Shown: in pieces, positions 1-64,000 of the stretch
Layout of the letters: each line of letters starts with the position of its first letter
How positions within the stretch are numbered: position 1 is the stretch's first letter
DNA from: Planctomycetota bacterium
GTDB taxonomy: Bacteria; Planctomycetota; Phycisphaerae; Phycisphaerales; Phycisphaeraceae
Assembly (NCBI GenBank): GCA_016350165.1
Contig: CP066225.1
Span: 4,402,001 to 4,466,000 of the forward strand
Direction: 5' to 3'
DNA: 64,000 bases
Notes under the pieces: generated by a model
What the model saw: only the letters and a program-made list of their open reading frames with translations
What the model was told of the DNA's origin: nothing
Database searches by the model: none
Program-made: the position numbers and the translations under genes

Positions 1-1
1 T

Positions 2-409
2 GAGCGGTATGGTTTTAATATTATTAAAGATTTGAATCACTACACTGCAGCATGGACCGATTGGAATATGCTGCTGGATAAACAGGGAGGACCGAACCAC
101 GTTGGTAATTTCTGCAGTGCGCCAATCATTGCTGATGTTAAAAAAGGCAAACTGTTGTACCAGAGTTCGTTTTACTATATTGGACATTTTTCACGGTTTA
201 TTGATGTCGGTGCGAAGCGAATTCTGTGTTCAACATGTCATAAGGATGTTCTTGCAACGGCTGCAGTGAACCCGAATGGTGATACTATAATTGTCGTAAT
301 GAATCAGACCGACGATATGCAATCAGTACGTGTTCGTGGTGTTAGTGATGAGGTTTTTGATTATCAGATGCCACGCCACTCAATAGTAAGTTTTGTGGTC
401 AAAGCTTAG
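2..409 (+). CDS. GH30-family glycosidase, C-terminal part (5' end outside window)
   Basis: Only the last ~135 residues are present; the frame is open to the first bases of the window, so the true start lies upstream. The visible part carries hallmarks of the end of a GH30 (glucosylceramidase-like) barrel and its side beta domain: WTDWN, then DKQGGPNHVGNF and YYIGHFSRFI, followed by a beta-rich tail ending in HSIVSFVV. GH30 enzymes hydrolyse beta-glucosidic, beta-xylosidic or related linkages. Both catalytic glutamates lie before this segment or at its edge and cannot be assessed, and the substrate cannot be told from this fragment. A strong hairpin terminator follows and separates it from the convergent araA. 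Confidence 0.85.
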   Translation, partial: ERYGFNIIKDLNHYTAAWTDWNMLLDKQGGPNHVGNFCSAPIIADVKKGKLLYQSSFYYIGHFSRFIDVGAKRILCSTCHKDVLATAAVNPNGDTIIVVMNQTDDMQSVRVRGVSDEVFDYQMPRHSIVSFVVKA

Positions 410-436
410 ATTTGTCGGATAGAAGTAGTATTTAGT

Positions 437-460
437 GGATAGGCTATGCCTATCCTTTTT
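437..460 (+). terminator. Intrinsic terminator after the GH30 gene
   Basis: A perfect 8-bp stem (GGATAGGC / GCCTATCC) with a 3-base loop is followed directly by TTTTT. It lies 27 bases after the GH30 stop codon. On the opposite strand there is no T-run, so it should serve the plus strand only. Confidence 0.85.
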
Positions 461-1961
461 ATTTGATTGATAAAGAATAGGCGAGATCATTCCAGCGAAT
501 CTGATTGTTAAAATCTTCAATGGTTGTTGATTTATCGATCATAAGCAATTCGAGATTTGCGATTTGAGCGAAGTCAATCAGATGCTCTTTGTTGAGTGCA
601 AATGAAAGGCAGGTGTGATGTGCTCCACCTGCGTAAATCCATGCTGTTGCACTTTGTTTTAGATTTGGTTGTGGATCCCAAAGTACACGAGCGACAGGAA
701 GTTTAGGTAGATCATGTGAAGGTTCAATTGAGGTAACATCATTGACAAGCATGCGGAATCGACCTCCTAAATCAATGATGGATGCGTTGATAGCTGGGCC
801 TGTGGTTGAGTTAAAGACTAAACGAACAGGATCTTCTTTGCCGCCAATACCGAGTGGATGAATTTCGCATGACGGTTTGTCGTTGGCGATAGAAGGGCAA
901 ATTTCAAGCATATGTGCGCCGAGAACAGAGGCTTTGTCTGGAGCAAAGTGATAAGTGTAATCTTCCATGAAGCTGGTACCACCTTGGAGATTGTGTGCCA
1001 TAACTTTCATTGTGCGTACGAGCGCGGCGTGTTTCCAATCGCCTTCGGCACCAAAGCCATAACCGTCGCTCATGAGTCGTTGTGTTGCTATACCTGGCAG
1101 TTGCTTCATGCCATGAAGATTCTCAAAAGTATTGGTGAATGCTTGAAAGTTTCCTTCGGTGAGAAATGAACGGAGCCCTAGTTCGATAGCTGCAGCATCA
1201 CGGAGAGATTGGTGTTGAACTGCATTGACTTTGAGTGAATCGGCAAGCGTGTAGAGTTCTGCGTACTCATTGCATAGATTTATGATTTGCTTGTCGGTGG
1301 CGCTTTGAATGTGTTGAACTAAATCACCTACGCCGTAGCCATTGACTGAGTAACCGAGATCTTGCTGTGCTTGAACTTTGTCACCTTCGGTAACAGCAAC
1401 TTCGCGCATATTGTCACCAATGCGAGCGATCTTCATGTTCTGGGAATCATGCCAGGCTGCTACCGACCGCATCCATGTATCGAGATCTTTATGAGTTTCA
1501 GGATTTTTCCAATGGCCAACAATGACTTTACGATTGATTTTTAGGCGTGCACAGATATGACCAAATTCACGACCACCATGTGCTGATTGATGGAGATTCA
1601 TATAGTCCATATCTATTGTTTGCCACGGTATTTCCTGATTGAATTGTGTGTGCAAATGTGCGAATGGTTTTATCAGTTTTTTAAGACCTGAGATCCACAT
1701 TTTACTTGGGCTAAAGGTGTGCATCCATGTTATAAGTCCAATGCAATTTTTGGTTTGATTCGCACTCGTACATAGAGAATCAATAGCAGCTGGATCTGTG
1801 AGCACAGGTTTTGTAACTATTTTTATTGGTATATCAGTTTCTGAATTCAGATAACTGGCTATTTGCTGAGAATTGATGCTAACTTGTTTTAGAACATCGT
1901 CACCATACAAATGTTGTGAGCCCGTGATAAACCAAATTTCATGATTAGAAAAATCAATCAT
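459..1961 (-). CDS. araA: L-arabinose isomerase
   Basis: 500 aa, the usual length for AraA (EC 5.3.1.4), which converts L-arabinose to L-ribulose in the cytoplasm using Mn2+. The N-terminus (EIWFITGSQHLYG) is diagnostic. The conserved EGDWKHAA, GTSFMEDYTYHF, HPLGIGGKEDPVRLVF and AGGAHHTC segments contain the glutamates and histidines that bind metal and catalyse the enediol shift. It is the last gene of an araB-araD-araA operon, 30 bases after araD. The order differs from the enteric araBAD order. The start ATG at 1961 is chosen because it places the family N-terminus correctly. Confidence 0.97.
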   Translation of the reverse strand: MIDFSNHEIWFITGSQHLYGDDVLKQVSINSQQIASYLNSETDIPIKIVTKPVLTDPAAIDSLCTSANQTKNCIGLITWMHTFSPSKMWISGLKKLIKPFAHLHTQFNQEIPWQTIDMDYMNLHQSAHGGREFGHICARLKINRKVIVGHWKNPETHKDLDTWMRSVAAWHDSQNMKIARIGDNMREVAVTEGDKVQAQQDLGYSVNGYGVGDLVQHIQSATDKQIINLCNEYAELYTLADSLKVNAVQHQSLRDAAAIELGLRSFLTEGNFQAFTNTFENLHGMKQLPGIATQRLMSDGYGFGAEGDWKHAALVRTMKVMAHNLQGGTSFMEDYTYHFAPDKASVLGAHMLEICPSIANDKPSCEIHPLGIGGKEDPVRLVFNSTTGPAINASIIDLGGRFRMLVNDVTSIEPSHDLPKLPVARVLWDPQPNLKQSATAWIYAGGAHHTCLSFALNKEHLIDFAQIANLELLMIDKSTTIEDFNNQIRWNDLAYSLSIK

Positions 1962-1991
1962 TGTTAAACCTGTCTATGGAGGTAGTAAAAG

Positions 1992-2681
1992 TTATTGTCC
2001 GTAGTATGCGTTTACGCCATGCTTGCGTTGGTAGTGTTTTTCTAGAACATAATTTTCAAGTAATGGCGATTGATTGTTAGTGAGCTGCTGGGATTGATAG
2101 GCCATTTGCGCGACAGCTTCGAGAGCTACTGCATTTTTAACAGCTGTTGTCGCACTGTCTCCCCATGTGAATGGAGCGTGGCCAGCTACAAGAACAGCAG
2201 GCATAGATAGAGCATCTAAATTCTCAAAGCATTCGACAATGACTTTGCCTGTATTAAGCTCGTAACCGATTTGGATTTCTTGTTCTGTGAGTGGACGCGT
2301 AATGGGTACTGAACCATTAAAGTGGTCAGCGTGAGTCGTGCCTAGACATGGAAGTGATATTCGAGCTTGAGCAAATGAGGTTGCATAAAGACTATGAGTG
2401 TGAGCAATGCCATTGATGTCGTGGAAATGCTGGTAGAGAATCCGATGCGTTTCTGTATCAGATGAAGGTTTGTATTCACCTTCAATGATGTTTCCAGAAA
2501 GATCAATGACGACCATTGCATCGGGAGTAAGTTGATCGTAGTTAACGCCACTGGGTTTGATGACAAATGCGTTACGATCGGGTGTGATTTCACTTACATT
2601 ACCCCAAGTTAGTATGACAAGGTTGTTGTCTACCAGTTGTTTATTCGCTAGATAAACATTCTGCTTGGTTTGTTCATACAT
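1992..2681 (-). CDS. araD: L-ribulose-5-phosphate 4-epimerase
   Basis: 229 aa class II aldolase/epimerase family protein (EC 5.1.3.4), converting L-ribulose 5-phosphate to D-xylulose 5-phosphate. Visible marks are LTWGNVSE and IKPSGVNYDQL near the N-terminus, the zinc-binding HTHSLYATSFAQA segment, GTTHADHF, and the C-terminal HGVNAYYGQ end typical of AraD. It overlaps the end of araB by 8 bases, which implies translational coupling, and is followed 30 bases later by araA. A fuculose-phosphate aldolase is a distant relative, but the araA/araB context and the HGVNAYYGQ end favour AraD. Confidence 0.96.
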   Translation of the reverse strand: MYEQTKQNVYLANKQLVDNNLVILTWGNVSEITPDRNAFVIKPSGVNYDQLTPDAMVVIDLSGNIIEGEYKPSSDTETHRILYQHFHDINGIAHTHSLYATSFAQARISLPCLGTTHADHFNGSVPITRPLTEQEIQIGYELNTGKVIVECFENLDALSMPAVLVAGHAPFTWGDSATTAVKNAVALEAVAQMAYQSQQLTNNQSPLLENYVLEKHYQRKHGVNAYYGQ

Positions 2682-4377
2682 GTGCTATCCCCTTGCTTTG
2701 TAGAGTAGTATTTCGTAACAAGATGAGTTTCTTCATGATGTGAGCTAAGTTGATAGCTTGATCTTGTATGCCAAACGAGTCGTGAAGATCGGAATATAAA
2801 GCATATAACTGATCATAAACGACTACATTTTCAGGTATAGGGGTGAAGATAATATCCTTTGTACCTGTCATGTTTAAGGATGCTTGTTCAACGTTGTCGT
2901 AAACGCCTCCAACTACTGATGCAAAAATTGCTGCACCTAATGCACAGGTTTGATCGGAGCGCGAAATCTTCATTGTTTTGTTACAAACATCAGCGTAGAT
3001 CTGCATTACTAGATGATTTTTCTCTGAGATGCCGCCGCAATTAATCACTTCGTTAACAGTGACGTTATATTCTTCCCAGCGTTCGATAATTTTGCGTGCA
3101 CCAAAAGCAGTAGCTTCAATCAACGCACGATATATTTCATGTGGCTTGGTATGAAGTGTTTGACCAATTAAAAGGCCAGTGAGCTGAGGATCGACGAGAA
3201 CTGTACGATTACCATTGTTCCAATCAAGTGCAAGCAGACCAGATTCGGCTGGTGAGAGTTCATTTGCAAGTAGCGTTAATTGTATATGGCAATCATCATT
3301 ACTGGTTTTAGAGGATATTATGTTGTTTACAAACCAATTGAAAATATCGCCAACTGCTGATTGTCCCGCTTCCATGCCATGATGGTTGGGAATGATTGAG
3401 TTGGGTACGATACCACACAAGCCGGGAATGTCGGGGGTATGATTGTTGAGATGGGTGACCATCATATCGCAAGTGCTTGTTCCCACGATTTTAACGAGTG
3501 TACCTTCTTTAATTCCTGCTCCCACTGCACCCATGTGAGCATCGAAAGCGCCAACTGTGACAGGTATATTGGTAGGCAAATTAACTTTTTTAGCTATATG
3601 TTCTGCTAAATTGCCCGCTTTTCTATCACTTGCTAAAGCATTTGTTTTATAGCGTTTTTTAATATTCACTAAATCAGGATCAAGGGAACTGAGAAATTCA
3701 TTGGAAGGTAGTCCTCCCCAATCAGAATGATAGATTGCTTTATGGCCAGCAGCACATATTGAACGCTGACAAAGATTTGGATTCATATTATCTGTTAAAA
3801 AAGCTGGGATAAAATCGCAGAGTTCTATCCAGGAATATGCCGCATCGAATACTTCCGGATCAATATTTTTGCAATGAAGAATTTTAGCCCAATACCATTC
3901 GGAACTGTATTTGCCACCACATTTGTCAAGATAACGGGTGTCAAATGTTTTAGCTTTCTGAGTAATTTCATCGGCTTCCGCATATGCAGTATGATCTTTC
4001 CAAAGCCATGCATGTGCATTGAGATTGTTTTTGAACTGCTCATACGTGGCTAACGGTTTACCAGTGCAGTCAACTGGGATGGGTGTTGAACCTGTTGAAT
4101 CAATACCTATGCCTACAACAAGGTTTGGAGAAAAATCAGGATTGCGCATAGCAAGTTCAATAGAACTGCTAACTGTGTGAAAGAAGCCTTGGATATAATC
4201 CTCTGGATTTTGCCTAGCAAGATCGGGTTTGCTTGGGTCGAGGAGGATTCCTTGCTCGCCGGAGGGGTAGGGGTAAATTGAAGTCGCAATCTCACGTCCA
4301 TCTTTTACATCTACTATTAACGCTCTCACGCTGTTAGTTCCGTAGTCGACGCCAATTGAATACGCTTTGTTTTTCAT
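2674..4377 (-). CDS. araB: Ribulokinase
   Basis: 567 aa FGGY-family carbohydrate kinase (EC 2.7.1.16), phosphorylating L-ribulose with ATP. The N-terminal ATP-binding start (SIGVDYGTNSVRALIVD), GIGIDSTGSTPIPVD, the substrate loop AFDAHMGAVGAG, GTSTCDMM and the C-terminal GGISEKNHLVMQIYADV and CALGAAIFASV match ribulokinases. It is the first gene of the arabinose operon and overlaps araD by 8 bases. The intergenic region towards the divergent regulator holds AraC/XylR-type half-sites and is the likely control point. Confidence 0.96.
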   Translation of the reverse strand: MKNKAYSIGVDYGTNSVRALIVDVKDGREIATSIYPYPSGEQGILLDPSKPDLARQNPEDYIQGFFHTVSSSIELAMRNPDFSPNLVVGIGIDSTGSTPIPVDCTGKPLATYEQFKNNLNAHAWLWKDHTAYAEADEITQKAKTFDTRYLDKCGGKYSSEWYWAKILHCKNIDPEVFDAAYSWIELCDFIPAFLTDNMNPNLCQRSICAAGHKAIYHSDWGGLPSNEFLSSLDPDLVNIKKRYKTNALASDRKAGNLAEHIAKKVNLPTNIPVTVGAFDAHMGAVGAGIKEGTLVKIVGTSTCDMMVTHLNNHTPDIPGLCGIVPNSIIPNHHGMEAGQSAVGDIFNWFVNNIISSKTSNDDCHIQLTLLANELSPAESGLLALDWNNGNRTVLVDPQLTGLLIGQTLHTKPHEIYRALIEATAFGARKIIERWEEYNVTVNEVINCGGISEKNHLVMQIYADVCNKTMKISRSDQTCALGAAIFASVVGGVYDNVEQASLNMTGTKDIIFTPIPENVVVYDQLYALYSDLHDSFGIQDQAINLAHIMKKLILLRNTTLQSKGIAHV

Positions 4378-4435
4378 GATTGTTTCTCTGCATTTGGATG
4401 CTTTCTATGATCATGAGAATATTTATCCTTTCGCT

Positions 4436-4477
4436 CAATTCTTAATTGCGTATATTAATGTTGATATTGCGCAATAT
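4436..4477. promoter_or_regulatory. Probable operator for arabinose regulator in the ara divergent region
   Basis: A perfect 14-bp palindrome, ATATTGCGCAATAT, occupies 4464-4477. A related half-site AATTGCG lies at 4444-4450, inside a small inverted repeat CAATT-CTT-AATTG (4436-4448). Repeated ATTGCG half-sites about one to two helical turns apart, between araB and a XylR-like regulator, fit AraC-family binding to direct repeats. Protein binding is inferred, not shown. Confidence 0.5.
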
Positions 4478-4559
4478 GAAAATGATACGATGTGCTACCG
4501 GTGTGGTATTAAGGACGTGATGCTGATCGAAGCCGTGTGAGAGTGAAAAGGTAGATTCG

Positions 4560-5780
4560 ATGGATTCAAAAATACATATACCGCGAGTGGGATTATTGAT
4601 TGAAACTGCCCGAGGGTATGGTCGCGATTTTTTACGTGGTGTTATGAGATATGAGAGGCAGTATGGTCCGTGGTGTTTTCATTTGACGCCGGGAGATTTT
4701 AAGCAGGCATTGCCATATATGAGTGATTGGAAATGGACTGGCTTAATTGCTCGTATTGGTGACGACCCAGAACTAGAAGATGCGATTGTGTCTGCTGGCA
4801 TACCTTGTGTGCTGCTAGATTTGTCACAAAGACAAAGAAAGCGTGGGCATGTATTATCGCGCTATGCTGAGGTTCATCCTGATGCTGAGCAGATTGGGAA
4901 GATTGCAAGTGAATATTTTCAAAATATGCAGTTGGTTCACTATGGATTCGTTGGTTTGCACAATCGTATATGGTCTACTGAAAGAAGAAAGTATTTTTCG
5001 CAATTCCTGAGAAAGTATAAAAAGAAGGTGAGTAGCTTCTATTTTGACGAGCAAGTTGCGAAGGTACTTGATCGGCGGAATCATCAGATTGGTGACGCTC
5101 TCGATGAACAGCAGTATCGGCTCGCTGAATGGTTGAAGGTTCTTGATAAGCCCATTGGCATCATGGCTTGTGATGATGTTGTTGGAAGATATGTTATTGA
5201 AGCATGTCATATTGCCGATTTAAATGTACCTGAAGATGTAGCTGTACTTGGTGTAGATGACGATCATTTTTTTTGTAATTTGTCGCATCCGTCTTTGTCG
5301 AGTATCGCTTTGAATGCAGAAAAGGGTGGTTATCAGGCTGCTCAATTGCTTGGTGAAATGATGCAGCAATGCAAACAAAAGAAACGTAGAATTGTTGTTG
5401 ATGCTGTGGGGGTAAAAACACGTCAATCTACAGATTTTATTGCTGTCGATGATCCATTGGTTCAGTTAGCGGTGAATGTTATCAACGAGAAATCCTCAGC
5501 GTATGTGACGATCGATGAGATTGCTTCAGATTGTGATGTGTCGCGACGTAATCTTGAGATGAGATTTCGTAATAGTTTAGGGAAGACTATTTTAGAGGTT
5601 ATGTCAGAACGGAAGTTGCGATATGCCATGGAATTGTTGCAGGAAAAGGATTGGTCAATATCAAGGATTGCGGAGGCAGTTGGGTATCAATCAGTGAGTT
5701 ACTTTACGCAAGTTTTCAAAAAGCGCATGAGAATTACGCCTTCAAATTACCGGCTAGAAACGAAGCGATTAGAGGGGTAA
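4560..5780 (+). CDS. XylR-like transcriptional regulator: sugar-binding domain plus AraC HTH
   Basis: 406 aa. Residues ~8-285 form a LacI/periplasmic-binding-protein-like sensor (LIETARGYGRDFLRGVMRY, then GIMACDDVVGRYVIEAC and AVLGVDDDHFFCNLSHPSLSSI). Residues ~300-400 form an AraC-type double helix-turn-helix (ISRIAEAVGYQSVSYFTQVFKKRMRITPSNYR). This is the XylR architecture, in which the sensor binds a pentose and the HTH pair binds direct repeats. It is divergent from araBDA, so L-arabinose-dependent control of that operon is the obvious role, by context. AAGGTAG lies 7 bases before the ATG. It has no signal peptide and acts in the cytoplasm. Confidence 0.9.
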   Translation: MDSKIHIPRVGLLIETARGYGRDFLRGVMRYERQYGPWCFHLTPGDFKQALPYMSDWKWTGLIARIGDDPELEDAIVSAGIPCVLLDLSQRQRKRGHVLSRYAEVHPDAEQIGKIASEYFQNMQLVHYGFVGLHNRIWSTERRKYFSQFLRKYKKKVSSFYFDEQVAKVLDRRNHQIGDALDEQQYRLAEWLKVLDKPIGIMACDDVVGRYVIEACHIADLNVPEDVAVLGVDDDHFFCNLSHPSLSSIALNAEKGGYQAAQLLGEMMQQCKQKKRRIVVDAVGVKTRQSTDFIAVDDPLVQLAVNVINEKSSAYVTIDEIASDCDVSRRNLEMRFRNSLGKTILEVMSERKLRYAMELLQEKDWSISRIAEAVGYQSVSYFTQVFKKRMRITPSNYRLETKRLEG

Positions 5781-5862
5781 TAGAAATACGAAATTGTTTC
5801 CGATGTAAGGAAATGTAAGATTGGTTTTTGCAATAAAAGATAAAATGATGCGTTAAGCATTA

Positions 5863-7467
5863 ATGCTGCAGCACAAACTTAGCCAATTCAGAATACTTGG
5901 GGAATTTAAATTCATATCATTGTTGGCTTTACACGTCTTTCTCTGTTTGGAAGTATTGGCAGGTTCTCCTTACACGAAGTGGGACAACGGAGCGGCTATT
6001 AATCGCATTGATGAAATTGTGCTTGAGAATTTAGCTCGTGAAGGTCTAAAGCAAGCTACTTTGAGTTCAGATGCTATATTTCTGAGACGGATCTATATTG
6101 ATCTGACCGGCATGATTCCACAGGCAAGTGAAGTGTGGGAATTTATCAATGATGAGCGGGTTGATAAACGTGAGCGTGTGATAGATGAATTGATGTCGCG
6201 AGATAGTTTTAATGACTATTGGGCTATGCGATGGTGTGATGTGCTAAGGGTGAAAGCAGAGTTTCCGATCAATTTATGGCCTAATGGGGTCCAAGCATAT
6301 TATCGTTGGATCCATGATTCGATTAAAAATAATAAAAGATATGATCAGTTTGTGCGTGAATTATTGACGACCAGTGGAAGTAATTTTCGTGATCCACCTG
6401 TGAACTTTTATCTTGCGATGCAAGGTAAAGATGCTTCTTCAATTGCGAGAAGTGTTGGTTTAACTTTCATGGGTATTCACCTTGAAAAATGGGATGAAGC
6501 GCAACGCGTAGAATTCGAAAAGTTTTTCAGCCGAGTATATTTTAAGGGGACTGCGGAGTGGAAAGAAACAGTTGTCATTAATGATCCAAGTGTTACAGAA
6601 GGAAAGCAAGGGCAGCTAATCGCTGTTTTACCCAATGGAGAAAAGGTCATTATTGAAGGGGGTGAGGACCCAAGATCTGCTTTTGCAGATTGGCTGATTA
6701 GTAATGAAAACGATTGGTTTGCAAGAGCTATAGTCAATCGTGTTTGGACATGGGTTTATGGTAAAGGCTTAACGCCCATTGCAGATGATATAAATATTCA
6801 TGATTTAGGACAACATGATAAATTAATGGATTATTTAGTTGAAGAGTTAGTGAAATCAGATTGGGATATCAAGCATTTGATTAAGCATATTTGTCTTTCA
6901 AGAACATACCAGCAATCATCGATTCCACAAAGTGATGATTCTGGAGGGGAGGATATGTTTGCTTTTTATCCAGTTAATAGACTAGATGCAGAAGTAATAT
7001 CTGATGTATTTGTGTATCTATTTGGCAAGCCTGAAAGTTACATGAGTATGGTGCCAGAACCATTTACATGGATACCTGAAGAGCATCGATCAGTTGAATT
7101 GCAAGATGGGAGTATATCAAGTCAGTTCCTCGAAATGTTTGGTAGGCCGTCACGAGATACAGGTTCTATGGACGAGCGTAATAATCAACCTACGCGAGCT
7201 CAAAAATTGCACCTTTTAAATTCGTCTAGTGTGCAAGGTCGAATTGCGAAAAGTCCACGTATTAAAGCATGGATTAAAGCTTCAAAAGGAAAACCAAACC
7301 GCTTAATTAATGCGATATATGTAAGCATTCTGTCGAGAAGACCCACGCCAACAGAAATAGTACGTGTTCAGTTATACCTTGGCGATAACAAGAAAAAATG
7401 GTCACAAAATGTAGTGGATATCGTTTGGGCATTAGTCAATACAAAAGAATTTTTATATAGACATTGA
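5863..7467 (+). CDS. DUF1549/DUF1553 planctomycete secreted protein
   Basis: 534 aa. After an N-terminal hydrophobic export segment (residues ~18-36) comes the DUF1549 signature (RIDEIVLENLAREG, then FLRRIYIDLTGMIPQ and FNDYWAMRWCDVLRV). The DUF1553 region (FARAIVNRVWTWVYGKGL, HDLGQHDKLMDYLVEELVKSDWDIKHLIKHICLSRTYQQSS) follows. No CxxCH haem motif is seen, so the cytochrome-like domain that often precedes DUF1549 is absent and the protein is shorter than many relatives. Such proteins are abundant in Planctomycetota and nearly always paired with DUF1501 genes; their biochemical role is unknown to me. It opens a four-gene operon. No clear ribosome-binding site precedes the ATG. Confidence 0.9.
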   Translation: MLQHKLSQFRILGEFKFISLLALHVFLCLEVLAGSPYTKWDNGAAINRIDEIVLENLAREGLKQATLSSDAIFLRRIYIDLTGMIPQASEVWEFINDERVDKRERVIDELMSRDSFNDYWAMRWCDVLRVKAEFPINLWPNGVQAYYRWIHDSIKNNKRYDQFVRELLTTSGSNFRDPPVNFYLAMQGKDASSIARSVGLTFMGIHLEKWDEAQRVEFEKFFSRVYFKGTAEWKETVVINDPSVTEGKQGQLIAVLPNGEKVIIEGGEDPRSAFADWLISNENDWFARAIVNRVWTWVYGKGLTPIADDINIHDLGQHDKLMDYLVEELVKSDWDIKHLIKHICLSRTYQQSSIPQSDDSGGEDMFAFYPVNRLDAEVISDVFVYLFGKPESYMSMVPEPFTWIPEEHRSVELQDGSISSQFLEMFGRPSRDTGSMDERNNQPTRAQKLHLLNSSSVQGRIAKSPRIKAWIKASKGKPNRLINAIYVSILSRRPTPTEIVRVQLYLGDNKKKWSQNVVDIVWALVNTKEFLYRH

Positions 7468-7504
7468 TGATGCGATTTTAAATACAATGTGAAGGTAAAA
7501 CATA

Positions 7505-8839
7505 ATGTCTAAAGGGAAGATCGAACGATTAAGTATAATGAGTCGCAGGCAAGCATTAAAACGAAGTATGCTTGGCTTGGGAACAGCAGGGGCTGTTCTA
7601 GCGGGTAAAAATGATGCAGTAGCTCAGTCTAAACAATTAAAAGCAAAGGCTAAATCAGTTATTCAGATTTGGATGTGGGGAGGTCCTTCACATATTGATA
7701 CGTTCGATCCAAAGCCACATGCAGGGTACGATTATTGTGGCCCTTTGAATGAAACAATCAGCACGAATGCTGATGGCGTGCAATTAAATGCATCTTTGCC
7801 AAATCTAGCAAAAGTAGCTGATAAATTTTCAATTATCCGAAGTATGACCCATGGCATTAATGCACACGAAACAGCTTCATATCGTGTGCAGACAGGGCAT
7901 ACTCCGGGGCGATTGGTCTATCCATGTGTTGGAGCTGTTACAAGCTTGTTTAAAGGTTATGACGCAGGGTATAAGGGCATCGTTCCTCCATATATTGTAT
8001 TAACACAGCCGCAAGGTCGATTCAGTGAAGCAGGTTTTTTAGGCTCGAAATATAAGCCTTTTGCAACAGGTGGTGATCCAAATACTGAAGTTTTCGCAGT
8101 TGAAGGTATTGTGGCGAAAGGTATTTCAGATGAACGTCAACATCAGCGAAGACAATTATTGCGTGAACTGGATACGCTTGATGATGTGATGAGTGGATGC
8201 GAAGAATTCAAACGCATGAATCAGTGCGAAGAGCAAGCATATGAATTGATGTTTGGTGATGCAAAGAAATTGTTTGATCTTCGCAATGAGAATAATGATA
8301 TTCGTGAACGTTATGGACGTAATACATTTGGTCAATCATGTTTGATGGCAAGAAGATTGGTTGAGCAAGGTGTTCCATATATTACGATTAATTACAAGGG
8401 TTGGGACTCTCATAAAATGCACTTCCAAAGCATGTCAAGAAAATTGCCAGAGTTAGATAAAGGCATGGCTGCGTTACTCGGAGATTTATCTGAACGTGGT
8501 TTGTTAGATAGCACAATTGTTTGGTGGGGTGGAGAATTTGGACGTAGTCCGAAAGTACTATGGGATGCTCCATGGAATGGTGGTCGATCACATTATGGAA
8601 AATGCTTTAGTGCTGTAGTAGCAGGAGGAGGTTTTCAAGGTGGTCATATTGTTGGTGCATCAGATGATAAAGCCCTAACTGTTGCTGATAGGCCGGTGTA
8701 TCCGGAGGATCTGATCGGTAGCATGTATGAGTTGTTGGGTATTGATCCAGATGGTGTATTGCCAAATCCAAAAGGGTTGGATCTGAAAGTGATGCCAGAG
8801 AATATAGACGGCATGGGGCGCTTGAGAGAGATTATGTAA
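7505..8839 (+). CDS. DUF1501 protein with Tat signal
   Basis: 444 aa. The N-terminus contains a twin-arginine export motif (SRRQALK) followed by a hydrophobic stretch and an alanine-rich end near residue 40, so folded export by Tat is expected. The mature part has the DUF1501 hallmarks: QIWMWGGPSHIDTFDPKP, SIIRSMTHGINAHETASY, QTGHTP and WWGGEFGRSP. DUF1501 is distantly related to alkaline phosphatases/sulfatases, and the conserved Asp/His residues suggest metal binding; this is family knowledge, not demonstrated here. It starts 37 bases after the DUF1549 gene and 16 bases before the PPC-domain gene, so the three are probably cotranscribed. Confidence 0.93.
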   Translation: MSKGKIERLSIMSRRQALKRSMLGLGTAGAVLAGKNDAVAQSKQLKAKAKSVIQIWMWGGPSHIDTFDPKPHAGYDYCGPLNETISTNADGVQLNASLPNLAKVADKFSIIRSMTHGINAHETASYRVQTGHTPGRLVYPCVGAVTSLFKGYDAGYKGIVPPYIVLTQPQGRFSEAGFLGSKYKPFATGGDPNTEVFAVEGIVAKGISDERQHQRRQLLRELDTLDDVMSGCEEFKRMNQCEEQAYELMFGDAKKLFDLRNENNDIRERYGRNTFGQSCLMARRLVEQGVPYITINYKGWDSHKMHFQSMSRKLPELDKGMAALLGDLSERGLLDSTIVWWGGEFGRSPKVLWDAPWNGGRSHYGKCFSAVVAGGGFQGGHIVGASDDKALTVADRPVYPEDLIGSMYELLGIDPDGVLPNPKGLDLKVMPENIDGMGRLREIM

Positions 8840-8855
8840 AATGAGGAAGTAAGCG

Positions 8856-11285
8856 ATGTCGCATAAACATATATTAACAATTTACATATTTTGTATGATG
8901 TGCTTGACAGGACAAGTATATGGCCAGAATTCACGTAATGCTGTATCGCTAGTTCCGAAGGTTGGCTATATATATCCAGCTGGTGGTGAAAGGGGTACTG
9001 TTGTACGAGTAATGATCGGTGGCCAAATGTTGCGTGGGGCTAAAGATGTGCACATAACTGGTGATGGGGTAACAGCAAAAGTTCTAAAGATTGGGAGAAT
9101 CTCACAGAATATCCGTGGTGATCAGCGCTTACTTATTGCTGATAAAATGATCACAGTGCAAAAGCAACGCATGGAGGAAATGGGTGCTGATGCTAAACCA
9201 TCCAAGGGCATGGAAAAGCGTGAAGCTCAAATTAAACGTAAATTGCAGCAATTAGAGGATAAAGGAGAATTAAAGAATGTGAAAATTCCTGATCATCCTT
9301 TGTTATTTGATATTGAAGACAAAAGCTTAAGAGAACTAAAACACATAAAAGAGATGCTTCAATTTCCACGTGCAAAGAAGCAACCTAATGCTCAAATTGC
9401 AAATACATTGATTGTTGAATTGAAAATTGAAGACGATGCTCCATTAGGCATTCGAGAACTACGCGTTGCTACAAAGTCAGGATTAAGCAATCCCATTAAA
9501 TATGATATTAGCTCGTTTAATGAAGTAACAGAACTTGAGCCTAACGATGATTTAGCCGTAGTAAACGAGGCTAATCTTGAAGAACTACCAGCATATGAAC
9601 TGCCAATAGTTTTGAACGGACAGATTATGCCTGGTGATGTTGACCGCTTTGTATTTACCGCGAAACAAGGCCAAAAACTTGTAGTAGAAACTCAGGCTAG
9701 AAAGTTAATTCCTTATCTTGCTGATGCTGTTCCTGGTTGGTTTCAAGCCACAATTAGTATTTATGATGAAGATGGAAATGAAGTTGCATTTGCGGATGAG
9801 TGGCGGTTCAACCCTGATCCACTCTTACATTTTACCGTACCTAAGAGTGGCGAATACGAAATTGAAATCAGAGATGCAATCTATCGTGGACGTGAAGATT
9901 TTGTGTATCGCGTAAAAATTGGTGAATATCCATACATTACACACATGTATCCACTGGGTGGGGCAATTGGTAGCAAAACCATTGTAAATGTCGACGGTTG
10001 GAATCTAAAACATCAGCACGTTGCAATTAATAAACACTTGTATAAAGATGGAATACATCGTGAGAATGCAAAAGGTAAGAACTGGGAAGCTAATGATCTT
10101 ACTTTCGTGGTTGATGATGTAACCGAAATCCGTGAAACTGCGAATAATAATTCAATTGCAAATTCGCAAAGGATTGTGATTGATTCCTCCATTAATGGTC
10201 GAATTGAAAATGTTGGTGATTCAGATGTCTTTAGTTTTATAGGTAAAAAAGCAGATAAAATTTCAGTGGAAGTTATAGCTCGGCGATTAGGCTCACCCAT
10301 CGACTCAGTAGTCAAAATTATGACCGCCGAAGGCGAAGTACTCGGCTGGAATGATGATTATGTAACTAAGGTTGGGCATTTACATAAAGACGAGATTGGC
10401 GTGATCACACATCACGCAGACTCGTATTGCTCTGTAGAACTTCCTGAAGATGGTGAATATTTCGTCAAGATTATCGATGCGCAAAACAAAGGCGGCAAAG
10501 AATTTGGATATCGTCTGTATGTTCGACAAACAAAACCTGACTTTAGATTACGAGCAACACCTTCTAGCATAATGCTTCGACCAGGGGGTGTTGTGCCAAT
10601 TGAAATACATGTATTACGTAAAGATGGCTTTGAGGGTGATATCAATATTGCTTTGGCAGATAAACCAAGTGATTTTGTTATTCATGGAGGTTTTATACCT
10701 GCTGGCCAGGAAAAGGTATGGATGACCGTAGGGTTGCAAGGCAAAGGTTTTAGTGGATACAAGAATTTGAAATTAATTGGTACTTCTATAGATGTGAACG
10801 AAAGAAAGATTAAGCATGAAATTGTGGCCGCAGATGAAGTAATGCAAGCATTTTTATGGCGTCACTTAGTACCAGCTGAAAATCTTCTTGTCATGGCTCA
10901 AAAAGTCAAATTACAAAGAAATTTACCTAAGCATTCACAATCGATTCTCTCTGATGGATTAGTTATTAACAAAGGCGAAGTCGCAAAGTTAAAGCTAAAA
11001 ATGAACAAATGGCAAAAAGATCGAATTAGCGACGCGAAAATTATACATGGGATAGAGGGGGTGGAAATTGCTGCCATTAATAAAACCGATACTGGATTGG
11101 AACTCACAATTGATGCGAGTGATGATACCGTCGTTCTTGGTCGTGATAATATGATTATAGAACTAATTGGAACAGTTGAATCACGTAAAAGAAAATCATC
11201 CCAACAGGATGGCAAAGCTAAGCCAAAAACTTATCAAGTGTCCTTTGGAGCTATTCCAGCATTTGCAATTGAAGTTACCGAATAA
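8856..11285 (+). CDS. Secreted protein with two pre-peptidase C-terminal (PPC) domains
   Basis: 809 aa. A Sec signal peptide covers about residues 1-23 (ending VYGQ). Residues ~30-75 look like an IPT/TIG-type immunoglobulin fold (YIYPAGGERGTVVRVMIGG), followed by a lysine-rich charged insert. Two PPC beta-sandwiches follow, one around residues 245-350 (GDVDRFVFTAKQGQKLVVE) and one around 445-560 (GDSDVFSFIGKKADKISVE). The rest is predicted beta-rich. PPC domains are carbohydrate- or protein-binding accessory modules. In Planctomycetota such proteins commonly follow DUF1549/DUF1501 pairs and may form a surface complex; that partnership is inference. No catalytic motif is seen. Confidence 0.85.
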   Translation: MSHKHILTIYIFCMMCLTGQVYGQNSRNAVSLVPKVGYIYPAGGERGTVVRVMIGGQMLRGAKDVHITGDGVTAKVLKIGRISQNIRGDQRLLIADKMITVQKQRMEEMGADAKPSKGMEKREAQIKRKLQQLEDKGELKNVKIPDHPLLFDIEDKSLRELKHIKEMLQFPRAKKQPNAQIANTLIVELKIEDDAPLGIRELRVATKSGLSNPIKYDISSFNEVTELEPNDDLAVVNEANLEELPAYELPIVLNGQIMPGDVDRFVFTAKQGQKLVVETQARKLIPYLADAVPGWFQATISIYDEDGNEVAFADEWRFNPDPLLHFTVPKSGEYEIEIRDAIYRGREDFVYRVKIGEYPYITHMYPLGGAIGSKTIVNVDGWNLKHQHVAINKHLYKDGIHRENAKGKNWEANDLTFVVDDVTEIRETANNNSIANSQRIVIDSSINGRIENVGDSDVFSFIGKKADKISVEVIARRLGSPIDSVVKIMTAEGEVLGWNDDYVTKVGHLHKDEIGVITHHADSYCSVELPEDGEYFVKIIDAQNKGGKEFGYRLYVRQTKPDFRLRATPSSIMLRPGGVVPIEIHVLRKDGFEGDINIALADKPSDFVIHGGFIPAGQEKVWMTVGLQGKGFSGYKNLKLIGTSIDVNERKIKHEIVAADEVMQAFLWRHLVPAENLLVMAQKVKLQRNLPKHSQSILSDGLVINKGEVAKLKLKMNKWQKDRISDAKIIHGIEGVEIAAINKTDTGLELTIDASDDTVVLGRDNMIIELIGTVESRKRKSSQQDGKAKPKTYQVSFGAIPAFAIEVTE

Positions 11286-11310
11286 CCAATGTATTTTTGT
11301 AGGATTCAAT

Positions 11311-12462
11311 ATGAAGTTTTATGTTAATCATGTTCAAGAACATATAGCTTTTATCGTTGTTGCATTTGAGCAAGGCGATGGTGTATTAGAAGGGTATTCA
11401 GCTATAGCCGATTATGTGGCTGAGAATAAACTATCGATTGTTCATGAAAGAATTTTCGGTTCTTTGCAGAATGAGAAGCAAGCATTACTTGCTAGAAAAG
11501 AGATATTTGATGGTAGTGGGCTAGATTCTTCTAATACAATTTCGTGGATTGAAGGCATGCCGATTTGGGGCAGTGGAGTTGCAGGCATAATGTTGAAGGC
11601 CATATCCCCACAGCACACGCAAAGCGGTGTGCAGCGAATTTGGTTAGATGGTAAAGTAGTCGGATCTAAATGGCAGTGGGATGGAGATCAGTATATCATT
11701 CTTCAAGGATTGGGTTTACATAACAGTAAAATCATCAATGATGACAGATGTCGGCAAACAGAAGAAGCAATATCTCAAGCTGAAGCTCTACTATATCGTG
11801 AGAATATGGCTTTTAAAGATGTAGCTCGTACATGGTTCTACCTCGACGATATTCTAGATTGGTATAATGAATTTAATATCGTTAGAAATAAAATTTATAA
11901 TCAGTTCGAGTTAATGCCGCAGGGTGAAACATGTTTGAAGTTGCCGGCAAGTACAGGTATATGCGGTAAAAACAACAAGGATAGTGCGTTACTTATAGAT
12001 TTAGTTGCGGTCAAAAAATTAGAAGCATCTAATGATAACTCAATTATTAAGCAGTTATCTAATAATGCCCAAGAAGACGCATTTGAATATGGTAGCGCAT
12101 TTTCACGAGGCGCTGTGATTGCAAAAAATGACTTTAAGATACTTCAACTTTCGGGCACTGCTTCAATAAATGAAGCGGGTGAGACGATTTTTATTAATGA
12201 TCCGAAAGCTCAAATTGAATGCACATTAGATAAGATTCAAAATCTATTGATGCAAGAAGATGTTAGTTTAGCGGATATGGGATCAGCCTGCGTGTTTTGT
12301 AAAGATGCAACCTATGCGAATATCTACCAGGAAATTGCAATTGAACGTGGGTTAGAGGAAATGCCTGCAATTCTGATGGTTGCAGATGTATGTCGTGATG
12401 ACCTCTTATTTGAAATTGATGGTGAGTGTCTAAAGAAATCTAAACAGATTACACTGGTGTGA
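11311..12462 (+). CDS. Protein with two RidA/YjgF-like domains
   Basis: 383 aa from the ATG at 11311; the open frame extends upstream into the preceding gene, but this ATG lies 25 bases after its stop. The N-terminal ~120 residues have weak similarity to nothing I recognise. Around residues 155-230 (GLGLHN, QTEEAISQAEALLYRENMAFKDVARTWFYL) and 270-370 (FSRGAVI, FINDPKAQIECTLDKIQNLLMQEDVSLADM) the pattern is that of RidA/YjgF/YER057c folds, as in the FkbO/Hyg5 chorismatases and double-RidA proteins. RidA proteins deaminate reactive enamine/imine intermediates. No signal peptide is visible, although its three operon partners are exported. Function not assigned. Confidence 0.7.
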   Translation: MKFYVNHVQEHIAFIVVAFEQGDGVLEGYSAIADYVAENKLSIVHERIFGSLQNEKQALLARKEIFDGSGLDSSNTISWIEGMPIWGSGVAGIMLKAISPQHTQSGVQRIWLDGKVVGSKWQWDGDQYIILQGLGLHNSKIINDDRCRQTEEAISQAEALLYRENMAFKDVARTWFYLDDILDWYNEFNIVRNKIYNQFELMPQGETCLKLPASTGICGKNNKDSALLIDLVAVKKLEASNDNSIIKQLSNNAQEDAFEYGSAFSRGAVIAKNDFKILQLSGTASINEAGETIFINDPKAQIECTLDKIQNLLMQEDVSLADMGSACVFCKDATYANIYQEIAIERGLEEMPAILMVADVCRDDLLFEIDGECLKKSKQITLV

Positions 12463-12542
12463 AGATTACTTGTCTCAGTTGTTGGTGTGATTATAGCTTT
12501 AATTTATCACTTAATATATATCTTACGAATGTAAAACAAACT

Positions 12543-12556
12543 GCTCATTTCTGAGC
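12543..12556 (-). terminator. Weak terminator-like hairpin after the GH1 gene
   Basis: A 5-bp stem GCTCA-TTTC-TGAGC lies in the 134-base gap between two convergent genes. Read on the minus strand it is followed by AGTTTGTTTTAC, a loose T-rich tract. The stem is short, so the call is tentative. Confidence 0.35.
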
Positions 12557-12596
12557 GGCTATATACTGTGTTACTAAAAATCTTCATTGCTAATCA

Positions 12597-13985
12597 TTAC
12601 TTGTATGATTGAGTAATGATATCTTCATGCAAAGTTTGCCCATTACTTTCAATTACTTTCGCATACCACTTAGCCGAGTCTTTTAAGATGCGTTTTTGGT
12701 TATTAAAGTCAACATAAATTAAACCAAAACGTTGGCGATCACCTTCAGCCCATTCAAAATTATCCATCAATGACCAGTGGAAATACCCACGAATATTAAC
12801 ACCATCATCAATCGCTCTCTCAAGCTCTAACAAGTAAGCACGTGTAAAGGAAATCCTTTGCGGGTCAGGCACAGTCTCAGCATCAGAAGGCCAATCTGAC
12901 AAGCTGATCCCATTCTCAGTGATAATAATTGGCAGGTTATATTTTTCATACAAAAAGCGTGGCCCCCAGTACAACGACTTCGGTTCCACAGGCCACTTCA
13001 TCAGCGTCATCGGTGCACCTTGTGGCCGATCTGCCTTCACTGCTTTGCCATCTTCCCCCGCCAAAACGGGCATACCGTTGTATATATTCGCACCATAGAA
13101 ATCCAAAGGCTGCTTGATCACTTCCAGATCTTCATCTTTCAACCAGTCCATATGATGCCCAAAAAGCTTCAATCCTTCTTCAGGATAATGCCCAAACACA
13201 ACAGGATCACTGTACCATGAGTTGTTCCAGAACGGCGACTCAGGATCAATTCGATCAAACATCTCTGCGCGTGCAGCTTCAATATGTTCTTCTTGTTCAA
13301 TTGCAGGATACGACACCACACCAACGGGCGCCCAGCCAATATTAGGCTTCTTCTTTGCATACGTACGTATCACTTGTGCTGCTTTTCCGTGCGCTAAAAG
13401 TGAATTATGTGCGACTAGCAATGTCTCAGATAAAGGAAGCTTCAACCCTGGCGCATGCGTACCTGAATCATGTCCAAGCCCAACAAAACACTGTGGCTCA
13501 TTCAACGTCAACCAATTACTCACGCGATCGGAAAAACGATCAACAATCAGCTTCGCATACTCTGCAAACCAATCTGATGATTTAGGATTTAACCAGCCGC
13601 CACACCTAAACAATGCAAGAGGATAGTCCCAGTGAAATAGCGTGATCCAAGGCTCAATGCCAGCATCAAGCAAACTGTTGATCAACTCATCATAAAATTT
13701 CACACCAGCTTCATTCACCTTCCCCGTCCCACTCGGCAGCAAGCGTGCCCAACTGATCGAAAACCGATAAGTCTTCAAATTCATCGATTTCATCAACTCA
13801 ACATCATCTCGAAACAACTCATAATGGTTACACGCAATATTACCAGTGACACCTTCGCTTACTTTGCCAGGCCACCGGCACATCATGTCCCACACATGTG
13901 GTCCCTTCCCATCGCGATCCCACGCTCCTTCAATCTGGTAAGAAGACGTTGCCGAGCCCCAAGTAAATGATTCTGGGAAAGTCAT
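12597..13985 (-). CDS. GH1 beta-glucosidase
   Basis: 462 aa, typical GH1 length. The N-terminal FTWGSATSSYQIEGA signature is present. The acid/base glutamate sits in TLNEPQC near residue 162 and the nucleophile glutamate in IITENGIS near residue 357. The C-terminal WSLMDNFEWAEGDRQRFGLIYVD aglycone/glycone segment is complete. There is no signal peptide, so it should cleave beta-linked di- or oligosaccharides (glucoside, galactoside or fucoside) in the cytoplasm. It is divergent from a LacI-family regulator across a 404-base intergenic region, so control by that repressor is likely. It belongs to the minus-strand glycosidase set but has its own promoter region. Confidence 0.95.
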   Translation of the reverse strand: MTFPESFTWGSATSSYQIEGAWDRDGKGPHVWDMMCRWPGKVSEGVTGNIACNHYELFRDDVELMKSMNLKTYRFSISWARLLPSGTGKVNEAGVKFYDELINSLLDAGIEPWITLFHWDYPLALFRCGGWLNPKSSDWFAEYAKLIVDRFSDRVSNWLTLNEPQCFVGLGHDSGTHAPGLKLPLSETLLVAHNSLLAHGKAAQVIRTYAKKKPNIGWAPVGVVSYPAIEQEEHIEAARAEMFDRIDPESPFWNNSWYSDPVVFGHYPEEGLKLFGHHMDWLKDEDLEVIKQPLDFYGANIYNGMPVLAGEDGKAVKADRPQGAPMTLMKWPVEPKSLYWGPRFLYEKYNLPIIITENGISLSDWPSDAETVPDPQRISFTRAYLLELERAIDDGVNIRGYFHWSLMDNFEWAEGDRQRFGLIYVDFNNQKRILKDSAKWYAKVIESNGQTLHEDIITQSYK

Positions 13986-14389
13986 GTTGCCGTATCCTTT
14001 CGACCTCTATCATCTCATCACTCTGCCAAAGATTTCTTCTATACAATGCAAAGCAATAAATATTCATCCGCTAAATCACGCTGTACCACTAACTACAGAA
14101 ATATTGATCAATAGTACTGTTTCTATTGAAACAAAACTGAAACAAACATGCAAATGTAAAATAGTTCATATTACATTTGGTATAAATATTTTCTGAATTT
14201 TCATGAAATTATATTTGATGGATGTTTGCAAATCTAATTGTTACAGTATATTACATTTTGTTTATTCTTGATTTATTATTTAGTCGACAATATCACATGA
14301 TACCCCGATTTTATTTAGAATCGCCTGAAACGATTATGAAAATACGTCAATAGGCCCAGCAACCCCAAACCGTCATTACGAGGTCTGTC
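13986..14389. promoter_or_regulatory. Divergent intergenic region with a LacI-type operator candidate
   Basis: The region separates the GH1 gene from a LacI-family gene. TGAAACGATTAT at 14326-14337 has the central CG and A/T-flanked shape of LacI/CcpA-type operators. It overlaps a longer inverted repeat AATCG (14319-14323) / CGATT (14331-14335). It is ~55 bases before the regulator start, a sensible place for autoregulation. The remaining ~300 bases are AT-rich and I see no gene in them. Confidence 0.35.
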
Positions 14390-15409
14390 ATGCCATCAGT
14401 TCGAGAAATTGCCAAGCATTCTGGCGTGTCTATCAGCACAGTCTCTAGGGTTCTCAATAATCACAAAGACATCGCTCCAGAGACACGCCAAAAAGTTCTC
14501 TTCGCCGCCAATGAGATTGGTTACAAGCCCGCTTCTCAAAAAGCTGTCGACAGCAAGCTCATTGGCCTCGTTTATTTCTCCAGTCAGTATGATCAGCAGA
14601 TCGGAGCTTATGACGCCACCCTCATCAACGGCATCATGAAGGGCCTCAAAGAAATGAAATACGATCTTGCGATCGTCGATATATCGCAAGACAAGTCGCC
14701 CGATGAAACATACACGCAGTTTTTTCATCGTAAGCAGCTTCACGGTGTCATCCTCAGGACCACACCAGAATCAAAACACTTGGCCGAAGCTATTGCCAAC
14801 GAAGGTTTCACATCTGTCGTCGCATCAGACCGATTTGAACATCCAAACGTTAACTACATTGGTTATGATTCATCATCAGACAGTAAACGTGCAATCGCAT
14901 ATCTTATCAATCTCGGACACCGTCGCATCGCGCTCGGCATCTGTAATACAATGACCGACGACCACATTGATCGTTACGAAGCCTATTGTTCAGCATTAAG
15001 CGAAAACGATATCGAACTTGATGACTCACTCGTCATTCGTCTCATCTCAGATATTAAAAGCGGCGAATCAGCAGTCAATCAGTTAATGGCATTGCCTGAT
15101 CCTCCTACAGCAATTTACTTCACCAATCCGCTTTCAACCTTAGGCGGCTTGCGTCGTGCACACGAACTCGGCATCAACGTTCCTAATGATCTTTCCATCA
15201 TCGGCTTCGACGATTCAGATGCCCGTCACATGGCTTATCCAATTTTTACTGCAGTGTGTCAGGACGCAGAGGACATCGGTTTCCGCTCCGCTCATTGGCT
15301 GACACATCACCTTAATAGAACAGGTGTTCCTAAAAAACTGCGTGAAGCTAAATCAACTGTATTTGAAGTTAATCAAACAACAGCGCCGCCGCGCAAAGCA
15401 AAACCATAA
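14390..15409 (+). CDS. LacI-family transcriptional regulator
   Basis: 339 aa. Residues 1-58 are the LacI DNA-binding domain with hinge helix (REIAKHSGVSISTVSRVLNNH, then ETRQKVLFAANEIGYKP). Residues ~60-325 are the periplasmic-binding-protein-like effector domain (LIGLVYFSSQYDQQ, GVILRTTPESKHLAEAI, GHRRIALGI, LSIIGFDDSDARHMAYP). GAGGT lies about 7 bases before the ATG. It is divergent from the GH1 beta-glucosidase, its most likely target, with an oligosaccharide or monosaccharide effector that cannot be predicted. It could also be one of the candidates for the TCGGAG-NN-CTCCGA regulon seen further right. Confidence 0.93.
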   Translation: MPSVREIAKHSGVSISTVSRVLNNHKDIAPETRQKVLFAANEIGYKPASQKAVDSKLIGLVYFSSQYDQQIGAYDATLINGIMKGLKEMKYDLAIVDISQDKSPDETYTQFFHRKQLHGVILRTTPESKHLAEAIANEGFTSVVASDRFEHPNVNYIGYDSSSDSKRAIAYLINLGHRRIALGICNTMTDDHIDRYEAYCSALSENDIELDDSLVIRLISDIKSGESAVNQLMALPDPPTAIYFTNPLSTLGGLRRAHELGINVPNDLSIIGFDDSDARHMAYPIFTAVCQDAEDIGFRSAHWLTHHLNRTGVPKKLREAKSTVFEVNQTTAPPRKAKP

Positions 15410-15422
15410 TCACAATCATTAA

Positions 15423-15455
15423 AAAAAACACCAAGTCAAAGAACTTGGTGTTTTT
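15423..15455. terminator. Bidirectional terminator between two convergent LacI-family genes
   Basis: An inverted repeat AACACCAAGT (15426-15435) / ACTTGGTGTT (15442-15451) has a 6-base loop. It is preceded by an A-run and followed by a T-run, so it can terminate transcription from both sides. Confidence 0.9.
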
Positions 15456-15474
15456 CTATTAATTATTCAATTGT

Positions 15475-16536
15475 TCATTTCACTGTAGCAACCGATTCGC
15501 GTTCCATCAGTGAAGGCTTAATCTGAATCGTCTGTGCTTTCTTACGTGGTTTATCCATCCGTTCAAGCAGCAGTTTCACAGCTTCCTTCGCTTGTTGTTC
15601 CAGATGTGTATTCATCGTTGTAATCGGCGGCATCACATGCGCACTCTCCGGCAAATCGTCGTGACCCATAATCGACACTTCATCAGGCACACGAACCTTC
15701 GCCTTCGCAAAAGCTGTCGTCGCAGTAATCGCTAGCTGGTCATTGTGACAGAACACAGCCGTCGGACGCTCATTCTTACTTGCATTCAACCATTTCTCGA
15801 CGTACTTATTCGTCACAGCCTGCTGGCTATCATAGTCGTCCTGCTCAGGGCCAAGCATCGTCCAGTCTTCGTCATACAAACCCTTCGCATTCAATGTATC
15901 CGTAATCCCAGCAATCCGAGATTCATGTGTACGCTGACTCACTTCAGGTGCGCCCAAATACCCAATACGTGTATGACCATGCTTAATCAAATACTTCGCA
16001 ATCGTTGTACCCGCTTCATATTCATCAAGCGTGATCGAGTCCATCTTATCGATCTTGTCACCAATTGCGATGATAGGCACGTGGCGAATGCTCGCAGGCA
16101 GATTACTCAAATCATTATGCACAGAGAAAACCGGTGCAATGATCAATCCATCAATACGGTCCGCCGCCAAATGATGAAACTGCTTACGCTCAATCTCTTC
16201 ATCATTCTCAGTCACAGCCAATTGCAAACGGAAATGCATCCGCCTCAATTCGCGTTCAATGTAATACGTTAACCTCGCCCAATATGAGTTGCGGAAGTCA
16301 CGTGTCAGCATCAAACCCACAAGCCTCGAAGAACCACTCGCAAGCGACTGTGCCGCACGTACAGGTGCATAGCCAAGCTTCTCAGCCGCTTCCAGTGCAC
16401 GCTTACGTGTATCTTCACTGTAATTGTCACCCGTTCCACGGTTGACAATATCAGAAACAGTCGTGCGCGCAAGCCCCGCTGCCTTCGCAACTTCTTCTAA
16501 CGTAACACGTTTTTTCGATTTCGATTGATAACTCAT
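15475..16536 (-). CDS. LacI-family transcriptional regulator next to GH95/GH2 genes
   Basis: 353 aa from the ATG at 16536; an in-frame TTG five codons upstream is less likely. The N-terminus is basic (KSKKRV) and leads into the LacI HTH (TLEEVAKAAGLARTTVSDIVNRGTG) and hinge (DTRKRALEAAEKLGYAPVRAAQSLASGSS). The effector domain has GLMLTRDFRNSYWARL, HGHTRIGYLGAPEVSQR, PTAVFCHNDQLAI and SIMGHDDLPESAHVMPPITTM. It lies immediately downstream of the GH95 fucosidase on the same strand but has its own operator-like inverted repeat, so it can be made separately. It is the leading candidate in this window to bind the TCGGAG-NN-CTCCGA sites, by position only. Confidence 0.93.
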   Translation of the reverse strand: MSYQSKSKKRVTLEEVAKAAGLARTTVSDIVNRGTGDNYSEDTRKRALEAAEKLGYAPVRAAQSLASGSSRLVGLMLTRDFRNSYWARLTYYIERELRRMHFRLQLAVTENDEEIERKQFHHLAADRIDGLIIAPVFSVHNDLSNLPASIRHVPIIAIGDKIDKMDSITLDEYEAGTTIAKYLIKHGHTRIGYLGAPEVSQRTHESRIAGITDTLNAKGLYDEDWTMLGPEQDDYDSQQAVTNKYVEKWLNASKNERPTAVFCHNDQLAITATTAFAKAKVRVPDEVSIMGHDDLPESAHVMPPITTMNTHLEQQAKEAVKLLLERMDKPRKKAQTIQIKPSLMERESVATVK

Positions 16537-16567
16537 AAGTCTCGTTTTCAAATCATGATATATGACC

Positions 16568-16596
16568 AGACTAGTCTAGCACTACCGCCCTAGACT
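16568..16596. promoter_or_regulatory. Inverted repeats upstream of the LacI-family gene (possible autoregulatory operator)
   Basis: The palindrome AGACTAGTCT (16568-16577) overlaps a second inverted repeat, AGTCTAG (16573-16579) with CTAGACT (16590-16596). This nested symmetry lies 32-60 bases before the repressor ATG. It does not resemble TCGGAG-NN-CTCCGA, so it would be either a different operator or an mRNA 5' hairpin. Confidence 0.45.
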
Positions 16597-16647
16597 GGCA
16601 ATGAAAGACTCACTGAGTTCCATCGGTCTTCCCGCAATATCCTCTCA

Positions 16648-18975
16648 TCAGGCACTCGCAACCGACGCCAGTTTAACGCAATACCGCTCACCAGCTTTCG
16701 TTTCAAACTTCACGCCTCCCCATTCCATCTCAGTCGCATCTACACCTTCAACCATCACCGCCTGTTCATCGCCGCAACTGATTACGCAAGGATTACCCTC
16801 AAGGCTAACAATCGCCGCTTCCATCAACTGGCCCTCAGCCCACTTGATCGTTACCTCAAAGCCGCCGCGAGCACGCAAACCGCTCACGCAACCTTCTCGC
16901 AACACCTTAGGTAATGCCGGCAGCAACACAATCTCACCACCATGTGACTGCAGTAACATTTCAACCACACCAGCCGGTGCACCCAGATTACCATCGATCT
17001 GGAAAGGCGGATGGATATCAAACAAGTTCGACAACGTCTTCTCACGCAGCAAACGCATCATCATCGCAAACGCTTCATCGCCATCATGCAATCTCGCATA
17101 AAAATTGATCAACCATCCCAAGCTCCACCCAGTATGACCCCCACCATCTGCAAGTCGGGCTTCAAGTGTACGTCTTGCACCAGCCGCAAATTTAGGTGTC
17201 TTACGAGGAGTAATTCGCCCCGCCGGATGCAACGCATATAAATGCGAAATATGACGATGCCCCGGCAGCGCCTCATCCATCGGCCAAGGCCATTCCCCAA
17301 TCCGACCATCAGGTGTTAGTGCAATCCCTTCATCCGTCTTAGGCAGCGCAATTTTCGCTTCTTCAACAACCTCATCACCATCAATCCCCAGCTCATCCGC
17401 AGCTTCAATCAAATTGCTCAGCACATCCACTGCAATCTGCTGACTCATTGCACAACCAAACGCAACCGTTCCCTCACTCCCATCTTCCATCTTGTACCTG
17501 TTCTCAGGCGATGAATCCAAACCACAAACCAACATCCCCTCATCATTCTCTTCCATGTAATCCAAATAGAACTTCGCCGCTTCTTTTAACACAGGCAGTG
17601 CACGATCTTTTAAGAATCCTTTGTCCTGCGTAAACCGGTATCGTTCCATAAAGTGTGACACGCACCACCCAATCCCATGAGGCCACATCCCAAACTGCGT
17701 ATTCCCAAACGGGCTCGTAAATAGCCACGGATCAGTCGTATGATGTGCACAGAATCCGCGACACCCATAAACTTCTTTCGCAGTCCGATTCCCATCCTCC
17801 TGTAAATTCTCAACAAATCGCATAAACGCGTCATGACAATCCGACAACCCCACCGCTTCAGACATCCAATAATTCATCTGTATATTGATGTTGATGTGAT
17901 AATCACTATTCCACTGTGCCACTAATTTGTCATGCCAGACCCCCTGTAAATTCGCAGGCAGTTGACTGTTCAGCGAACTGCAAAGCAGCATATATCGCCC
18001 ATACATAAAGTGCAGTGCAACTAGCCCAAAATCTTCACCACCATCCTTCACCTTCTCCAACCGCACATCCGTTGGCACATCCCTCATCTCATCCCCACCT
18101 AAATCCAACTCAACCTTCCTGAAATAAGAGCGATGCACTTCGATATGATCAGCAAGCAACTGGTCCACATCTTTATTCATCGCCGCAGCCAACTTCGTTT
18201 CACACTTCTCACCCAGATCATCCCCTAACGCATCACTCGGCTTCGTCGCGTTGTAATCCGTTGCTGCAGCAACCAACATCACAACCTTGCTCGCCCCTTC
18301 GACCTTAACCCCATCCTCTTCAAACTTCACCACACCATCACTTATCACACGCAAACGTGATTCCCACCTCACGCCCAAATGTTTCCCCTGATGTTGTGCT
18401 TGCCCAAACATACGCACGCATTCACTTTCCCCTTCATATACAGTCTCAAAATCACCAGGACGGTCCAACCTAATTTTCCCATTAATCGCACTATCACCAT
18501 CTGTAACCATTCGTACAATTGTCACATCATCAGCCATGCTGCACCAAACACTGCGTTCGAACTTAACCCCACCACATACAAAGCTCACGTTCGCCACGCC
18601 ACGATCAAGATCTAACTCTCGACTGTACCCATCAATATCCCCATCCATATCTTGCTCAAACCATAAATCTCCCAACGTCTGATACGATCTAGGATAAATT
18701 CGTGCAGGCATCGCACCATCAATCAGATCATGTGCCTTTGTGATCTCACCTTCACGAAAAGCTTTCCTAGCGGCTTGCATCGCGTAATAAAACTCACTTC
18801 CCGCCTCAGGCACCGGCGGGCCAGCCCAAATCGTTTCTTCATTCAACTGCACATGTTCAATCTCAGGGGCACCAAACACCATCGCGCCCATCCGACCATT
18901 ACCCACAGGCAGCGCTTCCACCCATTTACTCGCTGCCGTTTCATACCACAATCGCCATCTATTCTGATCACACAT
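16648..18975 (-). CDS. GH95 alpha-L-fucosidase-family glycosidase
   Basis: 775 aa from the ATG at 18975 (a TTG two codons earlier also opens the frame). The N-terminal [24 protein letters not shown] with [12 protein letters not shown], the (alpha/alpha)6-barrel segments [27 protein letters not shown] and [10 protein letters not shown], and the C-terminal [21 protein letters not shown] with EIVLLPALP are GH95 signatures. The asparagines of HININIQMN are expected to act in the unusual GH95 base mechanism. Known members are inverting 1,2-alpha-L-fucosidases or 1,2-alpha-L-galactosidases. No signal peptide is visible, so it should act on imported oligosaccharides. It lies downstream of the GH2 gene on the same strand with a 122-base gap, so the two may be cotranscribed from the regulated GH2 promoter. 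Confidence 0.95.
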
Positions 18976-19097
18976 GCTCAAACCATTTCTTCAATAATCA
19001 CTTTAAACAAAGGATATTCGTACAGCCGTCAGCTCTTTGCAAGCAGCAGCAACGTCCTCACCAGTTATTGTATCGCTTCCCCCGCTTCATGAAACCA

Positions 19098-22445
<3,348 letters not shown>

Positions 22446-22603
22446 TTACTCCCAAAATCAGGAGCCCAATAGATGCGTTGTTGATTAGTCAACATTCATG
22501 CTGCTGCCAGATATGCCAATATTTTGATAGTTATTTATCAATTGGATTCGTCTTTAACAAACTCCTGAATACAACAACTTCTCAGTGTTGACTTAAAACC
22601 TTA

Positions 22604-22648
22604 TCGGAGGGCTCCGAATATTTTAATTCGTGATGTTTTAGCCGTCAA
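22604..22648 (-). promoter_or_regulatory. Promoter with TCGGAG-NN-CTCCGA operator for the GH2 gene
   Basis: Read on the minus strand there is a -35 box TTGACG (22648-22643), a 17-bp spacer and a -10 box TAAAAT (22625-22620). Two bases later comes the inverted repeat TCGGAG-CC-CTCCGA (22617-22604), so the repeat covers the expected transcription start. This is the classical position for a repressor. The same arrangement recurs at the symporter and beta-helix genes. The leader to the GH2 ATG would be ~180 bases. Confidence 0.8.
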
Positions 22649-22715
22649 TAACATTCTCCTGTCTGGACCCTCAATTCACCCGAAACCCCAAGTAAAAACC
22701 CAAAATTAATCTTTC

Positions 22716-22791
22716 TTGACCACCCTTTTTCACATCATTCCCCCCTTAACCACATTTTTCCCGATTCCGCATTCCTTGACCACCTTTTGCC
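22716..22791 (+). repeat. Three 30-bp-spaced TTRACCAC repeats
   Basis: TTGACCACCCTTTTT begins at 22716, TTAACCACATTTTTC at 22746 and TTGACCACCTTTTGC at 22776. The starts are exactly 30 bases apart, nearly three helical turns, so the copies face almost the same side. They lie between the divergent GH2 and symporter promoters. The conserved core is TTRACCACMYTTTT. They could be activator sites, or merely a short tandem duplication. Confidence 0.55.
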
Positions 22792-23208
22792 TTCCAGCCT
22801 GTCCGCTCACAGCAATTCGTCATCAACATGTCCCCCGCTGCTTAACTCGCCTATATAGATTTCACTCTTATAAAAATCAGTCATGAAATGACAAATTGCA
22901 AAAATATTCTTGGCATTATCTTCTCAATTTCAATTTCCCACGTCCACGCATCAGACCAACGACGCCAACACAAATCAATTGCATCCAAGTTGAAATCAAA
23001 TTCAGAAAGTTTTTTTCATGTCTGTTCAATTTTGAGTAGTTCACCATTGTGTAAAACCACAATCAATAAAATTTCTGACATTTTTATCTCACGCATCTTA
23101 GGGCCGCATCTGGTCTATCGCACCAGCCTGACGCCAATTTTTCATGATCTTTTCGCAATCAGTTCAGGACCACGCAAGAGCTTCTTTTTGTCTTTTCTAA
23201 CAATATTC

Positions 23209-23254
23209 TTGACGGGCATAATTGTCCAGTTTACAATGCATCGGAGGGCTCCGA
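23209..23254 (+). promoter_or_regulatory. Promoter with TCGGAG-NN-CTCCGA operator for the symporter gene
   Basis: A -35 box TTGACG (23209-23214), 17-bp spacer and -10 box TACAAT (23232-23237) are followed three bases later by TCGGAG-GG-CTCCGA (23241-23254). The repeat overlaps the expected transcription start, as at the GH2 gene. The leader to the symporter ATG would be ~105 bases. The upstream part of this 920-base intergenic region holds the GH2 promoter and the 30-bp repeats; a 160-codon open frame here is judged non-coding. Confidence 0.82.
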
Positions 23255-23350
23255 AAAGTTGTTTTTTCGTTTTATCTTTTGTTATTTGTTTGATCGTGGT
23301 ATCGTACTTCTTCGATCAGTTCTTCTGCTCTTTCAAACAGGACACATCGA

Positions 23351-25450
23351 ATGAATCTCCACTGGATTGACTTGAGTATTGTCGGTGGATTTTTCCTCTT
23401 CCTACTCGTCATCACGTTCTATACCAAACGCAAGGTTAAGTCCGTCGCGGGCTTCCTTTCTGCTGAAAGATGTGCTGGTCGTTACATGCTCACCATGGCC
23501 GGGGCTATGGCCTTTGTCTGTACCATTGGTATGGTCGGGGCAATGGAATCCCACCTCGCCAATGGATTCGGCGGGCTCTGGTGGATGATCATGACCATGC
23601 CGCTCCCTGCGATCCTCGCGCTCTCAGGTTGGATCAAATACCGCTATCGTGAAACTCGAGCAATGACGCTACCGCAACTCATGGAAATGCGCTACTCCAA
23701 AAACTTCCGTGTTTTCTGCGGCATCGTTGCTTTTATCTCCGGCGCTCTCAACTGCGGCGTCTTCCCCATGGTCACCGCGCGTTTCATGATCTACTTCTGC
23801 GGCCTTCCACACTACTTCTCATTAGCTGGTATCGAATTTAGTACTTATGTCGTACTTGTTTTCGTCGAAGTACTGATCGGTGTCACGCTCGCCATCGCAG
23901 GCGGTCAAATCACCGTCATGGTCACCGACTTCTTTGCAGGTTTGCTCACCAATGTCACCCTCCTCGCAGTCATCCTCTTCATCTTTGTCATGGTCGGCTG
24001 GGATGGTTTCCTTGATTCAATGATGGGTGTTGCAAACACCATTGGCGAAAGAGCAGCAGCAGGTGAACTGGATTACGTACCGAAAAGTGTGATTAGTGCT
24101 GTTGAAAATGATCGCGCGATCTCATACTTCCATCCATTTAAACAACGTGACATCGGTGCCTTTGGTATGTGGTTCTTTGTCATCAACGCAGTACTTTACT
24201 TCTTCAACGTCGGCACGTGGCAAGGTGATGCAGGTTATCAAACTGCAGCAAAAACGCCGCATGAAGCACGCATGGCCGGCATCCTCAGCCAATGGCGCAT
24301 TCACATTTCACGAATCACCATGGCTGTTCTCGGCTCATTCGCAATCATCTACCTCTTTGATAAAAGCCTCGAACTGCAAGGTGCAGCAGAGTCATACGCA
24401 GCGGTTTCTGAAATCTCAAACGAATACATCCGCTCACAGATGGCAGCGCCGATCGCACTCGGTAAATTCCTGCCTGTTGGTCTGATGGGTTTGTTCCTCG
24501 TGTTCATGATTTACTCGACGGTTTCAACGGATGATTCATCGTTCCACAGTTGGGGCAGTATTTTGCAGCAGGACGTGATCATGCCGTTCCGTAAGAAGGC
24601 ATTGACACCGAAACAACATTTGTTCTGGTTGCGTGTATGTATCGCACTGGTTGGTGCGTTTGTGTTCCTGTTCAGCTGTTTATGGTCGCTACAAGAGTTT
24701 ATCAATATGTGGTTTGCGATCACGATGGCGATTTTTGTCGGCGGAGCAGGGGTCACATTAATCGGCGGTTTGTACTGGTCACTTGGTACAACGCAAGGCG
24801 CGTGGGCGGGCATGATTACAGGTTGTGTGTTATCTGTTACACAAATCGTTGGTACATATTTGGTTAAAGAGTGGGGTTTCCTGCCTGGAATCAAAGAGTA
24901 CATCCCGCATGGTTTGTTGATGTCTTTGTTCGTAACCATCATAGCGGGCGCGGTTTATATCATCGTTTCGCTGGTGACCTGTAAAGAGAAGCATAACATG
25001 GATAAATTGCTGCATCGCGGAATTTATTCAGAGAATGGTGATCACGAAGCTTTGCAGGCTGAAGAACAAAACCGTCACTGGATTGAACGCTTACTCAAGA
25101 TTACTGGTGAGTTTACGACGTTTGATAAGATCGTTTATTACGGTCAGTTCGTGTGGGTGTTTGGTTGGACGGCGGTGTTCCTGGTTGGCTCGATTTACAA
25201 CTGGTCGTATCAGGCAGCGAATGATGGTGCGAAGGTTTCGGATGGGTCTTGGCGATGGTGGTTTGAGATTCATATTGGGATTTTGTTGGTGGCGTTTGTG
25301 GTGATTACGATCTGGTTCACTGGCGGCGGCCTGCGAGATATGGTTCGTATGTTCAAGGACTTAGGTAAGGTTGAAGTGAATCAGCATGATGATGGTTCGG
25401 TTGGAGTTGTGGATGCTGAGGCGGTTGAAGAGACGGTGGAGTCGAAGTAA
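23351..25450 (+). CDS. Sodium:solute symporter family transporter
   Basis: 699 aa with ~13-15 hydrophobic membrane segments. The N-terminus (DLSIVGGFFLFLLVITFYTKRKVKSVAGFLSAERCAGRYMLT) and later AGGQITVMVTDFFAGL, YSTVSTDDSSFHSWGSILQQDVI and GGLYWSLGTTQGAWAGMITG match the SSS (SLC5-like) family. Such proteins import sugars or other solutes with Na+ across the inner membrane. The long C-terminal part adds a cytoplasmic stretch and two more membrane segments, as in planctomycete and lentisphaeral SSS proteins near glycosidase genes. The operator at its promoter and divergence from a GH2 gene suggest uptake of a galactose- or fucose-containing sugar. Codon choice changes abruptly at ~24480, from CTC/GTC to TTG/CTG/GTG. 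Confidence 0.93.
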   Translation: MNLHWIDLSIVGGFFLFLLVITFYTKRKVKSVAGFLSAERCAGRYMLTMAGAMAFVCTIGMVGAMESHLANGFGGLWWMIMTMPLPAILALSGWIKYRYRETRAMTLPQLMEMRYSKNFRVFCGIVAFISGALNCGVFPMVTARFMIYFCGLPHYFSLAGIEFSTYVVLVFVEVLIGVTLAIAGGQITVMVTDFFAGLLTNVTLLAVILFIFVMVGWDGFLDSMMGVANTIGERAAAGELDYVPKSVISAVENDRAISYFHPFKQRDIGAFGMWFFVINAVLYFFNVGTWQGDAGYQTAAKTPHEARMAGILSQWRIHISRITMAVLGSFAIIYLFDKSLELQGAAESYAAVSEISNEYIRSQMAAPIALGKFLPVGLMGLFLVFMIYSTVSTDDSSFHSWGSILQQDVIMPFRKKALTPKQHLFWLRVCIALVGAFVFLFSCLWSLQEFINMWFAITMAIFVGGAGVTLIGGLYWSLGTTQGAWAGMITGCVLSVTQIVGTYLVKEWGFLPGIKEYIPHGLLMSLFVTIIAGAVYIIVSLVTCKEKHNMDKLLHRGIYSENGDHEALQAEEQNRHWIERLLKITGEFTTFDKIVYYGQFVWVFGWTAVFLVGSIYNWSYQAANDGAKVSDGSWRWWFEIHIGILLVAFVVITIWFTGGGLRDMVRMFKDLGKVEVNQHDDGSVGVVDAEAVEETVESK

Positions 25451-25496
25451 AAATTCAAAAATCAAGATGATATAGCTCCTTTTAATCTGTGTGAAT

Positions 25497-25525
25497 AATC
25501 CCGTGTGTTGTCACGGGATTTTTTC
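25497..25525 (+). terminator. Intrinsic terminator after the symporter gene
   Basis: A perfect 9-bp stem AATCCCGTG / CACGGGATT with a 6-base loop is followed by a run of T. It lies 46 bases after the symporter stop codon. Confidence 0.93.
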
Positions 25526-25977
25526 TTTGGTGATGTGTTTTTGCTGTTGTATGAATTCAAATAGATGGTATCGGAGTTATTGCGCATCGGGATAAATCGA
25601 GTGATTTTGCATGTTTGTGCTAATCAATGCATAGATTAGATGCGCGCGCAAAAGTGACGTGGTGAAATGCGTTTCTGAGCGCATTTTAGATTTAATGTTT
25701 GGTGGGGTATTGGGTTGCGGATTTGCTGTTTGAATCAAAATGCGCGCACGAAATGAAAATGGATGAACAGGTTTTAAGGGGTTTTGAGCAGAAATGGTGA
25801 TGTTTGGTTGCTTTCGGAGCAGTTTTGAGCAAGTTTGAGACGGTTTTGAATTTTAAGAAATTTGAAGCGAAAACGGGATATGCGCACAAAAATGATGCGA
25901 TTTGGGCAAGCTGCGGATATGGGGTTTGAGTGGATCAAATTATTGGATATGCGTGACATTTTTGTGAGGATTGCATT
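25526..25977. repeat. Gene-free interval with dispersed TGCGC(GC)A-A-rich elements
   Basis: No convincing gene is present. Copies of a GC-rich octamer followed by an A-run interrupt AT-rich DNA: TGCGCGCGCAAAA at 25641, TGCGCGCACGAAAT at 25741 and TGCGCACAAAAAT at 25881. The same element recurs in the only other long gene-free stretch (61001, 61161, 61311). The core TGCGCGCA is self-complementary. Meaning unknown. Confidence 0.45.
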
Positions 25978-27717
25978 ATGATTTTGGGGGTATGGTTTTC
26001 TTTGATGAATCAATCATTGCTTCCGGAGTTTTCGATGGGACAAAAGAATAAATTATCTGGGTTTGGGGTTAGAGTTGCTGCGTTTGCGATTGACTTTGCT
26101 GTGGTCTACTTTGCTTTGATGTTTGTGAGAATGGTTGTGGTGAGGCAGGGGTTATATTTTCCGTTTGAGCTGACGTTTGTCATATTGTTTGTGGTGTACA
26201 ACATTGCAGCGGTGTTGCTTTTTGCAAGAACGATTGGCAAGGCGTTTTGTGGGTTGCGGGTGTGTCGAAAATCGGATGATGAGAAAAAAGTAGGGGTAGT
26301 TGGTATTGTTGTCAGAGAGGCGGTTGGTAAATTACTAACACTGATGACATTGGGATTGGGTTTTGCTATTCCGATGATGTTTACAAGGTCTAAGCGAGCG
26401 CTGCATGATTATGTTGGTGGCGTGAAGGTGGTGAGGAGTGAAAGGCGGTCGAAGAGGGTTCTGTTTGGTGAGTGTATTGGAGTGGGGTTGTGCGCATATG
26501 CGGTTTATGCGGCGGTGATACCACCGTTGAATTTGTTTATGGATGGTGGACTGTTGAGAGAAGCGGGAAGAGATTATTTGCCGCCGTATGCGAGTCGGGA
26601 GTTGGGGGATGTGGTTGATGTGCAGCAGATGACTGATGAGGAGAAGGGGCGGTTGGATGAATGGTTTAAAGGGAATGTGAAGGAGCCTGAGGATTATGCG
26701 GTTGAGATGGCGAAGACGCATGATTTGTTATTGGTGGGGGAAGCGCATGATCGTTATGAGGAATTGGCATATTTTAATCGGATTTTGCCACGGTTGTATG
26801 AAGAGGCTGATGTTAGGGTGGTGGGGATGGAATGTATGCGTGCGGCGGATAATGGGTTGCTGACACAGATCGTGACGGCGGATGAATTTGATGAAAAACT
26901 TGCGTTGTATACTGCGAGGAAAACGAGTTGCTGGAAGGCTTGGGGTTATAAGGGGTATTGGGATGTGATGAAGACGGTTTGGGAGATTAATCAGAAACGG
27001 GATGAAGGTGAGAGGCCGATGCGGTTAGTGGGCGTGTTTCCGGATATTGATCTGAGTAATATGCCACTGGTTTTGGATAATGGTGATGTTGATGGGGATT
27101 TTGAGCGTGTGCCGATGTATGAGAAGTTGCGAGTTGGACGGTTTGCATTGGATTTGCCCATGATTTTTCAGTTAGAAGTTGGGTATGCACATAATATTGA
27201 AGAGGAGACAATCAAGAAGAATGAGAAGGGTGTGTTGCTTGTTGGAGCGGCGCATGCATCATTAAGGCATAAGCAACGTCAGAAGATGGGAGATGGGGCG
27301 ATACGGATGGGTTATCTTTTACATGCATTATATGGAGATCGTGTGGGGCATATTTTGTTGCATAGTTCGGGCGCATCGAATCAAGCCATTGTTGAAATGT
27401 TTGAGAGCTATTATGAGATGAATGAAGGGAAACCTTTTGCAATCTCGTTGGCAGGATCATCTTTTGGGAAATTGACGGATTCAACAGCGGAATATTATAG
27501 TTTTGGATTACAGTCTAATGCATGCTTAGATGATATTGCAACGGGGTATGTGATGTTGAATTCGGAGGATGAAGTTGAGCGGTGTGAATGGTTGGAAGGG
27601 TTTGTTTCAGATGAGATGTATGGTGAATATAAACCTTATTTTGAAGTGGTATGTAAGAAGAAATTGGATAATGCAGATAAGGTCAATGCAGCGTTTCGAG
27701 CTCGTCAGATGAAATAA
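25978..27717 (+). CDS. RDD membrane domain fused to a Tiki/ChaN-like domain
   Basis: 579 aa. Residues ~25-160 form an RDD domain: membrane segments with GFGVRVAAFAIDFAVV, ARTIGKAFCGLRVCRK and KRALHDYVGGVKVV. A further membrane segment (~residues 165-185) precedes a soluble domain (~245-560) that resembles the Tiki/TraB/ChaN superfamily: LLLVGEAHDRYEE near its start and VLLVGAAHASLRHKQ near its end, the two G-x-x-H motifs of that fold. Relatives are metal-dependent peptidase-like or haem-binding proteins; the reaction here is unknown. Three start codons are possible (25978, 26005, 26035); 26035 has GGAG six bases upstream and may be the real one. It stands alone between two terminators inside the polysaccharide locus. 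Confidence 0.75.
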   Translation: MILGVWFSLMNQSLLPEFSMGQKNKLSGFGVRVAAFAIDFAVVYFALMFVRMVVVRQGLYFPFELTFVILFVVYNIAAVLLFARTIGKAFCGLRVCRKSDDEKKVGVVGIVVREAVGKLLTLMTLGLGFAIPMMFTRSKRALHDYVGGVKVVRSERRSKRVLFGECIGVGLCAYAVYAAVIPPLNLFMDGGLLREAGRDYLPPYASRELGDVVDVQQMTDEEKGRLDEWFKGNVKEPEDYAVEMAKTHDLLLVGEAHDRYEELAYFNRILPRLYEEADVRVVGMECMRAADNGLLTQIVTADEFDEKLALYTARKTSCWKAWGYKGYWDVMKTVWEINQKRDEGERPMRLVGVFPDIDLSNMPLVLDNGDVDGDFERVPMYEKLRVGRFALDLPMIFQLEVGYAHNIEEETIKKNEKGVLLVGAAHASLRHKQRQKMGDGAIRMGYLLHALYGDRVGHILLHSSGASNQAIVEMFESYYEMNEGKPFAISLAGSSFGKLTDSTAEYYSFGLQSNACLDDIATGYVMLNSEDEVERCEWLEGFVSDEMYGEYKPYFEVVCKKKLDNADKVNAAFRARQMK

Positions 27718-27756
27718 AAAGATGTCAGGAACGGGGTTAGATCGCTGCCTGACATC
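27715..27756 (-). terminator. Intrinsic terminator after the beta-helix gene
   Basis: A 9-bp perfect stem CCTGACATC / GATGTCAGG (27748-27756 with 27721-27729) with an 18-base loop is followed on the minus strand by TTTTTATTTC. On the plus strand no T-run follows, so it serves the minus-strand gene; it begins within a few bases of the convergent RDD-Tiki stop codon. Confidence 0.8.
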
Positions 27757-27779
27757 AAGGTATGGTCGTTGAATTTTAA

Positions 27780-30569
27780 TTAGTGCTTGGCTGGGAGTTT
27801 TGAGTTGGTGATTGCGAAATCTTCGACGTAGTATTTGGTTTGATTGTCGATGGTGATTTCGATCACAGCGCGATAGGTGGTGTTGTCGAGGCGGGTGTGG
27901 TCGTTAATCATGCCATCCCATGTGAATGAGTTATTGGTTGTGGCTGGGAACTGGGCGAGGAGTTTTTGGTTTGTGTCGTAGATGCGGACTTGTGGTTTGG
28001 TTGAGGAGGATGGGAAGTTAACAGTGAAGTTGTAGTGGAACCCAAGATCATTGGTTGGGATGTTGATTGCGCCGCGTGAACGTGCGGTTGGTGGGAGAGG
28101 GTTGCCGAGTGCGTCGTAGTTGTTGTTGCGGTTGTATTGTGCGGTGATGGGGGTTGCGCCGATGGTGATTGTGTTATCTGCGTTGATTGCATCGGAGAGT
28201 GAATCGAAGGTGTTGAGCGAGGGTGAGAATGCGGTGATGAGTGGTTTAATACGAGAAATATAGATGTTTTTGCCATCAACTTCCTTAGTTGGATCGTCGA
28301 GCCCTTCTTCGTTGTAGATGTTTTCGATGAGTGGTTTGATATTGCGGATTGTGTTGATGTCTTTGAAGACGTGGTTGTGTGAATTGATTGAATCATAGAT
28401 TTCGTTGCCATCACCTTGACCGAAGAATGAGTTGGATTTGAAGTCGCCTTCACGTGTGTAATCGTTTGAGGCTTGCACGTTGTCGTCTATATAGATGAGG
28501 TTGTTGTAGATGATGGCGGTGTTTGATTGTGATTGGAGGGCGACAGGTTTGAGGTCGTATGGTTTGTACATACGATCTTTGTTGGCGATGTAGATTGTGT
28601 TGTTGTAGATGCCTGTGGTGTAGGATTTAGTTTTGTCGTAGTCGATGGATCGGATGACTGCGTTGTTGACGCCGGGGAATAGGACGTCGTTTGCGGAGAT
28701 GTTGTAACGCATGAGGTCTGAGTGTGAGCCGCCTGAGAGCATGGTGACGATACCGGCGTGATTGTTGTATGAGAGGTTGTATTGGACTTGGCAGTTGACG
28801 GTTTCGTGGTCGAAGTCGAAAGCTTGGCCGGAGAAGCCGTAGACGTCGCCGACGACGTTGAATTGTGAAGTGCAGTTGATGCTACGGAAGGTTGTGATGC
28901 CTGCGTTGTCATGGATGCGGCCGAGTCCGATGCGACGAATGAGGTTGTATTCTGCGAGAGAATCGGTGCACATGGCGAATGAGAAAGCGTCATTGGTTGA
29001 GTCTTCTAAGTAGTTGCCACGGATGACGACGTTGGTGTGATTGACTTGATGACGGAGACGTGGGTGTTTACGGAAGTCGGAGTAGAGTCCAACGCCTTGG
29101 ATGTCGCAACGCTCGAAACGGTTGTTTTCGATGAGGATATCGTGGAAGCGTGTAATGTTTTGATCGGGGATATCTTTGAGGCCAGTGAGTGATTTTGCGT
29201 TGAATGAGATGGCGGAGCGAGGCATGCGCGTTTTGGTAGCGATGTTGTTGACGTCATGGAAGAAGCAGTTGCGAACGGTGAATCCGCGTTGGTCACCTGA
29301 GCCTTCTTCGGCGATGGCGAGGATGCCTGCAAAGTAGCCACGACGACGGCCTTGATTTGAGATTTCGAGGTTGGTGAATTTGTAGTGTGAGGAATTGCGG
29401 ATGGTGAATGTGCCCATGTTGTTGTTGATGCCGTTGCCTTGGATGTGTGGGCGTGGGCCGGAGCCGTAGGATGAGATGATGATGGGGTTGTTGGCTGTGC
29501 CGGAGCCTGAGAGGACGAGGTTGCCGGTGTAAGTGTTGCCACGTTTGAAGAGGATTTTGTCGCCGGGGGCGAGGGTGAGGGTTGATATTTTGTATAGGGA
29601 TTTAAAGGGTTTTTGAGATGTGAGGCCTGAGTTGCTGTCGTTGCCGAGGGATGAGTCGATGTAGTATGTTGTGTTGCCGGGGGAGAGGGTGAGGGCAGGG
29701 GTGGTGATGGTTGTAGATGAGGAAGCGGCGGATTCTGAGGAGTCGTTGATGGCAGTGACGGAGTATGTGTAGGTTTGTTCGGAATTGACGGTGTAGTCTA
29801 AGTATGAGTTAGACGGAGTGTTGATGGGTGAGTCGATGATGACGGTGCGTGGTTTGGTGTTGTCTGAGGTTCGTGTGATGCGGTAGCCGGTGGCATTGGT
29901 GATTTTTGGCCAAGTGATTTGTGTGGTACGTGCGCCGATGGCGGTAACTGTTGGTTTTGAAGGTGGAGTGATGGCAGTAGTTTTTTGTGTGGTGAATGAA
30001 AGATGGTCAACGTTCATATACCAACGCGTCTCGTTGTATGCATTGGTTGTGTCGACGGGCATTTTTAACCAAATGCGTGCTTGCGTAACGTTATCGGGGA
30101 ATGTGAAATCAGCTTGTTTTGTAGTGAATTCAGTGTCGTCTTGTGTGAATGATATGAGGGGGATGATTTTAGTTGTGTTGTCGGCGAAGTGGAGTTCGAT
30201 AGAGGCGTTGCCAGAGTGTTGGGTGTTGGGGCCATTTTTTCTGGCGACTCGGGCGGTGATGGCGAGTGTCCATGAAGAACCTGCTGATGGGACAGGTGAG
30301 AGGAATTGGCATGCACCAGCGAAGTAACCGGGCTGTTTTTCGTTGACGATTTGGCCTTGTGGGAATCCGACTTGAAGGATGTGGTTGTCGGATGCGGTTT
30401 TGTCTTCTAGATATTTTAGTGCAGGGTTGGCACGGTAGTTCCAGTGCTTGACTTTCTGGGTGAAGTCATGGTTTTGGATTCGGTTTTGTGATTGAGCGAA
30501 GAGAGTTGATGGGGCGATGCAAGAAGTGAATATGGAAGTTAATAATAAAAATCTTTTGGTTTTATTCAT
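27780..30569 (-). CDS. Secreted right-handed beta-helix protein, putative polysaccharide lyase/glycosidase
   Basis: 929 aa from the ATG at 30569; the frame is open 29 codons further up, but the signal peptide (MNKTKRFLLLTSIF, ending TLFAQ) fits this start. Residues ~25-190 look like a carbohydrate-binding beta-sandwich (NHDFTQKVKHWNYRANP). Residues ~200-290 are a fibronectin type III domain (PPSKPTVTAIGARTTQITWPKITNATGYRI). From ~300 comes the entry motif of parallel beta-helix enzymes (YYIDSSLGNDSNSGLTSQKPFKSL, then ILFKRGNTYTGNLVLSG) and many N-x-x-x-N helix coils. A C-terminal beta domain ends the protein. This fold includes polysaccharide lyases and GH141-like enzymes; the catalytic class cannot be fixed by eye. 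Its promoter carries the shared operator. Confidence 0.82.
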   Translation of the reverse strand: MNKTKRFLLLTSIFTSCIAPSTLFAQSQNRIQNHDFTQKVKHWNYRANPALKYLEDKTASDNHILQVGFPQGQIVNEKQPGYFAGACQFLSPVPSAGSSWTLAITARVARKNGPNTQHSGNASIELHFADNTTKIIPLISFTQDDTEFTTKQADFTFPDNVTQARIWLKMPVDTTNAYNETRWYMNVDHLSFTTQKTTAITPPSKPTVTAIGARTTQITWPKITNATGYRITRTSDNTKPRTVIIDSPINTPSNSYLDYTVNSEQTYTYSVTAINDSSESAASSSTTITTPALTLSPGNTTYYIDSSLGNDSNSGLTSQKPFKSLYKISTLTLAPGDKILFKRGNTYTGNLVLSGSGTANNPIIISSYGSGPRPHIQGNGINNNMGTFTIRNSSHYKFTNLEISNQGRRRGYFAGILAIAEEGSGDQRGFTVRNCFFHDVNNIATKTRMPRSAISFNAKSLTGLKDIPDQNITRFHDILIENNRFERCDIQGVGLYSDFRKHPRLRHQVNHTNVVIRGNYLEDSTNDAFSFAMCTDSLAEYNLIRRIGLGRIHDNAGITTFRSINCTSQFNVVGDVYGFSGQAFDFDHETVNCQVQYNLSYNNHAGIVTMLSGGSHSDLMRYNISANDVLFPGVNNAVIRSIDYDKTKSYTTGIYNNTIYIANKDRMYKPYDLKPVALQSQSNTAIIYNNLIYIDDNVQASNDYTREGDFKSNSFFGQGDGNEIYDSINSHNHVFKDINTIRNIKPLIENIYNEEGLDDPTKEVDGKNIYISRIKPLITAFSPSLNTFDSLSDAINADNTITIGATPITAQYNRNNNYDALGNPLPPTARSRGAINIPTNDLGFHYNFTVNFPSSSTKPQVRIYDTNQKLLAQFPATTNNSFTWDGMINDHTRLDNTTYRAVIEITIDNQTKYYVEDFAITNSKLPAKH

Positions 30570-30685
30570 TGTTGTTGCCTTTGCTATCGGTTGTGTTTGC
30601 GTTGCGATTAGTGGGAAAAGTGTGTTTTTGAAGAAAAATCGCAATGTGCCTTGCATGGGAGTGATAGTTGTGTTAATCTATGCAA

Positions 30686-30730
30686 TCGGAACGCTCCGAT
30701 AAATTTAACGAGAGTTGAATTCTAAGTCAA
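30686..30730 (-). promoter_or_regulatory. Promoter with operator for the beta-helix gene
   Basis: On the minus strand: -35 TTGACT (30730-30725), 17-bp spacer, -10 TAAATT (30707-30702), two bases, then TCGGAGCGTTCCGA (30699-30686). The arrangement is the same as at the GH2 and symporter promoters. The leader to the ATG at 30569 would be ~125 bases. Confidence 0.78.
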
Positions 30731-30862
30731 TAGAAATATATGTAGAGTTGAGTGGTTTGAATTGGAGCGTTGATGTGATCAAGGGATGCAGGTCATGAGA
30801 CAAGGCTATTGTACGGAATCATATGATTGATGAAGTAAGTATGAAAATGGCCTGTATTTAAC

Positions 30863-30891
30863 TTGGAAAATAGAATCTTGTACTTTAAAAT
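30863..30891 (+). promoter_or_regulatory. Promoter candidate for the prepilin-like gene
   Basis: TTGGAA (30863-30868), a 17-bp spacer and TAAAAT (30886-30891) make a good sigma70 pattern. Transcription would start near 30898, giving a ~115-base leader. The leader contains a small hairpin, ATTCGT (30964-30969) / ACGAAT (30975-30980). The matching operator is not here but inside the gene. Confidence 0.5.
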
Positions 30892-31013
30892 GTGACCCGG
30901 ATTTCTGATGTTTGGGTTATCTTTGAGATGTATCAGGTCATATCAAGAACGAAGCGATATCTAATTCGTTCGTGACGAATCGCGAGTAACCTATTGTTTG
31001 GAGTCTTAAGAAA

Positions 31014-31880
31014 ATGGAAAGTCAGATCTTATTTGAGAAAAAGTCGGAGCGTTCCGAGTATCAGAAAAGAGCTTTCACCTTAATTGAACTTCTCGTAGTC
31101 ATTTCAATTATTGCGTTACTGATTGGGATTTTATTGCCTGCATTGGGTGCTGCTCGTCAGACGGCACAGGCAATGGTTTGTTTGAGTAATCAGCGTCAAA
31201 TGGCAACATCGATGTATACGTATGCTGTTGATAATAAGGCGTTGTATGTTCCTGCATCAGAGATGCTTCGTGAAGGTGGGATTAAAGGTACTGATAACAG
31301 AACGAGGCCTTGGAATCGTTTGCTTTCATGGGCGGGCGTGGTTTCATATGACTACAACTTAGGGCTTGAGGTATTTTCGTGTCCGACAGATGATGCTGTT
31401 ATAGCACAGATGGAGGAAGGCGCGGAGAGCCGAAAGAGTATGATAGATGAACCTAAGGCTGCGGAAGCATGGGCTGCTGGTTCATGGACATCGTATGGTT
31501 ATAACTACAACAACTTGGGTCGCAGTATTCGTTATGAAACTGATAGTAAGTTGAAGCAATTACCTGCGAAGATTGATGCTATTAGAAATCCAAGTGGAAC
31601 ACTTGCGATTAGTGATGCAGCTGGTAATGCCGATTCAGATGTAATGAATGCATCATATGTTGAGGATTACTGGTGGGATCGTCGTCCATCACCTTATGCC
31701 CGCCACCGTGGTGCAACATTAAACATTGGCTATGCAGATGGTCATAGTGCTTCATTTACGCATCCAGATCCTGAAGATCGTTCAGCGATTTATGATGCGG
31801 ATGCACTGGGTTATGTTCACTCAGTTGGTGGTAAGTGGCCGATTGACAGGTCGGCGGATAATGGTGTTTGGGATCGTTAA
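31014..31880 (+). CDS. Prepilin-like protein with H-x-DG type C-terminal motif
   Basis: 288 aa. The N-terminus is a type IV prepilin signal, [25 protein letters not shown] split as a charged leader (residues 1-21), a cleavage site before F with Ala at -1, the +5 glutamate, and a hydrophobic helix. The globular part ends with [18 protein letters not shown], the H-x(9-10)-DGH motif of the large planctomycete/lentisphaeral DUF1559-like pseudopilin family. A GGAG lies 9-10 bases before the ATG. It is not in the type II secretion operon; it sits among polysaccharide genes and carries a regulon operator inside codons 11-15 (encoding SERSE). Role unknown: pseudopilins of this kind might be minor parts of a surface appendage or secretion apparatus for glycan binding. 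Confidence 0.85.
31044..31057 (+). promoter_or_regulatory. Intragenic copy of the shared operator
   Basis: TCGGAGCGTTCCGA, the exact reverse complement of the copy at 30686-30699, lies 30 bases into the prepilin-like coding sequence. Centre-to-centre distance to the upstream copy is 358 bases. At this position a bound repressor could block elongation or loop to the other site. Confidence 0.7.
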
Positions 31881-31940
31881 TCGAAGGATGCGGGTAGCTA
31901 AAAATTGAAAAGAAAAACTTAACGGAGTTTGCTTGATTCG

Positions 31941-31992
31941 GGTACCTTTCTGAAGCGTAATAGTAGAGGAAAGGTGCCTGATTTGTTTTAAA
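31941..31992 (+). terminator. Terminator-like hairpin after the prepilin-like gene
   Basis: GGTACCTTTC (31941-31950) pairs with GAAAGGTGCC (31969-31978) with one G-T wobble and an 18-base loop, followed by TGATTTGTTTT. It lies 61 bases after the stop codon. The long loop and imperfect T-tract suggest partial termination, leaving some read-through into the next gene. Confidence 0.6.
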
Positions 31993-32066
31993 AGTAGTGT
32001 GGGGTGGACGTCGTCATTGTGTTTGTTAGTCATTGCGTAGCAAATGAAGGTAATCAGGAAGAAACG

Positions 32067-35000
32067 ATGAAAAAGAGCGTGAGTTTAGCATGTTATGTTG
32101 GATTGATGATTGGTGCTTTCGAGGTAAATGTGCATGCGGATGGTGAGCGTAGCGAGTTATCGCATATTGATGCGAGTGTGTATCCGTATCTGCACCGGCC
32201 TGAGCGATATCCTGATTACAAGTTTAGACCAACGCCGCCACCAACGTGGAAGACGTTTAATGGGCGTATGGAATTACGTACATCCGATTCGTTTGACATG
32301 AATGGTCAGGCGAGAACAATCATGGTTCGCCAGATTGTAAATAAGAATAATGATGAGCGTGTTGCAGATGTATTGGTTGATGGAAAGGTGATGCGTGTTG
32401 AGGAAGAGACGTTATTGCCTGCGGGGAATTATTCTAAGTTTTTGAAGTTTATGAATGAGTGGGATGATGAAGGTGGGATGTTAAGGTTGGCAGGGTACAA
32501 GATTTTTCGTGTGCCTGAGATTGATAAACAGAATTTCAATCGGATGGTTGGTATGGAAGGGTCATTCGCAGGTATTGCAAATGACATGTATGGAATTTTG
32601 GGCGATCGATATTTGGGGATGCAATTTGGTGAGTCGGATGCATCGTATTTAAATTTGTCGCCATACTATATATTCCCATCGCCAAGAACGAAGTTGGGTA
32701 ATTATTGGCCGTTCCATGATTACTTTGCTGATTATGGTGATAATGTTGGCAACCGCGTGATGGTACACAATAACAATTTGTGGCATCACTATACTGCAAG
32801 AGAAGGGATTGTGACGGCAGTTGAGGGGCAGAATTTTGTTAGAAATGACGGATTTATTCGCTTGCATAATGCGTTTATGCGTGGTGCAGGTAAGCAATAT
32901 GGTGTGTTGTGGTCGGGTGGATTTTCAGCTGAAACAACGTGGGGGATCAGGCAGCATTTTAGTGAGGCTTGTCAAGACGAATTGAAAGAATTGGTTGCGG
33001 CAGATAAGAAGCGTGTGACGGATTATTCGCAGTTGCCGCCGATGGATTTGGCGCGTCGTCGTCGTAACTGGTCTGGGCCTCGATGTGGTGATTTAAAGGG
33101 TGCGCCGTTGAGCTTTATTCGTCGATTGTTTTATACGTTGTATATGAACAATGCGAGTCATGCGATATGGGAAGTTTCAATGACACATGAGTTTGTGTCG
33201 TCAGACGAGAAGATTTCCAAGTTGTCGCCGGTCGGTCATTTTTATAATTCGATTTCATCGTTTATGAATAAGCATGGTGATCCGGGTGTGATGCAAACAC
33301 CTGTGGCGATGATGTTAGATTTTAATGCAGGTTGGCGTGCACCGCGTAGTCGTAATCCGAAGTTGGTGTCACGTAATGGTGTACAGTATTATTCTTGGCC
33401 GACATTGAAGTATGAACGTGGTGACTACCTGACGTATAACATTTTGGATGTATTCTTTCCAGGGTTTATAAATAGTAGTAAGTTTACATCACTTGAATAT
33501 GCATTGACGGATACGCCTTATGGTGAGATATGTGATGTATTATTGAGTGATGCGCAGTTGCCAGTGTTGCAGCGGTATCCGATGCTGATTGTGGGTGGTG
33601 ATTTACAGACGGATATCAAGTATTTACGTGGCAAGCTTGAAGCGTATGTTAAGCATGGCGGTAATCTAGTTTTGACTGGTGAGAATGCACGTAAGCTGTT
33701 CCCTGAGTGGGGAATTGTTGATCGTGGTGATAAGCTCGCTGGTGGTGAGAGTGTGGAATGGGGTGATGGTGAAGAGTTAGTTGAGCCGAATGATTTGCGA
33801 GTACTGCGAATTAATGCGATGCCAGAAGGCGGGAAAATAGTTGCAGAAAATGATGGAAGGGCGTTGCTTGTTGAAGTTCCAATGGGGCAGGGTATGGTGA
33901 CTGTTTCAATGACGCCGTATGGTATAAATCAACGGGTGCTACCAGTTGAGAAGCCTAAACTAGTGAAGAAGCAGGTTGGTGATGAAGTATTTGAAGAGAT
34001 TGATCGGAAGATTGGTCGACCGTTCTATTTGGCTGAGTCATTTAAAAAGTGCCTTGATTCTAAACTGAAAGATATTCGCTTATTTAATTTGTCTAACGAT
34101 CGATTAGCCTATGTGACAACACGTAAGGGTGAAGGTGAGTATTGGGTTTCTGTATTTAATGATCACTTGAATGAAGAGCCTTTTAAGATTGTTTCCCAGA
34201 TCGGCGAAGTGGCATCAATCGAAGAGATAGATCTTGAGGATGACTGGGTCAAGCAGGAAAAAGGTTATTATCCATATTGCTACCTAGATAATGATGGTGG
34301 TGAGTCGGATGAAGATTCGATTGCAGGTGGTGATACACGCATATTCAAGATTCGATTGAAGCGTGAGCTTGCAGAGGTGATGCCTGATTACAAGCCGAAT
34401 GCACGCCCGGTGAAGCGTTTGCTTGCATTGAAATATCTGCAGGGTTTGCGTCAGAAGATTGCGTTGTGGCCCAGCTTTTTCGAAGAGTTTGGTGGTGTGA
34501 AGGTAAGTGGTCAGGCATTACTTGATACCGATTTTATTGAGCAAGATGTGAAATGGATTAATCGTCGGGATGTTCAAATTCTTGTTGATGGTCGTGATAT
34601 CAGTCATGAGCTGAATATTCTTAGCTTGATAGACAAGATGGATGAGCTTGAGACAGCCAAGGTTCTGATTGTGAAAAATGTAAATAATTCAATCAGTTCG
34701 TATGCATCGAGTAAGGGTATAGCAGTTGTACCGAGTGATGTTGCAAATGAAAAGGTACGTCTGTTTGATCGTGATAATGCCAGCGTTGTAGATGAGAGGT
34801 TTGAAGGCATTGTCGTGATGAATATGGATTATGAGGTATGGGATGATATCTACCATGACATGCGTGTTGCAGCGGGTGAACTAGACGAGGTGGTTGTTGG
34901 TCGCGATATCAATCAAGGTAGAGATGCTGGTGATATGGTAGATGCGAAAAATGCTAAGCGCATGTTAGCATTACGTGGCATCGATGATTTTAAGAAGGCT

Positions 35001-35696
35001 GTACTTTCTCAGAATGAATTCTTTGAACGGTTTGGTGGTGTGACCATTGAAGCGAGATATTTGCGTCAAAGTGATGTACGTAAATTAATTCATGATAAAC
35101 AGTGGGCTGATGAGAAGGGAATTAAATTAGTTGTAGATTTTAGTTCTTCAATTAATGGGTATAAGGATATTACATTCCATACTGAAATGGGTGTGATTTA
35201 TCAGAGGGGTTTGAAGTATGCTGAGAATGTGCTGCAGAAGATGAATGTTCTTGGTTTGAACGATGCAATATTCATCACGCATGGTATGGGTGGGCAGCAT
35301 AAAGCAATTAATGATGGGTTTGTCGCGTTTTGTAATCTGGCAAAAGTGTATGGCGTTGACTTGCACTTGCGTAATTCTAATCGATTGACGACGAATAGTA
35401 TTGATAGGTTTATGAAGAAGTTTGAAGGTCGTGTAGATAATGTGACTTTAGCACCAAGTACGATTTCAGAACGTGATTTGTCGAAGCTCCTAGCTGTTGA
35501 AGCAGAGCCTGAATATGTTTTATTATCTTCATCAACGGAGATGGCAAGGTATAATACGCCTTTACCTTTGTCGGTGGCGAAAGGGCGACGTCAGGTTAAT
35601 ATAGAGCCACTTAAGAATGTTGATGCGTATGTGATTCTGGATGCAATTTACGTAAATGATGATGAGCTTGCAGATGATCTGGCATTGTTGCCTTGA
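32067..35696 (+). CDS. Large secreted protein of unknown family, paralogue A (putative glycan-active)
   Basis: 1209 aa from the ATG at 32067, which has AGGAAG upstream and begins a Sec signal peptide (ending near VHADG). I do not recognise the family. An N-terminal ~460 residues are rich in aromatic and acidic residues, with FGESDASYLNLS at ~residues 187-198 shared exactly with paralogue B. Residues ~480-550 (DTPYGEICDVLL, YPMLIVGG, LEAYVKHGGNLVLTG, LFPEWGI) resemble the class I glutamine-amidotransferase-like domain of GH42-type glycosidases. The C-terminal third holds two related units (starting ~780 and ~963): LALKYLQGLRQ...FFEEFGGV and LALRGIDDFKK...FFERFGGV, each followed by LVDGRDI / LVVDFSSS. 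A sulfatase gene follows after 54 bases. A role in degrading a sulfated polysaccharide is inferred from context. Confidence 0.8.
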   Translation: MKKSVSLACYVGLMIGAFEVNVHADGERSELSHIDASVYPYLHRPERYPDYKFRPTPPPTWKTFNGRMELRTSDSFDMNGQARTIMVRQIVNKNNDERVADVLVDGKVMRVEEETLLPAGNYSKFLKFMNEWDDEGGMLRLAGYKIFRVPEIDKQNFNRMVGMEGSFAGIANDMYGILGDRYLGMQFGESDASYLNLSPYYIFPSPRTKLGNYWPFHDYFADYGDNVGNRVMVHNNNLWHHYTAREGIVTAVEGQNFVRNDGFIRLHNAFMRGAGKQYGVLWSGGFSAETTWGIRQHFSEACQDELKELVAADKKRVTDYSQLPPMDLARRRRNWSGPRCGDLKGAPLSFIRRLFYTLYMNNASHAIWEVSMTHEFVSSDEKISKLSPVGHFYNSISSFMNKHGDPGVMQTPVAMMLDFNAGWRAPRSRNPKLVSRNGVQYYSWPTLKYERGDYLTYNILDVFFPGFINSSKFTSLEYALTDTPYGEICDVLLSDAQLPVLQRYPMLIVGGDLQTDIKYLRGKLEAYVKHGGNLVLTGENARKLFPEWGIVDRGDKLAGGESVEWGDGEELVEPNDLRVLRINAMPEGGKIVAENDGRALLVEVPMGQGMVTVSMTPYGINQRVLPVEKPKLVKKQVGDEVFEEIDRKIGRPFYLAESFKKCLDSKLKDIRLFNLSNDRLAYVTTRKGEGEYWVSVFNDHLNEEPFKIVSQIGEVASIEEIDLEDDWVKQEKGYYPYCYLDNDGGESDEDSIAGGDTRIFKIRLKRELAEVMPDYKPNARPVKRLLALKYLQGLRQKIALWPSFFEEFGGVKVSGQALLDTDFIEQDVKWINRRDVQILVDGRDISHELNILSLIDKMDELETAKVLIVKNVNNSISSYASSKGIAVVPSDVANEKVRLFDRDNASVVDERFEGIVVMNMDYEVWDDIYHDMRVAAGELDEVVVGRDINQGRDAGDMVDAKNAKRMLALRGIDDFKKAVLSQNEFFERFGGVTIEARYLRQSDVRKLIHDKQWADEKGIKLVVDFSSSINGYKDITFHTEMGVIYQRGLKYAENVLQKMNVLGLNDAIFITHGMGGQHKAINDGFVAFCNLAKVYGVDLHLRNSNRLTTNSIDRFMKKFEGRVDNVTLAPSTISERDLSKLLAVEAEPEYVLLSSSTEMARYNTPLPLSVAKGRRQVNIEPLKNVDAYVILDAIYVNDDELADDLALLP

Positions 35697-35750
35697 GTGA
35701 ACGTTAAATTGAGTGGTATGTGAATTTGCTTAAACTTAGAAGGTAGTAGA

Positions 35751-37301
35751 ATGCAATCAGGAATAAAGCCAGGGTTTGGAGTTTGTGCAGCAGCATTGTC
35801 ATCGATCGCGATGGTGGGTGGTGAAGTGTCAGCTGCAAATGCAGGGAATGGTGGCGGAATTGATCAGCCGAATATTATTCTGATATTGGCTGATGATATG
35901 GGGTATGGGGATGTTGCTGCACTAAATGAGAGATCAAAAATTCCGACGCCTAACTTGGATCGATTGGTTCAAGAGGGCGCTTGGTTTAGTGATGCACATA
36001 CGCCTGCTTCAGTCAGTACACCTACACGATATGGGTTGCTCACGGGGCGATATTGTTGGCGTACACGATTGAAGCGTGGTGTGTTGAATGGGTATGGTTC
36101 GCCTTTGATTGAAAGAGAGCGATCAACGCTTGGGTCCATGTTGCAATCACGTGGGTATCATACGGCAGTGATTGGTAAATGGCATTTGGGGCTTGGATTT
36201 CAAGCAAAAGGTGGTGGTCAGGTTGATCCAGATGTAAAGAAGCCTGAGGTGGATTTGTCGAAACCGTTGACTTACTCACCTAATGATGTTGGGTTTGATG
36301 AGTCATATATTATTTCGGCTTCGTTAGATTTTCCGCCTTATGCTTATATACAGAATCATCGTGTGACTGAGGTGCCAACAAAAAGGCAGGAGGCACTTAA
36401 GTTTCCTGCTTATACGCGTGAAGGTGAAAAGGCTTCGGGTTTTAGCGCGGTGGATACAATGGATCATATGACTGAGAAGGTGAAGGATTATATTGAGAAG
36501 CAGGCGAAAACTGATGAGCCGTTCTTCTTGTATTTTCCTTTGTCAGCGCCGCACAAACCAGTTATGCCACATCCAAGGTTTATAGATTTGTCATCGATGG
36601 GTGAGTACGGTGACTTTGTAATGCAGGTTGATTGGACTGTTGGGCAGGTGCTTGACAAATTGGAGGAAGAGGGGATTGATGAAGAAACTATGGTGATTTA
36701 TACAAGCGATAATGGTTCGTTTATGTACCGTTGGGATCCAGCGGATAAAGCGACGGATCATATGTCTGATCGTTTGTCGATGGGCTATTATCCAGAAAAT
36801 CATGAAGCGAATTATAATTATCGTGGTACTAAAGCGGATATTTTTGAGGCAGGGCACCGCGTTCCATTGATGGTTAAGTGGCCGGGTACGGTAAAGGCTA
36901 ATCAAGAAATAGATGAAGCGGTTACATTAACTGATATTTTTGCGACATTTGCTGAAATCAATGATGTGGCATTGAAGCGAGGGCAAGGTGAAGATTCATT
37001 CTCATTGTTGCCAGTGTTAACAGGTGATTTGAAGTGGAATCGTAAAAAACCTGTTGTGCATCACTCATCGCGTGGTACGTTTGCGATACGTGAAGATGAT
37101 TGGAAGTTGATTTTGACATCAGGTTCTGGCGGACGAGCGAAGCCAAGAAGTGGTCCTTTTGAGCGGCCATACCAGTTGTATAACTTGGCGGACGATATTC
37201 ATGAAACGAAGAATGTGATTGACGAGCACCCGGATATTGCGGAGAAGCTTGAGCAGAAATGTTTGCGAATTATTGCGAATGGTGCGAGTCGATATGAGTA
37301 A
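35751..37301 (+). CDS. Secreted S1 sulfatase (serine type)
   Basis: 516 aa with a Sec signal peptide (residues ~1-30). The metal-binding start LADDMGYGDVAALNERS, the activation motif S-T-P-T-R within SVSTPTRYGLLTGRY, GKWHLGLG, and FYLFPLSAPHKPVMP-type, TSDNGS and DIFEAGHRVPLMVKWPG segments identify an S1 formylglycine sulfatase. The residue to be converted to formylglycine is serine, so maturation needs a radical-SAM anSME-type enzyme, not found in this window. It should remove sulfate esters from a glycan outside the cytoplasm. It is 54 bases after paralogue A and 45-50% alike by eye to the sulfatase after paralogue B in its N-terminal half, so the two pairs probably arose by duplication. 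Confidence 0.95.
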   Translation: MQSGIKPGFGVCAAALSSIAMVGGEVSAANAGNGGGIDQPNIILILADDMGYGDVAALNERSKIPTPNLDRLVQEGAWFSDAHTPASVSTPTRYGLLTGRYCWRTRLKRGVLNGYGSPLIERERSTLGSMLQSRGYHTAVIGKWHLGLGFQAKGGGQVDPDVKKPEVDLSKPLTYSPNDVGFDESYIISASLDFPPYAYIQNHRVTEVPTKRQEALKFPAYTREGEKASGFSAVDTMDHMTEKVKDYIEKQAKTDEPFFLYFPLSAPHKPVMPHPRFIDLSSMGEYGDFVMQVDWTVGQVLDKLEEEGIDEETMVIYTSDNGSFMYRWDPADKATDHMSDRLSMGYYPENHEANYNYRGTKADIFEAGHRVPLMVKWPGTVKANQEIDEAVTLTDIFATFAEINDVALKRGQGEDSFSLLPVLTGDLKWNRKKPVVHHSSRGTFAIREDDWKLILTSGSGGRAKPRSGPFERPYQLYNLADDIHETKNVIDEHPDIAEKLEQKCLRIIANGASRYE

Positions 37302-37319
37302 ATAATTGTGGGAATTGTG

Positions 37320-37358
37320 AGCACTGGTGTATTGAAGTGAAGCACCGGTGCTTTTTTA
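37320..37358 (+). terminator. Intrinsic terminator after the first sulfatase
   Basis: AGCACTGGTG (37320-37329) pairs with CACCGGTGCT (37343-37352) with one G-T wobble, followed by TTTTTT. It ends the paralogue A / sulfatase transcript. Confidence 0.88.
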
Positions 37359-37360
37359 TG

Positions 37361-37389
37361 CGCAAAAGAAAAGCCCTTATATAAAGGGC
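37361..37389 (-). terminator. Intrinsic terminator after the cytoplasmic-type sulfatase
   Basis: On the minus strand GCCCTT / AAGGGC (37373-37389) with a 5-base loop is followed by TTTTCTTTT. It lies 13 bases past the minus-strand sulfatase stop codon. Confidence 0.8.
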
Positions 37390-37401
37390 AATATGATAAA
37401 T

Positions 37402-38829
37402 TTACATTTCAGATTTAGGATCGTAATCAGGTACTTCCCAAGGATCGTTGGTGTGTTTGAGCCAAGGCGTAAGTTCTGTTTCGATGAGTTGCTTGATGAG
37501 GTTTGGGCGAATCCATGCAAGGTTGCTCATTTCATATGGATCGTTCTGTATGTCATAGAGTTCGACGCGTTTAGGTGGGCCGTCATTGGGTTTGTCGATC
37601 ATGAGTTTGTAGCGATGTGTTCGAATGCCGCGTTTACCGTAACGTGGATTGCCGGGGTAAGGGACACGAATGTAGAACTGAGATGTTGGGCGTGGTGCTG
37701 ATGTGTCGCACATGGCGTTGACGAGTGATTGGCCTTCGACCTGTGAAGGAATTTGATCTTTATAGCCCATGAGATCAATGAGCGTTGGGTAAATATCGGG
37801 TGAAGATAGTAACAGATCGTCTCTGCGTGGTGAGAGTTTTTTGGGGTAGCGGATCATGAATGGGACACGCATTGCTTCTTCGAAGTGATTGTTTTTGTTG
37901 TCGTGGTGCCCGTGCACTCCGAGGCAGTCACCGTGATCTGAAGTGAAAACAACGATTGTATCTTCAGTGAGGTTGAGGTTATCAAGTTCCTCTAAGAGTC
38001 GGCCGAATTGCTCATCAACACCTGTAACCATAGAGAAGTAATCCCGTATGAATTCGCGATAATATTGGCCGCGTTCTTCATCAGGTGGTGCAATACTTGG
38101 GCGATTGCATAGATCTTCGGTGCTGTATTTCTCGTAGAATTCTCGATATTTGTCTGGGTATGCCTTGTAGTAGCCGTGTGGTGGATTGTATGAGAGTACT
38201 AGAGCGAATGGCTTGTTTGGGTCTCGAAGTTTTTTGTCATCGTTACGAAGATATTCAATAGCTTTATTGGTTTCGTGTATGGGGGACCATTCTTTGATGC
38301 GTTCGATGTCATCGCGTGAGCCATGAGTCGTCCAGTATTCAGGTGTCATATGGGCACCGGAGGTGTTGTATGCGTACCAATGCTGGAAGCCGTGGCGGCG
38401 CTCTGGTGGTGTCCATTCATTCCAGAATGGATTTTCACCGGCTGCGAGTTCTTGTGTGTTGGCCCATGGTTCGTGGGGTGTTTCAAGATGCCATTTGCCG
38501 ATGTAGCCGAGAGAGTAACCATTGTCATTGAGAATATCTGACCAACAACGTTCATCGGATTTTAAGTAAACACCAAGATTAGAAGTGTTTGAGTTGCAGT
38601 TGAGAGTTACGCCGTTGGAGATTGGGTATTTGCCGGTCATGAGCATTGCGCGGTGAGGGCTACAAACAGGGTTATTTGAGACGGCTTGAGTGAGTGTGAG
38701 TGCTTGCATTGAAAATGCATCAAGGTTGGGAGTGTGTACAGGGTCTTCGTTCATGAAGCCGACGGCATGAGCACGCATCTGATCGGTGAAAACATACAGA
38801 AGATTGGGGCGTTTGTCGGTTGTGGGCAT
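37402..38829 (-). CDS. S1 sulfatase (cysteine type), no signal peptide
   Basis: 475 aa. The protein starts TDKRPNLLYVFTDQMRAHAVG without an export signal. The activation motif is C-S-P-H-R in NPVCSPHRAMLMTGKYP, so the formylglycine precursor is cysteine. Other S1 features are IGKWHLETPHEPW, TSDHGDCLGVHGHHDNKN and the C-terminal RVELYDIQNDPYEMSNLAW. It differs clearly from the two secreted serine-type enzymes and is closer in pattern to the arylsulfatase/choline-sulfatase-like S1 subfamilies. A cytoplasmic location would let it desulfate imported oligosaccharides before the fucosidases act. It lies between the two paralogue/sulfatase modules on the opposite strand, with an operator-bearing promoter. 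Confidence 0.95.
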   Translation of the reverse strand: MPTTDKRPNLLYVFTDQMRAHAVGFMNEDPVHTPNLDAFSMQALTLTQAVSNNPVCSPHRAMLMTGKYPISNGVTLNCNSNTSNLGVYLKSDERCWSDILNDNGYSLGYIGKWHLETPHEPWANTQELAAGENPFWNEWTPPERRHGFQHWYAYNTSGAHMTPEYWTTHGSRDDIERIKEWSPIHETNKAIEYLRNDDKKLRDPNKPFALVLSYNPPHGYYKAYPDKYREFYEKYSTEDLCNRPSIAPPDEERGQYYREFIRDYFSMVTGVDEQFGRLLEELDNLNLTEDTIVVFTSDHGDCLGVHGHHDNKNNHFEEAMRVPFMIRYPKKLSPRRDDLLLSSPDIYPTLIDLMGYKDQIPSQVEGQSLVNAMCDTSAPRPTSQFYIRVPYPGNPRYGKRGIRTHRYKLMIDKPNDGPPKRVELYDIQNDPYEMSNLAWIRPNLIKQLIETELTPWLKHTNDPWEVPDYDPKSEM

Positions 38830-38962
38830 GATACGGGTTCCTGAATGAGTTTAAAAGCCTTGATAAATACGATGATAACGGCTGTTTGGCTTCGTGATAA
38901 GTGGTTATAAGTGATAATCGCTTTAAACATGATAATTTACTTAAATGTTGAAAAAACAGCTT

Positions 38963-39019
38963 TCAGAGCGCTCCGAAAAAGGTTAGTATAGTATAAACGG
39001 AAGATATTGCTATATTCAA
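38963..39019 (-). promoter_or_regulatory. Probable sulfatase promoter with near-perfect operator
   Basis: The repeat at 38963-38976 reads TCAGAG-CG-CTCCGA on the plus strand, one change from the consensus. On the minus strand a -35 TTGAAT (39019-39014), 18-bp spacer and -10 TATACT (38995-38990) lie upstream, so the operator would fall just after the transcription start of the sulfatase. Being between divergent genes, it could also affect paralogue B, for which I see no clear promoter. Confidence 0.6.
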
Positions 39020-39054
39020 ATTCTAAGAATGTGTGAGTGTCAGGAGTTCATTTA

Positions 39055-42000
39055 ATGAGCAGGTTTGATCGAGCAAGTGTTCGTATAAAGGTCGGTGTTG
39101 TCGGGGCATTTGTGGGTGGGATAACTGCATTAATGAGTGCGATGGGTGTGGTGAATGGTGAGCCGACGGTTTATCCATTTTTGCATGAGCCGCGTGACTA
39201 TGTGGAGTATTACAGACGTGAGACACCACCGGTTTCGTGGGATGTGTTTGATGGCCAAATGAAGGTGAAGACGAAAATTGGCTTGAAGATGGATTACACT
39301 GGCGATGTGTTTTGCGGGCGTGTGATGAAAATTGAAGAATCATCACTGGCTAAAGAGGGACGTGTTGCTGAATTAGAAGAGCAAATGAAAGTGGCGAAAG
39401 AGGCGGGGTATTATGTACGCTTGGGTGGGTTTAAGGTTTATCGTGTGAAGGGGCTGGATTTACAAAATTTCAACGAACGTACTACATATGAAGATTCATA
39501 TGCGAAAGTAAGTCGTGAGCTATATGATATCTGGGGAGATCAATATTTTGGAATGCAGTTTGGTGAATCAGATGCATCGTACTTGAATTTATCAGGTTCG
39601 CATGTTTTTCCGTACAAGCGTACACGTGTTGGGCAGGCGATTGATTTTTTAGATCATTATCAATGGTATGGTGTGCATACGGGGAATCGTATTTTGGCGC
39701 ATCATAATGAAACGTTGTGGCCCTATGCATGTAATGACTCAGCTACGACAATGGGTGGTGCGCAAACATTTTATCGAGGCAATACAAACCCTCGCATTCA
39801 TTTCGCATTCTTCCGTGGCATGGGTAAACAGTACGGCTTGTTGTGGCAAGGTGGTGTGTCAGGGAATAATGTTTGGAAAAGTAAAGCTCATGAAGAGGAA
39901 TTGAGAGCAGAAATTAGAGCAGCAGGATTGCCTGTGGAGCCTTCTAAAGATGGGTTGTACCCACTAAAAATCAAAGGCAATCGGGCACGACGTAAGCTGT
40001 TTAACATGAATGAACTGAAGGGATGCAGTATTGGTATGCTTCGTCGTATGACTTATGCGATGTACTGCTGGAACGGCATGTTCATGGATTATGAAATAGG
40101 TGCTTTGGTTTGGGGAGCTCGGAATGAGGCGCCAAAGGTTTCGCCAACAGGGGATATGTTTAACAAGTTTGATAAATTTGTAAAAACATATGGTGGACCA
40201 GGTCCGATGGTTACGCCAGTCGCGTTTTTGACAGATTATTATGCTGGTTGGCGTGTACCTAATAAAGAAAGAAAACGAGAGATAGTATGGAATTGTTTGC
40301 CTTATGAAAATGGCGATTACATGCTATTGAATCTCTTTAATGTTGTTTATCCAAATCATTTCAATTTGCCGTTGCATGATAGTAAACGATATATGCTTCC
40401 GGATACGCCTTACGGTGATATTGTTGATGCTCTAACTCATGATGTACGGCAGGAAATATTGGATCGATATGGATTGGTTGTGATCGGTACGGAACTCAAA
40501 CACGATATCGAAACAACTCGTTTGAAGCTTGATCGTTTTGTTGAGCAGGGCGGGCAGGTTGTTATAACAGCGGCAAATGCTGCCAAGCTATATCCGGAGT
40601 GGGGAATAACTTCTCAGGTAAATAAAGTAAAATCAGGCAGTGTTATTGCTTGGCATGATGGTGTAAAAGATAAAGAAGCATATTCGTTTGACTTGATTAA
40701 TGCTTCATCAATTCCTGCTGACGCTAAAGTTCTTGCTGAAATCAATGGGCAAGTCGCAGCATTTGAAGTTATCAAAGGTGAAGGAAGTATTTCCTGTGTA
40801 CTTAGTCCGTATGGTCTGAATAATAAACGTCTGAAGATGAATTGGCCACCACGCAAGAAAGAGGTACAGCAAAAGAAGAAAGCTGCACTTGCATGGTTTA
40901 AAAATCTTAAGCCTTTAGGGTACACACATGAATTTTCGACGCTTATGCAGAAGGTTCTCGATGCGAAGTTAAGTGAGCAGCGGTTGTTTAGTGTAGGTGA
41001 AAAACTATCGCATATTGTCAATTATAAGGGTGAAAAAGAGTATTTGTTGACTATTATGAATGACACACTTGAAAGCCAACCTTTTGAGATTGTGTCGCAT
41101 ATCGGCAATGTCGAATCCATTCAAGAGATAGATCTTTTTGACGAATATCTGAAACAAAATCCAAGTTTCTTCCCATTTGGTTATCAAGATAATTTAAGGC
41201 AGCAAAACGATAATGAAGATTTTATTATGGGCAGTGATGTGCGTATTTTTGTTGTTAAGTTAAAAGCTGATACTTCACGAATATTACCTGAAATTGAATT
41301 AAAAGATAAACCAGAAAAACGCTTGATCGCAGTAAAAGGTATTAAATCCTTACGGCATCAATTAATGAAGTGGCCTTCTTACAAGCGATATCTCGAAGGT
41401 GTTAATCTTACAGGCCAAATGCTATTAGATACCAGTGATTCTTGGCTGTATGAAGAGGCGAAGATATTTAATCGTGAGAAGATTCGATTTGTTATTGATG
41501 CTCGCGATATTGTAGCTGTGAAGGACTTTAGAAATTTAATTAATAAGATGTCATACCTTGAAGGGGCGGAGGAAATTGTTGTAAATCGAATCAATGATTC
41601 TGTGAAAGTGTTACTCAACAATAATCGTATTCGAGTAATTGATGCAGGCAGTGATATTGTATTTGTTAGTAAAGCTGACCAGTTGCCAGCAGATGATTTT
41701 AGTGGTGATATTGTATTGAATTGCTTGTATGACAACTGGGATGATCTATATCACGATATTCGTATTGTTTGGGAAAATGATCTTACAGGACATCTACGCG
41801 GTGAGCAGGTTAGCTCGGAGAACGTTAGTAAAGCGGTTGTGAAGAAAGCAAATCAAAATCGTTTTATTAGCTTACGTGGTGATATTGAAGATCTTCAGAC
41901 AACAATTAAAGATACCGATCGTTTTTTCGAGCGTTTTGGCGGTATTAATCTAGATTCAAGGTATGTGTTTGCAAGCTCAATTGACAGAGTGAAAGCAGAT

Positions 42001-42597
42001 GCTGCATGGCTTAAAGAGAAAAAGATCAGTGTTGTCGTTGATTTTAGTATGGTCATGGACAACTACAAAGGTGTGACACTTCTTAAGCAGCAGCCATATC
42101 AGTATGAATGGGGTAAAAAGTATGCAAAGGACGTTTTTGAGAAAATGCATATTTTGGGAGCTAAGCAAGCTGTTTTCATGTTGATGAGTCGAGGCAAGAA
42201 TGATTTGGTACGCGACAGCCTAAGAGAGTTTTCGAAGATTGCTGTAAAGAATAATGTACAAATCACATTAAGAACACGTACAGGCTTGATGTATCGTAAG
42301 GCTGTTGAAGTTCTTGATTCATTGGGACAAAAAAATGTGAAAATTGCATGTTCAACAATGACAGATAAAGATCCTGTAGGTGTATATAAACAGGACAAGG
42401 GTAAAAATATTAGCATGATTTTATTGAGTAGTGCAGGTAAAGGTTTAGATAACATTATTACCTATCCTGTTTCTATGCAGATGAGTGGTGAGATCAATGT
42501 AAAAGAGCTGAGTAAGCAAAAGGTTATTCAAGTGCTTGATGGTGAGTATTTGAGTAATGATGAACTTGAGCGTGATCTTGAGTTTATGGGTTGGTGA
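39055..42597 (+). CDS. Large secreted protein of unknown family, paralogue B (putative glycan-active)
   Basis: 1180 aa from the ATG at 39055, eight bases after AGGAG; a GTG six codons earlier is less likely. A signal peptide/anchor covers ~residues 8-37 (IKVGVVGAFVGGITALMSAM). It is collinear with paralogue A: YPFLHEPRDYVEYYRRETPPVSW, MQFGESDASYLNLS (from residue 167), GKQYGLLWQGGVSG, DTPYGDIVDAL with YGLVVIGTEL and FVEQGGQVVITA (amidotransferase-like segment). The same duplicated C-terminal unit is present (starting ~754 and ~934: RLIAVKGIKSLRHQL...EGVNL and RFISLRGDIEDLQTT...FFERFGGINL). No family is recognised. It heads an apparent operon with a serine-type sulfatase (38 bases) and a GH29 fucosidase (16 bases), which supports action on a sulfated fucan. 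Confidence 0.8.
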   Translation: MSRFDRASVRIKVGVVGAFVGGITALMSAMGVVNGEPTVYPFLHEPRDYVEYYRRETPPVSWDVFDGQMKVKTKIGLKMDYTGDVFCGRVMKIEESSLAKEGRVAELEEQMKVAKEAGYYVRLGGFKVYRVKGLDLQNFNERTTYEDSYAKVSRELYDIWGDQYFGMQFGESDASYLNLSGSHVFPYKRTRVGQAIDFLDHYQWYGVHTGNRILAHHNETLWPYACNDSATTMGGAQTFYRGNTNPRIHFAFFRGMGKQYGLLWQGGVSGNNVWKSKAHEEELRAEIRAAGLPVEPSKDGLYPLKIKGNRARRKLFNMNELKGCSIGMLRRMTYAMYCWNGMFMDYEIGALVWGARNEAPKVSPTGDMFNKFDKFVKTYGGPGPMVTPVAFLTDYYAGWRVPNKERKREIVWNCLPYENGDYMLLNLFNVVYPNHFNLPLHDSKRYMLPDTPYGDIVDALTHDVRQEILDRYGLVVIGTELKHDIETTRLKLDRFVEQGGQVVITAANAAKLYPEWGITSQVNKVKSGSVIAWHDGVKDKEAYSFDLINASSIPADAKVLAEINGQVAAFEVIKGEGSISCVLSPYGLNNKRLKMNWPPRKKEVQQKKKAALAWFKNLKPLGYTHEFSTLMQKVLDAKLSEQRLFSVGEKLSHIVNYKGEKEYLLTIMNDTLESQPFEIVSHIGNVESIQEIDLFDEYLKQNPSFFPFGYQDNLRQQNDNEDFIMGSDVRIFVVKLKADTSRILPEIELKDKPEKRLIAVKGIKSLRHQLMKWPSYKRYLEGVNLTGQMLLDTSDSWLYEEAKIFNREKIRFVIDARDIVAVKDFRNLINKMSYLEGAEEIVVNRINDSVKVLLNNNRIRVIDAGSDIVFVSKADQLPADDFSGDIVLNCLYDNWDDLYHDIRIVWENDLTGHLRGEQVSSENVSKAVVKKANQNRFISLRGDIEDLQTTIKDTDRFFERFGGINLDSRYVFASSIDRVKADAAWLKEKKISVVVDFSMVMDNYKGVTLLKQQPYQYEWGKKYAKDVFEKMHILGAKQAVFMLMSRGKNDLVRDSLREFSKIAVKNNVQITLRTRTGLMYRKAVEVLDSLGQKNVKIACSTMTDKDPVGVYKQDKGKNISMILLSSAGKGLDNIITYPVSMQMSGEINVKELSKQKVIQVLDGEYLSNDELERDLEFMGW

Positions 42598-42635
42598 ATC
42601 AACCAACCAGATTTAGTTGAATGATTGGTATAACA

Positions 42636-44204
42636 ATGAAAAAAGCATTTTCGATAGCAGCAATTTCAGCAGGTACTATATTAGGTGCGCAGAGTGTAAA
42701 TGCTGAGGTAACGAAGCCGAATATTGTCATAATATTTGCAGATGATATGGGGTATGGTGACGTTAGTGGATTGAATGAAAACTCAAAAATTCAAACACCT
42801 AATATTGATCGTTTAGTGAATGAGGGGATGGTATTCACTGATGCTCATACCAGCTCATCCGTTAGTACACCAAGTCGTTATAGCTTAATGACGGGTCGGT
42901 ACAGTTGGAGAACATGGCTAAAGAGTCGTGTTTTGAACGGGTATCAACGAGCTTTAATTCCGCCAGATCGAGTAACATTGCCTTCCATGTTACGTGAGAA
43001 TGGCTACAGAACTGCGATGATCGGTAAGTGGCATCTTGGTATGAATATGGCTACTGATGGTAGTGTTTCAGAAGCGATGGATATCAAAATACCACAGACA
43101 GCAATTGATTTTCGAGGTCGTATAACTGGTGGCCCAGCCGATGTAGGTTTTGATACGTTCTATGGATTATCTGCTTCGCTAGATTTTCCGCCTTATGTTT
43201 TTATCAATCAAGATCGTTTTGAACAAGTACCACTAAAGTACTATGACAATTGGAAGATTGATAAATCTAATACATTTGGTCGTGAAGGTTATGCTGATGC
43301 GAATTTAGTAGCTCAGGATGCAATGCCACGTCTAACACGCAAAACCGTGGAATACATCGAAAACTACGATGACGACAAGCCGTTCTTCTTATATATGCCA
43401 TTAACCGCACCACATACTCCAATTGCACCGAATAGTCGTTTTATTGGCCAAAGTGGTTTGAATGCATATGGCGATTTTTGCCTTGAAGTAGATGATACTG
43501 TTGGTCAAGTATTGGATGCACTTGATCGTAGTGGTTTAAGTGAAGAGACCATTGTTATTTTCAGCTCAGATAATGGTTGTTCTAATGCTGCGAATATTCC
43601 GCAGATGGAAAAGCGTGGACATTATCCAAGCTATATATATCGTGGTTCTAAAGCGGATATATGGGAAGGCGGGCATCGCGTGCCGATGCTTGTTCGTTGG
43701 CCAGATGTTGTTAAGCCGGGTGGTGAATCTGATGCGATGATTGGCCTTGTTGATGTGCTTGCTACTTTTGCAGATATGGTTGACTATGACTTGGCGGATA
43801 ATGCTGGGGAAGATAGTGAAAGCTTTATGCAAGCCTTGCGTGGTATGCGTTTAAAATCAGAACGTAAAGGAATCATCAATCATACTGTCTTTGGCTATTT
43901 TGCGATTAGAACAAAAGATTGGAAGTTAATCTTTTGCCCAGGCTCTGGTGGATGGACTGCGCCAAAGGATAATCAAGCGCGTGAACTCGGTTTACCTGAA
44001 ATGCAGTTGTATCACATCGCGACAGATCCCGGTGAGAAAAGCAATATCATCGATAAACATCCAGATAAGGTTAAGGAACTCACCGAATTAATAACTAAAT
44101 ACGTTGAAGATGGTAGAAGTACTTCTGGTGAAATACAGAAGAATGATACAAGTAACGATTGGGAACAGCTTGTCTGGATGAGTTCCGAAGCAAATAACGA
44201 ATAG
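42636..44204 (+). CDS. Secreted S1 sulfatase (serine type)
   Basis: 522 aa from the ATG at 42636, chosen because it opens a clean Sec signal (MKKAFSIAAISAGTILG, ending SVNAE); an ATG five codons earlier is possible and neither has a strong Shine-Dalgarno. S1 features are FADDMGYGDVSGLNENSK, the activation motif S-T-P-S-R in SVSTPSRYSLMTGRY, GKWHLGMNM, SSDNGC and DIWEGGHRVPMLVRWP. It needs anSME-type maturation of the serine. It closely resembles the sulfatase at 35751, including the ASLDFPPYVFINQ and LYMPLTAPHTPIAP segments. Periplasmic or extracellular desulfation of the same glycan is expected. Confidence 0.95.
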   Translation: MKKAFSIAAISAGTILGAQSVNAEVTKPNIVIIFADDMGYGDVSGLNENSKIQTPNIDRLVNEGMVFTDAHTSSSVSTPSRYSLMTGRYSWRTWLKSRVLNGYQRALIPPDRVTLPSMLRENGYRTAMIGKWHLGMNMATDGSVSEAMDIKIPQTAIDFRGRITGGPADVGFDTFYGLSASLDFPPYVFINQDRFEQVPLKYYDNWKIDKSNTFGREGYADANLVAQDAMPRLTRKTVEYIENYDDDKPFFLYMPLTAPHTPIAPNSRFIGQSGLNAYGDFCLEVDDTVGQVLDALDRSGLSEETIVIFSSDNGCSNAANIPQMEKRGHYPSYIYRGSKADIWEGGHRVPMLVRWPDVVKPGGESDAMIGLVDVLATFADMVDYDLADNAGEDSESFMQALRGMRLKSERKGIINHTVFGYFAIRTKDWKLIFCPGSGGWTAPKDNQARELGLPEMQLYHIATDPGEKSNIIDKHPDKVKELTELITKYVEDGRSTSGEIQKNDTSNDWEQLVWMSSEANNE

Positions 44205-44220
44205 TTGAAAGGGCTTTTTG

Positions 44221-45591
44221 ATGCCTGATACAAAGTGGTTTTGTGATGCACGTTTTGGCATCTTCATGCACTGGGGCTTATATAGTATTCCTGCAGGTGT
44301 GTGGCAAGGTAAAAAAATGGGGAGGAACTGGTACTCTGAGTGGATACGAATGCAGCACAAATGGCCAGAGCCCGGCGGCATTCCACGTGAAGAGTATGAT
44401 ACACTTTTAGAGCAATTTAACCCTGATAATTTTCAGCCAGATGTCTGGGTAAAACAATTTAAAGATGCTGGAGCTAAGTATTTTTTAATCACAGCTAAGC
44501 ATCATGATGGGTTTGCTCTTTGGCCTAGTAAAGTTTCGAGCTACAACGTTTATGATGCGACACCATTAAAGCGTGATGTTCTAGGAGAACTCAAAGACGC
44601 TTGCGACAAATATGGGCTTGAGTACGGATTTTACTATTCTCATTGGCTTGACTGGGAGCACCCTGGCGGAGCATTGCCACCGTGGCCAAGTCGTGAAAAT
44701 CCAAAAGATCCACCTATGGTGCAGCCAAGTCAAGAATCTTTTGATCAATATTGGTATGAAAAATGTGTGCCTCAGGTTAAAGAATTAATTGATAACTATG
44801 ATGCAAAATTCTTTTGGTTTGATAGTTGGGATGACAAATCATCACATTTTTTAACGGAAGAGCGTTTGGATGCATTGATCAATACGGTTAGAAATGCTAG
44901 CGATAAATGCTTGATTAATAGCCGTATTGGTACGACATGGTCTCATCCCAAAGGAGATAGTATTGTTGATTATCTTTCAATGGGTGACAATGAATTTCCT
45001 GATCAAAAGTTTGCAAGACCATGGGAAACCTCAGGGACATTCAATGAATCTTGGGCGTGTCACAAGCTGGATTATTCATGGAAATCTACTCAAACCCTAC
45101 TGAAGTGTTTGGTAGATAATACATCCAGAGGGGGTAATTTTCAGTTGAATGTTGGCCCTAATGCTGATGGCACGTTTGGTATTGCTATGATTCGTCGTCT
45201 CAAAGAGATAGGTGCATGGCTTGATGTGAATGGTGAAGCTATTTATGGAACCGAGCCCGTTGCATTAGAAGAACCGGAATGGGGACGTATCGTTAAGAGC
45301 GAATTAGACGATGGCAATACACGCTTGTATTGCCATGTTTATGATTGGCAATCCGGTTGTGATTTAGAAATAGCAGGTTTAACAAATGAAATACAACAGG
45401 TATTTGTTTTAGAGTCAGGTGAAGCTCTTGAGTATATTTCTAATGACTCAAAAGCAAGTGTTACGTTAACAAGTCATTGTCCTGATGAACGTATTTCAGT
45501 TATTATTTGTGATGTGGTAGGGCATGTTGCATCGTTTGCTGATGAACAAATCGGTATAGATTCCAAGCCGCATTCAAATTTTGCATTTTAA
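44221..45591 (+). CDS. GH29 alpha-L-fucosidase, cytoplasmic
   Basis: 456 aa from the ATG at 44221. The GH29 barrel is clear from the first residues: FCDARFGIFMHWGLYSIPAG, ITAKHHDGFALWPSKVSSYNV, YGFYYSHWLDWEHP. The catalytic nucleophile is the aspartate in FFWFDSWD (about residue 201). SYKSTQTLLKCLVDNTSRGGNFQLNVGPNADG-like text closes the barrel, and a short beta domain ends the protein. There is no signal peptide, so it should release fucose from imported, desulfated oligosaccharides by the retaining GH29 mechanism. It follows the serine-type sulfatase by 16 bases and ends with a strong hairpin. Confidence 0.95.
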   Translation: MPDTKWFCDARFGIFMHWGLYSIPAGVWQGKKMGRNWYSEWIRMQHKWPEPGGIPREEYDTLLEQFNPDNFQPDVWVKQFKDAGAKYFLITAKHHDGFALWPSKVSSYNVYDATPLKRDVLGELKDACDKYGLEYGFYYSHWLDWEHPGGALPPWPSRENPKDPPMVQPSQESFDQYWYEKCVPQVKELIDNYDAKFFWFDSWDDKSSHFLTEERLDALINTVRNASDKCLINSRIGTTWSHPKGDSIVDYLSMGDNEFPDQKFARPWETSGTFNESWACHKLDYSWKSTQTLLKCLVDNTSRGGNFQLNVGPNADGTFGIAMIRRLKEIGAWLDVNGEAIYGTEPVALEEPEWGRIVKSELDDGNTRLYCHVYDWQSGCDLEIAGLTNEIQQVFVLESGEALEYISNDSKASVTLTSHCPDERISVIICDVVGHVASFADEQIGIDSKPHSNFAF

Positions 45592-45607
45592 TTTAGTAAC
45601 AAACTAT

Positions 45608-45639
45608 AGCGATGTCTATGCTGAGTTATAGGCATCGCT
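45608..45639 (+). terminator. 12-bp hairpin between the two fucosidase genes
   Basis: AGCGATGTCTAT (45608-45619) pairs with ATAGGCATCGCT (45628-45639) with one G-T wobble and an 8-base loop, 16 bases after the stop codon. No T-run follows, so it may stabilise or process the mRNA, or attenuate, rather than terminate fully. Confidence 0.55.
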
Positions 45640-45716
45640 ACATATTACTCCGTGTGTCATTTATTTTTCGATTTTCTTCATATCAGAATCAATGCATCGT
45701 TTTGGAGGTATTGATA

Positions 45717-47534
45717 TTGTTATCTTATAACTTGCGAATAATGATCAACAGTGTCCTTGTTCTTGTTGTGTTTTTTTGTGTGTCAGGTTGCCTGGGAAGC
45801 TTCGAAGTGGTTGATTCAAAAACTAGCTTGAATCCTTATGCTAATGAAACGAAGGAGGCACGCGACGAGAGAATGGCATGGTGGCGAGATGCCCGGTTTG
45901 GAATGTTTATTCACTGGGGCTTATATTCTGTTCCAGCTGGTATTCACAATGGACAAAGAATAGGTGGCTACAGTGAATGGATTATGTGTAGCGGCCGAAT
46001 TCCTGTTGATGATTACAATCAATATCTTAAAGATTTTAAACCAGAAAAATTTGATGCCGATGAATGGGTACGAATAGCAAAAGAGGCAGGGATGAAATAT
46101 ATCGTAATCACAACCAAGCACCACGATGGTTTTGCGATGTATCATTCAAAAGTAAGCAAATATAACATTGTTGATGCTACACCATTTGATCGAGATCCGA
46201 TTCGAGAGTTAGCAGATGCATGCAGAAAGCATAATCTCAAATTGGGGTTCTACTATTCTCAATGTATGGATTGGACACATCCTGGCGGAGGTTTTCCTGC
46301 TAATCGGATGAAGTCATTGTGGGATCAAAAACTAGTGGATCAGAATGTAAGTTTTGAAACATACGCAAGAGAAAAAGCTATCCCCCAGCTTAAAGAGCTT
46401 TTAACTGAATACGGTGATGTCGCTGTACTATGGTGGGATACACCGCGCACTATGAATAAAGAGCGTGCAGAAATGTTTTTGCCTTTAATGAAATTGCAGC
46501 CAAATATTATTACGAATAATCGATTGGGTGGCGGTTACATGGGTGATATAAAAACACCCGAGCAATACATACCAATAACTGGCGAAGCTCAGGATTGGGA
46601 AACTTGTATGACTCAAAATGGTTCATGGGGTTATAAATCATACGATCATTCATGGAAATCTACGCAGACATTGTTACGAAATCTTTGCGATATTGTAGCT
46701 AAAGGCGGGAATTATTTACTGAATGTTGGTCCAGATGATAAAGGTGTTATTCCTCAGCCTAACGTTGATTCGTTAAAAGAAATTGGTGAGTGGATGAAAG
46801 TTAATGGCGAATCAATTTATAAAACGAAGAGAGGTCCATATCTACATTTACCTTGGGGTAATTGCTCTCAGAAAAATTTAGGGAGCAATCAAACAGCATT
46901 GTATCTTTATGTATATGAGTGGCCAAAAGATGGAAACATTAAACTAGCCGGCATCAAGAACAAAATTACGAAAATCAATCTACTCGCAGATAAAAGTAAT
47001 TTAGAACATAGAAGATACGGTGAGGATATTGTAATTTTAGGTCCAATTGAGAAGCCAGATAAATTGGTTACAGTTATTGAGGTAGTTATTGATGGGGTGC
47101 CTGACATAAACCTAAAGTTACCAAAACTAAAATCAATAGCTAATCTAAAAGTTAGTGTTAAAGACGCTTTATTATTGAAGAAAGATAGAAGCCTTGAACC
47201 TTTGGCCATAATTGAAAAGGAAGGCACAAGCTGGACAAGTGGATGGAGGTCATGGCAGTCGCGACCTTATTGGTATATCGAAGCGACTGAGCAAGGTATC
47301 TTTGATATATTTTTGACGATGAAAAGCTCTACCGAAAAAGGTTCGTTCGAAGTACATGCATTTGGAAAGAAAGTAGGCATGGTCAACAACTTCGATACGC
47401 AAGGTCGAGCAGTGGATGTTTATGTAGGCCGTGTAAAGGTTAATCAGCCTGGGCACTATGAGATTTCAGTTAAGCCAATTCGAAAAGACTGGGACCCTGT
47501 TAATATAAGTCACATAACAATCCGAAATAAATAG
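45717..47534 (+). CDS. GH29 alpha-L-fucosidase, predicted lipoprotein
   Basis: 605 aa if translation begins at the TTG at 45717, eight bases after GGAGG; an ATG at 45741 lacks a ribosome-binding site and a basic N-terminus. The hydrophobic segment ends in a lipobox, V-S-G-C, so the protein should be lipid-anchored outside the cytoplasm. The GH29 barrel follows: WWRDARFGMFIHWGLYSVPAG, ITTKHHDGFAMYHSKVSKYNI, LGFYYSQCMDWTHP, with the nucleophile aspartate in VLWWDTPRTM (~residue 241). Around residues 500-605 a further beta-sandwich (SWTSGWRSWQSRPYWYIEATEQG) may bind carbohydrate. It pairs with the cytoplasmic GH29 upstream, giving fucosidase activity on both sides of the membrane. Confidence 0.92.
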   Translation: MLSYNLRIMINSVLVLVVFFCVSGCLGSFEVVDSKTSLNPYANETKEARDERMAWWRDARFGMFIHWGLYSVPAGIHNGQRIGGYSEWIMCSGRIPVDDYNQYLKDFKPEKFDADEWVRIAKEAGMKYIVITTKHHDGFAMYHSKVSKYNIVDATPFDRDPIRELADACRKHNLKLGFYYSQCMDWTHPGGGFPANRMKSLWDQKLVDQNVSFETYAREKAIPQLKELLTEYGDVAVLWWDTPRTMNKERAEMFLPLMKLQPNIITNNRLGGGYMGDIKTPEQYIPITGEAQDWETCMTQNGSWGYKSYDHSWKSTQTLLRNLCDIVAKGGNYLLNVGPDDKGVIPQPNVDSLKEIGEWMKVNGESIYKTKRGPYLHLPWGNCSQKNLGSNQTALYLYVYEWPKDGNIKLAGIKNKITKINLLADKSNLEHRRYGEDIVILGPIEKPDKLVTVIEVVIDGVPDINLKLPKLKSIANLKVSVKDALLLKKDRSLEPLAIIEKEGTSWTSGWRSWQSRPYWYIEATEQGIFDIFLTMKSSTEKGSFEVHAFGKKVGMVNNFDTQGRAVDVYVGRVKVNQPGHYEISVKPIRKDWDPVNISHITIRNK

Positions 47535-47545
47535 CCAACAAAAAT

Positions 47546-47568
47546 CCTGCTTTAAGCAGGCTTTTATT
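47546..47568. terminator. Bidirectional terminator between fucosidase and sulfatase genes
   Basis: CCTGCT-TTA-AGCAGG (47546-47560) is followed by CTTTTATTT on the plus strand and by ATTTTTG on the minus strand. It lies between convergent genes. Confidence 0.85.
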
Positions 47569-47570
47569 TG

Positions 47571-48977
47571 TTAACTAATATTGCTATTTTGAGTATTCTT
47601 TTCACGCATTCCATCACGCCATGATTCGGAATCGTTATGTTTTGGCTGATTGAGTACATTCAAGCCGTCATACTTCAGTGTCGAGTATTTTTTATACCAT
47701 TCCTCAATTTTATCAGTCAATCTCGCAACTATTCGAGAGTACTCATGATTGTCATATTGGTTGATTCTTTCGTTTGGATCAATCTTCAGATCAAATAGTT
47801 CATTCGGAACATGATTGTATCTAAGTATAAGCTTGTATCGATCAGTTTGAATAAAACGTAAATCACCGTATTCACCAAATCTTCCCACTTCTCTTGGTTG
47901 ATCAAATGTTTTTGCGTAAGAAATACCTGGATAATCGATATTTTTAGGCTTTTCTACATTCGCGTATTCCATAATTGTGTTGAATGTATCATAGTGATCG
48001 ACAGCTCTATCACAAACATGATTTTTAGGAAGTTCAGGATGCTGAATGAACAAAGGTACTTTTATAGATGTTTCATAAACATTTAGCGGCCGGGTTGAGT
48101 TGCCTTTACCCCAGAAACCATGATGCCCAAGTGTGCAGCCATGATCAGATGTATAGATAATAATTGTATTTTCTAATTGATTAGTCTTTTCAAGATAATC
48201 AATAACTCTACCCACATGATGGTCAATCTCACTCACCGCAGCATAATAGCCACGCCTATGAGCATTGATTTGTTCAGTATCAGATTCGTCGTAAGGGAAT
48301 CCTTCATTCTTTGCCCATGGATGTTTATGGTACTTCGGCAGATCAGAGAAAACCGCATCACGATACATGTCAACATACTTTGGGTCATGATGAGACTCGT
48401 GATAAGGTGAGTGTGTACCGATATAGCCAATATTTAGGAAGAAGGGCTTATCCGATGGGCGTGATTCAAGAAAGTCTAAGGCATGATTAGTAATGATCTC
48501 TGTCTTAGAACCTGAGATTTTTAATGGTTTATTATTCAAGACATAAGTATGCTCTTCTTGATGAGCTCCTTGATTGGCGCCTGTACCAAAACACTGATCA
48601 AAACCCTTCGGAGTCTCACCAGATTGGCCAAGATGCCACTTGCCCGAAAGAATCGTATGGTAGCCTGACTCATTCAATATCATAGGTAGTGTTGTATGAT
48701 CAGCCAGCCAATGGTGTTCATCAATCTCAGGCATAGTCTCGTATAGCCAATCATGTATCCCAATCTGTGATGGCGTTTGACCTGTCAGAATACATGCTCT
48801 CGCTGGTGAGGATACAGGGCAGGGAGTATTAACATCAGTGAACCGCATGCCGTTCTGAGCTAAGCGATCAAGGCTTGGAGTTTTCAACTCACGATTGCCA
48901 TATGGGGAAGATGCCCATGCGCCATGGTCGTCTGTAAGGAAAAGAATAATGTTGTATGGTTGACTGTTATTTTGCAT
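47571..48977 (-). CDS. S1 sulfatase (serine type), no signal peptide
   Basis: 468 aa. The start (NNSQPYNIILFLTDDHGAWASSPYG) carries the metal-binding DD pair but no export signal. The activation motif is S-S-P-A-R in CPVSSPARACILTGQTP, so serine is the formylglycine precursor. LSGKWHLGQSGE, YTSDHGCTLGHHGFWGKGNS and ELFDLKIDPNERINQ complete the S1 pattern. It is a distinct subfamily from the other three sulfatases in the window. A cytoplasmic step on imported sulfated sugars is likely. A degenerate copy of the shared operator lies ~80 bases upstream. Confidence 0.94.
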   Translation of the reverse strand: MQNNSQPYNIILFLTDDHGAWASSPYGNRELKTPSLDRLAQNGMRFTDVNTPCPVSSPARACILTGQTPSQIGIHDWLYETMPEIDEHHWLADHTTLPMILNESGYHTILSGKWHLGQSGETPKGFDQCFGTGANQGAHQEEHTYVLNNKPLKISGSKTEIITNHALDFLESRPSDKPFFLNIGYIGTHSPYHESHHDPKYVDMYRDAVFSDLPKYHKHPWAKNEGFPYDESDTEQINAHRRGYYAAVSEIDHHVGRVIDYLEKTNQLENTIIIYTSDHGCTLGHHGFWGKGNSTRPLNVYETSIKVPLFIQHPELPKNHVCDRAVDHYDTFNTIMEYANVEKPKNIDYPGISYAKTFDQPREVGRFGEYGDLRFIQTDRYKLILRYNHVPNELFDLKIDPNERINQYDNHEYSRIVARLTDKIEEWYKKYSTLKYDGLNVLNQPKHNDSESWRDGMREKNTQNSNIS

Positions 48978-49360
48978 GTTAGAAACACTCGACTACGCTT
49001 GAATTACAGAATATAGAGAACTAGATTGTAGCATAAAATACATAAATAACACGAAGTGGAGCGATCCGAATAACCTATTCTTATATCTCTTATACATTTG
49101 TTTTGCTGCATGTCTGGACCACATCGACTTAGAATGTAAAGTATTGAAATGTGACTCATTGTTTGGTTACTAAATACATGTAAATTAAAAGTTTATAGAC
49201 AAAGCCGTTTGATTTTTCCTGCCGAAAGTCATATTACCTATCCATTTTATATTTTCTCAGCATATCTACTATAGGCCTGCAATAAACAGATTCATCAGGC
49301 GTTTGCTATACATACGCAGATTCTAGACAACAGCTTATGCAAACTGAATGGGACGATGAG
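48978..49360. promoter_or_regulatory. Intergenic region with degenerate operator copy upstream of the last sulfatase
   Basis: At 49056-49069 the plus strand reads GTGGAG-CG-ATCCGA, 11 of 14 positions matching the consensus with three changes, ~80 bases before the minus-strand sulfatase ATG. No strong -35/-10 pair is visible next to it. The rest of the region, which should also hold the promoter of the downstream secretion operon, shows no gene. Confidence 0.4.
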
Positions 49361-49948
49361 ATGAATAACATCAGCAAAAAATACGCTTTCTACTATGTCG
49401 CAATTTTTATAGTTGCTTTGGGAGTTACCGCCACATTCGCATACTCCCAACAGGAAACGAAAAGCAAAGCAGATAAAAAAGATCGCAACCGTAGGGAAAT
49501 GGTAAACCGTGAAGGTGATCCACGTGCTCGCTTTGGTGATATGAGAGCAAGGATGATGGATCGTTTCCGTGAAATGCTTGAGTTCGAAGAAGAAGAATGG
49601 GAACTCATTCAACCGTATATCGAAAATGTGACGCAATTGAAATCACAAATCAGTAATAGGCAAGGGCGTATGGCTGGCATGACTGGACGAGGTGGCAGAG
49701 GAATGCGTACAGCTGAAAGTTCTTCAACTAAAGCAGAAAAAACGCCTATGCAGAAGGCTTCTGAAAAGCTTCGTACTTTAATTGATAATCCGCAAGCCTC
49801 TGTAGAGTCAATGCAAAGTGCTCTTGCGAATTATCGCCAGGTTCGTGAAGCGTTGGAATCAGAATTGGCTTTAGCTCAGAAAGATCTCAAAGATCTTTTG
49901 ACGATCAAACAAGAAGCGCAAATGGTGATGTTTGGCATACTGGATTGA
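49361..49948 (+). CDS. Membrane-anchored charged helical protein, first gene before the type II secretion operon
   Basis: 195 aa from the ATG at 49361 (an in-frame ATG at 49337 is the alternative). One membrane segment near residues 9-29 (FYYVAIFIVALGVTATF) is followed by a highly charged, probably coiled-coil region with RARFGDMRARMMDRFREMLEFEEEEWELI, a glycine/arginine-rich patch (MTGRGGRGMR) and a C-terminal helical stretch. I do not recognise a family. It lies 66 bases before gspE in the same direction and may be an accessory or periplasmic chaperone-like factor of the secretion system; that is inference. Confidence 0.7.
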   Translation: MNNISKKYAFYYVAIFIVALGVTATFAYSQQETKSKADKKDRNRREMVNREGDPRARFGDMRARMMDRFREMLEFEEEEWELIQPYIENVTQLKSQISNRQGRMAGMTGRGGRGMRTAESSSTKAEKTPMQKASEKLRTLIDNPQASVESMQSALANYRQVREALESELALAQKDLKDLLTIKQEAQMVMFGILD

Positions 49949-50014
49949 TAAGAGTTCACCTATCAATGCACTACTAAATACCACAGTTATCTCATGTTTA
50001 TAAGTGTGTAGAAA

Positions 50015-51739
50015 ATGAGCCAAATACTCGAACATTTACTAAACGATAATGTTATCGATGTGCATCAATCAAGAGATATCAAAAATAAAGCTGAGCAAGG
50101 TGTCTCATTAGATCAAGCATTAATAGATTATTTTGACAATGATACGGCTACTTTAAATGAGATTTCTACTGCTTTTCGCATACCATTTGATGACCTTAAA
50201 GATTATCAGCCAGATGCTGAACTGATATCGAACTGTCCTGCCAGTACGCTCATTACTCATCAAATCCTACCTTTACGGATAGAGAAAAGAATTCTCTATG
50301 TAGCAACGAGCAAATTTACTGATAGGCGTGGTCTCGATGAACTTCAAATGGTACTCGGCTATGCATGCAAGCCTGTATTATCGTTTGCATCAGAGATCAA
50401 CCGCCTCCTGACTCACACACTCGGCGTCGGTGCTGATACTGTGCAGTCATTGATTACTGATGCTGGCAACGATGAATCAATTACTGTTATTCAAGACGAT
50501 AATGATTCCGACATTGATTTATCTGATGCTGCAGGTGACGCATCAATCATTAAATTTGTCAACCAAATTCTAGCAGAAGCAATTAAAGTACGTGCAACCG
50601 ATGTTCACTTTGAACCCTACGAAAAAGAATTAGTGGTTCGTTACAGAATTGATGGCGTTTTGCAGTACGCACAGATACCTGCAGAAATCAAGCGTTTTCA
50701 ACCAGCGATTGTGTCCCGACTAAAAATTCTCAGCCACTTGGATATTGCAGAGAAACGTCTTCCACAAGATGGCCGTATTCGTTTGAAAATTCATGGCCGT
50801 GAAATTGATGTTCGTGTCTCCGTCATTCCTATGTTATATGGCGAAGCTGTTGTTCTCCGTATCCTTGATCGCAATACTGCACTTAGAGGTTTATCAGAAC
50901 TCGGTATTGATGGCAGTGATCTGAAATTAATCGATCAGGTATTGGAGCTGCCTCACGGGATCGTTCTCGTTACTGGTCCAACAGGTTCTGGTAAAACGAC
51001 TACACTTTATGCAGCATTATCCCAGATCAATAATGAAGATCGAAAAATCATCACAATTGAAGATCCAATCGAATATCAATTGCAAGGCGTAAACCAAATT
51101 CAAGTTGCCAAACGAGCCGGCCTAACCTTTGCAAAAGGTTTACGTGCTATTCTTCGTCATGACCCAGATATCGTGCTAATCGGTGAAATTCGTGACGGTG
51201 AAACTGCTCAAATTGCAGTACAAGCTTCACTCACCGGTCACATGGTTTTCTCAACACTACATACAAACGATGCGCCATCTGCTTTAACAAGACTCGTAGA
51301 TATGGGTGTTGAACCATATCTTGTAGCTTCATCATTAGAAGCAATATTGGCACAACGTTTGGTTCGTGTGATCTGTCCGGATTGTAAAGAGCAGTATCTT
51401 TTGAAAGATCGTGACGCATGGTCAGAGAGACTGAAAATAGATATGCCCCGCCAACTTTATCGTGGAGCAGGCTGTCAAAAATGCCAAGGGTCAGGCTATA
51501 AAGGCCGAACAGTCATTTGTGAGTTCATGCACGTGAATGACGCTGTGCGTCGAATGATTTTAGAAAATGCTTCTGCCAGTGAACTTAGAATTATAGCTGA
51601 AAGCAGTGGCTTGAAATCACTACGCACCGATGGATTCAGACACGTTCTTAATGGACGGACAACACTTGAAGAGGTCTTGCGTGTGACAAAAGATGAACGC
51701 GATCTTATTCAGATGTCCGCTGAAGCTGTTACTAAATAG
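50015..51739 (+). CDS. gspE: Type II secretion ATPase GspE
   Basis: 574 aa. An N-terminal MshEN/GspE-N domain (~1-150) precedes the ATPase core: Walker A GPTGSGKTT (~residue 325), the Asp box IEDPIEYQL, Walker B DPDIVLIGEIRD, the His box STLHTND, and a tetracysteine zinc site (C-P-D-C and C-Q-K-C, ~residues 460-490). This is the cytoplasmic motor that drives pseudopilus assembly. It could equally be called PilB-like, but the following genes for GspF, GspG and other pseudopilins make the type II assignment secure. gspF begins 14 bases downstream. Confidence 0.96.
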   Translation: MSQILEHLLNDNVIDVHQSRDIKNKAEQGVSLDQALIDYFDNDTATLNEISTAFRIPFDDLKDYQPDAELISNCPASTLITHQILPLRIEKRILYVATSKFTDRRGLDELQMVLGYACKPVLSFASEINRLLTHTLGVGADTVQSLITDAGNDESITVIQDDNDSDIDLSDAAGDASIIKFVNQILAEAIKVRATDVHFEPYEKELVVRYRIDGVLQYAQIPAEIKRFQPAIVSRLKILSHLDIAEKRLPQDGRIRLKIHGREIDVRVSVIPMLYGEAVVLRILDRNTALRGLSELGIDGSDLKLIDQVLELPHGIVLVTGPTGSGKTTTLYAALSQINNEDRKIITIEDPIEYQLQGVNQIQVAKRAGLTFAKGLRAILRHDPDIVLIGEIRDGETAQIAVQASLTGHMVFSTLHTNDAPSALTRLVDMGVEPYLVASSLEAILAQRLVRVICPDCKEQYLLKDRDAWSERLKIDMPRQLYRGAGCQKCQGSGYKGRTVICEFMHVNDAVRRMILENASASELRIIAESSGLKSLRTDGFRHVLNGRTTLEEVLRVTKDERDLIQMSAEAVTK

Positions 51740-51753
51740 AAGGATGAAGTTTT

Positions 51754-52971
51754 ATGACAGCTTATCAATATCAAGCAACATCAAATAGCGGAGAATCTGT
51801 CACCGGTGTCATCGACGCAGCATCAGAAGCTGATGTTGTGACAGAATTATCTGAACAAGGACTATGGGCAACCAACGTCGAAGAACAAGCAAGAGGTAGT
51901 TCTTCGCAGAACGCAAACAGCAGTCGCAATATCCGTATTTCAAAGAAAAATGTAGAGTCATTTACACGCGAACTTGCAGATCTTCTGCATGCTGGCGTTT
52001 CACTTGCAAAAGCACTCAATATCATCTGTCGTGAAACATCAAATGCATCAGCAAAAAGATTGTTTCAGAATATCTTCGATGATGTGAGTGACGGCTGTTC
52101 ACTCGCGGAAGCACTTTCAAAATCCCCCAAAACATTCCCTCTTATATTTATTGCAATGATTCAAGCCGGTGAAACCGGCGGCTTTCTTGATGTTGTTCTA
52201 AATCAAATATCAGATATGCGTACACGTGAACGAGATCTCGTCTCTCGTATACAAAGTGCACTGATATATCCAGTCGTGTTAGCATTTGTCGCTAGCGGCG
52301 TCATGATTTTTCTACTGACATATTTTATTCCAAAATTTTCATTGATATTTTCGGATCTAGGTGGTGAACTACCAATACTCACTCAGATCATTGTCGGTGC
52401 TAGTACATTACTTCTAAATTACGGCATATATCTTTTCATTCTCTTTATAATATTAATTGCAATGCTGCATCGTCTTAAGAATACAGATCAAGGCAAATAC
52501 ACAATAGAAAAATTAATCTTGCGAATACCAGGATTTGGTACCGTTATTGCGCGTTTTGCACTTATTCGTTTTACATCACTTCTTGGCACACTACTAAAAA
52601 CTGGTGTTCCATTAATTACCTCTTTAAACGTCGCCAAAGCATCAATCGGCAATCAGGTTCTAACTGATGCTGTTGATAAAGCTATTGATGATGTAAAGCA
52701 AGGTACTGCACTCTCATTTAGCTTCAAAAAGTGCGCAACACTCTTCCCTAAATCTGTTATTGAAATGATAGCTGTCGCCGAAGAGTCAGGCCGTTTAGAT
52801 AAAGAATTGCTAAGAATATCACAATCTTATGAAAAAGATTTAGATATAAAACTACGAACACTGGTATCGCTCTTTGAGCCAGTCATGCTCTTTGTTTTAG
52901 CTGCAATGGTAGGCACCATTGTCATAGGCATGCTTCTGCCAGTGTTCGAGTTGCAAGATTTAATCCAGTAA
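51754..52971 (+). CDS. gspF: Type II secretion inner-membrane protein GspF
   Basis: 405 aa. It starts with the small N-terminal domain (TAYQYQATSNSGESVTGVIDA), then two GspF/PilC repeats (FTRELADLLHAGVSLAKALNII and RFTSLLGTLLKTGVPLITSLNVA), each followed by MIQAGETGG- or MIAVAEESGR-type motifs. Three membrane segments are visible, the last at the C-terminus (FVLAAMVGTIVIGMLLPVF). It forms the platform on which the ATPase acts. It sits 14 bases after gspE and 15 before gspG. Confidence 0.96.
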   Translation: MTAYQYQATSNSGESVTGVIDAASEADVVTELSEQGLWATNVEEQARGSSSQNANSSRNIRISKKNVESFTRELADLLHAGVSLAKALNIICRETSNASAKRLFQNIFDDVSDGCSLAEALSKSPKTFPLIFIAMIQAGETGGFLDVVLNQISDMRTRERDLVSRIQSALIYPVVLAFVASGVMIFLLTYFIPKFSLIFSDLGGELPILTQIIVGASTLLLNYGIYLFILFIILIAMLHRLKNTDQGKYTIEKLILRIPGFGTVIARFALIRFTSLLGTLLKTGVPLITSLNVAKASIGNQVLTDAVDKAIDDVKQGTALSFSFKKCATLFPKSVIEMIAVAEESGRLDKELLRISQSYEKDLDIKLRTLVSLFEPVMLFVLAAMVGTIVIGMLLPVFELQDLIQ

Positions 52972-52986
52972 TGATGGAATAGATAA

Positions 52987-53424
52987 ATGAATGATTACAA
53001 GAACAAAAATATTAAAAACCGGGCATTTTCATTGATTGAATTGCTGCTCGTACTCGTAATTTTAGCCGCCTTGACAGCAATCGTTGCACCAAAATTTACG
53101 AATAGATCCAAGCAAGCTCGAGTCACTGCTTCACAAGCGGATATTGCAAATATTGAACTTGCCATTGATAGCTTCGAAATTGACACAGGGGCATTGCCAT
53201 CTTCAAACGACGGTTTAGATGCTCTCGTGAACGAGCCTTCCGGAACATTAAATTGGAACGGCCCATACTTAAAGCGCGGCGTACCAAAAGACCCTTGGGG
53301 CAATGAATATATATATGTTCAGCCTGGCAAAGAAAACGATAACGGCTACGACCTATACTCCGCTGGTCCTGACGGGCAACAAAATAGCGATGATGATATC
53401 GTAAATTGGGATACAGATGACTAA
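52987..53424 (+). CDS. gspG: Major pseudopilin GspG
   Basis: 145 aa, normal for GspG. The prepilin signal reads NRAFSLIELLLVLVILAALTA with Ala at -1 instead of the usual Gly and the +5 glutamate present. The globular domain has the GspG calcium-site region: DPWGNEYIYVQPG, then YDLYSAGPDGQQNSDDDIVNW. This is the main subunit of the periplasmic pseudopilus. It overlaps the next pseudopilin gene by 8 bases. Confidence 0.97.
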   Translation: MNDYKNKNIKNRAFSLIELLLVLVILAALTAIVAPKFTNRSKQARVTASQADIANIELAIDSFEIDTGALPSSNDGLDALVNEPSGTLNWNGPYLKRGVPKDPWGNEYIYVQPGKENDNGYDLYSAGPDGQQNSDDDIVNWDTDD

Positions 53425-53914
53425 ATCATCCAAAATATCATCTGCATTCACATTATTGGAGTTGATAGTAACACTGATGATAATTGCTGCTATGTTGGCA
53501 ATGGCGACACCCTCTTTACGAAGCTTCAATAGAGCATCAGAGTACAAATATTTAGCTAGGCGTGTTATGAATTTTTTCGATACTGCACGCAACAAATCTA
53601 TGAAAGACGGCCACGCATACTACATCGAATACGATGAACTAGAAAGTAAATTAGTTCTATTTACAACGATGAGTTTGGATAAAAGATCACCTGAACTAAC
53701 AGATACATTAAAGCTTTTACAATCCAATGGGGCACCGATTGAACTTGAATTTGAGATTGATAATGAATTTGCTGATGAAAGGATCTTTTTCAATCCAGAT
53801 GGTAGCAATACACCCGCATCAATACGTGTCCTCGGTCATCCCAATACAGAATTTATAATCTCTGCTGACTCATACTATCAGCCTTTCGAACTTACATACG
53901 AAGAAAGCAGTTAA
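53417..53914 (+). CDS. Minor pseudopilin, GspH-like
   Basis: 165 aa with a prepilin signal SSAFTLLELIVTLMIIAAMLAMA, again with Ala at -1. A short beta-rich globular domain follows. Position second among the pseudopilins, directly after GspG with an 8-base overlap, fits GspH. Sequence identity to any one minor pseudopilin is too low to fix the letter by eye. Confidence 0.8.
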   Translation: MTKSSKISSAFTLLELIVTLMIIAAMLAMATPSLRSFNRASEYKYLARRVMNFFDTARNKSMKDGHAYYIEYDELESKLVLFTTMSLDKRSPELTDTLKLLQSNGAPIELEFEIDNEFADERIFFNPDGSNTPASIRVLGHPNTEFIISADSYYQPFELTYEESS

Positions 53915-53930
53915 AGTTAATTTTATTGTC

Positions 53931-54314
53931 ATGCATAAACCAAAAGCACATCATGGATTCACATTAATGGAAGTACTAGCGGCTTTATTGCTAGTCGCTC
54001 TTGTACTACCAACAGCAATGGGTGGTTTGTCTCATGTCATGACACGGCTGCGAATATCAGAAAAAGCGCTCCTCGCAAACAGATTGGCCGAATCACAACT
54101 ACAGTTACTGATTTTGGAGGATGAACAAACAGCCTTTACTAGCAGTGGTGATTTTACCGATGAAGGTTATCCCGAAATTCAATGGGAATCAGATATACAA
54201 GATTGGCAGGATGATATTGTGCAGGAAGTTACCTTGACTGTTACTTATTTGGATAGAAGCCAATCTAAAAATATCCAGTTATCAACACTTATTTACAATG
54301 CGAGTGATGATTGA
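53931..54314 (+). CDS. Minor pseudopilin, GspI-like
   Basis: 127 aa. The prepilin signal HHGFTLMEVLAALLLVALVLP has the canonical Gly at -1 and the MEVLAAL pattern typical of GspI. RLAESQLQLL resembles the GspI/PilV region that follows the helix. It lies 16 bases after the GspH-like gene. GspI, J and K are known to form the pseudopilus tip complex. Confidence 0.85.
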   Translation: MHKPKAHHGFTLMEVLAALLLVALVLPTAMGGLSHVMTRLRISEKALLANRLAESQLQLLILEDEQTAFTSSGDFTDEGYPEIQWESDIQDWQDDIVQEVTLTVTYLDRSQSKNIQLSTLIYNASDD

Positions 54315-55081
54315 TCAGTCAGCATGAAAAAATGAAATATGCATACTTTAGAGACAAAGCTTTTACGTTGTTAGAGTTATTGTTATCTTTAGGTATTTTG
54401 TCAGTGCTAATTATATCTGTCTATACAAGTTTGAAGATTGCACATAATGCAGATCAAAAATTCCAAAACATCAGCTCAAAAAGTACATCAGTTCAAAATG
54501 CTCTTTCACTGCTTAAAAGCGATTTTATAACAGCATTACCTGCAAATGGAATATATCAAGGAACTTTTCTAGGTACAAATCAGAGTTCATATGATGCATA
54601 TGATCACGATACAGTTGAGTTTTTTAACATCAAAACTTGCACCAATATAAATGCAATAGATCAATTTAATATTCATAAAATTGAGTACACAATCCTCCAA
54701 AATGATGATAATGATGACCAGTACGATTTAGTAAGAAATACATACAGCGATCATTTCTCGACAATTGAAATTGAACCAGATTCGGAAACAATTATTGAAA
54801 ATATCGCAGGTTTCAATTTACGTTATTTTTTAGAATATGATTGGATGGATGACTGGGATTCAAGCTCGAATAATCAGAATGTCCCTAAAGCGATTGAAAT
54901 CACATTAAGTATTCCAGATAACAAAAGTGAAGTAAAAACACAAAACTATGATTTAAGTTCCGCAGATAATCAAAATACGACAGACTACAAAATAGTTGTG
55001 TATTTACCTGCCCATGAAGCAATATCAGATGCAAACATGAGTAATCGAACGCAGAGTAGTGGGGTAGGGAATGGACAATAA
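54311..55081 (+). CDS. Minor pseudopilin, GspJ-like
   Basis: 256 aa from the TTG at 54311, whose TTGA overlaps the previous stop codon by four bases; an ATG at 54332 is an alternative giving 249 aa. The prepilin signal is DKAFTLLELLLSLGILSVLI, with Ala at -1. A longer beta-rich globular domain follows, as in GspJ (IEITLSIPD and LRYFLEYDWMDDW regions). It overlaps the GspK-like gene by 11 bases. Size and position support GspJ. Confidence 0.82.
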   Translation: MISQHEKMKYAYFRDKAFTLLELLLSLGILSVLIISVYTSLKIAHNADQKFQNISSKSTSVQNALSLLKSDFITALPANGIYQGTFLGTNQSSYDAYDHDTVEFFNIKTCTNINAIDQFNIHKIEYTILQNDDNDDQYDLVRNTYSDHFSTIEIEPDSETIIENIAGFNLRYFLEYDWMDDWDSSSNNQNVPKAIEITLSIPDNKSEVKTQNYDLSSADNQNTTDYKIVVYLPAHEAISDANMSNRTQSSGVGNGQ

Positions 55082-56417
55082 ACAACAAGGTAAACATACT
55101 CGAGGTAGTGTTCTGATTATCGTTCTGTGGGTCGTGCTTTCTATAGTTAGTATCTTATTAGTTTTGACAATTTCAGCAAAAAACTACAATGCTAAGGTGC
55201 GAAATATACTAGGTTCCACAGGCGCGTTCACAACCGCATCCGGATTGATTGAAGTAGCAAAAGCTTTTGTTGATGAATCCATTGATGACGAAGATTTTTA
55301 TATTGCTAGTGAAACCACAGATACGTATTTTTGGTATCTCTCGCCGGATCCTAATAAACAATCTAAAGCCAATTATGATTTACAAGATTTAGCTGCAAAA
55401 CTAAATATTAATACCGCAACACGTGAGTCACTTTTACTTCTGCCAAATATCACAGAGTCAATTGCTGATGCAATTATCGATTGGCGTGATGAGGATTCAG
55501 AAGTATCAGAGTATGGCGCAGAATCTGAGTATTATTCGCAATTGGATTTACCATATGACTGCAAAAATTCTAACTTTGAAACCGTTGAAGAGCTACTATT
55601 AGTTAAAGGGATGACGAAGTCGATCTTGTTCGGTGAGGATTATAATCAGAATGGTATTCTAGATTCGACTGAAAATGATCGAGATCAATTCAAGCCAGAT
55701 GATGATGGAAATGGTCAGCTAGATTATGGCTTAATTCCTTACATTACCGTAATTTCAAATGAGCCTAACCAATCGGAAAATGGTGAGCAAAGAATTAATA
55801 TCAATAGCTCTAACAATCAAGAATTGCGCAATCTAATTTTTGATAAAATTGAAAATGAAACTCGCGCGGCAACCATATTTAATTATGCAAATCTTAATCG
55901 TCCATATAGAAACACCTTCGAATTTTATAATAAAACACAATTAACTATTGATGAATTTGAAAAATTGGCTGACAGTTTAACTACAACTGATGATGAGACC
56001 ATACACGGCCTTATCAATATTAATACCGCACCCAAGTTCATTCTTGAATTGTTACCAGATTTGGATGAATCAGATATAAATACCATCATTTTACGTAGAA
56101 GTGAACTCGCTGATACATCTGATGACCCGAGTATCACATGGTTGATCGATACGATTTCACTCGACAAACTCATTAATATTGGCAATCTGATAACCGGTAG
56201 AACAATGCAATATAAAGCAGACATCGTCGTTTTATCTAAAGATGGATATGGCTATGCGCGGCTTTCCGTAATCATCGACAAGTCGGAAGGTCCAGCAATT
56301 GTTAAACGCTGTGAAGATCTGACATCATTGGGATGGCCATTGAGTCAAAAATACCTTGATGGTTTGCGTAATGGATTATCTATTGAAGATATTCAAAGCA
56401 ATGAAGAATACAAATGA
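55071..56417 (+). CDS. GspK-like minor pseudopilin
   Basis: 448 aa. The N-terminus has the GspK type signal, GSVLIIVLWVVLSIVSILLV, which lacks the +5 glutamate as GspK proteins do. Two helix-hairpin-helix-like segments follow: LNINTATRESLLLLPNITESIADAIIDWRDED and ININTAPKFILELLPDLDESDINTIILRR, the GspK/T2SSK SAM-like domains. GspK caps the pseudopilus. It overlaps its neighbours by 11 and 4 bases. Confidence 0.9.
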   Translation: MDNKQQGKHTRGSVLIIVLWVVLSIVSILLVLTISAKNYNAKVRNILGSTGAFTTASGLIEVAKAFVDESIDDEDFYIASETTDTYFWYLSPDPNKQSKANYDLQDLAAKLNINTATRESLLLLPNITESIADAIIDWRDEDSEVSEYGAESEYYSQLDLPYDCKNSNFETVEELLLVKGMTKSILFGEDYNQNGILDSTENDRDQFKPDDDGNGQLDYGLIPYITVISNEPNQSENGEQRININSSNNQELRNLIFDKIENETRAATIFNYANLNRPYRNTFEFYNKTQLTIDEFEKLADSLTTTDDETIHGLININTAPKFILELLPDLDESDINTIILRRSELADTSDDPSITWLIDTISLDKLINIGNLITGRTMQYKADIVVLSKDGYGYARLSVIIDKSEGPAIVKRCEDLTSLGWPLSQKYLDGLRNGLSIEDIQSNEEYK

Positions 56418-57742
56418 AGAAGCAAAAAAATAATTTAATACAGATTAGATTTTCTTCACAGTCCGTGAATCTATTCAATCCCTCAACTGGTTTCACGTCC
56501 AGTTATACGCTCGAAGATAACGCTGTATGGAATGAGCTCGCTATAAAAAAGGCTTTGACAGATCTACTTGAAAAAAGTCAGGCTAAAAACTGTAGTGCAA
56601 TATGCTTTATCCCTTGTTCATGGTGTTTTTATGAAACTCAAAACATACCTATTCGTGATAAGTATCAACTAAACAATGCGATTAAGCTACAAAGTCAAAA
56701 ATTCTTGCAACACATGCAAATTGATATGACTAAAGATTGTTTTATATGTCCGAAAGATAATGGACATGTTGTTTTACTCAGTGCTATTCAGCAGAGCAGA
56801 GCCCAAGCGGTACATGATGTATTGAAGATTCAAAATATCGTAATTCAAGCGATTACTCCTACCCTGCTTTATGCTCTGAATTCTATCCAAAGCAGAGATT
56901 TTCCGTCAGATGCATTGTTGCTGTTAGATGATCATGAAACCGAAATTTTAAGAAATCCACTGTCATCAAGGCAAACTATACAGCATGTTGTACTAGATGA
57001 TCTAATTGAATCTAATGATGATATTTTCAGTATCTTAGGAATTGAGAAACAAAATTTAGGTGAAGCAAATTATATAATAGATTGGATTAATTTAGACCAG
57101 AAAGGCTCACCGCACATTGAGAGTATTATTAGCCGATTAGAAGCCAGCGAACATATAACACTTCGAGAAATTACTTCGACTCATGGATTGTTAGATTCAA
57201 AATTGAATCACGAGCAATTTAGTATATGCAATTTTATCTCACCAAATCTAGATAACCTTCAAACTGCGAAGCCTGGCAATAAAAAACGTTCACTGCTTAT
57301 CGTAAGCACCATTTTAATATTATTAGCTTCACTATGTATCTGGCACATCTTGCAAAAACATCAAGATATTCAAGAGATCGAGTATAAATTGAATGCTTTG
57401 CAAACTAAGAAACAAAATGCTGAAGCAGTGATTGATAAAGTCGAGCAAGCTGAGCAATGGTACAGTAAAAAGGCAGAAACACTAGATTGTCTTCTTGTAC
57501 TAACCAACATTTCCAAAGCTCAGCCAAACATATGGCTATATAACTTAGAAAAAGATATTACAAATTCATTTGCAATTACTGGGGAAGCAAGATCTGAAGA
57601 GGAAGTGCTTCAATTAGTAGAAGGAATGAATCGTAATAGCAATATTGATAACGTGCGTATTGTCAATATTAACTTGAGTAATGATTCAAGACAGGTCAAA
57701 GCCAATTTCAATATACGTTTTAAATATCAGGAGAAGAACTAA
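56414..57742 (+). CDS. GspL/PilM-N-like inner-membrane assembly protein
   Basis: 442 aa. The N-terminal ~270 residues resemble the actin-like cytoplasmic domain of GspL/PilM (weakly conserved). One membrane segment (SLLIVSTILILLASLCIW, ~residues 290-310) is followed by a coiled coil and a PilN/GspL-type ferredoxin-like periplasmic domain (NLEKDITNSFAITGEARSEEEVLQLVEGMN). It links the ATPase to the inner-membrane complex. It overlaps the GspK-like gene by 4 bases and the next gene by 1. Confidence 0.82.
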   Translation: MKKQKNNLIQIRFSSQSVNLFNPSTGFTSSYTLEDNAVWNELAIKKALTDLLEKSQAKNCSAICFIPCSWCFYETQNIPIRDKYQLNNAIKLQSQKFLQHMQIDMTKDCFICPKDNGHVVLLSAIQQSRAQAVHDVLKIQNIVIQAITPTLLYALNSIQSRDFPSDALLLLDDHETEILRNPLSSRQTIQHVVLDDLIESNDDIFSILGIEKQNLGEANYIIDWINLDQKGSPHIESIISRLEASEHITLREITSTHGLLDSKLNHEQFSICNFISPNLDNLQTAKPGNKKRSLLIVSTILILLASLCIWHILQKHQDIQEIEYKLNALQTKKQNAEAVIDKVEQAEQWYSKKAETLDCLLVLTNISKAQPNIWLYNLEKDITNSFAITGEARSEEEVLQLVEGMNRNSNIDNVRIVNINLSNDSRQVKANFNIRFKYQEKN

Positions 57743-58275
57743 TGGCGATCTCTAAAAGAGAAAAACGTATATTGTATTTTGCTATTTTTGCAATCATTGC
57801 ATTACTCCTGAATAGTTTGATAATTAATCCATATCTTGAGTACGTAGATTACTTGGATATGCAAAAAGTTGAGAAACAGCAAGAGCTGGTAGATATCAAT
57901 AATCTCATAAAGAAACAAAAAAGATATCAAGCACAATACAACAACATGATCGATATTCATAAAGGGAAATTGAAATCTTCAGCGGAAAACGAAGCTATTA
58001 CAGAAATCAAAAATTATGTCAATCAAGCAGAGTTACGTTTGGTTGGTTTAAAGCCTGAGCATACGAGAACGTTAGATGAATTTCAGGAATTTATCATTAG
58101 CATACAAGCTGAAGGGGGCATTGATACAATTACCAAATTCATATATCAAATCGAAACTAGTCAGCTGCCATTTAAGATTAATAATTTAGAATTAATTACA
58201 GAAAAGAACAGTATTGGGCAAATAAAGTTGCAAAGTAAAATCTCAATTATCTATAAAGAAAATGAACAGATATAA
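57742..58275 (+). CDS. GspM/PilO-like protein
   Basis: 177 aa. An N-terminal membrane helix (ILYFAIFAIIALLLNSLII) is followed by a coiled coil and a small alpha/beta domain (FQEFIISIQAEGGIDTITKFIYQIETSQLPFKINNLELI), the PilO/GspM pattern. It partners the GspL-like protein in the inner-membrane platform. It starts within the stop codon of the preceding gene. Confidence 0.82.
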   Translation: MAISKREKRILYFAIFAIIALLLNSLIINPYLEYVDYLDMQKVEKQQELVDINNLIKKQKRYQAQYNNMIDIHKGKLKSSAENEAITEIKNYVNQAELRLVGLKPEHTRTLDEFQEFIISIQAEGGIDTITKFIYQIETSQLPFKINNLELITEKNSIGQIKLQSKISIIYKENEQI

Positions 58276-58295
58276 GCCACGAGAGTGTAATAGAT

Positions 58296-58838
58296 ATGAT
58301 CACTTTAATTCTAATCGCAGCCTTACTTGGCCAAGGACAAAACAAACCGGATTTGTCCAAAGAGATCACTATACGTAAGTATCAGACGGTCATTGACAAT
58401 AATGTTTTTGTGCCTAAGGAATATCGAAAACCAATTGTACTGGTAGGATCCACCAGGAAAACTAGTCCGGCTGTAGATGTAAGTGCATCGCCATACTTAT
58501 TGGTTATTGGTATAGCTTTGGATACTCAGCAATCACAAATGATGATAAAGAATATTAAGAACAATGAAGTACAGCGTATAAAAATAGGTGAATCAGTAAA
58601 TGGTGCACTTCTTGAGTCATTGAATATCAACAGTGCAACACTTCGGTATAAAGAGCAGCAAAGAATCGTTGGCATTGGTCAAACGATTAACTTTGATGAA
58701 ACATTTTTAACTGAAGGTGTTCAGCAAATATATAAGCCAAAAGCGGTCGAACAGACTAATCAAAATAATACACAAAACGATATAAAACAATCACTCTTAG
58801 AGCGATTGAAACAACGTCGTCAGCAACAGGTAAAGTAG
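58296..58838 (+). CDS. GspC/PilP-like periplasmic linker protein
   Basis: 180 aa. A short hydrophobic N-terminus is followed by NNVFVP and a homology-region-like beta domain (YLLVIGIALDTQQSQMMIKNIKNNEVQRIKIGESVNG and ATLRYKEQQRIVGIGQTI), then a Gln/Arg-rich tail. This matches the GspC HR/PilP domain that contacts the secretin. It has no PDZ domain. It lies 20 bases after the GspM-like gene and 2 before the secretin gene. Confidence 0.78.
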   Translation: MITLILIAALLGQGQNKPDLSKEITIRKYQTVIDNNVFVPKEYRKPIVLVGSTRKTSPAVDVSASPYLLVIGIALDTQQSQMMIKNIKNNEVQRIKIGESVNGALLESLNINSATLRYKEQQRIVGIGQTINFDETFLTEGVQQIYKPKAVEQTNQNNTQNDIKQSLLERLKQRRQQQVK

Positions 58839-58840
58839 AA

Positions 58841-60934
58841 ATGGTTATGTACTCAGCTATCCGACAATATTTAGAAAAAACGTATTTGGTCATTGCATGT
58901 GCTTTGGTTTTGTGTTGTTGCAGTACATCAATTCTAGCTAATATCAACGATACCAATCTCGCAAATTCTAAAGAAGTAATCGTAGAGACAAATAATGAGG
59001 TTGAAGTGCTCATAAATTTTGAGCAAATGCCGATTGCGACAGTATTGGATTATCTATCTGAGAAGGCAGGGTACATCATTGTGAAAGAGGCGGATGTGAC
59101 AGGCAATATCTCCATTGTCTCAAAGCAACCGATTTCAAAATCGGAGCTCATTCCGCTTTTAAACACAGTGTTGAAGCAACATAATCTTGCTGCAATTCTC
59201 AATGATCGGATTTTGACGATTGTCTCGCTCAGTGATGCTAAAACACATAATATTCCAGTCAACTACGGTTCAGATCCGGATGAAATCTCATCGGCTGGGC
59301 ACATTATCACACAAGTGATACCAATCAGTAATATTGAAGCTGAGAAGTTAATTGAAGATATTTCGCCTTTGATACAGGAGTATGCACAGATTACTGCGAA
59401 TGAAAACAGTAATTCAATCATACTTACGGATTCTTCTGATAATGTGAAGCGCATTGCACAGATCATTCAAGCGTTAGATAGACATGTTTCCAGTATTGTA
59501 GATGTGCGCGTGTTCCCACTTGATTATGCGGATGCTGATTCAACAGCGAAGCTGATTAATGAGATATTTGAAGAAGATCAAAAATCATCACAGCAACAAA
59601 GCAATCCCTTCTCGAGATTTATGATGGCACGAGGACGTGGTGGTCCTAGCGGTGATTCGCGTCAGGGTAGCCAGAGTACAGGGTCGACACCTTCTCGAGC
59701 TGTTAAAGCTGCTTCTGATGATCGTACAAATACTGTTGTTGTAAGTGGGCCAACTGAATCGCTAGAAACAATCGCGATGCTGATTGAAGATTTAGATGCA
59801 AATCCCGCTGCGACACAATCTGTATTTATCTATGAACTGAAAAATGCAGATGCTGAGACGTTGGAAGAGTCATTGAATAAACTGTTTGCAGATGTTGAAA
59901 CGTCTGCGGTGAGAACTTCAGCGAATCAACGTACAAATGGACGTCGTACACAGCCGCAAGCACGTACAACAAGCTCATCTAGTAGCTCGAATAGTAGTTC
60001 AGATTTGGCTGGTGAGGTAACAATTGTTGCGAATATTGAAAGTAATTCTCTGATGGTTCTAACATCGAGCAATAACTTTGAGCGTGTGAAAGCAATTATT
60101 GAAGAGCTTGATAAACCGGTGCAGCAGGTATTGATTAAGGTACTAATTGCTGAGGTGACGCATGATGATGCGTTGAACTTGGGCATGGAATTCTCATCAT
60201 TCAATCTGCGAGGTGAAAATGGTTGGAATGTGGGTACTGATTTCGGTTTAGCTGAAATGACGGATGGATTGTCGTTCTCGTTGTTGGAATCCAATCTTGA
60301 TGTGACGATTAATGCTTTGGAGGAGGATGGGAAGTTAGATGTGCTGTCGCGGCCTTACATTTTGACTTCGGATAACCAGACAGCACAGATTACGGTTGGT
60401 GAAGAGATTCCATTTATCCGTGATTCCAGAATAACGGATACAGGTCAGACGATTAATACTGTTACTTATGAAGATGTGGGTATTATTCTGGAAGTGACGC
60501 CGCAGGTGAATCCTGATGGATTGGTTGTGATGCAGGTTTTACCAGAAATTTCAGTGCAATCAGAAGATTCAATTGAAATTACGGATGGTGTGAACGCACC
60601 GAAGATTTCAAAGCGATCAGCGGAAACCCGTGTTGCGATTCATGATGGCCAAACGATCGTGATTGGTGGTCTGGTACAGGATCGTGTGACGGAACGTATT
60701 TCAAAGGTGCCGCTGTTGGGTGATATTCCGCTGGTCGGTGAGCTGTTTAAGGCACGTAAGAATGAGAAGGTGAAGACTGAGCTGTTGATCTTCTTGACGC
60801 CTCATGTCGCAAGTGAGCCACGTGAATTGGATGAGATCAATGAGATTGAACTCAAGGGGTTCCAGTTGCCTTCACGGGCATCTAATCCTGAGATTTATGA
60901 TGAGCATTTCAGCAACATGAATATTGATCCATGA
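58841..60934 (+). CDS. gspD: Type II secretion secretin GspD
   Basis: 697 aa with an N-terminal signal region containing cysteines (ALVLCCCSTSILA), possibly a lipobox. N0 (~residues 45-125: VLINFEQMPIATVLDYLSEKAGY) and N1-N3 domains follow, with ITANENSNSIILTDSSDNV, DDRTNTVVVSGPTESL and IVANIESNSLMVLTS repeats, and low-complexity Ser/Gly/Gln inserts in between. The beta-barrel secretin domain (~460-680) ends with VPLLGDIPLVGELFK and TELLIFLTPHV. It forms the outer-membrane gate. It is the last gene of the operon and a strong terminator follows. Confidence 0.96.
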   Translation: MVMYSAIRQYLEKTYLVIACALVLCCCSTSILANINDTNLANSKEVIVETNNEVEVLINFEQMPIATVLDYLSEKAGYIIVKEADVTGNISIVSKQPISKSELIPLLNTVLKQHNLAAILNDRILTIVSLSDAKTHNIPVNYGSDPDEISSAGHIITQVIPISNIEAEKLIEDISPLIQEYAQITANENSNSIILTDSSDNVKRIAQIIQALDRHVSSIVDVRVFPLDYADADSTAKLINEIFEEDQKSSQQQSNPFSRFMMARGRGGPSGDSRQGSQSTGSTPSRAVKAASDDRTNTVVVSGPTESLETIAMLIEDLDANPAATQSVFIYELKNADAETLEESLNKLFADVETSAVRTSANQRTNGRRTQPQARTTSSSSSSNSSSDLAGEVTIVANIESNSLMVLTSSNNFERVKAIIEELDKPVQQVLIKVLIAEVTHDDALNLGMEFSSFNLRGENGWNVGTDFGLAEMTDGLSFSLLESNLDVTINALEEDGKLDVLSRPYILTSDNQTAQITVGEEIPFIRDSRITDTGQTINTVTYEDVGIILEVTPQVNPDGLVVMQVLPEISVQSEDSIEITDGVNAPKISKRSAETRVAIHDGQTIVIGGLVQDRVTERISKVPLLGDIPLVGELFKARKNEKVKTELLIFLTPHVASEPRELDEINEIELKGFQLPSRASNPEIYDEHFSNMNIDP

Positions 60935-60962
60935 GTAAACTGATGAATGCATAGTGGAGATG

Positions 60963-60992
60963 AGAGATGCTTGAGAGAGCATCTCTTTTTTA
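60963..60992 (+). terminator. Intrinsic terminator of the type II secretion operon
   Basis: A 9-bp perfect stem AGAGATGCT / AGCATCTCT (60963-60986) with a 6-base loop is followed by six T. It lies 29 bases past the secretin stop codon. Confidence 0.93.
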
Positions 60993-61640
60993 TGTGAAAG
61001 TGCGCACGAATTTTTTGATTTGCTTGATTTTAATATGTGTGATTAGAGGTTTAAAAATTAGTAATTGGAATGAAGAATTGCTGAAAGTCGTTGGAATCGT
61101 TTGGATTTGAATGAAAAGTGAATGGTTTTGGATAGAAACGAGGTGTTTGTTTCGGTTTTGTGCGCGCGAAATGTTTAATTTGATGATTTACCCTATATCA
61201 AAAATGCACGAAAACTGTTGGAAAATGAAAGGAATGGTTAGTTTTGCTTAGAGTTTGGTCAGAAAACGATAAGAAATGAGCAGTGATTTTAGGTCGAAAT
61301 CGGATTTTTGTGCGCATGAAAAAAGTTTTGTTACATGTACTGATGTGTCTTGATGGTTGTGTGCTCGAAGATTGTTCTGTTGGTCAGATGTATGTGAGGA
61401 TGTTTTTAGTGATGAAGGAAAAATTGAGTATTTGAGGGTTTGTGTGGTGTGTTGTGTAGATTTTTTATGTTTTTTGAAAGAATTTATGTGGCTGAAAATG
61501 ATGGTGTAGGGGTTCATATTGACATGCTGATTTGTGAGATATAAGTGAGATGGCTGTATTTTTGCGAGAGGTGGGGTGCATTAATGTGTTAGGTTTAGAA
61601 TCAAATGTCGCAAATAATATATTGATATTGTAGCTTACGT
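60993..61640. repeat. Gene-free interval with dispersed TGCGC elements
   Basis: No credible coding sequence is seen. Copies of the element found at 25.6-25.9 kb recur: TGCGCACGAATTT at 61001, TGCGCGCGAAATG at 61161, TGCGCATGAAAA at 61311, and a shorter TGCACGAAAA near 61205. Spacing of the main copies is about 150-160 bases. The DNA between is T/G-rich on the plus strand. Confidence 0.45.
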
Positions 61641-61644
61641 AACT

Positions 61645-61673
61645 TTGTACACAGTTTGTTTTATTAATAGAGT
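61645..61673 (+). promoter_or_regulatory. Promoter candidate before the structured leader and trb genes
   Basis: TTGTAC (61645-61650), a 17-bp spacer and TAGAGT (61668-61673) form a moderate sigma70 pattern. The expected start at ~61680 coincides with the first base of the hairpin-rich segment. Confidence 0.4.
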
Positions 61674-61679
61674 GCTTTG

Positions 61680-61999
61680 GGGTTGAGCATGTAAAAAGAA
61701 CTCGTTTTCGTTGACCCTACAGAACATAGGGAATACGATCGGTGAGAGGGGATGATGAAATAAATCAGAAACGAATGATTTGTTTCGCTGGTTGAGGTCG
61801 ACGACTCAAGCTTGTTGCTAAGAGAAAAGAGAGTAGCGAGCACAGGCCAAAAGGTATGCATGGAAAAGACTGAAAAGTTGAACGCATACTGATGAACAAC
61901 GTCATTGAAAATTAAGATAACCGTGAGCGTGTTAGAAAGCCTAGTGAATTCGCCGTGAGGAAGTGGTAATTCTTATTGGGATAACGCGAATTAGGATGA
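61680..61999 (+). ncRNA. Probable structured RNA or long structured leader of the trb operon
   Basis: About 320 bases without a gene fold as successive hairpins joined by purine-rich linkers: GGGTTGA / TTGACCC (~61681-61717), CCCTA / TAGGG (~61715-61731), GAAAC / GTTTC (~61768-61787), TTGAG / CTCAA (~61792-61809), TTGCTA / TAGCGA (~61814-61839), GTATGC / GCATAC (~61854-61889), AATTCGC / GCGAATT (~61947-61992). I could not match it to tmRNA, RNase P, SRP, 6S or a known riboswitch. It ends ~8 bases before the trbB-like ATG. Confidence 0.45.
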
Positions 62000-62006
62000 A
62001 CAGCTC

Positions 62007-63047
62007 ATGTCGTTAGATACAGGCAGTACAACTGAGGTGCGCATTCAGCGCAGCTTGGAAAACAGCTTAGGCCCGATTTTGGGACAAGCACTGCAAGAAA
62101 AAAATGTGGTTGAAATCTACCGCAGTTCCAACGGATCAATCTGGATCGAAAGATTGGGTTGCAATCCAGAATGTGTTGGCAACATGGCGGATCAGGATGC
62201 AGCGAGTGTGGTTTCACTGGTAGCGTCTGTGATGGGAAGAGGCGTACATGCTGATTCTCCTTCGATTTCAGGAACACTGCCTGGTTCGGGTGACCGATTC
62301 CAAGGATTGATGCCTCCGGTTACTTCATCTCCAGTATTTGTAATCCGTAAAAGAGCGCATGTTGTATTTACACTTGACGATTATGTCGAGAGTGGCACGT
62401 TGGATGAGGTATGGGGCGCGTATCTCAAGAGTGCAGTGCGTGAGAGAAAGAACATTTTGGTTGTTGGTGGTACGGGTTCGGGTAAAACGACTTTAGTAAA
62501 TGCACTTCTAAGAGAGCTGGCGAATGACTCTTGCCGTGTGGTTTTGTTGGAAGACACGCGTGAGCTTCAATGCCCGGCTGAGGATACAGAATCATTACTT
62601 ACGAAGGAAAGTGAGCCACGCGTTTCGATGCAACAGTTGGTGCGTATTACATTGCGCATGCGACCTGATCGAATCGTGATGGGTGAAGTGCGCGGTCCTG
62701 AGGCGCTTGATTTATTAAAAGCGTTTAATACAGGGCATCCAGGTGGTATATCAACACTGCATGCGAACTCTGCGACAGATGCTATTCATCGAATAGAGGA
62801 TTTAGTGGGTGAAGCATTAGCAGGCGAGGGCGGTGTTGGTCAGGTGCCAAAACGAGCTATTGGATCGGCGATTGATTTGGTTGCGTTTATTGAACGTGAT
62901 CGATCCTCGCCATCAGGAAGGCGGGTTAAGGAACTCGTCGAGGTGTGCGGTTGGACAGAGCAAGACGGTTATGACTTGCAGTCCTGCGTGACCGAAGAAA
63001 TGTTTAACCAAGAAATGTGTGAGGTGCAATATGAGCCCCAGACTTAA
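62007..63047 (+). CDS. trbB: Conjugal transfer ATPase, TrbB/VirB11 type
   Basis: 346 aa secretion ATPase. The N-terminal domain has SLENSLGPILGQALQEKNVVEIYRSSNGSIW, followed by RFQGLMPPVTSSPVFVIRKRA. The catalytic core contains Walker A GGTGSGKTT (~residue 155), LLEDTRELQCPA, Walker B RPDRIVMGEVRGPEAL and the His box GGISTLHANSA. The pattern is TrbB rather than GspE: there is no zinc tetracysteine and the next genes are TrbC-, TrbD- and TrbE-like. It powers type IV secretion/conjugative pilus assembly at the inner membrane. It overlaps the next gene by 17 bases. Confidence 0.92.
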   Translation: MSLDTGSTTEVRIQRSLENSLGPILGQALQEKNVVEIYRSSNGSIWIERLGCNPECVGNMADQDAASVVSLVASVMGRGVHADSPSISGTLPGSGDRFQGLMPPVTSSPVFVIRKRAHVVFTLDDYVESGTLDEVWGAYLKSAVRERKNILVVGGTGSGKTTLVNALLRELANDSCRVVLLEDTRELQCPAEDTESLLTKESEPRVSMQQLVRITLRMRPDRIVMGEVRGPEALDLLKAFNTGHPGGISTLHANSATDAIHRIEDLVGEALAGEGGVGQVPKRAIGSAIDLVAFIERDRSSPSGRRVKELVEVCGWTEQDGYDLQSCVTEEMFNQEMCEVQYEPQT

Positions 63048-63513
63048 AAAGATTTTGTGTGTGTTGGGTGTGTTTGGCTTTATGTTTGTGATTTGTCAGC
63101 CTGCTTTGGCTGGTAACAGCACGGGTATGCCATGGGAAGACAATATGGAAACGATCCAGAACTTCTTTACTGGGCCGTTTGCTAAGGTTGCAGGTGTGAT
63201 CGCGATAGTTGTGTTGGGCGTTTCTTTTGCTATGGCAGAAGGAAGTGGCGGCACGCGTCGTTTAATTGGTGTATTTTTTGGTCTTGCAATTGCATTTTCA
63301 GCAGTTAGCTGGGGCTTGGATTTCTTAGGATTCAAGGATTCAGGTTTGGCTGATGTTGATCAGGATCAGAAGACGGAATTGAATGCACAAGTCGATCAGC
63401 AAGGTGATCAGACTAAGGATCAAGTGAAGGAACAGCCTAAGCTTGAAGTTAGTAAAGAAAAGCCTGCATATATGGATCGTGTACTGCATCGATCAAACAG
63501 CGTTAAGAAATGA
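63031..63513 (+). CDS. trbC: TrbC/VirB2-like conjugative pilin
   Basis: 160 aa from the ATG at 63031, preceded by GAGGTG five bases upstream; a GTG four codons earlier is unlikely. A signal peptide (LKKILCVLGVFGFMFVICQPALAG) is followed by MPWEDNMETIQNFFTGPFAKVAGVIAIVVLGVSFAMAEG, the two-helix TrbC/VirB2 core with a second membrane helix RLIGVFFGLAIAFSAVSW. The last ~50 residues form an unusual hydrophilic Gln/Asp/Lys-rich tail (DQDQKTELNAQVDQQGDQ) longer than in standard TrbC. It would form the conjugative pilus subunit. Confidence 0.85.
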   Translation: MSPRLKKILCVLGVFGFMFVICQPALAGNSTGMPWEDNMETIQNFFTGPFAKVAGVIAIVVLGVSFAMAEGSGGTRRLIGVFFGLAIAFSAVSWGLDFLGFKDSGLADVDQDQKTELNAQVDQQGDQTKDQVKEQPKLEVSKEKPAYMDRVLHRSNSVKK

Positions 63514-63788
63514 GTTTGGTCATGGAAAATGATGTACCTGAAAAATATTACGCACCCGTTCATCAATCGTTGATACAGCCGGTGATGATTGCTGGCGTTC
63601 CCAGACAGTTTGCGTTCATAAACTGGACGACGGCGTTGGCAGTTTCATTTGGAATGCACATGCCTTGGATTGGCTTACCGCTTGGATTGGTATTGCACAT
63701 TGTCGTTGCACGTATCACGAAGAACGATGTTGATTGGATGAATATATTGATGCGATATTTGCGTCAGCCAACACGTTTGGAAACGTGA
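63510..63788 (+). CDS. trbD: TrbD/VirB3-like conjugal transfer protein
   Basis: 92 aa. Motifs APVHQSLIQPVMIAGVPRQFAFINWTTALAV and MPWIGLPLGLVLHIVVARITKNDVDWMNILMRYL match TrbD/VirB3, a small inner-membrane protein with one or two membrane helices. It overlaps trbC by 4 bases and the possible GTG start of trbE by 4 bases, as expected in this operon. Confidence 0.88.
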   Translation: MSLVMENDVPEKYYAPVHQSLIQPVMIAGVPRQFAFINWTTALAVSFGMHMPWIGLPLGLVLHIVVARITKNDVDWMNILMRYLRQPTRLET

Positions 63789-63808
63789 ATAAAGAAGCGG
63801 AGCAGATA

Positions 63809-64000
63809 ATGTTTGACCTGCGTCCATATCAGAAAAAGCAGAAGATTCTAGCAGATTGGATTCCGTGGGGTGTGATGCTAGATGAGCAAACGATCGTGAA
63901 TAAAGATGGCAGTTATATGACGGTCATCGAGTTCAAGGGGCCGGATGGCGGAAGTGAGACAGCGAGTATGCTGACAAATTTCCGTGAACAATTCAACAAT
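63809..64000 (+). CDS. trbE: TrbE/VirB4-like ATPase, N-terminal part (3' end outside window)
   Basis: The first 64 residues are visible from the ATG at 63809, six bases after GGAG; a GTG at 63785 that overlaps the trbD stop is an alternative. FDLRPYQKKQKILADWIPWGVMLDEQTIVNKDGSYMTVIEFKGPD is the characteristic TrbE/VirB4 opening. Members are large ATPases that energise type IV secretion. The Walker motifs lie beyond the window. Confidence 0.88.
   Translation, partial: MFDLRPYQKKQKILADWIPWGVMLDEQTIVNKDGSYMTVIEFKGPDGGSETASMLTNFREQFNN

Follow-up and report, generated by a model that had tools for sequence, protein, structure and literature searches.

Introduction

In the gal operon of E. coli, one operator, OE, lies upstream and a second one, OI, lies inside galE. 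An operator in a coding region has also been described for PurR, another LacI-family protein, whose operator inside E. coli purB acts by a transcription roadblock (PMC4052901; PMC4132739); for LacI itself, roadblocks in vivo are a subject of PMC4132739, and PMC4052901 names the lac operator within lacZ, as far as the available text of the two papers goes. The survey of the LacI family gives, in its available part, less than 1% of the sites in coding regions (PMC4052901). The word planctomycet is absent from the main text of this survey, and a literature search for LacI control of planctomycete prepilin-like genes found none. Intragenic operators are known but rare, and what is described here is a variant placed in the codons of a leader.

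Here we analyse a 14-mer that stands twice at a prepilin-like gene in the window, by which is meant the whole stretch of DNA of 64,000 nucleotides. As in purB, a predicted operator of the LacI-family type lies inside a coding region, while unlike in purB its place is a short way behind the start codon, among the codons of a secretion leader, and it is kept across a clade of paralogues, with the binding being predicted here. As in gal and lac, there are two operators, one of them in a gene, with a geometry in which looping is possible, while unlike in gal and lac the two are 358 bp apart across a divergent promoter region and the paralogues have no near partner site. Compared with the LacI-family sugar regulons in the available text of the survey (PMC4052901), the likeness is in an even palindrome mostly with a central CG, in its place before carbohydrate genes and in a lacI gene in the cluster; the difference is that here 4 of 18 near-start sites lie in the first 25 codons, against the less than 1% in coding regions given there.

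The two copies of the 14-mer and their surroundings

The 14-mer TCGGAACGCTCCGA stands at 30686 and its reverse complement stands at 31044, as read from the sequence. The repeat search returns the same pair (I2) with arms of 14 nt, 100% complementary and with 344 nt between them, which bears out the preliminary description, where the second copy was said to be the exact reverse complement of the first. The features of the locus are as follows.

27780..30569, − strand: divergent gene, 929 aa when counted from ATG 30569, the start of a signal-peptide-like sequence; its longest ORF runs from 30656
30686..30699, − strand: operator-type site of the divergent gene, beginning 2 nt past TTGACT-17-TAAATT (30730-30702)
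30702..30730, − strand: promoter-like pair TTGACT-17-TAAATT of the divergent gene, 9/12 of the consensus (consensus match only)
30762..30771, + strand: half-site TTGGAGCGTT from the half-site scan, possibly a weak third site between the two copies
30863..30891, + strand: promoter-like pair TTGGAA-17-TAAAAT, possibly the promoter of the prepilin-like gene (consensus match only)
31014..31880, + strand: prepilin-like gene, 288 aa, with an N_methyl / TIGR02532 N terminus
31044..31057, + strand: intragenic operator-type site TCGGAGCGTTCCGA, codons 11-15 of the prepilin-like gene (from sequence, repeat search, genome counts and paralogue codons)

The ATG at 31014 is the sole in-frame ATG, GTG or TTG between the stop at 30987 and the FTLIE core at 31074. 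With the gene starting there, the second copy falls on codons 11-15 (S E R S E), as had been described before. The Pfam matches of the prepilin-like protein consist of the N-terminal methylation motif only, and its NCBIfam matches are pilin N termini, most of them below the cut-off. The divergent gene behind 30686 has a sole Pfam match, lying below its cut-off; neither Pfam nor NCBIfam bears out the earlier name of a beta-helix gene at E<=0.001.

Based on its position, the site at 30686 would overlap the transcription start of the divergent gene. Should the prepilin-like gene be transcribed from the pair at 30863-30891, its internal site would begin near +146. The earlier placement of this site about 150 bases past the transcription start is thus matched by a pair on the + strand, although this pair is one of six consensus promoter matches in 30500-31200, where shuffles give 2.2 +/- 1.8. 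Half-site matches with at most 1 mismatch on both strands of the 64 kb number 15, ten of which are the arms of five sites. Just 5' of the prepilin-like gene there is also an inverted repeat, ATTCGT-TCGTG-ACGAAT (window 30955-30990), which is possibly a second regulatory element.

Occurrence of the motif

Five copies with 0-1 mismatch are present in the window, at 22604, 23241, 30686, 31044 and 38963. With up to 3 mismatches, the window holds 8 matches versus 4.41 +/- 1.76 in shuffles, and 3 of 100 shuffles reach 8; this excess is modest and the loose count is weak alone, the signal being the five matches with 0-1 mismatch. In the genome as a whole (5.23 Mb, one contig), the pattern TCGGANCGNTCCGA is found 19 times at no more than 1 mismatch versus 4 times for the pattern reversed, while in the one same-genus genome compared (G001) the counts are 3 and 5. 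The excess of the motif is thus seen in this species and is absent from its neighbour. The three near-matches in the neighbour all lie inside open frames. Exact TCGGARCGYTCCGA occurs in 6 of 61 genomes, the own genome included; each of the other five has one copy, four of these lying inside long open frames and one, L088, in a 98-aa frame 145 bp before a longer frame.

Judged on mechanical ORFs, 14 of the 19 sites stand before genes, four lie in the first 25 codons and one (3287060) lies deep in a long frame. Of the four places of the reversed control, two fall within frames; the other two lie between frames, one being 12 bp before a gene. A further match at 1326788, with 2 mismatches to TCGGAGCGCTCCGA and deep in a frame, is outside the 19. 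The centre is CG in 17 of the 19 sites, a count that is partly by construction, the search pattern itself containing CG, and is GG in 22604 and 23241. A chance repeat is ruled out by the genome-wide excess together with the positions of the sites.

We also considered a mobile or terminator-like repeat as the main reading and rejected it: judged by eye, the sites have in common the 14-mer only, with no common flanks, and most of them stand before genes. The internal copy was scored terminator-like on the − strand, with a 5-pair stem followed by T-rich DNA.

Promoter positions here are sigma-70-like consensus matches, not mapped promoters. With this measure, the mean best promoter-like score of the 14 upstream sites is 8.3 of 12 versus 7.0 in shuffled upstream DNA, and at site 481666 a pair TTGACT-16-TTTAAT ends 7 nt before the site; several upstream sites score no better than the shuffles (4625602 with 6, 38963 with 7). 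The mean for the four internal sites is 6.75, versus 7.0. Many of the upstream sites look like ordinary repressor sites at a putative transcription start. The internal sites lie in coding sequence with no predicted promoter at the site, as would be the case for a roadblock operator of the purB kind.

Genes behind the sites

The other sites of the window are as follows.

22604..22617, − strand: site TCGGAGCCCTCCGA, 2 nt past TTGACG-17-TAAAAT, before a GH2-GH95-lacI run
23241..23254, + strand: site TCGGAGGGCTCCGA, 3 nt past TTGACG-17-TACAAT, before a sodium:solute symporter gene (23351)
38963..38976, + strand: site TCAGAGCGCTCCGA, before a large paralogue (39037/39055) of the 32004 gene

Nine target genes can be named by Pfam.

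Site 22604: GH2
Site 23241: SSF symporter
Site 1967152: GH95
Sites 2592121 and 1653778: sulfatases
Sites 3175602 and 2953340: GH97
Site 123130: sulfate permease
Site 4625602: sugar-type binding protein

Eight of these nine belong to the 14 upstream sites, and one GH97 gene has an internal site. By Pfam, the genes behind 8 of the 14 upstream sites share one metabolic theme, being glycosidases, sulfatases or transporters. Behind three of the 14 upstream sites stand genes for large proteins that have no Pfam family: no family was found at E<=0.001 for the gene at 32004 or for the large targets behind 38963, 481666 and 2223454. Two of these targets, those of 38963 and 481666, are paralogous to the window gene at 32004, with 34% and 33% identity. 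No glycan link is seen for the genes that follow two more upstream sites, namely 3462150, before a PEP-CTERM protein and with a helicase-like gene on its other side, and 3795255, before a 237-aa protein. The cluster in the window also holds two alpha-L-fucosidases (PF01120), GH95 and three sulfatases, and this gene content points to a sulfated, fucose-containing polysaccharide as the probable substrate. The preliminary description had taken the copies as operators, and the genome-wide sites before genes support operator-type sites that are part of a wider, predicted regulon.

Note also that the protein family of about 1200 aa without a Pfam match has three copies in the genome (window 32004-35696, window 39037-42597 and L018 1924-5391), and 60 other genomes gave a single weak relative at E<=1e-30.

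The candidate regulator

Two LacI genes stand in the cluster and link it to the regulon.

15475..16551, − strand: LacI-family regulator, prime candidate for the repressor by gene order, last in the GH2-GH95-lacI run
14390..15409, + strand: second LacI-family regulator, alternative candidate

The run behind site 22604 consists, on the same strand, of GH2 (22430-19098), GH95 (18981-16648) and lacI, with gaps of 116 and 96 bp on mechanical ORFs. The genome has 15 LacI-family genes by PF00356, eight of which are without a counterpart of at least 58% identity in the same-genus genome; both window genes are among these candidates, and the best match there of lacI 15475-16551 has 27% identity, the motif not being enriched in that genome. 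Because seven other LacI genes are likewise without a close counterpart, we infer, rather than assert, that lacI 15475-16551 is the likely regulator. Naming the regulator from the recognition helix was not possible, and eight candidates remain. No motif at up to 1 mismatch stands directly before either LacI gene of the window; in the LacI family, autoregulation is common (72% in the available text of PMC4052901).

The leader site and its paralogues

The genome has 62 codon matches to FTLIEL, of which 61 are prepilin-like, L052 being dropped since it has no leader. With the leader counted from the most upstream ATG within 40 codons, 3 of the 61 prepilin leaders contain the site and 58 do not; counted as the word at up to 2 mismatches in the 120 bases before FTLIE, it is present at 3 of the 62 places. 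The leader copy is thus no general motif of prepilin leaders. The three genes are the window gene, C1:1923744 and C1:1927746. The latter two are the nearest relatives of the window gene among the 40 of 90 candidates from the own genome that were scored, with 46% and 45% identity and 231 and 224 bits, the next best having 119 bits.

All three leaders of the clade spell TCG GAG CGy TCC (S-E-R-S). With the codon usage of 15 window genes, the chance of this spelling is 0.0024. There are 27 six-fold-degenerate residues that are identical in all three paralogues, and the codon is identical in three of them: 2 of 3 inside the site, Ser11 (TCG) and Ser14 (TCC), versus 1 of 24 elsewhere. The remaining one in the site, Arg13, is CGT, CGC and CGT, at a position that varies across the operator set too. 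Glu12 is GAG in all three; outside the site, 8 of 35 two-fold residues keep an identical codon. Conservation of the repeat at the DNA level beyond codon need, which had been put forward as the check on the earlier proposal, is therefore found in these three paralogues.

This conservation is that of one ancestral site kept by shared descent, not three independent events, and the local identity could also come from a short gene conversion. It may then be asked whether the site is a relic, inherited from the ancestral paralogue and with no present role in the window gene. The three prepilin genes being one clade is what such an origin would give; against it, the other conserved codons have diverged while those of the site stayed, and the window copy is the exact word, so that we regard a relic as quite improbable.

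Another reading is at the level of the protein: SERS would be retained because prepilin processing or secretion needs it, and the match in the DNA would be incidental. SERS is present in all three leaders, which also resemble each other just before it. This reading is set against the absence of the motif from 58 of the 61 prepilin leaders and against a codon conservation that exceeds the need of the residues. Moreover, the same DNA word is found at 14 places before genes and, with 1 mismatch, at the internal site of a GH97 gene (2953340, L027 5841-5854), where signal-peptide-like codons read it in another frame as R-S-V-P, which suggests that the DNA and not the peptide is the shared thing. 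A protein motif is thus very unlikely.

The palindrome could also work in the mRNA, as a hairpin near the start codon that tunes translation. A stem of 5 bp with a 4-nt loop is possible, and the fold predicted for the window gene contains it; the paralogue with a perfect 22-nt palindrome folds better than shuffles (z -2.11). By contrast, neither the window gene (z -0.19) nor the other paralogue (z 0.45) shows excess stability, the fold predicted for the latter lacks the hairpin, and most of the sites stand before genes; an RNA element has therefore a very small probability indeed.

In the paralogue at L016 10771-10792 (C1:1923770-1923791), the operator word is the core of the perfect 22-nt palindrome CTCTTCGGAGCGCTCCGAAGAG. 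The rule that prepilin leaders carry operators of other LacI proteins was tried on the 62 FTLIEL places and rejected, CG-centred palindromes being rare in leaders: with a cut-off of at least 6 of 7 pairs, below which the third clade gene (1927773) falls, they are in or near the leader in two of the three clade genes and in L032 at -48, the others lying farther upstream or downstream. At L064, different LacI-type palindromes, TGTAAACGCTTACA and TGTAAACGTTTTCA (C1:2700469, 2700636), stand upstream of a prepilin-like gene (2700362, −), which is flanked on both sides by lacI genes (2699215 and 2701918).

Outside the own genome, no orthologue of the clade was found: a sample of the class, made up of 396 other genomes, gave none at E<=1e-45, with 6 candidates scored per genome among those listed, and two peptide patterns gave none in the genome contigs, where the best identity was 30%.

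Proposed mechanism

We propose that the 14-mer is the operator of a LacI-family repressor of a fucose-polysaccharide regulon and that the site in the leader most likely acts as a roadblock, a reading to which we give a probability of about 0.64. In the model, which is drawn from sequence, the repressor would be responsive to a sugar and would control the genes for breakdown of a sulfated, fucose-containing polysaccharide; the repressor, its binding, the roadblock, the inducer and the substrate are all predicted, while the sites, their excess, their positions and the codon conservation are as observed above. At the upstream sites, which would lie at or just past the transcription start, including 30686 for the divergent gene, the bound repressor would block initiation. 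At the site in the leader codons, with no promoter there, the bound repressor would most likely be a roadblock to the elongating RNA polymerase. In the locus of the window, a tetramer could also bridge to 30686, strengthening the repression. In the presence of the sugar signal, the repressor would leave, and the pilin-like protein would be made together with the enzymes and the transporter.

Alternatively, a repression loop could be the main mechanism, with a tetrameric repressor bridging 30686 and 31044 in the manner of gal and lac, enclosing the prepilin promoter and silencing the divergent genes together. The two copies are perfect, and their spacing of 358 bp corresponds to 34.1 turns at 10.5 bp, which is approximately in helical phase, so a loop is possible in the window; the half-site at 30762 lies between the two copies. 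This is countered by the other three internal sites, those of the two paralogues and of the GH97 gene. These are kept, and with up to 3 mismatches allowed, neither 1 kb of upstream sequence nor 600 bases of downstream sequence holds another copy; a few matches near them have 4 mismatches. With no near partner at these three sites, a short loop is not the common mechanism, whereas a roadblock can be. Between the sites of the two paralogues, which stand 4.0 kb from each other, a long loop is possible. On balance we consider looping as the main mechanism to be rather unlikely, and the roadblock is retained for the leader site.

Implications

The link between LacI proteins and prepilin-like genes is wider than the present clade. 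In three genomes, 27 of 36 LacI genes have a prepilin-like gene no more than 3 kb away, versus about 2.3 expected at random places: 11 of 15 in the own genome (G000), 7 of 9 in G001 and 9 of 12 in G004, with 0.90, 0.57 and 0.80 expected, where rounded genome sizes are used for G001 and G004. The prepilin-like genes of these bacteria seem to be tied to sugar regulation generally, leader operators not being the rule. The prepilin-like protein of the window may be akin to the DUF1559 family (PF07596). In the available text of a Rhodopirellula paper (PMC2754498), this planctomycete family is described as solute-binding. A more general idea, which we put forward tentatively and hold to be possible rather than probable, is that in this lineage secretion leaders, both prepilin leaders and signal peptides, may host LacI-type operators, since their codons would tolerate the DNA word and a roadblock would need no room at a promoter, and that the many prepilin-like proteins of these bacteria may be sugar-specific surface parts tied to LacI.

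With the operator kept in the leader codons of the clade, one sequence would carry two codes at once. Moreover, the prepilin-like protein would be placed in a polysaccharide-utilisation regulon, and together with the linkage of LacI and prepilin-like genes, the role of many prepilin-like proteins in these bacteria would become testable.
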